A program made the translations under genes and the position numbers. DNA of 37,601 nt from Clostridia bacterium. GTDB taxonomy: Bacteria > Bacillota > Clostridia > Christensenellales > Borkfalkiaceae. A model generated the notes under the pieces. It did not search any database. It was not told where the DNA came from and saw nothing but the letters and a program-made list of their open reading frames with translations. Shown piece after piece: positions 1-37,601 of the stretch (positions are counted from its first letter, which is position 1; each line of letters begins with the position of its first letter). The DNA lies in the NCBI GenBank assembly GCA_017504795.1, contig JAFVQM010000001.1, positions 1 through 37,601 on the forward strand, given 5' to 3'.

Positions 1-167
1 CCATCGTCGTTATCGGCTTCGTAATCAGCATAGTCTGCAACGGTGTAACCCTTTTCTTGCATCTTTTCTCTTGCAGAGTCCACGTCAGACGGAACACACG
101 CTGTAAATGCAAGTATTGATACTAATAGTACCATAGTTAAGGATAAAATTTTTGCTAATTTTTTCAT
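1..167 (-). CDS. Putative small lipoprotein (C-terminus beyond window)
   Basis: The gene enters from the left edge on the minus strand; only the first 55 codons are present. The start is ATG at 167, with an AAGGAG ribosome site 7 bases upstream. The product begins MKKLAKILSLTMVLLVSILA and then FTACVPSD: a short positive N-region, a hydrophobic core and a Cys at residue 24 in a lipobox-like context (F-T-A-C), so I infer export and lipid anchoring to the outer face of the membrane. The visible mature part is polar and acidic (repeated Glu/Asp, Tyr), including a segment KMQEKGYTVADY. I do not recognise a family and the rest of the gene is missing, so no function is assigned. Confidence 0.75.
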   Translation of the reverse strand, partial: MKKLAKILSLTMVLLVSILAFTACVPSDVDSAREKMQEKGYTVADYADYEADNDD

Positions 168-226
168 AGTAACACTCCTTTTTTTCTTTTATTATATAGT
201 TAATGTTTTTAGTTGTCAATAGCGTT

Positions 227-415
227 TTATCCACAATTTTTTATAATTTTTATCTTAGTTACGTTTTCGGGATATAACGTCTTTTGCAAACCTTCAATTA
301 TAAGTATCGGCGTATAATTTATATCGCAACCAACGCTTATAACACCGCGAAAAACGTTGCCGTCATCACATAAAATTTCAACCGTTTTATTTTTGTATTT
401 GAATAAATTTTTCAT
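227..415 (-). CDS. Small Lsm-like hypothetical protein (62 aa)
   Basis: This short gene has a GGAGG ribosome site 4 bases before its ATG at 415. The product starts MKNLFKYKNKTVEILCDDGN and continues FRGVI, a pattern of an N-terminal helix followed by 'K-x-V-x-I-x-x-x-D-G-x-x-F-x-G' that resembles the first strands of Sm/Lsm-fold small proteins common in Clostridia. The C-terminus is basic (KIKIIKNCG). No catalytic motif is visible. It is followed by the lipoprotein gene 60 bases downstream on the same strand and may be co-transcribed with it. RNA binding is possible but is only inferred from the fold resemblance. Confidence 0.6.
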   Translation of the reverse strand: MKNLFKYKNKTVEILCDDGNVFRGVISVGCDINYTPILIIEGLQKTLYPENVTKIKIIKNCG

Positions 416-611
416 AACGCCTCCTATAAAAACAATAAATATATATCAATAATTATTGCCAAATGCCTGGCGTAATATAAAAAAAATTTTATTTTTTAAT
501 TTATTACCTTAAAATAATATACAAAATCAAAAAAATATGTTAAAATACCTTTGCTTGAAAAAGTTTTGGGCGTTCGCTTAAAACTTTGTAAGTTTAATTT
601 CTTATTTGTAC

Positions 612-700
612 GGAAGTGTATCGAAGAGGTCATAACGGCCCTGACTCGAAATCAGGTATACGGCAACGTATCGTGGGTTCGAATCCCACCGCTTCCGCCA
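612..700 (+). tRNA. tRNA-Ser (anticodon CGA)
   Basis: An 89-nt class II tRNA including an encoded CCA. The acceptor GGAAGTG (612-618) pairs with CGCTTCC (690-696), the discriminator is G (697) and CCA is 698-700. The anticodon arm CCTGA-CTCGAAA-TCAGG gives anticodon CGA, reading UCG Ser codons. A long variable arm with a TATACGGCAACGTAT hairpin is typical of tRNA-Ser, and the T arm is GTGGG-TTCGAAT-CCCAC. A terminator follows at 709. Confidence 0.95.
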
Positions 701-708
701 AGCAAATG

Positions 709-736
709 CACCACCAAGTTAGGTGGTGTTTTTGTT
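709..736 (+). terminator. Terminator of tRNA-Ser
   Basis: The stem CACCACC / GGTGGTG with loop AAGTTA is followed directly by a T-rich run. It lies 8 bases after the CCA end and ends the tRNA transcript. Confidence 0.9.
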
Positions 737-745
737 TTGCAATAA

Positions 746-771
746 GTGGGATTCGAACCCACCGCTTCCGC
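746..771 (+). repeat. tRNA-Ser 3'-end relic with inverted T arm
   Basis: These 26 bases match the last part of the neighbouring tRNA-Ser (673-698), but the T arm (first 17 bases) is present as its reverse complement while the acceptor strand CGCTTCCGC is in direct orientation. The T arm is nearly palindromic, so an inversion across it would give this structure. It is not a functional tRNA. Confidence 0.6.
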
Positions 772-1162
772 TAAGAAAACCGTTGAAATTGTCGGATAAC
801 TAAGTCTTTCCCGATAATAAAGAACGCTTTAAGTTAAATAGTAAAGATAAGCATAATGCCATAGTTTACACGAAAGCAATTGCAAACCCTAAAAATAAAA
901 AACGAGGTGAATAACACCTCGTAATGCGCGGTTGGGTACACAATTAAGTGCCAACGATAAACAATCAAAGTGATTGAGTTGCGCTACCTTAATATTATTT
1001 TATCCTATTTTAGAAATTTTGTCAAATTTATTTTAGTTTGTTTATTTTTAATGATTACTCTCACCTATTTTACCAACGAAAAATCATCAGCCATATTTAT
1101 ACGTAACCGTTTGCATATACATTATAAATTACAATATTTCGCATATAAAAACCATCTTTGTA
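772..1162. other. Intergenic region with tRNA-like relic and minus-strand terminator
   Basis: No gene is seen here. On the minus strand, 988 to 930 reads GGTAGCGCAACT, then a CAATC/GATTG hairpin, then GTTGG...CCAAC, which recalls the D, anticodon and T arms of a decayed tRNA. It is followed by a clear terminator-like hairpin (891-922). The remaining bases are AT-rich, with one short frame (970-1185) that has no ribosome site and runs into the promoter of the next gene. Confidence 0.4.
891..922 (-). terminator. Minus-strand intrinsic terminator
   Basis: The stem ACGAGGTG / CACCTCGT with a 5-nt loop is followed on the minus strand by TTTTTATTTTT. It sits just after a decayed tRNA-like sequence, in the position a tRNA terminator would have. 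Confidence 0.7.
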
Positions 1163-1191
1163 TTGACTTAAACTTTTTATTATAATATAAT
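1163..1191 (+). promoter_or_regulatory. Sigma-A promoter of the GH106-like gene
   Basis: -35 TTGACT (1163-1168), 17-bp spacer, -10 TATAAT (1186-1191). Transcription would start near 1198. An AGGAG ribosome site at 1206-1210 precedes the ATG by 8 bases. Confidence 0.85.
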
Positions 1192-1218
1192 AAAATCACG
1201 ATTATAGGAGATAAATTT

Positions 1219-4200
1219 ATGTTTTACAAAAAAAGCAAGTCAACTAAATTAGACATTGAACTTTACAAAAATCCTACCAAAGAGTATCGTGGCGCGCCGT
1301 TTTGGGCGTGGAATACCAAACTTGAAAAGGAAATGCTTTTTGAACAAATTGACGCACTTAAAGAAATGGGGTTTGGCGGATTCTTTATACACTCGCGCTC
1401 GGGGCTTAACACCGAATATTTAGGCGAAGAGTTTATGCAAATGGTAAAAGACTGCCGTGACAAAGCCAAACAAGAAGATATGCTCGCTTATTTGTATGAT
1501 GAAGATAAGTGGCCGTCCGGCTACGGTGGTGGGTTCGTAACTAAAAACCCCAAATATCGCCAAAAACATATATATTTTACAACCACTCCTAAAACGTTTT
1601 ATGAAAAAGATTACGCCGTTTCAAACGGTTTACCCTACCTTATCGGCGTTTACGATATCGTATTAGACGACAACGGGTATATGACTTCATACCGCAAAAT
1701 TAACGAAAACGATACGGCAATCGGAGTTAAGCGCTACGCGTACGTTGAGCCTACACCTTGCGAGGCTTGGCATAACGGCTACACTCCCGAAGACGCTATG
1801 ATGAGCGAATCTATCGAAGAATTTATTAAAATTACTTACGAAAAATACAAACAACACGTAGGCGACAGTTTTGGTGACACTATTCCCGCAATTTTTACTG
1901 ACGAGCCACAAATGGGCTTTAAGTATCCGCTTGCTTTTTCTAATTCAAACGGAGAGTCTAAGTACCCTTGGACGGAAAAACTTGACGAAGAATACTTTAA
2001 CGCGTTTGGAGATGATATAAAAGAATTTATTCCCGAATTATTTATTGACCTATCTGATGGCAGAGTTTCTACTGCAAGGTATAGATATCACTATTTAACT
2101 ACTAGTTTATTTACCAAATACTACGCTAAGCAAATTGGGGATTGGTGTAGAAATAACGGAATTAAATTTACTGGGCATATGCTGTACGAACACGATTTAG
2201 ACGCGCAAACCCGTTCCGTTGGCGACGCTATGCGAGCGTACGAGTACTTTGATATTCCCGGCATTGACCTTCTTTGTGACAACGTTGAAATCGTAACCGC
2301 TAAACAAACTCAATCTGTTGTAAGGCAACTTGATAAAGACTGCTTTTTAACCGAACTTTACGGCGTGACGAATTGGGACTTTGATTTTAGAGGGCATAAG
2401 TTCCAAGGCGATTGGCAAGCCGCACTCGGCGCAACGCTTAGAGTACCGCACCTTGCGTGGGTTTCTATGAAAGGCTCTGCAAAAAGAGATTACCCTGCAT
2501 CTATAAACTACCAAGTGCCTTGGTACAAAGAATACGGTTACGTTGAAGACCACTTTGCAAGGCTAAACACCGTTTTAACACGTGGTAAATCTATCGTAAA
2601 AGTTGGCATTATTCACCCTATAGAGTCATATTGGCTTGATTACGGCCCGCAAAACACTTCTTCAACCATTAAAGATAGCGCCGTTAAAAATTTTGACGAT
2701 TTGTGCCGTTGGCTTTACCAAACTCACGTTGACTATGACCTAATTTGCGAAGATATGATGCCAAAATACGCATCTGTTAGCGGTAAAAAGTTGAGCGTAG
2801 GCGCATGCAATTATTCAACGGTAATCGTGCCTAACGTAAAAACGCTTCGCGCTACCACGTATAAATTTCTTAAAGAATTTAACGATAACGGCGGAAAACT
2901 TATCTTCCTTGGTGACGAGCCTATTTGCATTGACGCTATACCTAATAACGAAATTAAAAAACTGTATCAAAACTCTATCCACTTACAGTTTGATAGGCTT
3001 ACGATTTTTAACGCTCTTAAAGACGAAAAGACGGTTGACGTTTACGATAACGGTGGTAACTCGCTTGACAACTTCGTTCATCAACTGCGTCAAGACGGTG
3101 ACGTTAAGTGGTTTTTCTTAGCCCACTCTACCCGCACTTACGACAAGCCGAAAATTGACGTTGCCAAACGCCAAGACGTAACTATCGTGTTTAACGGCGA
3201 GTACGTTCCTACGCTTTACGATACCATTGAAGGTAGCGTTAAAGAAATTCCTTACAAAGTTGAAAACGGCAAAACTTATATATATAGCACCATTTACGAT
3301 TTTGACAGTTTACTTATAAATCTTAAAAAAGGGGTTGGCTCGCTAGAAAAAACGGTTGATAATAGAAGTTTAGTTTCAACTATTGATTTTAAGCGCTACG
3401 TAGAGTACGAAAGACTTGAAGATAACGTTTTACTCGTTGATATTTGCAAGTATAAACTCAACGACGGAGAATATTTCCCCGAAGAAGAAATACTTAAAAT
3501 TGACGAAAAGGTTAGAAAAATACTTAAATACCCTAAGGCGGACGGTATGGGCATTCAACCTTGGGCGCTTCCCGACAACAAGCCCGAAAACTACGTAACG
3601 TTAAAATACGAGTTTGAAAGTGAAGTTGATATACCCGTTAGTTACGTTGCCGGAGAAGACGCATCTGAAATTGTTTTTAACGGAAACAAAATTCAACTTA
3701 TAGAAGTTGGTTATTACGTTGATAAATCAATTAAAAAGTATAAACTTGGGGCTATTAAGAAAGGACTTAACGAACTTTTAATCAAAACGCCTATCACTCA
3801 CCGCATTAGCGTTGAAAATTATTATATTTTAGGTGATTTTGACGTTAGGCTTAACGGCACGGTTAAAACTATTTGCAAAAAGACTACCAAGATAGGGTTT
3901 TCAGACGTTACGAGACAAGGTATGCCTTTCTACGGTGGAAACCTTAAATATAAAATGCAAATTGAAACGCCTGAGTGCGATTTGAAAATTCGCATAAATA
4001 GGTATCGCAACGCGTTGCTTAAAGTGTATATTGACGGAGAAGATAAAGGCGTTATCGCCTACCCGCCGTACGTTCTTGAAGTTAAGGGTGTTAGAAAAGG
4101 TTCTCACTCGATAGAAGTTATTGCATACGGCAACCGCGTAAACACCTTTGGACCGATACACGATTCGAGTTATAGATGGTACGTATCGCCAAGTGCTTGG

Positions 4201-4287
4201 TACACCACGGGTTACGCTTATAGTTACGAATACGAGCCAAAGCCTACGGGCGTTATATCGTCACCTATTATAGAAATAGTTAAATAA
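1219..4287 (+). CDS. GH106-like glycoside hydrolase (putative alpha-L-rhamnosidase family)
   Basis: A 1022-residue protein without a signal peptide or membrane segment, so probably cytoplasmic. The N-terminal half looks like the (beta/alpha)8 catalytic part of the GH106-type family: RGAPFWAWN (24-32), GFGGFFIHSR (51-60) and YDEDKWPSG (93-101) are characteristic blocks. The C-terminal third is beta-rich with a Gly/Tyr-rich end, like the sugar-binding jelly-roll domains that follow such barrels. GH106 enzymes release terminal L-rhamnose; related proteins of this broad family have unknown specificity, so the substrate is open. The next gene is L-fucose isomerase, consistent with intracellular deoxyhexose release from an imported oligosaccharide. 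Promoter and ribosome site are strong and specific to this gene. Confidence 0.8.
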   Translation: MFYKKSKSTKLDIELYKNPTKEYRGAPFWAWNTKLEKEMLFEQIDALKEMGFGGFFIHSRSGLNTEYLGEEFMQMVKDCRDKAKQEDMLAYLYDEDKWPSGYGGGFVTKNPKYRQKHIYFTTTPKTFYEKDYAVSNGLPYLIGVYDIVLDDNGYMTSYRKINENDTAIGVKRYAYVEPTPCEAWHNGYTPEDAMMSESIEEFIKITYEKYKQHVGDSFGDTIPAIFTDEPQMGFKYPLAFSNSNGESKYPWTEKLDEEYFNAFGDDIKEFIPELFIDLSDGRVSTARYRYHYLTTSLFTKYYAKQIGDWCRNNGIKFTGHMLYEHDLDAQTRSVGDAMRAYEYFDIPGIDLLCDNVEIVTAKQTQSVVRQLDKDCFLTELYGVTNWDFDFRGHKFQGDWQAALGATLRVPHLAWVSMKGSAKRDYPASINYQVPWYKEYGYVEDHFARLNTVLTRGKSIVKVGIIHPIESYWLDYGPQNTSSTIKDSAVKNFDDLCRWLYQTHVDYDLICEDMMPKYASVSGKKLSVGACNYSTVIVPNVKTLRATTYKFLKEFNDNGGKLIFLGDEPICIDAIPNNEIKKLYQNSIHLQFDRLTIFNALKDEKTVDVYDNGGNSLDNFVHQLRQDGDVKWFFLAHSTRTYDKPKIDVAKRQDVTIVFNGEYVPTLYDTIEGSVKEIPYKVENGKTYIYSTIYDFDSLLINLKKGVGSLEKTVDNRSLVSTIDFKRYVEYERLEDNVLLVDICKYKLNDGEYFPEEEILKIDEKVRKILKYPKADGMGIQPWALPDNKPENYVTLKYEFESEVDIPVSYVAGEDASEIVFNGNKIQLIEVGYYVDKSIKKYKLGAIKKGLNELLIKTPITHRISVENYYILGDFDVRLNGTVKTICKKTTKIGFSDVTRQGMPFYGGNLKYKMQIETPECDLKIRINRYRNALLKVYIDGEDKGVIAYPPYVLEVKGVRKGSHSIEVIAYGNRVNTFGPIHDSSYRWYVSPSAWYTTGYAYSYEYEPKPTGVISSPIIEIVK

Positions 4288-4297
4288 TTGTAAAAAT

Positions 4298-4320
4298 GGG
4301 TAATTTAATTGAAATTACCC
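4298..4320. other. Hairpin after the GH106-like gene
   Basis: A perfect 9-bp stem GGGTAATTT / AAATTACCC with loop AATTG lies 10 bases after the stop codon. There is no U-run on the plus strand, so it is at best a weak terminator or an mRNA 3'-end stabiliser. It sits 1 base before the next -35 box. Confidence 0.6.
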
Positions 4321-4321
4321 C

Positions 4322-4350
4322 TTGCAAGATTGAAAATATCGTTATATAAT
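4322..4350 (+). promoter_or_regulatory. Promoter of fucI
   Basis: -35 TTGCAA (4322-4327), 17-bp spacer, -10 TATAAT (4345-4350). It gives the isomerase gene its own transcript with a leader of roughly 43 nt. Confidence 0.8.
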
Positions 4351-4399
4351 ATATCTAACGAGCAAATGCTTAAAATAAATTTTAAGGAGTTTTTATATT

Positions 4400-6232
4400 A
4401 TGGCAAAATCAAGATATATAGGCGATTATCCCGTTATCGGTATTCGCCCTTGTATAGACGGTCGTCGCGGACCTATGATGCTTCGCGAATCACTTGAACC
4501 AACCGTTTGGGCAATGGCTAACGCCGCTAAAAAGTTATTTGAAGAAAATCTTTTCTATTCAAACGGCGAGCCCGTTAAAGTAGTTTTAGCAGATACTTGT
4601 ATCGGCCGTGTTGCAGAGGCCGCTGCTTGTGCTGACAAATTCAAAAAAGAAGGCGTTGAAATTACCTTATCAGTAACTTCGTGCTGGTGCTACGGCTCTG
4701 AAACTATGGATATGGACCCTAACACTATCAAAGGCGTATGGGGCTTTAACGGTACTGAAAGACCGGGTGCGGTTTACCTTGCGGCAGTTCTTGCAGGTCA
4801 CGCTCAAAAAGGTCTTCCCGCTTTCGGCATTTACGGTCACGAAGTTCAAGACCTTGACCAAGTTAACGAAGTTCCAGAAGACGTTAAGGAAAAACTTCTA
4901 CGCTTTGGTCGCGCTGCGGTTGCAGTTGCTACTATGCGCGGTAAATCTTACCTTCAAATCGGCTCTCAATGTATGGGTATTGCAGGCTCGATTATCGATC
5001 AAGACGTGATGGAAAGTTATTTCGGTATGCGCGTTGAGTCGGTTGACGAAGTTGAAATTCTTCGCCGTATGGAAGAAGGTATTTACAACGAAGAAGAATA
5101 TCAAAAAGCGCTCGCTTGGACTAAGGAGCACTGCAAAGAAGGTTGGGACGATAACCCTGACACCGTTCCTTTCTTAGGTAAAGACCACAAAATTAAATTC
5201 ACCCGTGAAGAAAAGGATAAACAATGGGAATTCACGGTTAAAATGTACTGCATTATTAAAGACTTAATGGCAGGTAACCAAAATCTTCCCGACGCTTTCG
5301 TTGAAGAAAGAGCCGGTCACAATGCTATCGTTGGTGGTTTCCAAGGTCAAAGACAATGGACCGACCACTGGCCCAACTGCGACTACCCCGAAGCACTTTT
5401 AAGTTCTACCTTTGACTATCAAGGTGCGAGAGAACCTTACACCTTAGCAACCGAGAACGACGTTCTTAACGGTATGGGTATGCTTATGATGCGCCTTTTA
5501 ACTCACCGCGCTCAAATCTTTGCCGACGTTAGAACTTACTGGTCGGGCGAAGCAACCGAAAGAGTTACCGGTTATAAACTTGAAGGTAAAGCAAAAGAAT
5601 CTGACGGTATTATTCACCTTTTGAACTCGGGCGCTGCTTGTCTTGACGCTAGCGGTGTTTGTACCGATGAAAACGGTAACGCCGTTATGAAAAAATGGTG
5701 GGAAGTAACCGACGAAGATATTAAGAAGATGACTGACGCTACCGTTTGGTGCGAAGCAGGTTTCGATAACTTCCGTGGCGGTGGTTTCTCAAGCCACTTT
5801 GATACCTACGCTGAAATGCCCGTTACCATGATTAGACTTAATCTTGTAAAAGGCTTAGGCCCCGTTCTTCAAATTGCCGAAGGTTGGACTGTAAACCTTC
5901 CTAAGGACGTTAACGATAAGTTAATGAAGAGAACCAACCCGACTTGGCCTTGCACTTGGTTTGCTCCTCGTTGTGACGGCAAGGAAGGTAGCCCGTTCAG
6001 AACGGCTTACGAAGTAATGCAAAACTGGGGCGCTAACCACGGTGCGATTTCTTACGGTCATATCGGTGCAGACCTTATTACTATGTGCTCGATGCTCCGT
6101 ATCCCCGTATGTATGCACAACGTACCTGAACAAGACATTTATCGTCCTGCTTGCTGGAACGCATTTGGTATGGACAAAGAAGGTCAAGATTACAGGGCTT
6201 GCAAAACTTACGGTCCGTTATATAAGAAATAA
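4400..6232 (+). CDS. fucI: L-fucose isomerase
   Basis: A 610-residue FucI-family aldose-ketose isomerase, which converts L-fucose to L-fuculose (some members also act on D-arabinose) using Mn2+. Full length for the family. Visible hallmarks are CIGRVAEAAACA (67-78), the metal ligands E352 in ATEND and D376 in FADVRTYWS with the same 24-residue spacing as E337/D361 of the E. coli enzyme, and the C-terminal ANHG...GHIGADLIT block that carries the third ligand His. AAGGAG lies 10 bases before the ATG. A longer alternative frame from 4309 belongs to another frame and is ignored. Codons are enriched in frequent forms (CTT, GGT, GTT), suggesting good expression. The neighbouring glycosidase may feed it. 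No fuculose kinase or aldolase named as such is adjacent. Confidence 0.95.
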   Translation: MAKSRYIGDYPVIGIRPCIDGRRGPMMLRESLEPTVWAMANAAKKLFEENLFYSNGEPVKVVLADTCIGRVAEAAACADKFKKEGVEITLSVTSCWCYGSETMDMDPNTIKGVWGFNGTERPGAVYLAAVLAGHAQKGLPAFGIYGHEVQDLDQVNEVPEDVKEKLLRFGRAAVAVATMRGKSYLQIGSQCMGIAGSIIDQDVMESYFGMRVESVDEVEILRRMEEGIYNEEEYQKALAWTKEHCKEGWDDNPDTVPFLGKDHKIKFTREEKDKQWEFTVKMYCIIKDLMAGNQNLPDAFVEERAGHNAIVGGFQGQRQWTDHWPNCDYPEALLSSTFDYQGAREPYTLATENDVLNGMGMLMMRLLTHRAQIFADVRTYWSGEATERVTGYKLEGKAKESDGIIHLLNSGAACLDASGVCTDENGNAVMKKWWEVTDEDIKKMTDATVWCEAGFDNFRGGGFSSHFDTYAEMPVTMIRLNLVKGLGPVLQIAEGWTVNLPKDVNDKLMKRTNPTWPCTWFAPRCDGKEGSPFRTAYEVMQNWGANHGAISYGHIGADLITMCSMLRIPVCMHNVPEQDIYRPACWNAFGMDKEGQDYRACKTYGPLYKK

Positions 6233-6240
6233 TAAATTTA

Positions 6241-6269
6241 GCCAAAGGCAATTTGCCTTTGGCTTTTTT
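6241..6269 (+). terminator. Terminator of fucI
   Basis: A 10-bp stem GCCAAAGGCA / TGCCTTTGGC with loop ATT is followed by six T residues. Confidence 0.95.
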
Positions 6270-6270
6270 A

Positions 6271-6299
6271 TTGCGATTTTTTATAAATAATGTTAAAAT
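6271..6299 (+). promoter_or_regulatory. Promoter of rsmE giving a leaderless or near-leaderless mRNA
   Basis: -35 TTGCGA (6271-6276), 17-bp spacer, -10 TAAAAT (6294-6299). The expected start point is about 6306, which is the A of the rsmE ATG. It begins right behind the fucI terminator. Confidence 0.65.
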
Positions 6300-6305
6300 A
6301 TAATT

Positions 6306-7049
6306 ATGTATAACTTTTTCGTAGATAATAGCGCCGTTTTAAGTGACGGTTATAAAATTTTAGGCAAGGACTATAATCATATTAAAAACGTTCTTAGAAT
6401 GAAAACGGGGGAAGACTTGCTAGTTACCATAAACGGCAAAAGTGACCTTTGTTGTATTACCGATATTTTAGATAGCGAAATTATCGTTAAAGTGATAAAG
6501 CCCGATTATCAATGCACTGAACTACCCGTTTCTATCACCTTATTTCAAGGAATTGCCAAGGGCGAAAAAATGGAACTTATTATCCAAAAGGCAGTTGAAC
6601 TCGGCGCAAGCGAGATAGTTCCCGTTGAAATGAAAAGGTGTATTGCTAAAATTGAAAAAAACAAAGTCAAGCAAAAAACTGAAAGGTTTAATTTAATATC
6701 GGAAAGCGCGTCAAAACAGTCAAAGCGCAACGTTATACCAAAGGTTTTAGAGCCTATGAGTTTTGATAGCGCACTATCTTACGCGAGTGGCTTTGATATG
6801 CTAATTATCCCCTACGAGTGCGCTAGCGGTATGACGGCTACTGTTAACACCTTAAACGAAATAAAGCGCGGGCAAAAAATAGGCGTTATAATAGGTGCGG
6901 AAGGCGGGTTTGACGATAGCGAAATCGAAAAGGCAAAGTCCTTAAAAAACGCGCACGTTATATCGCTTGGAAAAAGAATACTTAGAACGGAAACAGCGTC
7001 AATAACCGCCCTATCGGTTATTATGTTGCACGCTGAAAGTTATTTATAA
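6306..7049 (+). CDS. rsmE: 16S rRNA (uracil-1498-N3)-methyltransferase RsmE
   Basis: A 247-residue SPOUT-class methyltransferase that modifies U1498 of 16S rRNA in the small ribosomal subunit. The N-terminal PUA-like part (HIKNVLRMKTGED, about residues 25-37) and the C-terminal knotted SAM site GAEGGF (about 199-204) with LGKRILRTETA (about 217-227) are standard. Length and N-terminus (MYNFFVDN) match the family, so this ATG is right. Yet no Shine-Dalgarno precedes it, and the promoter -10 ends only 6 bases upstream, so translation is probably leaderless. A methyltransferase gene follows 24 bases downstream and is likely in the same transcript. Confidence 0.95.
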   Translation: MYNFFVDNSAVLSDGYKILGKDYNHIKNVLRMKTGEDLLVTINGKSDLCCITDILDSEIIVKVIKPDYQCTELPVSITLFQGIAKGEKMELIIQKAVELGASEIVPVEMKRCIAKIEKNKVKQKTERFNLISESASKQSKRNVIPKVLEPMSFDSALSYASGFDMLIIPYECASGMTATVNTLNEIKRGQKIGVIIGAEGGFDDSEIEKAKSLKNAHVISLGKRILRTETASITALSVIMLHAESYL

Positions 7050-7073
7050 ACCAAAATTTTAACAAGGTATTAA

Positions 7074-7829
7074 ATGAGTATAATACAAGAATTTTATGAC
7101 AATATGGCTTGCCACTACGACAAACTGTTTCTAGACTGGAATGCTACCACCAACGAACAAGCCCTAATACTACAAAATATTTTCAAAAAGTATAACTGTC
7201 AAGACGGTTCAAACGTACTTGATTGCGCTTGCGGAATAGGAACACAGGCAATAGGACTTGCTAAACTTGGATACAAAGTAACGGCATCTGATATAAGCGA
7301 CGGGGAACTTCACGAAGCAAGAATTAGAGCGCAAAATACTAGCGTTTACGTAAATTTCTTAAAGGCGGACTTTTGCAAACTTTCAGAAGTCTTTTCGGAA
7401 AAATTCGATATAGTTATCGCTATGGACAACGCGCTACCACATATGCTTACGCCAAACGATTTAAGTAAAGCGGTAAAAAGCATAGCAAATCAAATTAAAG
7501 ACGGTGGAATTTTTGTTGGCAGTATAAGAGATTACGACGCACTACTTCAAACCAAACCGCCCTACTCACCGCCATATATTCACAAAACAGAAAAAGGTAG
7601 GCGTATATCCTTTCAAACTTGGGTTTGGAATAAAGACCTATACAGGCTTTCACAATATATCATAGACGACGAAGAAAGTTTAACAATCAATAAATTTGAA
7701 TGTGAATACAGAGCAACTCGTCGCGAAGAATTAACGACTTTATTTTACGAAAACAATTGCAAAGAAGTAATATGGCTATTCCCAAAAGAAACGGGCTTTT
7801 ATCAACCTATTATTATTGCAAGAAAATAA
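7074..7829 (+). CDS. Class I SAM-dependent methyltransferase
   Basis: A 251-residue Rossmann-type methyltransferase. The SAM motif I is VLDCACGIGTQAIGLAKLG (residues 48-66), the acidic strand-2 end is TASDIS, and motif IV is FDIVIAMDNALPH. The overall pattern, including YDNMACHYDKLF at the N-terminus, is like the glycine/sarcosine N-methyltransferase-type group, but the C-terminal substrate-binding half does not let me name a substrate. It follows rsmE by 24 bases with only a weak ribosome site (AAGGT), suggesting translation from the same message. A terminator follows directly. Confidence 0.85.
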   Translation: MSIIQEFYDNMACHYDKLFLDWNATTNEQALILQNIFKKYNCQDGSNVLDCACGIGTQAIGLAKLGYKVTASDISDGELHEARIRAQNTSVYVNFLKADFCKLSEVFSEKFDIVIAMDNALPHMLTPNDLSKAVKSIANQIKDGGIFVGSIRDYDALLQTKPPYSPPYIHKTEKGRRISFQTWVWNKDLYRLSQYIIDDEESLTINKFECEYRATRREELTTLFYENNCKEVIWLFPKETGFYQPIIIARK

Positions 7830-7833
7830 CTAA

Positions 7834-7864
7834 AAAGGCTAACGGAGTTCCGTTAGCCTTTAAT
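7834..7864 (+). terminator. Terminator of rsmE-methyltransferase
   Basis: A 12-bp stem AAAGGCTAACGG / CCGTTAGCCTTT with loop AGTT, continuing into AATTTTA. Confidence 0.9.
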
Positions 7865-7952
7865 TTTACTTAAAATCTCTATTAAATTATTCGTTTACAA
7901 CTTGTTTTAAGACCTTAGAAACGAGTTAGGCAACTTTTAATTTTTAATAAAG

Positions 7953-8064
7953 CGTTAGTTTGGGTATTAGACAAGGCTCTCGAAGTTGATAAGCAGAGAT
8001 AGACCTTGTTGGTCATCGAAGTTTATCAACTGAGAAGAAACGAAGTATAATGCCCGAAATAACG
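7953..8064. repeat. Structured 112-nt repeat, copy A
   Basis: A nested palindromic element: CGTTA (7953-7957)/TAACG (8060-8064); GGGTATTA (7962-7969)/TAATGCCC (8048-8055, one G-T pair); AGTTGATAA (7984-7992)/TTATCAACT (8023-8031); GACC (8002-8005)/GGTC (8011-8014). Copy B at 31125-31237 has the same layout with different helix sequences. It lies 2 bases after the stop codon of the NagA-like gene, so on the minus strand it would be that operon's 3' untranslated region. Just left of it (about 7902-7950) is a diverged piece of the repeat also seen at 30921-31123. Confidence 0.7.
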
Positions 8065-8066
8065 GT

Positions 8067-9221
8067 TTAGAACGCAAGGTCGCCTTCTAAGAACACCTTT
8101 TTAACATTAAAGGCGTTGTCTACTAAGATAATATCGGCAACCTTGCCTACTTCGATTGAGCCGTAGTCTTTATCAATACCGATAAGTTTAGCAGGGTTCA
8201 AACTTGCCATACGAACTACTTGGCACATACCGTAAGGCGTGTAAGACATAACGTTTCTACAAGCCCCGTCAAGCGTTAAGTGGCTACCTGCAAGCCTACC
8301 GCTCGGATCGTAGTTAAGGTCGGGGCCCCACATAATGCCGGCGGACTCGTCGTTCTTATAATCGCCCGTTGACGGATAACTATCGGTAATTAAAATGCAT
8401 TTTTCATAGCCTTTTGCACGAATAACCGAACGAATAGTATATGGCGCTAAGTGAATACCCGTTTGGTCGCAGATAAGTTCGGCGTAGATATCGGGGTTAG
8501 ATAAGGTGTAATCGTCACACCCAGCGCCGTGGCGCGCTTGGTTGATTTTAGGCGCTTTGCCACCGTCACCCCAGTGGGTTTGAACTTTAACGCCCAAGTC
8601 TACTATCGCTTCGCATTGATCAGCCGTTGCACCCGAATGACCAAAAGCAAAAATAGAATTCGGCTCTACGCTTTTAACGTAGTTAACAAACTCGAAAATA
8701 CCTTTACGAGCAGGGTCTATCGCCCACACTTTAACGTATGATGCGATATTGTCAACGAGTTCTTTATATCTAGAAATATGTATATCGTCGTTCCACTTAA
8801 AAAGTTGCATGTTACTGCCCGACGCGCGCATATAAGGCGCTTCCATATATAAGCCCTTTATAATTCTGCCGTTACCCGATTTTGAAAACTCTTTAAGTTT
8901 TTTAGTGCCTTCAATCATTTCTTCGGCGCTCATAGTTTGGTAGTAAGTTGGAAGTACCGTAGTTTGCCCGTGTGATAAGAAGTGATTACAGCATTCTTCA
9001 GGATCGTCTAAGAAGAAGTTTTTAGCCGAGCCGTGGTTATGTATATCAATAAGACCAGGGCAAGCAAAAAGCCCGTTTCCGTCTATAATTTCAGCGCCTG
9101 CTGGAATTTCAACGTCATCTTTCTTGCCAACGTTTACAATGCGGTTTCCGTCTAAAACAAGCGCACCGTCAAAAATTATACCCTTTTCTAATACTACGTT
9201 AACGTTTACTATCGCTTTCAT
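8067..9221 (-). CDS. NagA-like amidohydrolase (N-acetylhexosamine-6-phosphate deacetylase family)
   Basis: A 384-residue amidohydrolase-superfamily protein of the NagA type, which removes acetyl groups from N-acetylamino-sugar phosphates. Metal and catalytic positions are visible: HNH (61-63), Glu127 in LYMEAPY, His195 in GHSGAT, His216 in QTHWGD and the catalytic Asp280 in LITDSYPSTG. Several blocks differ from classical NagA (THLFNAM is replaced by THWGDGG; EGPF by EAPY), so the substrate may not be GlcNAc-6-phosphate. The ATG at 9221 gives the usual N-terminus MKAIVNVNVVLEKG; an in-frame GTG at 9233 that overlaps the kinase stop codon is the alternative start. Last gene of a four-gene minus-strand operon. 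Confidence 0.8.
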   Translation of the reverse strand: MKAIVNVNVVLEKGIIFDGALVLDGNRIVNVGKKDDVEIPAGAEIIDGNGLFACPGLIDIHNHGSAKNFFLDDPEECCNHFLSHGQTTVLPTYYQTMSAEEMIEGTKKLKEFSKSGNGRIIKGLYMEAPYMRASGSNMQLFKWNDDIHISRYKELVDNIASYVKVWAIDPARKGIFEFVNYVKSVEPNSIFAFGHSGATADQCEAIVDLGVKVQTHWGDGGKAPKINQARHGAGCDDYTLSNPDIYAELICDQTGIHLAPYTIRSVIRAKGYEKCILITDSYPSTGDYKNDESAGIMWGPDLNYDPSGRLAGSHLTLDGACRNVMSYTPYGMCQVVRMASLNPAKLIGIDKDYGSIEVGKVADIILVDNAFNVKKVFLEGDLAF

Positions 9222-9229
9222 ATTAACTC

Positions 9230-10642
9230 TCACTTATTTTCTAATATTTGATTATACTTAACGAATTTATCGTTATAAATTTTATTATTTACCATATTTG
9301 GCTCGACCGTTTTACCGCTAAACTCAAAGCGTTCAAAACTACCTTGTTCGCCCTTTTTAGCCACCGAATAAGCACCAAAACAGCACCCGTCCGCTTGCTC
9401 ACTAAGATATAACTTTTCACCTAATACGTCAGAGAGAATTTGCATCCAAATTCTACTTCTAGTTGCGCCACCCGTAACTATTACGTTATTTATATTAAAG
9501 CCTGCGTTTTTGTACTTGGTTACAACTTCTTTAATTTCAAACGCAACGCCTTCCATAGTAGCCCTAAAAATATCGCCTTTTTCGTGCTTAAAGGACGCGC
9601 CTTCAATAGAATAATTAAGCCTATTTGCGCCACGATAACCCCCGTTACCAGAAATAAATGGATAAACCATTAAGTTATCGTCTATCGGGCGATTTTCAGC
9701 AAGTTCGTCAATTTCCTTATAAGGTATACCGTAATTATTTTTAGTCCACTCTAAAACGGTACCTGAACTTATTGCCGAAATAAAATAACCGTAGCCACCG
9801 TCCGGGTGCTTACGCCCTGCAAAAATACCTGACTTTTTATCTTGGTTTCTTGCAAAAACTACCCAAGTAGTACCCGTTGACACGATAAGGTCGTTATTAG
9901 AAAAATAGTTGGCGCCAAGGCTAGCCGCAAACTGGTCGTGAAGACCTGCGTATACCTTAATATCGCCGTATAGCCCCGTTTTTGACAAGAAATCATTACC
10001 CGCAACGCCTATAAAATCGCCTGCGGTTAAAATCTTGGGGAATAGGTTTTCTGAAATTCCAACAAGGTCTAAAAGCGCTTTGTTATAACAAACGTTATCG
10101 TTATCAAAAACGCCCATCATAGCGGCGCTAGTATAGTCGATAACCGCTTTTCCCGTAAGTTTATAATAGATATAGTCGGACGTTGAAAGTATAAGTTTAG
10201 TGTTTTTAATAACTTCGGGTTTATGCTTTTTGAACCATAAAATTTTAGCGATAACCGAGCCTGCGCCAAGCCTACCAGAAGATATTTTAGAAAACTCTTC
10301 TCTTAACTCCTCCGCCTCAACGCCAGCGCGTTTATCAAGCCAAGTTACGGCGTTGGTTAAAGGGATAAGTTCGCCGTTTTTATCCACGTCGCAAAAGGTA
10401 AAACTACCGCCTTGCGCGGATACCGATAGCCCCGCAATTTCACCCTTAAAATCAGCCGTAGCAAGTTTAACGGATTGAATTACCGCATCGTACCACGCCT
10501 CGGGCGATTGCTCGTAAATATTATCTTCTGGGGTTATAAGTCCGTAGCCTTGATAACCTTTACCTAAAACTTCACTATTTTCGTTAAAAAGTAAGGTTTT
10601 AGTTCCAGTAGTTCCTAAATCAATTCCTAAATAATGTTTCAT
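9230..10642 (-). CDS. FGGY-family carbohydrate kinase
   Basis: A 470-residue sugar kinase of the FGGY (xylulokinase/glycerol kinase) fold. The ATP phosphate-binding loop is DLGTTGTKT (8-16), the putative catalytic base is D236 in GLHDQF, the second phosphate motif is STGTTWVVF (255-263) and the adenosine motif is GGATRSRIWMQILSDVLG near residue 390. Substrate residues do not allow a name; members phosphorylate ketoses and polyols such as xylulose, fuculose, rhamnulose and tetritols. It lies 2 bases after the amidohydrolase upstream and 8 bases before the NagA-like ATG, so it is part of one transcript. It is the only sugar kinase here and so the best candidate for the step after FucI, by inference only. 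Confidence 0.88.
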   Translation of the reverse strand: MKHYLGIDLGTTGTKTLLFNENSEVLGKGYQGYGLITPEDNIYEQSPEAWYDAVIQSVKLATADFKGEIAGLSVSAQGGSFTFCDVDKNGELIPLTNAVTWLDKRAGVEAEELREEFSKISSGRLGAGSVIAKILWFKKHKPEVIKNTKLILSTSDYIYYKLTGKAVIDYTSAAMMGVFDNDNVCYNKALLDLVGISENLFPKILTAGDFIGVAGNDFLSKTGLYGDIKVYAGLHDQFAASLGANYFSNNDLIVSTGTTWVVFARNQDKKSGIFAGRKHPDGGYGYFISAISSGTVLEWTKNNYGIPYKEIDELAENRPIDDNLMVYPFISGNGGYRGANRLNYSIEGASFKHEKGDIFRATMEGVAFEIKEVVTKYKNAGFNINNVIVTGGATRSRIWMQILSDVLGEKLYLSEQADGCCFGAYSVAKKGEQGSFERFEFSGKTVEPNMVNNKIYNDKFVKYNQILENK

Positions 10643-10644
10643 AA

Positions 10645-11664
10645 TTAAAATTTAACGTTAAATAAGTTTGCGGCGTTGTTACACATTATATCTTCAACGT
10701 CTTGCTTTGAAAGGGTTAACGCCTTAGCGCAGTCCTTAAACCCGCGGATAATTTCGTAGGTGAAGTTAGTAATATTACTTTCGTCACTCTCTCTCATATG
10801 TTCAGCGCCCGTTACGTCACCGTAAAGACCACGCGGAACTACGTTGATATAATACCCGTCTTCCGAAATTCTGTACATACGCATTTTAGCAATAGGAAGG
10901 TCAGTACCGAACATTACGCGCTTAGTGCCAACCGCTTCGATACACTTTTGAGTAGCGTAGCCGAGCGTGTTTGCCGAGAAGTCAAACATCATATTTTCGG
11001 TGTGTTTTAAGGTATCAAACGCGTTGCCAAGATCTTCGGGTGCATACGCTCTACCGATGTGCGCAACGATAAGTTTAACGTTAGGATATTTTTGCTCGAT
11101 ATCCATAAGCGTTTTAACGTTATCGGCATTTTTAAGCCTATCAGGTTTAGAAATATGAAGTGTTACCTTCCAACCGTATTTATCGGCTACTTTTAAGTGG
11201 CTTTCTGGCAAAAAGTCGTAAATACCAGCGTCACCACGAGCACAAACGTTTTGGTTGTTACAATACGGCTTTAAGCCTTGGAAACCGCCAGATAAAACTT
11301 GTTCTTCAACAAATTCCGCGCTATCGTCAGCATGCGTGCAAAAAAGCGCTGGATAGTTATACTCTTTTGCTACCTTTTTAATATAAGCGTTAGTTTTGTC
11401 AAGTATTGCGCTAGGCATACCGAATAAAACGGGAATAACGTTGTTATTTGGGAACAAATCTTTATAAGTTTGAACGATATCTTCTATCGTGTTATCAACC
11501 GCTACGCGACTTGGCCAGTAGATAGGCGTACCCGGTTTTAGCGGTTTTTTATCTTCCACGCGATAAACGTGGGTATGACAGTCTACTATATTTTTAGGTA
11601 AGAACTCTAAAAGTTCTTCTTCATAAACCTTTTTATCGTAATCAGTTCTTTCAAAACCAAACAT
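10645..11664 (-). CDS. Amidohydrolase-2 family protein, paralogue A
   Basis: A 339-residue metal-dependent hydrolase of the amidohydrolase_2 family (TIM barrel; relatives include L-fuconolactonase and L-rhamnono-lactonase-type enzymes and decarboxylases). Visible metal-site motifs are the HTH in VDCHTHVYR near residue 30, GLKPY near 130, LHIS near 170, IVAHIGRAY near 200 and MFGTDLP near 255. AAGGTG precedes the ATG. The upstream neighbour is a 79% identical paralogue ending 8 bases before. Differences cluster around residues 80-115 and 130-142, likely loops over the active site, whereas the C-terminal half is almost identical. Substrate unknown; a sugar-lactone hydrolase would fit the locus. 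Confidence 0.8.
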   Translation of the reverse strand: MFGFERTDYDKKVYEEELLEFLPKNIVDCHTHVYRVEDKKPLKPGTPIYWPSRVAVDNTIEDIVQTYKDLFPNNNVIPVLFGMPSAILDKTNAYIKKVAKEYNYPALFCTHADDSAEFVEEQVLSGGFQGLKPYCNNQNVCARGDAGIYDFLPESHLKVADKYGWKVTLHISKPDRLKNADNVKTLMDIEQKYPNVKLIVAHIGRAYAPEDLGNAFDTLKHTENMMFDFSANTLGYATQKCIEAVGTKRVMFGTDLPIAKMRMYRISEDGYYINVVPRGLYGDVTGAEHMRESDESNITNFTYEIIRGFKDCAKALTLSKQDVEDIMCNNAANLFNVKF

Positions 11665-11672
11665 ATTACACC

Positions 11673-12692
11673 TTAGAATTTAATATTAAATAATTTTGCA
11701 GCGTTGTTGCACATTATATCTTCAACGTCTTGCTCTGATAAAGTAAGCGCCTTTGCACAGTCCTTAAATCCACGGATAATTTCGTAAGTGAAGTTAGAAA
11801 TGGTTTCTTCATCACTCTCTCTCATATGTTCAGCGTCAGTCAAGTCGCCGTACATTCCGCGGGGAACAACGTTGATATAATACCCGTCTTCCGAAATTCT
11901 ATACATGCGCATTTTAGCAATAGGAAGGTCAGTACCGAACATTACGCGCTTAGTTCCAACCGCTTCAATACACTTTTGCGTAGCGTAGCCAAGCGTGTTT
12001 GCCGAGAAGTCAAACAAAAGGTTTTGAGAGTGCTTTAAGGTGTCAAACGCGTTGCCAAGATCTTCGGGTGCGTACGCTCTACCGATATGCGCAACGATAA
12101 CTTTGGCGTTAGGATATTTTTCATCAATTTCCATAAGCGTTTTTATGTTATCTTCATTTTTAAGCCTATCGGGTTTAGAGATATGAAGCATTACTTTCCA
12201 ACCGTATTTATTTGCAAGTTCTAAGTGGCTTTTTGGAAGATAGTCGTAAATACCGGCTTGACTGCCGTTAACCTTTGTTTGGTTGTTAAGATACGGCTTT
12301 AAGCCTTGGAAACCACCCTTTATAACTTGTTCTTCAACGTATTCGGGCGACCAGTCTGCATGGTCGATAAGTAGTGCGGGATATCCGTACTTTTTAGAAT
12401 TTTCAGCAGAGTAAGCGTTGATAGATTCGTAATTGCCCTTAGTGCAACCAAAGATTACGGGAACTACGTTGTTTTGTGGAAATAAATCTTTATACGTTTG
12501 AATAATATCTTCTATCGTGTTATCTTCCGCAACGCGCCTTGGCCAGTAGATAGGCGTTCCTGGGGGAAGTTGATCTTTATCTTCTTTTCTATAAACGTGA
12601 GTATGTACGTCAACTATATTTTTGGGTAAAAAGTCAACAAGTTCTTCTTCGTAAACTTTTTTGTCGTAATCGGTTCTTTCAAAACCAAACAT
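11673..12692 (-). CDS. Amidohydrolase-2 family protein, paralogue B
   Basis: This is the first gene of the minus-strand sugar operon and a tandem duplicate of the next gene, with the same 339-residue length. The ATG at 12692 has AAAAGGAG 7 bases upstream and aligns with the paralogue's start; a longer frame reaching 12737 would overlap the promoter and is rejected. The metal motifs VDVHTHVYR, GLKPY, LHIS, IVAHIGRAY and MFGTDLP are intact, so both copies should be active. Notable changes against A are Cys to Val in the HxH motif and an exchanged segment after VIFG. The pair may act on different isomers or lactones, or form a hetero-oligomer; this is inference. Confidence 0.8.
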   Translation of the reverse strand: MFGFERTDYDKKVYEEELVDFLPKNIVDVHTHVYRKEDKDQLPPGTPIYWPRRVAEDNTIEDIIQTYKDLFPQNNVVPVIFGCTKGNYESINAYSAENSKKYGYPALLIDHADWSPEYVEEQVIKGGFQGLKPYLNNQTKVNGSQAGIYDYLPKSHLELANKYGWKVMLHISKPDRLKNEDNIKTLMEIDEKYPNAKVIVAHIGRAYAPEDLGNAFDTLKHSQNLLFDFSANTLGYATQKCIEAVGTKRVMFGTDLPIAKMRMYRISEDGYYINVVPRGMYGDLTDAEHMRESDEETISNFTYEIIRGFKDCAKALTLSEQDVEDIMCNNAAKLFNIKF

Positions 12693-12725
12693 AATAAAAC
12701 TCCTTTTTATATAAATATTATATAA

Positions 12726-12754
12726 AGTATATACCAACCGCGCCTTAAAATCAA
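12726..12754 (-). promoter_or_regulatory. Promoter of the minus-strand sugar operon
   Basis: On the minus strand: -35 TTGATT (12754-12749), 17-bp spacer, -10 TATACT (12731-12726). The leader would be about 26 nt and include the AAAAGGAG ribosome site. Confidence 0.8.
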
Positions 12755-12781
12755 CGATTTTACAAAAAAATAAATATTTGA

Positions 12782-12798
12782 TTGTTCTAAACGGACAA
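12782..12798. promoter_or_regulatory. Possible operator between divergent sugar promoters
   Basis: An imperfect inverted repeat, TTGTTC-N5-GGACAA (5 of 6 positions), lies upstream of both divergent promoters. It could bind a regulator of both arms. No regulator gene lies directly beside it, and the match may be chance. Confidence 0.3.
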
Positions 12799-12853
12799 AA
12801 GTTTAACTTTGTTTATATTTTTATATAAATTGTTAAAACTTTGCCGTTTTTTA

Positions 12854-12882
12854 TTGATTTTTTTCGCCGTTAAAAGTATAAT
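12854..12882 (+). promoter_or_regulatory. Promoter of the TIM-like/yjbQ operon
   Basis: -35 TTGATT (12854-12859), 17-bp spacer, -10 TATAAT (12877-12882). The same -35 as the divergent operon suggests co-regulation. The leader is only about 13 nt and is mostly ribosome site. Confidence 0.8.
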
Positions 12883-12901
12883 TGAGAAAAGGAGAAAATT
12901 T

Positions 12902-13606
12902 ATGAGAAAAATTAGAACACCATTTTTTGAAATAGGCACTAAAAACTACATCTACGGTGATGATGTGTTAAAACTCGCTATGGCGGCGGACAAGATGGCT
13001 GAAAAGTACGATATTGACGTATTGTTCACCACCCCTTACGCAGACATTAGGCGCGTTGCTGAAAACACCAAAAACCTTATTATTATCGCACCTTATATGG
13101 ATACTATTTATCCAGGTCGCGGTATGGCTTGCGTTTTACCTGAAAGTTTGAAAGCGGCAGGTGCTCACGGCGTTGTAGTTAACCACTGCGAAAAGCCTAT
13201 GAGTTTACCCCAAATTAAAGACACTATTAAAAGAGCAAGAGAACTTGACTTTATAGTGTTTGCATGTGCTGACACTACCGCAGAAGCACAAGCACTTGCT
13301 CACTTAAAGCCCGACATTATTAACCCAGAACCCAGCGAACTTATCGGCGGTTCTGACGGTAAAGTTTCGGATATGAGTTACGTTAAAGACACGATTGACG
13401 CAATTCGTTCAATCGACCCTGACATCTACGTTGAACAAGCGGCTGGTATCACTAACGGCAAGCAAGTTTACGACTTTATTATGGCAGGTAGCGAAGGCGC
13501 GGGCGCGGCTTCGGGTATTGTAAACTCGAAAGATCCTATCGCAACGATGGAAGAAATGATTAAAGCAACCCGTCAAGCGGCGGACGATTTGAAAAAAAGG
13601 AGTTAA
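12902..13606 (+). CDS. Archaeal-type triosephosphate-isomerase-like protein
   Basis: A 234-residue TIM-fold isomerase resembling the short archaeal type rather than the usual 250-residue bacterial TpiA. The catalytic triad is visible: K14 in GTKNY, H95 in VVNHCEKPM and E143 in EPSELIGG, followed by an AGI phosphate loop. AAGGAG lies 7 bases before the ATG at 12902; a longer frame from 12809 runs through the promoter and is rejected. Proteins of this type occur beside sugar kinases and may isomerise triose or tetrulose phosphates. Here it is paired with yjbQ, 3 bases downstream, and divergent from the kinase operon, so a role in the same catabolic route is likely, in place of or in addition to the glycolytic enzyme. 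Confidence 0.82.
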   Translation: MRKIRTPFFEIGTKNYIYGDDVLKLAMAADKMAEKYDIDVLFTTPYADIRRVAENTKNLIIIAPYMDTIYPGRGMACVLPESLKAAGAHGVVVNHCEKPMSLPQIKDTIKRARELDFIVFACADTTAEAQALAHLKPDIINPEPSELIGGSDGKVSDMSYVKDTIDAIRSIDPDIYVEQAAGITNGKQVYDFIMAGSEGAGAASGIVNSKDPIATMEEMIKATRQAADDLKKRS

Positions 13607-13609
13607 TTT

Positions 13610-14104
13610 ATGATTTATAAAAATAAAATTTCACTTCAATCTAACGACAAAGTCGTAACCTTTCACGACGTAACTAGTCAAGTTAAAGAAACGGTTGCAA
13701 AATCCGGCATTAAAAACGGTATCGTAGTTGTATACTCGCACCACACTACTTGTTCGGTTATCACCCAAGAGTGCGCGTTCGACTATTCTATGACGGGGCT
13801 TGAAACCTTACAACAAGATTTAGTTGACGTTATGGAAAAACTTTGCCCCACTTGTTCAAGAGAAGGCATTTATCTTCACCCCGGTCCAAAGGCGCTTAAA
13901 TTTGCCGAAGAACACGGAGAAGACGCAAGAGGTTGCCACAACACTGAGGCTCACCTTATCTCGTCTATCATCGGCAGAAGCGTAACCGCCGTTATTGACG
14001 ACGGGGTTATCGACCTTGGCGAATTCGGTTTTATCCACTTTATTGACTGGGATAAAACGAGAGCGAGAAAAAGAAGCGTTCAAATTATGGTTATCGGTGA
14101 ATAA
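13610..14104 (+). CDS. yjbQ: YjbQ/UPF0047 family protein
   Basis: A 164-residue YjbQ-type protein. The family forms trimers with a conserved His/Cys metal-like site; members have been annotated as secondary thiamine-phosphate synthase enzymes, but a physiological role is not settled. Conserved blocks are SHHTTCSV (43-50), GCHNTEAHLISSIIGRS (about residues 105-121) and the C-terminal VQIMVIGE. The usual central region is a little longer than average, with CPTCSREGIYLHPG containing two more Cys. The start is 3 bases after the TIM-like stop, with GGAG upstream, so the two are translationally coupled. The recurring partnership with sugar-catabolic genes argues for a role in carbohydrate metabolism here. 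Confidence 0.88.
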   Translation: MIYKNKISLQSNDKVVTFHDVTSQVKETVAKSGIKNGIVVVYSHHTTCSVITQECAFDYSMTGLETLQQDLVDVMEKLCPTCSREGIYLHPGPKALKFAEEHGEDARGCHNTEAHLISSIIGRSVTAVIDDGVIDLGEFGFIHFIDWDKTRARKRSVQIMVIGE

Positions 14105-14114
14105 TTATAAAATT

Positions 14115-14141
14115 AAAAGCACGGCTAAGCCGTGCTTTTTT
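14115..14141. terminator. Bidirectional terminator
   Basis: The stem AAAAGCACGGC / GCCGTGCTTTT with loop TAA has U-runs on both strands. It ends the TIM-like/yjbQ transcript and the convergent hydrolase gene. Confidence 0.93.
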
Positions 14142-14144
14142 CTT

Positions 14145-15524
14145 TTACGCAAATTCTACGTAATTACGCAAAGTAATTAAGTTATACTCGTTTTCTAAAT
14201 CAAGGTCTACGTTCCAAAGGATTTCACCGTACATTGCTACTGAAAAGTTTATCTTATCTTCAAAAAGCCCCGCTTCTACGAGTGCCGTACAGTAAAAATT
14301 GCCACCGCGCTCGTCATATACGGTTTTTATAAGGTTTTTAACTTTTTCTTTATTAGTAGTCCAAAACGACTGTACCCACCGCCAAACGCGTTCTTGCTTT
14401 TCGTATCTATTTTTAATGGTTTTTTTGCTTGAAACGCCGATATTATAGGGGCCTATATGATGAGTAAACGCCTTCCAGTTAAGACAAGTAAAACCTTTGG
14501 TTACTAAGCCAAACTTATCGTTTTTTCCACGTAAAACCGCTATTTTTTTAGTAAACTCAACGGTTTTGTCGTAACCTTCTATATTGTTAGGCTGATAGGT
14601 AAAGGGAAAAGCGCCACAGTCTTCCCAAACTATTCTAACGCGCTCGTCAACCCCTTTAATTATATCAAGTTTGTTTTTAACCGACGTGGCGTGAAGCCCG
14701 AATTGAAGTTCAAGATTTGGATATTTTTCAAAAATTTTACTTGATACTTTGTTGACGAATTCGGTTGCAGTTTTTGCAATATCTTGCCCGTAAAAACTCT
14801 CTTCGTTGCTTTCGGTAAACGTTTGAAAGTAAATACCGCCTAAGCATATATCGCTATACGAGTTTTCAAACTCTTCGATAATACCGTCGATTTTCTCGTC
14901 TAACCCGTCGAGTTCAACGGGCTTGTTAAAGTTATATAGCCACGAATACCCCCACACGATTTTTACGTTTGAAGCGTTTGCGTATGCTAAAATTTCCTTA
15001 GCGTTTATAGGCAAAAACTCGTTCCACATAATAAGAGTGTTCATTTTGAGTTTTACCATATTGTCAATATAGCCTTTATAGTTATAAATTTCGTGCCCCC
15101 ACGTCCAAAGCCCACGGTGTTTAATGGACGGTGCACTTTTCAACTTGAAATCGGGAAAATCTTCGTCATAAGAACGGCAATTTATAAAATCAATATCTAC
15201 AAGGTATTTATTGTAAAAATCAACAACGCCGTATAAAACACCGGCATCGTCGTATCCTTCGATTGAAACCACACCGCCCTTTATCTCTATTAGATATTCC
15301 TCAGGCGTAGTTAAAACTTCGCTAGAATTTTCTTTGATATATAGGTTATCTTTTTTAGTTCCTATATATATCACTTTACACTTAGTTACGTCAACGGGCG
15401 CACCAACTTTATAAAAAGCGGGATATAAACCCGTGTAATCAAGAATAAACTCGGATAGCGTATCAATCGCCTTTTTTTGAATAGGCGTACTGTAATCTCC
15501 GTAAAAAACGATTGTGTTTTTCAT
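14145..15524 (-). CDS. Putative cytoplasmic glycoside hydrolase (GH20/GH67-like architecture)
   Basis: A 459-residue protein without a signal peptide. The N-terminal about 115 residues form an alpha/beta domain ending in EGYDDAGVLYGVVDFYNKYL, the 'D-x-x-G-x-x-Y-G' helix seen in the non-catalytic domain of GH20, GH67 and GH84 enzymes. From residue about 130, SIKHRGLWTWGHEIYNYKG begins a TIM barrel, with strands NTLIMWNEF, KIVWGYSW, LQFGLHAT and RIVWEDCG. Glu/Asp residues at strand ends could be catalytic, but I cannot place it in a named GH family. AAGGGGG lies 8 bases before the ATG. It stands downstream of an AraC regulator, from which it is separated by an unusual hairpin-promoter, and is probably its target. 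Confidence 0.65.
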   Translation of the reverse strand: MKNTIVFYGDYSTPIQKKAIDTLSEFILDYTGLYPAFYKVGAPVDVTKCKVIYIGTKKDNLYIKENSSEVLTTPEEYLIEIKGGVVSIEGYDDAGVLYGVVDFYNKYLVDIDFINCRSYDEDFPDFKLKSAPSIKHRGLWTWGHEIYNYKGYIDNMVKLKMNTLIMWNEFLPINAKEILAYANASNVKIVWGYSWLYNFNKPVELDGLDEKIDGIIEEFENSYSDICLGGIYFQTFTESNEESFYGQDIAKTATEFVNKVSSKIFEKYPNLELQFGLHATSVKNKLDIIKGVDERVRIVWEDCGAFPFTYQPNNIEGYDKTVEFTKKIAVLRGKNDKFGLVTKGFTCLNWKAFTHHIGPYNIGVSSKKTIKNRYEKQERVWRWVQSFWTTNKEKVKNLIKTVYDERGGNFYCTALVEAGLFEDKINFSVAMYGEILWNVDLDLENEYNLITLRNYVEFA

Positions 15525-15532
15525 AAAAAATA

Positions 15533-15571
15533 CCCCCTTAGGTGATTTTATTGTATCACGGAATAAGGGGG
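15533..15571 (-). promoter_or_regulatory. Composite hairpin: terminator, promoter -10 and ribosome site
   Basis: The inverted repeat CCCCCTTA (15533-15540)/TAAGGGGG (15564-15571) has a second inner repeat GTGAT/ATCAC. On the minus strand the proximal arm contains the AAGGGGG ribosome site of the hydrolase, the loop contains a -10 like TACAAT (15555-15550) without a good -35, and TATTTTTT follows. A read-through transcript from araC would fold and terminate or hide the ribosome site; a transcript from the internal -10 would lack the distal arm. Confidence 0.55.
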
Positions 15572-15614
15572 TGTAATATATTTATTTTGACGACTATACT
15601 ATTAAATTTTGACT

Positions 15615-16427
15615 TTATTTTTTATATTCGGAAGGCAAAATACCAAACTGTTTTTTGAAATATTTAGAATACGCCGTTGCACTTGAAAAGCCCACGTCGT
15701 ACGCTATTTGAGTAATCGTTTTACCGCCTTCTTCTAAAAATTTACGCGATTTTGATATCCTATACGAGTTTAGATACGACGAAAAACTCATACCGAAATT
15801 CTTTTTGAAGTTTCTACAAAAATAACTTTGATTAAAACCTAGCGCACTAGATAAATCGTTTGACGAAATTTGCTCGGCATAATGATTTTCAACGTAGTTT
15901 ATAACGTTAAAAACAAAGTCTTCATTTTTCGTAACAACGTTAGAGTTTACTATTAAATCGTTTTTAATAAGCGTTGAAAACACTAAGGTTATATAGGCGG
16001 GAACTTCCATTTGATACACCGCGTTCGGCGTTTCAGTTAAATTGTATATCCTTTCAAAATACTCGCTTAAAACGGGGTTATAAGGCGATTTTGCGGGTAT
16101 TACACGGCTAACCGTTGCTATTTCAGACGATAGGCTTTTAGATAGGTTTTTATCGTTTATAAGCGAAACGTCAAAACAAATGCATTTGTGCTCGTACCTA
16201 AGCGCTTTATCAAACACTACGCCATGAACTTGCATGGGGCTAATAAACACCAAGTCGCCTTCACAAACTCTATACTCTTCACCGCTAATTTTAACGGTTG
16301 AATTACCACTTATTATTTTTAATATTTCAAATTCTAAGTGGTTGTGAGTTTCGGTATTGCAGTTTTTACTATGGCTTATTGCAACGGGCAAACTCTTGTA
16401 TCTTAGCCTAAAAGAATTGTTAATCAT
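15615..16427 (-). CDS. AraC-family transcriptional regulator
   Basis: A 270-residue regulator. The N-terminal part is a cupin sensor: HNHLEFEIL (about 29-37), a GDLVFISPMQVHG turn (about 56-68). The C-terminal about 100 residues hold the two helix-turn-helix units of AraC/XylS proteins: ISSNDLSSALGFNQSYFCRN and ITQIAYDVGFSSATAYSKYF, ending GILPSEYKK. It starts 4 bases after the stop codon of the flavin reductase-rubredoxin gene and lacks its own ribosome site, so translation is probably coupled. The weak -35 in front of the next gene is typical for an AraC-activated target. The cupin sensor suggests a sugar ligand, unidentified. Confidence 0.9.
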   Translation of the reverse strand: MINNSFRLRYKSLPVAISHSKNCNTETHNHLEFEILKIISGNSTVKISGEEYRVCEGDLVFISPMQVHGVVFDKALRYEHKCICFDVSLINDKNLSKSLSSEIATVSRVIPAKSPYNPVLSEYFERIYNLTETPNAVYQMEVPAYITLVFSTLIKNDLIVNSNVVTKNEDFVFNVINYVENHYAEQISSNDLSSALGFNQSYFCRNFKKNFGMSFSSYLNSYRISKSRKFLEEGGKTITQIAYDVGFSSATAYSKYFKKQFGILPSEYKK

Positions 16428-16431
16428 TATA

Positions 16432-17040
16432 CTATGCCGTTACTTTTGTAAAATCGGATTTAGGATGATTACAAAGCGGGCAAGTAAAATCGTCAGGCAA
16501 TTCTTCAACTTCTTCTTCGTATCCGCAAATATTACATCTCCACACCGTTTTATTGACCTTTGCTTGCGGTTTAGGTTTAATGTTCTTGAAGTAATACGAA
16601 TACGTTGCAGACGGGGTTGAAGATATATCAAACTCGTCAGTCACTTCGGCGATAAATAAGGTGTGAGTTCCAAGGTTGATAGAATTAACTACCTTACAAC
16701 AAATTACGCTGTTTACACCTTCGGTTATATAATACACGCCGTTATTTGCCGTTTTGAAGGCGGAAAAAGTTTCAAACTTATCTACGTCACGTCCACTTTG
16801 AAAACCAAAGTGCTTAAACAAGTCGAACTTAGCGCTTTCAGATATTATTGAAACGTTAAACACACCGCTTTTTTTAATTTGGTCACACGTGTAGTTTTGA
16901 TTGTTAACTGCAAGCGTGATTTGGTTAGGCGTTGTGGTTACTTGCATAGCGGTATTAGTTATGCAACCGTTTTGTTTGTTATCGTCTTTACTGGTTACGA
17001 CGAATAAGCCGTAACTCAAATTTTTCATAGCGTTGCTCAT
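16432..17040 (-). CDS. Flavin reductase-rubredoxin fusion (high-molecular-weight rubredoxin type)
   Basis: A 202-residue two-domain redox protein. Residues 1-150 form an FMN-binding flavin reductase-like domain (YGLFVVTSKDD, QNGCITNT, GVFNVSIIS). The C-terminus is a rubredoxin with two Cys pairs, CNICGY and CPLCNHPKSDF, which bind one iron. The same arrangement is known from Moorella Hrb, which passes electrons from NADH to flavodiiron proteins in oxygen or NO defence. GGAGG lies 7 bases before the ATG and a near-consensus promoter precedes it. The co-transcribed gene is an AraC regulator, an unusual partner. Confidence 0.88.
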   Translation of the reverse strand: MSNAMKNLSYGLFVVTSKDDNKQNGCITNTAMQVTTTPNQITLAVNNQNYTCDQIKKSGVFNVSIISESAKFDLFKHFGFQSGRDVDKFETFSAFKTANNGVYYITEGVNSVICCKVVNSINLGTHTLFIAEVTDEFDISSTPSATYSYYFKNIKPKPQAKVNKTVWRCNICGYEEEVEELPDDFTCPLCNHPKSDFTKVTA

Positions 17041-17058
17041 AGAAAATCCTCCTACTAA

Positions 17059-17086
17059 ATTTTATCATAAAAAATAATCTTGTCAA
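17059..17086 (-). promoter_or_regulatory. Promoter of the hrb-like/araC operon
   Basis: On the minus strand: perfect -35 TTGACA (17086-17081), 16-bp spacer, -10 TAAAAT (17064-17059). Confidence 0.85.
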
Positions 17087-17248
17087 TACAAATTAAAGTG
17101 AAAACTCAAACAATTAAGGCGTATCGTTAGCACTTAAACTTATTTTATTCGTCAATTAAACGATTTGCTAATTATTTTAATTGCGATATCGTTTATATGC
17201 GTATAATCAATACTCGAAAAAGTTGTTTTTTACACGGCAAATAATTAA

Positions 17249-17276
17249 AAATACCAACTCGTTTGAGTTGGTATTT
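17249..17276. terminator. Terminator of the M20 peptidase gene
   Basis: A 12-bp stem AAATACCAACTC / GAGTTGGTATTT with loop GTTT and T-rich flanks on both sides. The region between it and the promoter at 17086 holds no gene that I can see. Confidence 0.9.
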
Positions 17277-17280
17277 ATTT

Positions 17281-18423
17281 TTATAATTCGCTAGTTGCTA
17301 TTGCTAAAAGTTTTGCAGAGTGCGTTAGTGATTTAATTTCGGCGTATTCGTCTGGCGAGTGAATTTTTCCACCTATAACGCCCATGCATTCAATACAAGG
17401 TATGCCGTAAGAAGTTATATCCGCCGCATCAGACGCGCCTTTATTTTTAACAGGCTCTAACTCTTGCATTCCATTACGCTTATATATTGCGTTAATTTTA
17501 TCAAGCAAATCGTAATTTTTATCGCTTTTAACCATTGCAATTCTAAATCCCGTACGCTTAGCAACGGTTTTACAACCTTCAACGTAAACCTTGTTTGCTA
17601 AATCTTCGCAGAATTTAGTAATTTCATCAAGTTCATCAATGGTAGAAAATCTAAAATTTGCCTTAAATTCACAGTATCCGGGAACGGTGTTGGATACCGT
17701 GCCACCACTTATAACGCCAACGCTACACGTAATGCCGTCGTCTTGCTTGTACTTTTCAAGTTCTAATATTTTATAACACGCTTCGCGTATAGCACTCGCG
17801 CCCATAGTTGCACATCTTGACGAGTGCGCCTCAATACCCGTAATTTCAAACGTGTAAGTCGTAACGCCCTTTCTTTCCATACAAGCCTTGCCGTACGCCA
17901 TACCTTCTAGATTGAAAAACGCAACCGCGTCTTTTGCTCTTTCGCCTATATATTTAATGCAACCTTTTTGGCTCATGCTATGCTCTTCGTCAGTTTGAAG
18001 AAGAAGTTGTAACGGGCGCTTTGTATAACCACATTTTATAAGTGCGTCAATCGCGAGCATACCTGCAACTACACCGCCTTTACAGTCGGTAACGCCAGGG
18101 CCGTAAATTTTATCTCCTTCAATTTTAACGGGCGGATATCCAAACGCGCCGATAGGGTGCACGGTATCTAAATGCCCTGAAAAACTAATAGGTCTTTCGT
18201 TGCTGTCTTGGTTTGCAGTTATAACTACAACGTCACCAGCAAATTCAAAGGGTTGAACTTCTACCTTGTACCCCCTATCCTTTGCCATTTTTGCAAAGTA
18301 GGAACTAACTCTGTCAACACCCTCTTTATACCTCGTTGGGCTTTCGATATTGCAAACGTCTTCCCAAACTTTAATGTATTCTTGCTCTAAACTATCAATA
18401 ACTTCAAATAATTTATCTCTCAT
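17281..18423 (-). CDS. M20-family metallopeptidase (ArgE/DapE/CPG2-like)
   Basis: A 380-residue zinc-dependent amidohydrolase or dipeptidase. Di-metal motifs are present: SGHLDTVHP (His-x-Asp), GPGVTDCKGG (bridging Asp), TDEEHSM (catalytic Glu pair), NLEGM, and the C-terminal HSPDEYAE His. The lid domain has GIEAHSSRCATMGASA. The family removes acyl groups or amino acids from N-acyl amino acids and small peptides; the substrate is not evident. The start at 18423 gives the normal N-terminus MRDKLFEVID. No ribosome site is present and the -10 ends 10 bases before ATG, so the mRNA is probably leaderless. A longer frame to 18486 would span the promoter. Confidence 0.88.
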   Translation of the reverse strand: MRDKLFEVIDSLEQEYIKVWEDVCNIESPTRYKEGVDRVSSYFAKMAKDRGYKVEVQPFEFAGDVVVITANQDSNERPISFSGHLDTVHPIGAFGYPPVKIEGDKIYGPGVTDCKGGVVAGMLAIDALIKCGYTKRPLQLLLQTDEEHSMSQKGCIKYIGERAKDAVAFFNLEGMAYGKACMERKGVTTYTFEITGIEAHSSRCATMGASAIREACYKILELEKYKQDDGITCSVGVISGGTVSNTVPGYCEFKANFRFSTIDELDEITKFCEDLANKVYVEGCKTVAKRTGFRIAMVKSDKNYDLLDKINAIYKRNGMQELEPVKNKGASDAADITSYGIPCIECMGVIGGKIHSPDEYAEIKSLTHSAKLLAIATSEL

Positions 18424-18433
18424 AATGTATACA

Positions 18434-18462
18434 ATTATAATACGGCTTTTTAGAAAATGCAA
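18434..18462 (-). promoter_or_regulatory. Promoter of the M20 peptidase, near-leaderless
   Basis: On the minus strand: -35 TTGCAT (18462-18457), 17-bp spacer, -10 TATAAT (18439-18434). The predicted start point is 2-4 bases before the ATG. Confidence 0.7.
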
Positions 18463-18582
18463 TTGAAATCTAAATTTTTTAATCAAATAATTATAAAATT
18501 ATAAAAGGGTTGCCGTCCACGGCGAGTGATGAACCGTAGGTTCAAATTCTGTCACGTTAAAACAATTTTTATATTAATAAAA

Positions 18583-18610
18583 AAAAGAACAAGTCGTAAC
18601 TTGTTCTTTT
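18583..18610 (-). terminator. Terminator behind the truncated tRNA-Pro
   Basis: The stem AAAAGAACAAGT / ACTTGTTCTTTT with a 4-nt loop and a T8 run on the minus strand. It is a duplicate of the one at 18987-19014. Confidence 0.85.
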
Positions 18611-18655
18611 GGTCGGAGTGACAGGATTTGAACCTGCGGCCTCAACGTCCCGAAC
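18610..18655 (-). pseudogene. Truncated tRNA-Pro (3' half only)
   Basis: The minus strand carries the anticodon loop, variable loop, T arm, acceptor 3' strand and CCA of tRNA-Pro, identical to the intact gene at 19014-19089. The 5' half is replaced by unrelated sequence. Tyrosine integrases often recombine at the anticodon loop and leave such 3' halves. Confidence 0.85.
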
Positions 18656-18721
18656 ACCGTCGTAATTTTCAATTAACGTCAACCCTTAACAAGTTAAGGG
18701 TAAGACTTTATTTCAATTACT

Positions 18722-18776
18722 CCTTTTTCCCAAAAATTTTTTTATTCTAAAAATATTTTTGAGAACCCTATATTAT
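18722..18776 (+). repeat. Structured hairpin element, copy 1
   Basis: CCTTTTTCCCAAAAAT followed by a long AT hairpin (CAAAAAT...ATTTTTG) and GAGAACCCTA. The same order, with a different inner helix, occurs on the minus strand near 37528-37475. Confidence 0.55.
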
Positions 18777-18822
18777 TTAGCGCGCGACTTATCGGGGCGT
18801 TTTAAGCAAACTTTGTCAAACC

Positions 18823-18858
18823 AAAAAAAGCAAGGTGATAAAACACCTTGCTTTTTTT
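18823..18858 (-). terminator. Terminator behind tRNA-Pro acceptor relic
   Basis: The stem GCAAGGTG / CACCTTGC flanked by A7 and T7; directly after a CCA end on the minus strand. Confidence 0.8.
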
Positions 18859-18873
18859 GGTCGGAGTGACAGG
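18858..18873 (-). pseudogene. tRNA-Pro acceptor-end relic
   Basis: Sixteen bases (CCTGTCACTCCGACCA on the minus strand) match the end of tRNA-Pro. The T loop is replaced by a GGGGAATCCCC palindrome. Confidence 0.65.
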
Positions 18874-18907
18874 GGATTCCCCTGCTAGGGGAAATGTCCG
18901 CAAGGAC

Positions 18908-19059
18908 AAAAGGGTTGCCGTCCACGGCGAGTGATGAACCGTAGGTTCAAATTCTTTCACGTCAAAATAATTTTTATATCAATAAAAAAAGAACAAGTCA
19001 TAACTTGTTCTTTTGGTCGGAGTGACAGGATTTGAACCTGCGGCCTCAACGTCCCGAAC
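18908..19059. repeat. 152-bp direct repeat, copy 2 (with intact tRNA-Pro)
   Basis: The partner of 18503-18655, offset by 405 bases. In this copy the tRNA sequence continues into the complete gene. Confidence 0.85.
18987..19014 (-). terminator. Terminator of tRNA-Pro
   Basis: The stem AAAAGAACAAGT / ACTTGTTCTTTT with loop CATA and T7 on the minus strand, directly after the CCA. Confidence 0.92.
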
Positions 19060-19089
19060 GTCGCGCGCTACCAGCTGCGCTACACCCCG
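19014..19089 (-). tRNA. tRNA-Pro (anticodon CGG)
   Basis: A 76-nt tRNA with encoded CCA. The acceptor CGGGGTG pairs with CACTCCG, the discriminator is A, the anticodon arm CGACG-TTCGGGA-CGTTG gives CGG, and the T arm is GCAGG-TTCAAAT-CCTGT. A 3' half of the same gene is duplicated 405 bases away. Confidence 0.95.
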
Positions 19090-19166
19090 ATACGAGTGTT
19101 ATTGTAACACAATTTTTATAAAAACGCTACTTTTTTTATATACTTTTTCAAAATTAGTTTTTAACC

Positions 19167-19200
19167 AAAAAAGCAAGGCCGTATTAAACCTTGCTTTTTT
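19167..19200 (-). terminator. Terminator of the aromatic operon
   Basis: The 12-bp stem AAAAAAGCAAGG / CCTTGCTTTTTT with a 10-nt loop lies 13 bases after the stop codon of the last operon gene. Confidence 0.9.
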
Positions 19201-19213
19201 ACTTTTAATTTAA

Positions 19214-20464
19214 TTAAAGCCCGATAAACGCACCGTTAGATTTTAATACGGTTTGTAGTTTTTTAACGTCTATCTCACGAACGGACGATTTATTTTTAAC
19301 CGCTAACCCTATTGCCGTGCCTGCGGCTTCGCCGATATTGCAAACTGTACTCATAACCCTATAAGACGCTTGCGCTCCATGGTCTGACGATATACACCTA
19401 CCCGCAACCAACATATTTTCTACCGTTTTTGGTATTAAACTGCGATATGGTATAGTGTAAAATTTACCTTCTGGAAAATAGTAATGGCTAGTTCCTGAAC
19501 CTTCTGGGTTATGAATATCTATATCGTAATTACAAGCGGTAATAGCATCTTCAAAAATTGTAAAATTCCTACAATCTTTTTCAGTTAAAACGTAATCTCC
19601 CACTATTTGACGACTTTCACGTACACCTATCTCGTGCGCGGTCATCATTAAAAAGGCATTTTCAAACCCGCAGGCATGCTCTTTCATAAAGTCAAAAATC
19701 TCTTTAACTTGCTTACGCGCAATAATTTCCGCTTGGGTTACTTCAACTGCGTCAATAGGGCTAAATTTAACAACTCGCGTAGTATTGAAATTCAACACGT
19801 TAGGTATAGGCGTTTTGAACACTAAAATATCTTCACGCGGGTTGATAAACTTTCCTTCGTTAAACGCCTTAGTATACGCCTTAGAAAGATTATCCCGCCC
19901 TTTCATAAAACGCTCAACGTCAACGTTGCCAACTCTGAAACAAAGTGTCATCGGTTGGCAAAGGTTATCCCCTTCACGACCTAAAACGGTAGGAACGCCT
20001 GCTAAACTTGCAAGCATAGCGTCACCTGTTGCATCAATAAAATAATCGCCTTCTACCGTTACTTGACCACCCTTAGTTGCAAATGTTACAGATTTAATTT
20101 TACCGTTAACGTTTTCAACGCTTGATAGGTATGAATTAAACATAATATCAACGTCTGCATCAATCATCATGTCGTTGATTAAAAACTTTAAGTCTTCTTC
20201 TAAAAAACCCATACCTTTTATAGAACCGCGCTCTTTAAGTTTTTTATGAATTTCAAGGAAAATACCTTGCGATAAAAGAAGATATTCTTCGCCTATTTTA
20301 GTGCAAAACGGCATAAACGGATTAACTAAACTATTGACCGACGCACCGCCAAAACAGTTAGATTTGTCAACAATTAAAGTTTTTGCGCCAGACCTTGCAG
20401 ATGCAAGCGCTGAACCTATCCCTGCAAAGCCACCGCCTACGACAACAACATCATACCTTTTCAT
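19214..20464 (-). CDS. FAD-dependent oxidoreductase (FAD_oxidored family)
   Basis: A 416-residue flavoprotein. It has the N-terminal dinucleotide fold VVVGGGFAGIGSALASARSG with VDK at the end of strand 2, FGGASVNS after it, IDATGDAML (about 145-153) and the C-terminal FAD loop ENMLVAGRCISSDHGAQAS. It belongs to the FAD-dependent oxidoreductase group that in Clostridia and Bacteroidetes is often found with carbohydrate genes; the electron acceptor and substrate are unknown. The start has AAAGGAG 7 bases upstream and lies 5 bases after aroQ, making it the last gene of the aromatic operon. Nothing in aromatic biosynthesis obviously needs it, so the link may be positional only. Confidence 0.85.
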   Translation of the reverse strand: MKRYDVVVVGGGFAGIGSALASARSGAKTLIVDKSNCFGGASVNSLVNPFMPFCTKIGEEYLLLSQGIFLEIHKKLKERGSIKGMGFLEEDLKFLINDMMIDADVDIMFNSYLSSVENVNGKIKSVTFATKGGQVTVEGDYFIDATGDAMLASLAGVPTVLGREGDNLCQPMTLCFRVGNVDVERFMKGRDNLSKAYTKAFNEGKFINPREDILVFKTPIPNVLNFNTTRVVKFSPIDAVEVTQAEIIARKQVKEIFDFMKEHACGFENAFLMMTAHEIGVRESRQIVGDYVLTEKDCRNFTIFEDAITACNYDIDIHNPEGSGTSHYYFPEGKFYTIPYRSLIPKTVENMLVAGRCISSDHGAQASYRVMSTVCNIGEAAGTAIGLAVKNKSSVREIDVKKLQTVLKSNGAFIGL

Positions 20465-20469
20465 AAAGA

Positions 20470-20898
20470 TTAACTCCTTTGCGCAAAGTATTCAACGGCT
20501 TCCTTATACCCGTCAAACCCCTTGCCTACTATCGTTTTTTCAGCGTACTTAGATACGTAACTTAACTTTCTAAAATCTTCTCTTCCGTTTATATCGGTTA
20601 AATGAACTTCAACCGTGAGTAGTCCTACCGATTTGAGCGCGTCAAGTATCGCTATGCTCGTGTGCGTATATGCACCTGCGTTTATGATAATACCGTCGTA
20701 CTTTTTATACGCTTGCTGTATAAGATACACTAATCTTCCTTCATAGTTTGACTGCAAAACGTCAACCTTAACGCCGTTATCTTTGCCCGCTTGCTTGATA
20801 AACTTTACAAGCGCTTTATAGTCCTTTTTGCCGTAAAGTTCGGGCTCGCGAACTCCTAACATATTAAGATTAGGTCCATTTAGAACGAGTAGTTTCAT
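20470..20898 (-). CDS. aroQ: Type II 3-dehydroquinate dehydratase
   Basis: A 142-residue type II enzyme that dehydrates 3-dehydroquinate to 3-dehydroshikimate in the shikimate pathway; members form dodecamers. The signature NGPNLNMLGVREPELYG (8-24) includes the catalytic Tyr22 loop; IINAGAYTHTSIAILDAL (about 71-88) and VEVHLTDINGREDFR (about 97-111) provide the other active-site residues. The usual His in 'SNHEG' is Tyr here (SNYEG), and 'HISN' is HLTD, so it is somewhat divergent. It overlaps the aroE-aroK gene by 29 bases, implying coupled translation. Confidence 0.93.
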   Translation of the reverse strand: MKLLVLNGPNLNMLGVREPELYGKKDYKALVKFIKQAGKDNGVKVDVLQSNYEGRLVYLIQQAYKKYDGIIINAGAYTHTSIAILDALKSVGLLTVEVHLTDINGREDFRKLSYVSKYAEKTIVGKGFDGYKEAVEYFAQRS

Positions 20899-22096
20899 AT
20901 CCTTTAATACTCTCCTTTATAGTAGTTTCTATATCGCCGTTATTGTCAATACAAATATCGGCGGTTTCGTATAGCGGTTTTCTCTCTTCAAAAAGTTTTT
21001 TAGCGCCTAGTTTTTGCGAAAGCGGTCTACCCTTGCTTTCAAGTAACGCTAAATCTCTTTTTATATATATCGTAACCGAATTAAGTGACAAAAGCCTTCT
21101 ATTTTCTTCGCTTAAAATTGCGCCACCGCCAAGCGATATCACCGCACCCGTTTTAAGTAGAACGGTTTTTAGCGTTTGAGTTTCAATTTTTCTAAACTCT
21201 AACTCACCGCTTTCGGTAATGATTTTAGACGGGGTTTTCCCAGTAATTTTCGTGATTTCATCATCTAAATCGACAAACTCTTTCCCTAAACTTTTTGCAA
21301 GTTTTTTACCTATCGTGGACTTGCCACACCCCGGCATACCCGTAAGCGCGATATTTAGTTTACTTTCGCTTATTTTAGAAATGATATTTTCAGTTTCCGT
21401 TTCGGTATGCGTCTTAGAAAGCCAAATATCTTGTGCTAAAAGCGCTTGTTCAACGAGCATAGGTAAGCCGTTTGAACTCTTTATATTAAGCCTATTTGCA
21501 GTTTTTATAAGCAAGGTTTTTTGCGGGTTGTAAATTAGGTCGAAAACGAATTCTAAACTTGAAAACTTTTGCAAATCTACGGGGCAATCGTCAATTAGCG
21601 GATACATACCTACGGGAGTTGCGTTTATAATTACTTGCGCGTTTATATCGTAGCAGTTTTGGTAATTTATTTCGCCCGCTCGACTAACGAAAAAGTATTT
21701 TGCGCCCTGCTTTTTACAAACGTATTCTACCGCCTTACTAGCACCGCCCGTACCTAAAATTAAAACCGTTTTACCGTTTAACGACACACCTTTTCGTTTA
21801 AGGGTATAAAGTATTCCGCCAACGTCGGTATTATACCCTAAAAGTTTGCCGTTTTTATTAAGAACGGTATTTACTGCGCCCATTTCTTTGGCTTCAACGG
21901 AAACTTCGTGCAAAAAGGGCAAAACGTCCTTTTTATACGGAATAGTTACGTTATAGCCGTGATACGACGAGTTTTCAATAAAATCTCCAACACCGCAACG
22001 AACGATTTCTTTTAAGGTATAATCAAGCCCGCAAAGGCTATGAATTTCTTTTGAGTAACTGTGCGAAAGTTTTTCGCCTATCAAACAAAATTTCAT
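20870..22096 (-). CDS. aroE-aroK: Bifunctional shikimate dehydrogenase-shikimate kinase (AroE-AroK fusion)
   Basis: A 408-residue fusion of two consecutive-step enzymes. Residues 1 to about 240 are AroE (NADPH reduction of 3-dehydroshikimate): SHSYSKEIH, NVTIPYKK with the catalytic Lys, GAVNTV, GYNTD, the nucleotide loop GTGGASKAV and INATPVGMYP. After a Thr/Glu-rich linker (THTETETEN), residues about 247-408 are AroK (ATP-dependent phosphorylation of shikimate): Walker A GMPGCGKST, DLDDEI, GELEFRKIE, SLGGGAIL and the lid KGRPL. All catalytic motifs of both halves are intact. Starts with a 4-base ATGA overlap with pheA. Confidence 0.95.
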   Translation of the reverse strand: MKFCLIGEKLSHSYSKEIHSLCGLDYTLKEIVRCGVGDFIENSSYHGYNVTIPYKKDVLPFLHEVSVEAKEMGAVNTVLNKNGKLLGYNTDVGGILYTLKRKGVSLNGKTVLILGTGGASKAVEYVCKKQGAKYFFVSRAGEINYQNCYDINAQVIINATPVGMYPLIDDCPVDLQKFSSLEFVFDLIYNPQKTLLIKTANRLNIKSSNGLPMLVEQALLAQDIWLSKTHTETETENIISKISESKLNIALTGMPGCGKSTIGKKLAKSLGKEFVDLDDEITKITGKTPSKIITESGELEFRKIETQTLKTVLLKTGAVISLGGGAILSEENRRLLSLNSVTIYIKRDLALLESKGRPLSQKLGAKKLFEERKPLYETADICIDNNGDIETTIKESIKGYETTRSKWT

Positions 22097-23235
22097 ACGT
22101 TTTCTTTATAAGTTCCAAGAAGAACGAATTTATCCGAACCGTTGTCGAGTTCGGCGATTAAGTTTCTTACTTGCGGGTCTAAGATATCGCCTTCGAAATC
22201 GAAATAGAACATAAACTCGAAATCCGAGCCTTCTATCGGGCGCGACTCAATTTTAGTAAGGTTGAGCCCGAAAGCGTAGAAACGGCTAACTATTTTATTG
22301 AGCGAGCCGGGGGTATGAGCCAAACTCGTCATAATACTGATTTTATCAGCCCCTTTATAAACGCGCAAATCTTTGGTTATACAAATAAAGCGAGTAAAAT
22401 TCTTTTCGCTATCTTGAACTCTCGGCTCTAAAATTTTAAGATTATACGCGTTAGCACACTCTTTCGAGCAAAGTACCGCCACCGTTTTATCGTCACCTTC
22501 GGCAACTTTTTTAGCGCCAACTGCGGTGTTTTCAACGCTTTCCGTTTTAACGTTTAACTTCTTTATATACTCAGAGCATTGTGTAAGCGCTTGGGGGTGA
22601 GAAATTACAGTTTTAATATCTTTAAGTTCAGTTCCGCATTTTACGGCTAAGCAATGGTCAATTTGAATTTTTACGCTTTTTACGATATGGAAATCGTATT
22701 TTTTCATAAGGTCGTAAACTTCCGAAACCGAGCCTGCGGTACTGTTTTCAATAGGAAGTACTCCGTATTCGCAAAGCCCCTTTTCAACCGCGTTGAAAAC
22801 GCCTTCAAAGGTTTTGAAATAAGTAATATCCGATATAGGAAAGATTTTTTCAGCCGCTTTACCGCTGTTTGCACCGTACACGCCTTGGCACGCAACAGTC
22901 CCGTCGACAGGGAATTCTTTAAGCGGATTTTTAATAATTTCGTCAAGTTCTTTTTTCACGGGTGAAACGGTTTCAACGAACTTGCTTTGATAGGCTTTGC
23001 TAGCGTAAAAAATAGTATCGTATAACTCTTTTACGTAAAGCCTAATATCTTCTGGGCATTTTTGCGAAAGCCTATAAACGATTTCTTTTTCCCTTTTTCC
23101 GTCGTGAACTGCTTTTTCTGTTTTCGCTTTTATAACGCCAACTTGTTTAGAAAGCGCCATACGCTCTTTGTAAAGTTCGATAAGTTGATCGTCAATTTGG
23201 TCAATTTTTTCTCTTATTTCAATTAAATTATTCAT
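22093..23235 (-). CDS. pheA: Chorismate mutase-prephenate dehydratase (P-protein)
   Basis: A 380-residue bifunctional enzyme that turns chorismate into prephenate and then phenylpyruvate, committing to Phe. Residues 1 to about 90 are the AroQ-class mutase helix bundle (IREKIDQIDDQLIELYKERM). About 110-285 are the dehydratase with LPIENSTAGSV, ISHPQAL and the NFTRF active-site motif. The C-terminus is an ACT domain, SLAHTPGSLNKIVSRFYAFG followed by ESRPI, which in the family binds Phe for feedback inhibition. The mutase precedes the dehydratase, as in proteobacterial P-proteins. Overlaps aroC by 4 bases. Confidence 0.95.
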   Translation of the reverse strand: MNNLIEIREKIDQIDDQLIELYKERMALSKQVGVIKAKTEKAVHDGKREKEIVYRLSQKCPEDIRLYVKELYDTIFYASKAYQSKFVETVSPVKKELDEIIKNPLKEFPVDGTVACQGVYGANSGKAAEKIFPISDITYFKTFEGVFNAVEKGLCEYGVLPIENSTAGSVSEVYDLMKKYDFHIVKSVKIQIDHCLAVKCGTELKDIKTVISHPQALTQCSEYIKKLNVKTESVENTAVGAKKVAEGDDKTVAVLCSKECANAYNLKILEPRVQDSEKNFTRFICITKDLRVYKGADKISIMTSLAHTPGSLNKIVSRFYAFGLNLTKIESRPIEGSDFEFMFYFDFEGDILDPQVRNLIAELDNGSDKFVLLGTYKENV

Positions 23236-24284
23236 AATACCTCGTCAAGTAATGCTATTGCAACCGCACTTTCTATGCACGGAACTGCTCTTACTGCAAC
23301 GCAAGCGTCGTGCCTGCCTTTAATTTTTATTTTTACGTTTTCCTTATTTACAAGGTCTATCGTGTTTTGCTCTATCTGTATAGACGGCGTTGGTTTTAAC
23401 GCAACGCGCATCGTTAAGTTAAACCCGTTAGATATACCGCCGTTTATTCCGCCGTTATTGTTAGTTTTGAGTTTTACCGTATCCCCGTCGTAATAAAGTT
23501 CGTCATTAACCACGCTACCACGACTTTTTGCCATTTCAAACCCCGAGCCAAACTCAACGCCTTTAACCGCTGGAACTGAAAATAGTAGCGACGAAAGTTT
23601 ACCTTCTAACCCTTCGAATAAGTTATCTCCAACGCCTGCGGGCATACCGCATACCACCGTTTCGATAACACCGCCAACGCTATCGCCTTGCAATCTTGCA
23701 CTCTCAATTTCTAAAAGCATTTCGTCCTTTTTATCAATGGACGGAAAACCGCAAGTTAACGATACGATTTTATCGTAATCGATATCCCCGTCACGATACG
23801 ACGCGCCTTGAACGCCACCCACCGCTTGAAGATAACTTGCAATTTTTACGCCTTTTTTTTCAAGGTACTGTTTGCAAAGCCCACCTAGTACGCAGTAAAC
23901 GGCAGTTAGCCTTGCCGAAAATCTACCGCCACCTGAAAAGTCAAGCGCACCGTCTTTTAAGTGCCAGGCATAATCGGCGTGTGACGGCCTAGGTTTACCG
24001 TATAAATCGCTATAATCTTTACTTTTTACGTTGTTGTTTTTGATAATTACTTCAAAATCACCGTTAATAACACCGTCTTTTACGTTTATAAATTCTGGCT
24101 CGTCCGCCTCTATTCTCGGTGTTGAAAAGGAAGAACTACTTGCCTTTCGCCTTGCTAAAAACTTTGTAAGTTCATCTTTATCAAACGAAAAGTTAGGAAA
24201 GCCTTTTACCTTTAACTTCATTTCGGGAGAGTGAGATTCGCCAACTATTTCAATAATTAAGTTTTTACCTTGTAGTTTCGACAT
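23232..24284 (-). CDS. aroC: Chorismate synthase (divergent)
   Basis: A 350-residue chorismate synthase: FMN-dependent conversion of EPSP to chorismate. The family framework is clear (GESHSPEM, KPRPSHADYAWHLK, LDFSGGGRFSARLT, GRHDACVAVRAVPCIESAVA), but conserved positions differ: GESHG is GESHS, RPGHAD is RPSHAD, and the usual TTGTPI segment after the 'SGVF' loop is shortened to NGDFEVIIKN. It is shorter than most (about 360-390). The two catalytic His of the family, in GESH and RPxHAD, are kept, so I expect activity. The first 20 bases overlap aroA. Confidence 0.92.
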   Translation of the reverse strand: MSKLQGKNLIIEIVGESHSPEMKLKVKGFPNFSFDKDELTKFLARRKASSSSFSTPRIEADEPEFINVKDGVINGDFEVIIKNNNVKSKDYSDLYGKPRPSHADYAWHLKDGALDFSGGGRFSARLTAVYCVLGGLCKQYLEKKGVKIASYLQAVGGVQGASYRDGDIDYDKIVSLTCGFPSIDKKDEMLLEIESARLQGDSVGGVIETVVCGMPAGVGDNLFEGLEGKLSSLLFSVPAVKGVEFGSGFEMAKSRGSVVNDELYYDGDTVKLKTNNNGGINGGISNGFNLTMRVALKPTPSIQIEQNTIDLVNKENVKIKIKGRHDACVAVRAVPCIESAVAIALLDEVL

Positions 24285-25521
24285 TGACGTTTCCTCCCAC
24301 CTTTTTATAGTCTTTGACGAAATCGGGATAAGATTTAGTTATCGCCTCGCCACCGAGCACCAAACTATCTTGACTTGCGTTTCCTGCCATTATAACCGCA
24401 GACATTACCGTTCTATGGTCGTTACCGCCGTTTATTTGAGCGCCCGTAGGCTTTCCCCCAACGATTTCAATCGAGTTATTTATATATTTTGCAGTTATAT
24501 TACACGCGGTTAACCCGTCTATTACCGCTTTTATTCTATCACTTTCTTTAAGGCGCAAGCGGTCAACCCCTAAAATGCGGGTAGTTCCACTAGCATACGA
24601 CGCTACTACCGAAACTATTTGAACTAGATCTGGAACGTCTTCCATATCAACGGTTATTCCGCTTAGTCTTTTAGCGTTTACGGTTACCGAATTTTTATTT
24701 TCAATAACTTCCGCGCCAAAAGATTTTAGTATATCTATTATCTTTTTATCGCCTTGAACGGAACTTAAATTAAGCCCGTTTACCGTTACTCTACCACCTA
24801 TCGCGCCTGCTGACAGTAAAAACGACGCGCCCGACCAGTCGCCTTCGACCGTGAACTCAGTTTTCGTGGCATTGTAACCGCCTTTTATTTTGTAGCCGTT
24901 TTGGGTTTTTGTAAACTCTACGCCAAAGTCTTTTAGTACGGATAGAGTTATATCAACGTACGGCTGTGAAACGAGCGTTCCGTCTACTATAATTTCGCTC
25001 TCCCCGTCAACGTAAGACAGTGCAAGAAGTAGCCCCGTGATATACTGAGAACTAATCCCCCCGTCTATATAATATTTACCGCTACTTAGTTTTCCGTTTA
25101 CCGTTAGCCCTATAATTTCCGCGCCGTTTTCGTTAAGCGCGGTGGTCAGTTCCTTAATAGGTCTTTCAAGTAGCCTTTTAGCACCCGTAAATTCAGCCTT
25201 TACGCCAAGCGCCGATACTACTGGAATTAAAAACCTTAGCGAAGAACCGCTTTCCTTACAGTCGATAACGACTTTTTCTTTTGGAAGTTCCCCGCGTTTT
25301 ATAACCACCTTACCGTCTATTACTTTTACGCTTGCGCCAAGCGTTTTTAGGGCGTTTAAGGTAACGGTAGCGTCAACTGACGAGCCTACGTTAAAAACGT
25401 TAATTTCTTTCCCCGATAAAAACGCCGAAATTAAAATTCTATGCGCAAACGACTTAGATGACGGAGCGTTTATCTCGCCTTTTATTATAGACGGTTTTAC
25501 TCTAATATCAAAGCGCTCCAT
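24265..25521 (-). CDS. aroA: 3-phosphoshikimate 1-carboxyvinyltransferase (EPSP synthase)
   Basis: A 418-residue EPSP synthase, joining shikimate-3-phosphate and PEP. Motifs: INAPSSKSFAHRILI near residue 20 (Lys binds both substrates), SGSSLRFLIP near 90, KRLLERPI, GDWSGASF, VPDLVQIVSV (catalytic Asp), RLRLKESDR and the C-terminal GGNDHRTVMS. The ATG at 25521 shares its A with the aroB TGA stop and has GGGAG 6 bases upstream; a GTG one codon earlier is a less likely start. The Gly-rich loop before the RPI motif carries KRLLERPIKE rather than the classical NAGTAMRP arrangement, which is now SGSSLRF, typical of class II-like enzymes. Confidence 0.95.
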   Translation of the reverse strand: MERFDIRVKPSIIKGEINAPSSKSFAHRILISAFLSGKEINVFNVGSSVDATVTLNALKTLGASVKVIDGKVVIKRGELPKEKVVIDCKESGSSLRFLIPVVSALGVKAEFTGAKRLLERPIKELTTALNENGAEIIGLTVNGKLSSGKYYIDGGISSQYITGLLLALSYVDGESEIIVDGTLVSQPYVDITLSVLKDFGVEFTKTQNGYKIKGGYNATKTEFTVEGDWSGASFLLSAGAIGGRVTVNGLNLSSVQGDKKIIDILKSFGAEVIENKNSVTVNAKRLSGITVDMEDVPDLVQIVSVVASYASGTTRILGVDRLRLKESDRIKAVIDGLTACNITAKYINNSIEIVGGKPTGAQINGGNDHRTVMSAVIMAGNASQDSLVLGGEAITKSYPDFVKDYKKVGGNVNVETTR

Positions 25522-26540
25522 CACAAACTCCCTATAACGTCGCTAAATAAAACTTTTTTAATAAGCGGTTTTGCAAAGCCCTTAGAAAAAACGAAATTCA
25601 CGGTGTCACCGTCCGCCTTTTTATCTGATTTCATAACGGATAAAATTTCTTCTTTTGAAAAATCTACGCTAAGTTCAACGCCCGAAAGTTTAAGAAATTC
25701 TATCGCCCTATTTTTATCTTCTTCACTCATAAAACCGAGCCTATAAGACGATTTTACCGCATAATACATACCTTTAATAACGCACTCACCGTGCGATAAA
25801 GAATAGTTATATAACTTTTCAATAGCGTGCCCTACGGTGTGACCGAAGTTAAGTAGCATTCTGTCACCGCTTTCTAGTTCGTCACGCTCGACGATATCTC
25901 TTTTTATCTCTAACGATTTTACTATTAAATCAAAATAATCAATATTTTCTATATCGCTTGGGGTAATACGGTTGTCGATAAACGCGTACTTCATTATCTC
26001 GCCAAGTCCACTAGTTAACTCGCGTTTATTAAGGGTTTTAATAAGGTTGACGTTTATATACACAGCGTCAGGCTGAAAGAACGTACCAAGTAGGTTTTTG
26101 CCCGCATCTAAATCAATACCCGTTTTACCGCCTACGGAACTGTCTACCATAGAAAGAAGTGACGTTGGAATTGCAACGTATCCTATACCGCGCATATACG
26201 TTGACGCGATAAACGCCGATAAATCACCAACTACGCCACCGCCAAGCCCTATCACGGTTGACTTTCTTGAAAGCCCTGACTTTGCAAGCGCGTTTACAAG
26301 GCTAATATAGGTTTGGGCGTTTTTACTTTCTTCACCCGCTTTTATTACGAATTTATATACCTTTTTACCTTCAAGTAGACTTTCTATCTCGCTATAATAT
26401 AAAGGTTCTACGTTATCGTCGGTAATAACGGCTACGGTATCTCCTTTTATCAATGGAAGAACTTGGGTTTTGAAACTTTCAAAACCGTAATCAACCGTTA
26501 TTTCGTATTTTTTTGATGCGTTTACTTTTATTGTTTTCAT
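25521..26540 (-). CDS. aroB: 3-dehydroquinate synthase
   Basis: A 339-residue NAD- and metal-dependent enzyme that cyclises DAHP to 3-dehydroquinate. Visible motifs: GLGGGVVGDLSAFIASTYMRG (NAD binding, about 98-118), IPTSLLSMVDSSVGGKTGID (about 123-142), GEIMKYAFI, and LLNFGHTVGHAIE with the metal-binding His residues; a further His comes from SLSHGECV. Full length. Overlaps tyrA by 4 bases (ATGA). Confidence 0.96.
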   Translation of the reverse strand: MKTIKVNASKKYEITVDYGFESFKTQVLPLIKGDTVAVITDDNVEPLYYSEIESLLEGKKVYKFVIKAGEESKNAQTYISLVNALAKSGLSRKSTVIGLGGGVVGDLSAFIASTYMRGIGYVAIPTSLLSMVDSSVGGKTGIDLDAGKNLLGTFFQPDAVYINVNLIKTLNKRELTSGLGEIMKYAFIDNRITPSDIENIDYFDLIVKSLEIKRDIVERDELESGDRMLLNFGHTVGHAIEKLYNYSLSHGECVIKGMYYAVKSSYRLGFMSEEDKNRAIEFLKLSGVELSVDFSKEEILSVMKSDKKADGDTVNFVFSKGFAKPLIKKVLFSDVIGSL

Positions 26541-27382
26541 TTTTTGTTTTTCGTATCTATTAAAAGTTTTCTCTCGTTGCCTTCGCTAAGTAGTTTTTCA
26601 AGTTCTACTCTATCGCCGTTTTTTAAGGCAACACTATATTTTTGTAAATTTTCAATAAACTCGTCAAGTTCTTTTGACAAGTTGTCCCCGTTTTCTATCA
26701 TAAGTTCAGACCACATCTTAGGGTTAAGCCTTGCTACGCGCGTTAAGTCTTTGTAACTTCCCGCCGAATAGCCAAAGTGTTCGCTTGCGATTTCGTTTTT
26801 GATAAACGCGTTTGAAACTATATGGCAAAGTTGTGACGTAAAGGCTATTGCCCTATCGTGATACTCAGGCGTTGTAATAACTACTTCTGAAAAACCTAGC
26901 GTTAGGTAAAACGCTTTAATTTTTTCAAGAGTAAAAATATCAGCGTTGACGTTAGTTAGTATCATTGACGCTTTTTCAAAAAGCCCCGAAACCGATCTAT
27001 CTATCCCCGAAAACTCTCTACCCGCCATCGGGTGACCGCCAACGAAGATAAGGTTTGGATATTTTTTAGAAAGTTCTTTCATTTCCGCCATAGTTTTGCG
27101 CTTGATACCGCAAAAGTCGGTTATCACCGCCCCGTCTTTAAGAAGGGGTAAAAACCTTTCTATCGACGATAAGAACGAACTAGGATATAGCGACACGATA
27201 AGCATATCAATATCTTTTGCGGTAGTTTCGTCAAGCGGAGCGTTAATAGCGCCGAGCATATCCGCCTTTAACATAACCGTTTCTTGATTATCGTAGCCGA
27301 AAACTTCGTGCCCACCTATTTTTTTAAGGGTTTTGCCAAGGCTACCGCCCATAAGCCCTAACCCGATAATTCCTATTTTCAT
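26537..27382 (-). CDS. tyrA: Prephenate dehydrogenase
   Basis: A 281-residue NAD(P)-dependent enzyme that oxidatively decarboxylates prephenate to 4-hydroxyphenylpyruvate, the Tyr branch. The N-terminal fingerprint is IGIIGLGLMGGSLGKTLKK; GGHPMAGREFSGIDRS (about 117-132) contains the catalytic His, and the helical C-terminal half starts with SQLCHIVSNAF. No ACT domain follows, so Tyr feedback through an ACT domain is not expected. Overlaps aroF by 4 bases. Confidence 0.94.
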   Translation of the reverse strand: MKIGIIGLGLMGGSLGKTLKKIGGHEVFGYDNQETVMLKADMLGAINAPLDETTAKDIDMLIVSLYPSSFLSSIERFLPLLKDGAVITDFCGIKRKTMAEMKELSKKYPNLIFVGGHPMAGREFSGIDRSVSGLFEKASMILTNVNADIFTLEKIKAFYLTLGFSEVVITTPEYHDRAIAFTSQLCHIVSNAFIKNEIASEHFGYSAGSYKDLTRVARLNPKMWSELMIENGDNLSKELDEFIENLQKYSVALKNGDRVELEKLLSEGNERKLLIDTKNKK

Positions 27383-28395
27383 AAATCTCTGTGCTTATCG
27401 ACAAGCGGAAGCATAACGTCAATACTTTTAACGATATCGTCAAACTGGTCGGGGGTTATCGACTGCGCCCCGTCACAAAGTGCGTTTTTGGGGTCGTTAT
27501 GAACTTCTATCATAAGACCGTGCGCCCCTGAGCCAACTGACGCAAGCGACAACGGTTTTACAAGCCTTGATAGCCCCGACGCGTGCGACGGATCAACCAC
27601 AACCGGTAAATGCGTAAGTTCTTTAAGAAGGGGAATTGCCGATAAGTCAAGCGTGTTTCTCGTGTACGGCTCGAAAGTTCTTATACCCCTTTCACATAAA
27701 ATGATATCTTTACCACCTTCACTCATAATGTATTCGGCACTCATAAGCCACTCTTGAATAGTGTTTGCCAAACCGCGCTTTAATAAAACGGGTTTTTTAG
27801 TTTTACCAACTTCTTTCAAGAGTTCAAAGTTTTGCATATCGCGCGCACCTATTTGAATAACGTCAACGTCCTTAAACTGGTCGATATGGTTAACGCTCAT
27901 AATCTCGGTAACGATAGGCATACCCGTTTCTTCTTTGGCTTTAAGAAGAAGTTGTAGCCCCGCCTCTCTTAGACCTTGGAAAGCATACGGCGAAGTTCTA
28001 GGCTTATACGCACCACCGCGAAGCACGGTTGCGCCCGCTTTTTTAACCGCCCAAGCAACGTCAATTATCTGTTTTTCAGTTTCAACCGAACACGGCCCTG
28101 CTATAATTTGGAAGTTATCTCCACCGAATTTATGACCGCCTATATCTACGATAGTATCGTCGGGGTGGAATTTACGGTTTGCACACTTAAAAGGCTCTTG
28201 AATACGCTTGACGTTTTCAACGATATCAAGCGACCTAACAAGGTCAATATCGATTTTACTAGTATCGCCTACTAGCCCTAAAATGGTCGAGTGTTGACCG
28301 TTACTTATATCGACTTCTAAGCCCTGACCTTTAATCCATTTAATTAAGTTGTTAATTTGTTTTTCTTCGTGTTCCTTTTTAACGATAATAATCAT
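27379..28395 (-). CDS. aroF: 3-deoxy-7-phosphoheptulonate (DAHP) synthase
   Basis: A 338-residue class I beta-type DAHP synthase that condenses PEP and erythrose-4-phosphate, the first pathway step. Residues 1 to about 70 are a ferredoxin-like regulatory domain (MIIIVKKEHEEKQINNLIKW), the feedback module in Thermotoga-type enzymes. The barrel follows: IIAGPCSVE, RGGAYKPRTSPYAFQG, VTEIMS, IGARDMQN, LLKRG, CERGIRTFE, VDPSHASG and GAHGLMIEVH. AGAAGGTG precedes the ATG. First gene of the operon, directly behind the attenuator, so the whole pathway is controlled there. Confidence 0.96.
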   Translation of the reverse strand: MIIIVKKEHEEKQINNLIKWIKGQGLEVDISNGQHSTILGLVGDTSKIDIDLVRSLDIVENVKRIQEPFKCANRKFHPDDTIVDIGGHKFGGDNFQIIAGPCSVETEKQIIDVAWAVKKAGATVLRGGAYKPRTSPYAFQGLREAGLQLLLKAKEETGMPIVTEIMSVNHIDQFKDVDVIQIGARDMQNFELLKEVGKTKKPVLLKRGLANTIQEWLMSAEYIMSEGGKDIILCERGIRTFEPYTRNTLDLSAIPLLKELTHLPVVVDPSHASGLSRLVKPLSLASVGSGAHGLMIEVHNDPKNALCDGAQSITPDQFDDIVKSIDVMLPLVDKHRDL

Positions 28396-28412
28396 GTTGC
28401 ACCTTCTAAAAT

Positions 28413-28438
28413 AAAAAAACCGAACTAAAAAGTTCGGT
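28413..28438 (-). terminator. Attenuator terminator before aroF
   Basis: On the minus strand, the 8-bp stem ACCGAACT / AGTTCGGT with loop TTTT leads into T7. It lies 18 bases before the aroF start and after the leader peptide. Its first arm overlaps the antiterminator. Confidence 0.92.
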
Positions 28439-28485
28439 CATTTTCAATAAAAAATCCTTTTTTAAGTACGCAAAAAAATAACCGA
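28434..28485 (-). promoter_or_regulatory. Antiterminator of the aromatic operon
   Basis: UCGGUUAUUUU (28485-28475) can pair with AAAAUGACCGA (28444-28434) over 11 bp with one G-U pair. The second arm includes five bases of the terminator's first arm, so the two hairpins exclude each other. The first arm starts 2 bases after the leader stop codon, where a ribosome on that codon would cover it. Confidence 0.8.
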
Positions 28486-28487
28486 TA

Positions 28488-28547
28488 TTAAAAATATGGC
28501 TTCATAAAGTAATATGCAAAATAAAAGGCAAATACGTTATTTTTCAT
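28488..28547 (-). CDS. Phe/Tyr-rich leader peptide of the aromatic operon
   Basis: A 19-codon reading frame, MKNNVFAFYFAYYFMKPYF, with TAGGAG 7 bases before the ATG and a TAA stop. Nine of 19 residues are aromatic (5 Phe, 4 Tyr) and none is Trp, matching the end products of the operon. The position between a consensus promoter and a terminator with a competing antiterminator marks it as a transcription-attenuation leader. When Phe- or Tyr-tRNA is short, the ribosome stalls within the run and leaves the antiterminator free; when it reaches the stop codon it covers the first arm and the terminator forms. The sequence is observed; the mechanism is inferred from pheL- and trpL-type leaders. Confidence 0.88.
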   Translation of the reverse strand: MKNNVFAFYFAYYFMKPYF

Positions 28548-28569
28548 TTTTTTGCTCCTAACACAATAA

Positions 28570-28598
28570 ATTTTACGCTTTTAGATTTTGTTTGTCAA
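28570..28598 (-). promoter_or_regulatory. Promoter of the aromatic operon
   Basis: On the minus strand: perfect -35 TTGACA (28598-28593), 17-bp spacer, -10 TAAAAT (28575-28570). The start point near 28563 leaves about 16 nt before the leader peptide ATG. Confidence 0.92.
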
Positions 28599-28626
28599 GA
28601 TATTTAGCGTTTTTTTTGATAAAATA

Positions 28627-28655
28627 TTGAAAAATTTTAACCGCTGTGTTATAAT
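28627..28655 (+). promoter_or_regulatory. Promoter of the aminotransferase gene
   Basis: -35 TTGAAA (28627-28632), 17-bp spacer, -10 TATAAT (28650-28655). It is divergent from the aromatic promoter; the two -35 boxes are about 28 bases apart. Confidence 0.82.
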
Positions 28656-28679
28656 CAATTATAATTTTTGGAGAACGAT

Positions 28680-29861
28680 ATGATAAACGAAAAAATGTAC
28701 GCGCTAGGCTCTACGCGTTCTAAAATTAGAGAACTTTTCGAATACGGTAAAGAACTTTCTAAAAAAATAGGTGCTGAAAACGTTTTCGACTATACGCTTG
28801 GTAATCCTAGCGTTCCCTGCCCTGAAAAAGTTACTAAAACTATTATTAGCGAAGTTCAAAACCCGTCTATTCACGGCTATACTTCCGCCCAAGGTGATTT
28901 GGGTGCTAGAAAGGCTATTTGCGACTATAACTTTAATCGCTACGGCTTTTCTCTTTCGCCCGACCTTACTTATTTAACTTGCGGTGCTGCCGCTGGGCTT
29001 GCAATAACCTTGCGCGCGCTTATCTCGTCGCCTAGCGATAAGGTTTTAACGTTTGCACCCTTTTTCCCAGAGTACAAGGTGTTTACCGAAAACGCAGGCG
29101 GTAGTTTGATATACGCAAAGTGTGACGAAAGTACTTTCGATATAGATTTTAACGCCTTTGAACTAGCAATCAACCCCGACGTGCAAGCCGTTATTATAAA
29201 TAGCCCCAACAACCCGTCCGGCACGGTGTATAGTGAAGATAGTATAGTTAAACTTTCTAAAATTCTAAGTGCTAAGCAAACTGAGTACGGGCACGCTATT
29301 TATCTAATTTGTGACGAACCGTATCGTGAAATTTTGTTCGACGGTGCAGTTTGCCCGTTTATTCCAAAGTATTATGATAATACGGTAGTTTGTTATTCTT
29401 ACAGCAAAGCGCTTTCTATCCCCGGTGAAAGAATAGGTTACGTATCCGTTTCCAAAAAGGCGGAAAACGCTCAAAAACTCTACCTTGCTATTGCTGGCGC
29501 TGGAAGAAGTTTAGGTTACGTGTGCGCCCCGTCGCTTTTTCAAAAGGTTATTGAAAAGTGTGTTGATAGCGTTTCAGACTCAACGGTATATAAAGACAAT
29601 CGCGATTTATTAGTTTCAAACCTTACGCGTTTAGGTTTTACTTGCGTTAACCCAAAAGGCGCGTTCTACGTGTTTATGAAGTCACCCGTACCTAGCGCTA
29701 ACGAGTTTTGTGACGTTTGTAAAACCTACGGGCTACTCGTAGTCCCGTCCGACTCGTTTGGAATAGATGGCTACGTAAGGCTTGCAACCTGCGTTAGTAC
29801 CGACCTTATTAAACGGTCTATCCCCACGCTTGAAAAAATTGCAAAACTATATAACTTATAA
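28680..29861 (+). CDS. Class I/II pyridoxal-phosphate aminotransferase (aromatic/aspartate type)
   Basis: A 393-residue fold-type I aminotransferase. The PLP lysine is in YSYSKALSIPGERIGY (about residues 243-258); NSPNNPSG (about 178-185), CDEPY and the C-terminal RLATC (substrate carboxylate Arg) are conserved. GGAG lies 6 bases before the ATG at 28680; an in-frame TTG at 28668 overlaps the ribosome site and is unlikely. Transcribed divergently from the aromatic operon, it is a good candidate for amination of phenylpyruvate and 4-hydroxyphenylpyruvate, the only steps to Phe and Tyr not encoded by the operon. That specificity is inferred from position. Confidence 0.88.
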   Translation: MINEKMYALGSTRSKIRELFEYGKELSKKIGAENVFDYTLGNPSVPCPEKVTKTIISEVQNPSIHGYTSAQGDLGARKAICDYNFNRYGFSLSPDLTYLTCGAAAGLAITLRALISSPSDKVLTFAPFFPEYKVFTENAGGSLIYAKCDESTFDIDFNAFELAINPDVQAVIINSPNNPSGTVYSEDSIVKLSKILSAKQTEYGHAIYLICDEPYREILFDGAVCPFIPKYYDNTVVCYSYSKALSIPGERIGYVSVSKKAENAQKLYLAIAGAGRSLGYVCAPSLFQKVIEKCVDSVSDSTVYKDNRDLLVSNLTRLGFTCVNPKGAFYVFMKSPVPSANEFCDVCKTYGLLVVPSDSFGIDGYVRLATCVSTDLIKRSIPTLEKIAKLYNL

Positions 29862-29889
29862 AAAAACCGTGCCAGATGGCACGGTTTTT
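29862..29889. terminator. Bidirectional terminator
   Basis: The stem ACCGTGCC / GGCACGGT, loop AGAT, flanked by A-runs and T-runs. It ends both the aminotransferase and the convergent lipoate ligase gene. Confidence 0.93.
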
Positions 29890-30850
29890 AACTTTTAATA
29901 AGGTCAATAAATTCACGGCTCGTCATACCCAAGATAAATGCTGATATATCTATATTTTTAATATCTTCTATCAAGGTGTTTTCAAGCGTGCGCTCTAAAA
30001 CGGCAACGTCCTTTTCACCAAAAAAATCACCGGTTATTTTTAGTGATTTTATCATTTCGTTTTCAAGGTTTAACGTCAACTCAACCTTGCCAAAATCATA
30101 GCGTTTTGCCACCGTTTTTTGGTAAGACGATACCATCGGTTTTTCAGGAAATATCCACTCATAGGACGAATTTCTCGCATATAGCCTATCAATATCTTGG
30201 CTTTTAGGCGGTGAAATAACTTCGGCGTTAAACTCCGTTATTATTTGGTTTTTAATGGCGTTTATAAAGTCTGAAACCGAGTTTATTGAAGACAGTTCAC
30301 AAACGTTTATAACGCGTTTTTTAACCGACTTTACCGCCTTAGATTTAAGTTTATCTCTATCGGGCGTGAGCACTTTTGACATAAAGTCTAAATCACTACT
30401 AAAAAGTAGCGTGCCGTGATGCAAAACGCGATTTCCCACCCTATGCTGAGCGCTACCTGAAATTTTAAGACCGCTTTCGGTTTCTAAATCGTTTCTGCCT
30501 GATAGTTTAACGTTAACGCCTAGCGTTTTAAGTGCTTTTATTATCGGCTTTGTAAAGTACTCAAAATCGATACCGTCTGTTTTCGAGTTGGGGTTTATAA
30601 AAGAATAGTTTACGTTGCCAAGGTCGTGATAGACTGCACCACCACCCGTTATGCGCCTTGCAAGATATACGCCGTATTTATCTAAAACTGCTCTATCAAC
30701 TTCGGCGTGAGCGTTTTGGTTTTTGCCTATAACCACCGTTTTATCGTTTTGCCACAGCATAAAAACGCAGTCACTCGCGGTATTAAATAAATACTCTTCA
30801 ACTGCTAAATTGTAATATGGATTTGTGGTTGATAAAACTAAAAACTTCAT
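29888..30850 (-). CDS. lplA: Lipoate-protein ligase
   Basis: A 320-residue LplA: ATP-dependent attachment of free lipoate to lipoyl domains. Motifs are RRITGGGAVYHDLGNVNYSF (about 65-84), the lipoyl-AMP lysine region GLKISGSAQHR, and HHGTLLFSSDL. A C-terminal accessory domain (about 235-320) is present, as in full-length LplA. It lies downstream of the 2-oxoacid dehydrogenase operon, whose E2 is its likely target. No ribosome site precedes the ATG and a strong hairpin ends about 12 bases upstream, so its expression signals are unclear. Confidence 0.93.
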   Translation of the reverse strand: MKFLVLSTTNPYYNLAVEEYLFNTASDCVFMLWQNDKTVVIGKNQNAHAEVDRAVLDKYGVYLARRITGGGAVYHDLGNVNYSFINPNSKTDGIDFEYFTKPIIKALKTLGVNVKLSGRNDLETESGLKISGSAQHRVGNRVLHHGTLLFSSDLDFMSKVLTPDRDKLKSKAVKSVKKRVINVCELSSINSVSDFINAIKNQIITEFNAEVISPPKSQDIDRLYARNSSYEWIFPEKPMVSSYQKTVAKRYDFGKVELTLNLENEMIKSLKITGDFFGEKDVAVLERTLENTLIEDIKNIDISAFILGMTSREFIDLIKS

Positions 30851-30861
30851 AATTTTTTAAT

Positions 30862-30892
30862 AAAGCGGAAGTGATTTCACTTCCGCTTTTTT
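30862..30892. terminator. Hairpin terminator just before lplA
   Basis: The stem AAAGCGGAAGTG / CACTTCCGCTTT with loop ATTT. The T-run is best on the plus strand (T6); on the minus strand it is TTTATT. It could end the E1-side transcript, leaving only about 11 nt to the lplA ATG. Confidence 0.75.
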
Positions 30893-30920
30893 AATTGTTT
30901 TTTATTGCCTATACTAACTA

Positions 30921-31123
30921 GTATTTTAAGACGTTAGTTGCAAGTATAAATTAGTATAAAGAGTTAGAAACAAGTTAGACCAAGTTAAATTGACTAACTA
31001 AAAGTCTATATAAGCAACGTTTTAAGACGTTAGTAGCAAGTATAAATTAGTATAAAGAGTTAGAAACAAGTTAGACTAAGTTAAATTGACTTTCTAAAAG
31101 CATATAATAACTAGTATTTTAAG
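30921..31123. repeat. Tandem repeat, period 96-97 bp
   Basis: Two full units beginning TTTTAAGACGTTAG (30924 and 31020) and the start of a third (31117), which runs into the structured element at 31125. Units 1 and 2 are nearly identical (GCAAGTATAAATTAGTATAA, GAGTTAGAAACAAGTTAGAC). No coding capacity is seen. A diverged piece is found near 7902-7950, again beside a structured element. Confidence 0.85.
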
Positions 31124-31124
31124 A

Positions 31125-31237
31125 CGTTAGTTGCAAGCAAGACAAGGCTCGCCTAGACGAGTGGTTACAATAGACCTTTTTGGTCATTGTAGACACTCGG
31201 CAACGGCAGAAACGCAGTATTTGCGCCGCAAATAACG
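31125..31237. repeat. Structured 113-nt repeat, copy B
   Basis: Same layout as 7953-8064: CGTTA/TAACG ends; TTGC/GCAA (31131-31134/31228-31231) and GCAA/TTGC (31137-31140/31221-31224); CGAGTG/CACTCG (31158-31163/31194-31199); TACAAT/ATTGTA (31166-31171/31186-31191); GACC/GGTC (31173-31176/31182-31185). Invariant blocks are AGACAAGGCTC, TAGACCTT and AGAAACG-N-AGTAT. It lies 9 bases after the E1 stop codon. Confidence 0.75.
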
Positions 31238-31246
31238 GATTAAAAA

Positions 31247-33730
31247 TTATAAGCCTTTCTTCGAGCGATCAATCTTCTCAATATCAGTAAAGTTATTGGT
31301 AGGAACGTGACCTGGAAGTGGCATAATTTTTTCGTGGAGCGCGTCGATAATCCAGTCGGGTTGAGGGAAGAAACTCTTTTCAAGTTCGAAAGCAGGAGTA
31401 ATCCAGTTTCTTGAACCAACGACAACGGCAGGACCGTCAAGATAATCAAAGCACATTTCGGTAATGTTAGACGCCATATCTCTCATAACAGAGTTTCTTT
31501 CGCAAGCATCACCAACGAATAATACCTTACCAGTCTTCTTAACCGATTCAACAACTTTTTCGTAGTTGAACGGAACGATAGATCTAGCATCGATAACTTC
31601 CGCAGATACACCGTATTTTTCTTGTAAGATTTTTGCTGCTTCAAGCGCTCTATAGAGAACTGCACCAATAGTTACGATAGTAACGTCACTACCCTTTCTC
31701 TTGATATCGGGTTCGCCGAACGGAATTTCGTAGTGACCTTCTGGTACACCGCCTTCCATAAATTCTTCGCCGATACCGTAAATTCTTTGAGATTCAAAGA
31801 ATACAACGGGGTCAGTGCCTTCGAGTGCGCTAGTCATTAAGCCCTTAGCGTCAGCCGGGGTTGACGGGAATACGACTTTAAGACCGGGGATATGCGAGCA
31901 AAGCGCAGTCCAGTCTTGCGAGTGTTGAGCACCGTACTTAGAACCAACCGATACACGAAGTACGATAGGCATTTTAAGAATACCTGCCGACATTGCTTGC
32001 CATTTAGCCATTTGGTTAAAGATTTCGTCACCAGCGCAACCGATAAAGTCAGCGTACATAAGTTCAACTATTGCTCTACCACCGCACATAGCGTAACCAA
32101 CTGCCGAGCCAACGATAGCCGATTCAGAGATAGGCGAGTTGAAGAATCTGTGATAAGGAACGGCTTCGGTCATCTTCTTGTAAACGCCGAACGCACCACC
32201 CCAGTCACGGTTATCTTCACCGTACGCGATAAGCGTAGGATCGTCGTAGAACTTATCGATAATAGGTTCAAACAAGCCGTCGCAAATGTTGTACATTTTC
32301 ATCTTAGAAACAGGCTTGCCGTTCTTATCGGTAGCGGTACGAGTTTTGCCCTTAATTTCTTTAACACGGGGGCATTCTTCCTTAGGCATAAGCATTTCTG
32401 CTTCGCGAGTAGGATCTAAACTCTTAACCTTTTGGTTAGAGAACATAATCGAAGAAATAGCGTCAGGCTCTTTGTTAAGGTCCATACGCGGAGAAACTTC
32501 ATCGTTGATAGCAAGTTTCATAACTTCGGTCATGCGGTTAGTGATTTCTTCGTGAATTTTAAGGAAATCTTCTTCTTTCGCAACGCCACCCATAATGAGT
32601 TTGGTCTTGAATTTTAAGATAGGATCTGCATTCTTCCATGCTTCGATTTCCTCAGCGGTACGATAGGTAGACGAGTCAGACGGAGAGTGACCAGATACAC
32701 GGTAGGTAACCACGTCTAAAAGCGCAGGGCCTTTGCCTTGTAAAAGGAGTTCTTTCTTTCTCTTAACAGCGTCAGCCACTGCTAAGGGGTCATAACCGTT
32801 TACGCGTTCAGCATGCATTTGGCTGGGGTTGAAACCTGCGCCAAGTCTTGCAGCCATATCAAAGCCCATGGTTTCACCACGAGTTTGACCGCCCATACCG
32901 TAGTGGTTGTTGAATACGTTGAAAAGTATCGGCATACCACCGTCTTCAAACTTACCGTCCATACCCCAAAGTTTGGTAATTTGGTCCATAGACGCAAAGT
33001 TCATTGATTCTAAAACCGGGCCTCTACCCGTAGCACCGTCACCAAAGTTAGATACTACGATACCGGGTTTGTGGTTAGAACGCTTATAAAGTGCAGCACC
33101 GAGTGCGATAGGACCGCTCGCGCCTACGATAGCGTTGTTGGGCATTAAGCCGAAAGGTATGAAGAAAGCGTGCATCGAACCGCCAAGACCGCGGTTGAAA
33201 CCGGTTTTTCTTGCAAAGATTTCAGCAAGTGCGCCGTATAAAAGGAAGTTGATAGCAAGTTCTTTAATAGAGCCTGCTTTCATATGTTTTTCAACTACTG
33301 ATAAAACTGCACCGTCAAGGAACTCTTTCATAATGTCGTAAAGTTCTTTGTCGTCAAGTTTTTCGATAGAAGATAAACCTTTTGCGAGAATTTCGCCGTG
33401 GCTACGGTGAGAACCGAAAGAAAGGTCGTTAATATCTAAGTGATAAGCCTCGCCTACTGCCGACGCTTCTTGACCGATAGAAAGGTGAGCGGGACCGGGG
33501 TTGTTGTATTTAACGCCGTTGTATTCGCTTTTAACCTTAACTTCGTTAAGCATGGTTTCGAACTCACGAATAATAGCCATATCGCGGTATACGCGGAGCA
33601 TATCTTCTTTCGAGTAGATTTTTAATTCTTCTTTAATGGTTTTGTTGTATTGACATACGGGGATGTCTTCAAAGTGGATGTAACCCGCATCAAACGCCTT
33701 GGCGGGATCAACGTACTGACTCTTTGGCAT
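31247..33730 (-). CDS. 2-oxoacid (pyruvate-type) dehydrogenase E1, fused alpha and beta subunits
   Basis: An 827-residue thiamine-diphosphate enzyme. The alpha part (to about 470) has the ThDP-Mg motif [16 protein letters not shown] ending in FNNHYG, with an insertion ([13 protein letters not shown]) between GDG and NN. The beta part (about 490-827) has [20 protein letters not shown] with the catalytic-type Glu, YADFIG and [13 protein letters not shown]. It decarboxylates a 2-oxoacid and acetylates or acylates the E2 lipoyl group. Pyruvate is the likely substrate, but an acetoin or branched-chain substrate is not excluded. AAAGGAG precedes the ATG. Last gene of the E2-E3-E1 operon, an order opposite to the usual E1-E2-E3. 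Confidence 0.92.
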
Positions 33731-33749
33731 AATAATTCTCCTTTATTTA

Positions 33750-35111
33750 TTAAATTAAGAACATTGATTCTCTAATTACTTCACAAACGGTGGGGTGCGG
33801 GAATACGAGTTTCTGAACGTCAGTCACTCTCATTTCCGTTTCAACCATCATAGCAGCGCCGTAAATCATTTCAGACGCGTAACTTCCATAAACGTGAAGA
33901 CCTACGATATTGTTGTGCTTTTTATCAGTTATAACTTTAAGCACACCGTTGCCGTGTTCGTTTTCAGCAATATAGCGACCGCTATATTTTAGAGTTACCG
34001 TTTGAACGTTTACGTCAAGCCCCTTTTCTTTTGCAGATTCGGTAGTTTCGCCTACGCCTGCAACTTCGGGGTTGGTGTATATAACAGACGGAATTGAATT
34101 GTAGTTAATTCTGTCTTTCTTGCCTAAAATGTTGTTGATGCAAACTTCGCCTTCGCGGTATGCGGTGTGAGCAAGCATCGACTTACCGTTTACGTCACCA
34201 GCAGCCCAAACGCCAGGAACGTTGGTCTTGCCGTATTCGTTGGTAACGATTGCGCCTCTTTCAAGTTTTAAGCCGATATTTTCACAGCCTATACCTTGCG
34301 TTCTTGCACGGCGACCGATAGATACGAGTGCGTAGTCAGACTTAATAGTGGTAACCTTACCGTCTTTTTCATAAGAAACGGCGTTGTCTTTAATAGAAAC
34401 TACCTTAGCGCCGAGAATAAATTCTACACCGCGTGATGCGTATTCTTTTTGAAGCATAGTAGAAATTTCTCTATCAACGGGGCCTGCGATGTGATCCATC
34501 ATTTCAACTACGTAAACTTTCGAGCCTACGCTATTGAAGTAAGACGCCATTTCAAGACCTATAACGCCACCGCCTACGATAACGATATCTTTGGGAATTT
34601 GTTTAAGGTCTAAAACTTCGCGGTTAGTAAGCGCGTAACCTGATTTAAGGCTATCTTGAAGCCCGTCAATCGGGGGAAGTGCCGGCGAAGAACCCGTGCA
34701 GATAAGAATTTGCTTACCTACGTATTCTTTATCGCCTGCCACGATTACGAAACCTTCTTCGTTTCTTTCTTTAATGGTTGCTTGAGCGTTAACGACTTCA
34801 ACGCCCGCTTTTTTAAGTTTTGCACCAACGCCCGAAACGAGTTGCTTTATAACTTTGTTTTTTCTTTCAATTACGAAAGAGTGATCGATTTCCGCACTGC
34901 CGAACTTAACGCCGTAGTCTTGGCTATGTTTAGCGTAGTCGTAAATCTTTGCCGAGTAAAGTAAGGTTTTGGTGGGGATACAACCTTCGTTAAGGCAAAC
35001 GCCACCAAGCGCTCTTTCCTCGATAACGAGTGTTTTAAGTTTTGCGTGACCAGCGTGTTCCGCAGCGTTATAACCAGCAGGACCACCGCCTAAAATAATT
35101 AAATCGTACAT
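33750..35111 (-). CDS. lpdA: Dihydrolipoamide dehydrogenase (E3)
   Basis: A 453-residue flavoprotein that reoxidises the E2 dihydrolipoyl group with NAD+. FAD site LIILGGGPAGYNAAEHAGHA, redox disulfide GGVCLNEGCIPTKTLL, NAD site IVIVGGGVIGLEMASYF, second FAD motif WAAGDVNGKSMLAHTAYREG and the C-terminal active-site His-Glu region FPHPTVCEVIRE are all present. CGGAGG is 5 bases before the ATG. Located between E2 (14-base gap) and E1 (19-base gap). Confidence 0.95.
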   Translation of the reverse strand: MYDLIILGGGPAGYNAAEHAGHAKLKTLVIEERALGGVCLNEGCIPTKTLLYSAKIYDYAKHSQDYGVKFGSAEIDHSFVIERKNKVIKQLVSGVGAKLKKAGVEVVNAQATIKERNEEGFVIVAGDKEYVGKQILICTGSSPALPPIDGLQDSLKSGYALTNREVLDLKQIPKDIVIVGGGVIGLEMASYFNSVGSKVYVVEMMDHIAGPVDREISTMLQKEYASRGVEFILGAKVVSIKDNAVSYEKDGKVTTIKSDYALVSIGRRARTQGIGCENIGLKLERGAIVTNEYGKTNVPGVWAAGDVNGKSMLAHTAYREGEVCINNILGKKDRINYNSIPSVIYTNPEVAGVGETTESAKEKGLDVNVQTVTLKYSGRYIAENEHGNGVLKVITDKKHNNIVGLHVYGSYASEMIYGAAMMVETEMRVTDVQKLVFPHPTVCEVIRESMFLI

Positions 35112-35125
35112 AAATTCCTCCGAAA

Positions 35126-36445
35126 TTATTTAGTGAGTAAAAGGTCGAAATTTTCAAGTGCGTTGCATACTTCTTTTAAGAATTTTGCAGCAGGCGCACC
35201 GTCAAGCGCTCTGTGGTCGAACGTAAGCGATAAGCCCATTGCAGGATACGAAACGTCTTGACCGTTAACTTGTTTGATTTTTCTAACGATGGTGCATACG
35301 CCTAAGATACCCGTTTGTGGTGGGTTGATAACCGGCGTGAACGACTCAACGCCAAGCGAACCAAGGTTAGTTACCGTGAACGATGCGTTCTTCAAAAGTT
35401 CAGGATTGATTTTACCGCTTTGTGCTTCTTTAATAACCGTTTTGGTTACCTTAGACATTTCGTTAAGCGAAAGTCTATCAGCATTAAATACGGTGGGAAC
35501 GAGTAAGCCCCTTTCAGTATCAACCGCTACGCCAAGGTTAACGGAATTGAAATATCTCATCTTATCGTCAAGATAGTGAGCGTTAAGGTCTTTATGGTTT
35601 TTAAGTACGCGAGATACTGCAAATAAAACCATATCGTTAAGGGTTATGTTGTTAAGCCCCATAGCCTCTGCGCCTGCTTTGAGCGATGCGCGCATAGCCA
35701 TAAGTTTAGTAGCGTCAAACGATGCGTTGAGCGTAAGTTGAGCCATAGTAGAAAGGCTAGCGTGCATAGATTTTGCAATAACCTTTCTGATGTTGGGAAG
35801 TTTAACGTCTTCATACTCGGGTGCGGGTACGGAAGATAAAACTTCTTCTGCGGTAAGGGGCTTGTTAAGGTCTTGTAAAACGACTTTACCGTTAATGCCC
35901 GAACCTTCAACGCTTTGAGTGTATTCTTGTTTAGCGGCAGGAGATACGGTTAAGCCCATATCAACGAGCCTTTGCACGTCTCTTTCAATAATTCTACCGT
36001 TAGGACCGGTAGGAACTGCCTTTAATAAATCAGCGTGAGTTTTGTCAGCCAAAATTCTCGCTCTTGGCGAAATTGAACCAACGCCAGAAGTTGCTTCAAC
36101 CGAAACTGCGGTTTCTACTTTAACTTCTTTAACTTCTTCTTTCTTTTCTTCAACTGCGGTAGCGCTTTCTTCTTCCTTTTTGGGAACGAAAGCAGAAACG
36201 TCTTCCCCTTCTTCGCCGATTACTAAAACGTTTTCTAAGCAGGGAACGTCGTCGCCTTCTTCACGGAAAATCGCAAGGATTTTACCTGATACCGAAGCGG
36301 GCTCGTCAAACGAAGATTTGTCCGTTTCATACGAAAAGAGAACTTCGCCCTTTTCAACCGTGTCACCAACCTTTTTGTTAAAGGCGGTAATTACACAACT
36401 TTCAACACTTTGTCCCTGACGGGGCATAATTACAACAGTTGCCAT
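35126..36445 (-). CDS. Dihydrolipoamide acyltransferase (E2)
   Basis: A 439-residue core subunit. Residues 1-80 are one lipoyl domain with the modified K43 in YETDKSSFDEP. A Glu/Val/Lys-rich linker (about 88-115) follows, then a peripheral subunit-binding domain SPRARILADKTHADLLKAVP...GRIIERDVQ (about 125-160) and a second, shortened one VSPAAKQEYTQSVEGSGINGKV (about 167-190). The catalytic domain ends with TFDHRALDGAPAAKFL (DHRxxDG motif). First gene of the operon, behind a consensus promoter and with AAGGAG upstream. Two binding domains in tandem are uncommon. Confidence 0.93.
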   Translation of the reverse strand: MATVVIMPRQGQSVESCVITAFNKKVGDTVEKGEVLFSYETDKSSFDEPASVSGKILAIFREEGDDVPCLENVLVIGEEGEDVSAFVPKKEEESATAVEEKKEEVKEVKVETAVSVEATSGVGSISPRARILADKTHADLLKAVPTGPNGRIIERDVQRLVDMGLTVSPAAKQEYTQSVEGSGINGKVVLQDLNKPLTAEEVLSSVPAPEYEDVKLPNIRKVIAKSMHASLSTMAQLTLNASFDATKLMAMRASLKAGAEAMGLNNITLNDMVLFAVSRVLKNHKDLNAHYLDDKMRYFNSVNLGVAVDTERGLLVPTVFNADRLSLNEMSKVTKTVIKEAQSGKINPELLKNASFTVTNLGSLGVESFTPVINPPQTGILGVCTIVRKIKQVNGQDVSYPAMGLSLTFDHRALDGAPAAKFLKEVCNALENFDLLLTK

Positions 36446-36507
36446 AAATTTCTCCTTATTTCTAGATTAAAGGCGTTTTTTGCCTTTTATATATTATTAT
36501 TTAGTTT

Positions 36508-36536
36508 ATTTTAGCACTATAAATTTCTATTGTCAA
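36508..36536 (-). promoter_or_regulatory. Promoter of the 2-oxoacid dehydrogenase operon
   Basis: On the minus strand: perfect -35 TTGACA (36536-36531), 17-bp spacer, -10 TAAAAT (36513-36508). The leader of about 55 nt contains a small AAAGGC/GCCTTT hairpin. Confidence 0.92.
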
Positions 36537-36563
36537 TGCAAATACCCCTAAAAACGCTAAAAA

Positions 36564-36590
36564 ATAAAAAAAGCACACTAGAAGTGTGCC
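36564..36590 (-). terminator. Terminator of the HAD phosphatase gene
   Basis: On the minus strand, the stem GCACACT / AGTGTGC with loop TCT is followed by T7. Confidence 0.92.
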
Positions 36591-36597
36591 GTTATAG

Positions 36598-37239
36598 TTA
36601 TAAAAGTTCGGTAAAATCTAAAATCGTTTCGTCGGCGGTAGATTTTACTTCGTTCCAGTATTTTTCAACTATCGCCTCGAAAATACCTATCGTGTAAAAA
36701 CCCGTTGATTTTGCCGTCTTTATAGCGCCGATACTATCGTCGATAAGAACGCAGTTAGAAGGTTTTACCCCGACTTTTTTAGAGAGTTCTTGATATAATT
36801 TTTTATCCGATTTTGAAAGGTTAAAATCTTCAACCGACCAAACGTTATCGAACAAGTCAAACACGTTATGACGCTTTAAGCAAGGGTCGACAAACCTATG
36901 CGGACTACCGCTTATAACGTTTACTGAGTGCCCTTCACTTTTTAGTTTTTTAATAAGTTCAGGCGCGCCTTTTTTAAGGTCGAACTCGTTGGCGTATAAG
37001 GATTTAAGCCCGTCCATAAAATAATCATAGATTATTTGTGGCTCATCTTTAACGCCAAAAACTTCAACGTAATAATTCGCTATCGCCATAAAGCCCTTAG
37101 TTACGATTTCGGCAATTATATCTTTTGAATAAGAAACTCCCCTATCGTCTAAATACTTAAATATTACGTCAGACCAGGCGCGTGGCATCGAGTCGACTAG
37201 CGTTCCGTCCATATCGAAAAAATAAGCCTTTTTATCCAT
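36598..37239 (-). CDS. HAD-family hydrolase (phosphatase)
   Basis: A 213-residue HAD phosphatase of the beta-phosphoglucomutase/phosphoglycolate phosphatase type. Motif I is FFDMDGTLVDS (Asp nucleophile at residue 9), motif II VISGSP, a Lys for motif III in SKSDKKLY, and motif IV LIDDSIGAIKTAK. The helical cap lies between about residues 18 and 85. The substrate cannot be told. AAAGGAG lies 5 bases before the ATG. A single-gene unit with its own promoter and terminator. Confidence 0.88.
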   Translation of the reverse strand: MDKKAYFFDMDGTLVDSMPRAWSDVIFKYLDDRGVSYSKDIIAEIVTKGFMAIANYYVEVFGVKDEPQIIYDYFMDGLKSLYANEFDLKKGAPELIKKLKSEGHSVNVISGSPHRFVDPCLKRHNVFDLFDNVWSVEDFNLSKSDKKLYQELSKKVGVKPSNCVLIDDSIGAIKTAKSTGFYTIGIFEAIVEKYWNEVKSTADETILDFTELL

Positions 37240-37256
37240 AAAAACTCCTTTGTTTT

Positions 37257-37285
37257 ATTATGGCACAAAAAACGCAAAAAGTAAA
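37257..37285 (-). promoter_or_regulatory. Probable promoter of the HAD gene
   Basis: On the minus strand: -35 TTTACT (37285-37280), 17-bp spacer, -10 CATAAT (37262-37257). Confidence 0.5.
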
Positions 37286-37400
37286 ACGAATTAGAAAAAA
37301 TATACCAAATTATTACAATCTATTTAGTTAATAACGCACGACTAACTGCAATTCAATACACGGCAATCCGTGATTACATACCAAACCTTTCGGCTTGGAT

Positions 37401-37437
37401 AAAAAAAAGGAACTTTTATTCACAAAAGTTCCTTTTT
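37401..37437 (-). terminator. Terminator of the right-edge RNA
   Basis: A 14-bp stem AAAAAGGAACTTTT / AAAAGTTCCTTTTT with a 6-nt loop, followed on the minus strand by T-rich sequence. Confidence 0.88.
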
Positions 37438-37601
37438 GGGTGGGCGTGTGAAATACGCACCAAAGACACCAAATATTATTAGGGCTCCCGAAAATATTTT
37501 GTGAAACAAAAGATTTTTGGGAAAAAGGAAGGGCAGGCTCATAGGTCAAGCCGTTGCAGTAGCAACGGTGGACGAAATAGCCTTGCCCTGACGTGGTGGA
37601 G
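37404..37601 (-). ncRNA. Candidate structured RNA, 5' end beyond window
   Basis: No coding frame with a ribosome site is present. The minus strand carries successive hairpins: AGGGCA-AGGCT/AGCC-TGCCCT enclosing CCGTTG/CAACGG (37589-37530), CCC...GGG with TTTTG/CAAAA (37521-37487), GGTG-CGT/ACG-CACC (37461-37439), then a strong terminator. The middle hairpin is shared with 18722-18776. I do not recognise it as RNase P, tmRNA, SRP or 6S RNA. It could also be a repeat or tRNA-derived relic. Confidence 0.4.

Follow-up and report, generated by a model that had tools for sequence, protein, structure and literature searches.

Phe/Tyr leader peptides and a probable ribosome-mediated attenuator upstream of aroF-headed operons in Clostridia

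In E. coli, pheL/pheA, pheM/pheST and trpL are attenuators which respond to the position of a ribosome on a short leader that is rich in the regulated amino acid. The control of amino acid genes in Gram positive bacteria is usually told as a matter of T-boxes and protein control. An earlier note on the locus presented here had stated that attenuation of this kind is best known in enterobacteria, which holds, and that Gram positive aromatic genes are usually described with other types of control, to which we add that Gram positive peptide leaders do have precedents (PMC2965389, PMC5794164, PMC8632094).

The precedents are the following. The uORFC-13-1 motif comprises 24 sequences, found only in Acholeplasma and in unassigned environmental sequences and always before aroF. 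It is an upstream open reading frame with promoter, ribosome binding site and terminator, for which attenuation was proposed, and it has at least one Phe codon in a U run, Tyr codons being unmentioned in its description (PMC8632094). The S. aureus ilv-leu operon has a Leu-rich leader, with attenuation supported by mutants (PMC5794164), and in Bacillus, His leader peptides were predicted before hisS*/hisZ (PMC2965389). For the B. cereus group, T-box control of Tyr synthesis is described in a paper whose main text does not contain the term aroF (PMC2494555). A Phe/Tyr leader attenuator in Clostridia was not found among the open-licence papers listed by our searches.

The leader region and its operon

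The locus belongs to a Clostridia bacterium (GCA_017504795.1, contig JAFVQM010000001.1), whose genome is about 84% complete; the whole stretch of 37,601 nt that was analysed is called the window. The leader and its operon are on the minus strand. A sigma-70-type promoter of the form TTGACA-17-TAAAAT (28570..28598, TTGACA at 28598-28593 and TAAAAT at 28575-28570) has 11 of 12 consensus matches; with four promoter-like sites in the 500-bp region against 2.6 in shuffles, the call is plausible, not proven. Transcription probably starts at about 28563-28564. A Shine-Dalgarno sequence, AGGAG (28555..28559, by reading), precedes the leader frame MKNNVFAFYFAYYFMKPYF (28488..28547), which was identified by reading and by its conservation and has 19 codons, with the ATG from 28547 and the stop codon TAA at 28490-28488. 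Nine of its codons encode Phe or Tyr (6, 8, 9, 10, 12, 13, 14, 18 and 19).

Four strands define the possible folds. Strand 1, GCAAAAAAAUGA (28544..28555), lies over the ribosome site and the start codon and may serve as a protector or lock. Strand 2 (28470..28485) has two possible partners: UCGGUUAUUUU at 28485-28475 is the 5' arm of the antiterminator and pairs with strand 3, and 28481-28470 can alternatively pair with strand 1 in a 12-bp helix that closes the Shine-Dalgarno sequence and the start codon. Strand 3, AAAAUGACCGA (28434..28444), is the 3' arm of the antiterminator, and its part 28439-28434 is also within the 5' arm of the terminator. The antiterminator comprises 11 pairs including one G-U (28485-28475 with 28444-28434) and begins 2 nt past the leader stop codon. 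Strands 3 and 4 form the intrinsic terminator (28413..28439), with a stem of 9 pairs (28439-28418), a loop of 4 nt and a T run to 28413. It sits between the leader frame and the first structural gene, 17 nt from aroF, and three terminator-like sites were found in the region compared to 0.3 in shuffles. Promoter, frame and aromatic codons, all claimed in the earlier note, are thereby confirmed to the base by reading; the same is true of its 11-bp antiterminator competing with the terminator ahead of aroF.

The run of genes behind the leader starts with aroF (27379..28395, ATG at 28395), encoding a type I-beta DAHP synthase with an NCBIfam match above the cut-off. Residues 1-325 of AroF match the Thermotoga maritima enzyme (1rzm and 3pg9, E 2.7e-103), whose N-terminal domain we take to bind Phe/Tyr; if this binding holds for the AroF of the window, the enzyme and the leader would both respond to Phe and Tyr. 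The run continues with tyrA for prephenate dehydrogenase (26537..27382; best NCBIfam match of 157 bits, below the cut-off), aroB (25521..26540), aroA (24265..25524) and aroC (23232..24284), these three with NCBIfam matches above the cut-off. Next are pheA for chorismate mutase-prephenate dehydratase (22093..23235; strong matches below curated cut-offs), an aroE-aroK fusion of 408 aa (20870..22096; dehydrogenase at about 1-240 and kinase at about 246-405, strong matches below the cut-offs), aroQ for type II 3-dehydroquinate dehydratase (20470..20898; NCBIfam above cut-off) and finally a gene for an FAD-binding protein (19214..20464; weak partial matches only). Each start overlaps the preceding stop, except for the last gene, which follows after a 5-nt gap, and the run is presumably transcribed as a single transcript. 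No trp gene is found within it, and the match between a leader for Phe and Tyr and an operon with tyrA and pheA, as claimed before, is borne out by the gene run and the NCBIfam assignments.

Two further observations concern the neighbourhood. A divergent gene for a PLP aminotransferase (NF005305, above cut-off; window 28668-29861) has its promoter region facing the leader promoter and is a possible pathway partner. By reading, an 827-aa frame (window 31247-33730) resembles fused alpha and beta subunits of 2-oxoacid dehydrogenase E1, with E2, E3 and lipoate ligase nearby.

Aromatic leaders upstream of other aroF genes

AroF was detected in 61 of 101 relatives and in 218 of 293 class genomes, and the species collection contributed the best 80 of at least 595 candidate loci. 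We took 158 upstream regions, of which 150 were at least 240 nt long and non-redundant by a loose k-mer rule. By source title the loci are nearly all clostridial, with a few from Treponema, Bacteroidaceae, Verrucomicrobia, Planctomycetaceae and Erysipelotrichaceae that are perhaps misbinned. Each frame with a length of 8-45 codons within the final 300 nt upstream was scored by the maximum number of F/Y/W in any 14 residues.

For the window's own 300-nt upstream region, 8 of 2000 dinucleotide shuffles attain 9 aromatic residues in 14. A score of at least 7 is reached by 94 of the 150 upstream regions, compared to a mean of 2.38 and a maximum of 8 over 50 dinucleotide shuffles, and the reverse strand gives 10 of 150; 42 of the 150 reach at least 9 (shuffle mean 0.04). 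Trp in these upstream frames is below its shuffle (0.56 vs 0.81) and the means for L, K, I+N, H, C and S are near one shuffle. The 95 leaders of score at least 7, read with 400-450 nt upstream, contain 462 F, 394 Y and 7 W residues, and 76 of them are preceded by a Shine-Dalgarno-like sequence. By these counts, the presence of an aromatic-rich leader before aroF is beyond chance.

We also sampled 108 loci of the class, namely 28 of the 30 best class matches plus 80 hand-picked from 120 other listed matches; the sample leans to one per genus, includes some genomes twice, is non-random, and its first 28 loci overlap the 150 upstream regions. Here, 65 of 108 loci score at least 7 and 72 at least 6, some of the sixes probably by chance. 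Among the 96 loci without a close upstream frame, 64 score at least 7 and 70 at least 6, and 10 of the 36 loci scoring below 6 sit behind another gene. The layout of the window is real and has many counterparts in the class. We read 27 loci of the window's own family, and 22 of them have a leader of score at least 6; it is absent in L016, L018, L020 and L023 as well as in L030, where the contig ends and only 161 nt upstream are available. Named strains with leaders are Oscillibacter valericigenes and Angelakisella massiliensis, and no leader was found upstream of aroF in Clostridium magnum, Desulfosporosinus and Faecalibacterium sp. An122.

In the window and in six congeners, codons 6-14 of the leader follow the pattern [FY]x[F][Y][FY][AG]YYF. 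Pairwise comparison of these seven congeneric leaders gave 58 synonymous differences, 16 F/Y exchanges and 93 other codon changes, a pattern which indicates that the constraint falls on the aromatic run and not on the whole peptide.

A model, R1, was built from the G000-G007 and G014 loci, and the only structure it retains is the 8-bp terminator stem. It was based on the MAFFT alignment A2, which misplaces L010, L032 and L080 and was excluded from pair counts. Searches used strict filters, with 73 candidates scored per genome. R1 finds one copy each in G000-G007, ending 10-19 nt before aroF, as expected by construction since these loci built the model; no second copy was found there at E 0.1 or better, and G014 shows a weak second match. 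In G075, a genome outside the model, a copy lies before aroF (E 1.1e-4). In the congener G008, an element with the leader MLNNQKFFYYAYFYFKPY (E 2.6e-13; L280, G008:C74 near 7111-7269) is located directly before tyrA-aroB, named by likeness to the window proteins, and aroF was not detected in this genome. From the G008 and G075 finds, the element seems to be tied to the head of the operon. The weaker matches G009:C21, G068:C1, G014:C11, G008:C3 and G011:C11 are not followed by an aromatic gene, as judged by reading, and were rejected as chance. Other weak matches are G067:C12, G072:C12, G008:C242, G024:C11 and G073:C42:441-611, the last (E 0.076) lying about 300 nt before the aroF of its genome in an upstream region without an aromatic frame.

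Terminator, antiterminator and the ribosome-site helix across loci

By strict rules, a terminator follows the aromatic run in 87 of 113 loci of score at least 6, compared to a mean of 3.1 and a maximum of 5 in shuffles. A relaxed finder recovers it in 94 of the 113 (shuffles 17.4), and in the remaining 19 it is absent even by these rules. Upstream comparison of orthologues for an aromatic-rich frame had been set beforehand as the test of the attenuator, and both frame and terminator are widely conserved. Ten loci (L046, L062, L067, L071, L073, L076, L095, L098, L101 and L132) have a strong F/Y leader and no terminator match by the relaxed rules; such leaders could reflect translational control or an interrupted stem.

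The antiterminator is less uniform. Its energy against shuffles, calculated for the 87 loci singly, has a mean z of -1.17, with p <=0.05 in 25 of 87. The strongest are those of the window's clade (L001-L009, L025, L079, L080 and others), with z down to -5.3, and O. valericigenes (L117) has a clear leader and terminator with an antiterminator that does not stand out (p 0.96). Twenty loci hand-picked from the clade, from which L019, L021 and L026 with weak antiterminators were omitted, were compared strand by strand, with the strand 2 search limited to the post-stop stretch and the arm position taken from a search starting where the F/Y run ends. By the latter search, the arm starts 0-7 nt past the stop codon in 19 of the 20. 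Strands 2, 3 and 4 vary jointly between clade species, with 19 distinct strand 3 words in the 20 loci. Strands 2/3/4 are TCGGTT/GACCGA/TCGGTT in L001, ATACGGTTATTTT/AAGATGACCGTAT/ATACGGTCATTTT in L079, CGGTCGTT/AGCGACCG/CGGTCGCT in L080, GGCTCC/GGAGCT/AGTTCC in L024 and GTGTGGT/ACCGCAC/GTGCGGT in L032. The earlier note had asked for the two alternative hairpins in relatives, and within the clade of the window the competing antiterminator is preserved through compensatory changes.

We ran a swap test, in which a strand of one species is paired with another strand of a different species in 5000 permutations, ignoring kinship. In the clade (n=23), a group picked after the per-locus antiterminator results were known, native pairing was reached by 0 of 5000 permutations for 3:4, 0 for 2:3 and 1 for 1:2, compared to 1400 for the control 1:3. 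Thinning to 18 loci gave 0, 0 and 7, with 313 and 377 of 5000 for the controls 1:3 and 2:4. For the other 64 loci (group B), 3:4 again gave 0 of 5000; 2:3 gave 125 with a post-stop strand 2 and 0 if strand 2 may fall in the coding tail; and 1:2 gave 4 and 0 by the two strand 2 definitions, the control 1:3 giving 2106 and 4031. Finally, 38 held-out loci, left from 80 later loci after removal of 33 of score below 7, eight without a strict terminator and one repeat, gave 0 for 3:4, 0 for 1:2 and 297 of 5000 for 2:3 (controls 1243 and 4725). On this covariation, the terminator and also a pairing of strands 1 and 2 seem to be general, and the antiterminator appears firm in the clade and is likely, not firm, elsewhere.

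In many class members strand 2 resembles GUGAUUUGUGCUGCA. It is post-stop in L058, L099, L105, L118 and L124; in L068, L064, L072 and L077 it is read in frame as SDLCCK, SVLCCK, AELCCK or SDLCCR. Conservation seems to fall on the GUGAUUUGUGCUGCA-like RNA stretch, the position of the stop codon shifting around it.

For strand 1, codons 2-4 were the first candidate and were displaced by the SD-AUG pairing. Taken singly, 6 of 30 loci have a 1:2 helix at p 0.05. In clade swaps against the post-stop stretch, SD-AUG gave 0 of 5000 (thinned 9), codons 3-9 gave 6 (thinned 48), codons 10 to the end 3690 and positions -50..-16 4784. SD-AUG as the sole strand 1 fails in 57 thinned class leaders, where codons 3-10 and the run pair too (0 of 5000 each) and SD-AUG with the run does no better than swaps (4992 of 5000). 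A lock on the Shine-Dalgarno sequence and start codon of the leader is a good guess in the clade, going by these pairings, and unproven beyond it.

Mechanism, alternatives and known systems

The observed layout is real, widespread and of a known kind, and we regard it as highly probable that it controls the Phe/Tyr operon by ribosome-mediated attenuation of transcription. The ribosome steps and the response to Phe and Tyr would be as follows. RNA polymerase would start near 28563, with a ribosome trailing on the leader frame. With ample charged tRNA-Phe and tRNA-Tyr, the ribosome would get to the stop codon and its footprint would hide strand 2; strand 3 would then be free to pair with strand 4 and transcription would stop ahead of aroF. 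If either tRNA is uncharged, the ribosome would halt within codons 6-14 and leave strand 2 exposed, whose pairing with strand 3 would block the terminator and allow the operon to be transcribed. After the ribosome leaves, pairing of strand 2 with the leader's ribosome site and start codon may close the leader.

Folding of the full-length leader RNA with ribosomes always lets the terminator win. Because such equilibrium folding is uninformative, we used a transcript that ends at strand 3 (28434, 28432 or 28428), with the start at 28564 and the ribosome footprints assumed. In this model, the probability of 2:3 is 0.93-0.95 for a ribosome on codon 6, 0.54-0.66 for one on codon 9, 0.81-0.88 on codon 12 and 0.96-0.97 on codon 14, and it falls to 0.00 for a ribosome on the stop codon. 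The model thus supports the masking geometry that had been proposed, in which a stalled ribosome would free strand 2 and a terminating one would cover it. The part-made transcript also favours the antiterminator when no ribosome is present (0.88-0.92), so the off state hinges on translation and on kinetics outside the model; the model predicts read-through of a leader that is not translated, unless pairing of 1 with 2 comes first.

The operon might instead be governed by a T-box or metabolite riboswitch, the short frame being accidental. T-boxes are indeed common: 60 of the 61 relatives searched have matches, and the window's own genome has six, none of them at this operon. Three of the six are above the cut-off, all on contig C7, and the other three precede a trpB-like gene, cysE-cysS and thrS (named by reading translations). 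The one upstream of the trpB-like gene (L162, G000:C29:49295-49539) has 84.3 bits against a cut-off of 93 bits, and the gene itself matches TIGR00263 far under its cut-off. In O. valericigenes, a T-box lies about 7 kb upstream of aroF (L117:2979-3220). At the site itself, however, no Rfam family matches the window at the gathering threshold, none is credible for the leader at E up to 10, and T-box RF00230 has no match there. Moreover, at about 150 nt the leader is short, the widely kept feature upstream of aroF is the aromatic-rich frame, and a crude pattern found a T-box-like sequence in one of the 36 class loci of score below 6. We consider such control extremely improbable here.

The leader could also be an arrest peptide on which, as in TnaC, the ribosome is stalled by the nascent chain or by free Phe or Tyr, and with strand 2 directly past the stop codon a ribosome stalled at termination would act there too. 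Known arrest peptides keep residues at fixed positions, whereas in these leaders F and Y interchange and length and sequence vary widely with the aromatic content persisting. In the folding model, moreover, a stall at the stop codon would hide strand 2 and end transcription. This makes an arrest peptide very unlikely. We also consider very unlikely a role of the frame in translation or decay, in which ribosome sites would be governed by the 1:2 helix and by translation of the leader and the terminator would be just a leaky insulator. That proposal is favoured by the covariation of SD-AUG with strand 2 (clade 1/5000 and 0/5000, held-out loci 0/5000) and by the 19 of 113 leader loci lacking a recognised terminator. 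It is disfavoured by the window's terminator, which is on the operon strand between leader and aroF and has strand 3 in common with a competitor that covaries.

Transcription attenuation is therefore the reading we keep. A T-box match before the trpB-like gene in the same genome suggests that Trp and Phe/Tyr may have different sensors. Within a single genome, T-box matches below the cut-off precede the trpB-like gene, cysE-cysS and thrS, and the Phe/Tyr genes have a peptide leader, which makes the choice of sensor a testable question; most sampled class aroF loci have a leader although T-boxes abound in relatives. Tentatively, and with slightly less than even confidence, we propose that Phe/Tyr peptide-leader attenuation is common and perhaps ancestral for aroF-headed Phe/Tyr operons across Clostridia, in the role that T-boxes have elsewhere, with strand 2 serving as both antiterminator and lock. 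The collected upstream regions can serve as a first basis for an Rfam-type family.

By its description, uORFC-13-1 likewise has a uORF with Phe codons, promoter, ribosome binding site and terminator before aroF, but it is restricted to Acholeplasma and environmental sequences, and Tyr codons are unmentioned there. The S. aureus ilv-leu leader is also a case of peptide-leader attenuation in a Firmicute, serving branched-chain amino acids in Bacilli. The Bacillus His leaders are predicted peptide leaders in Firmicutes where T-boxes are usual, and differ in concerning histidine and synthetase-type genes in Bacilli. With pheL, pheM and trpL the window leader has in common the short frame rich in the regulated amino acids, the antiterminator and terminator with a common strand, and the decisive position of the ribosome. 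Unlike these, it is not matched by the Rfam families of that kind, it has its strand 1 over the ribosome site of the leader and not in the control codons, and it would sense Phe and Tyr jointly at the head of a whole shikimate-to-Phe/Tyr run.
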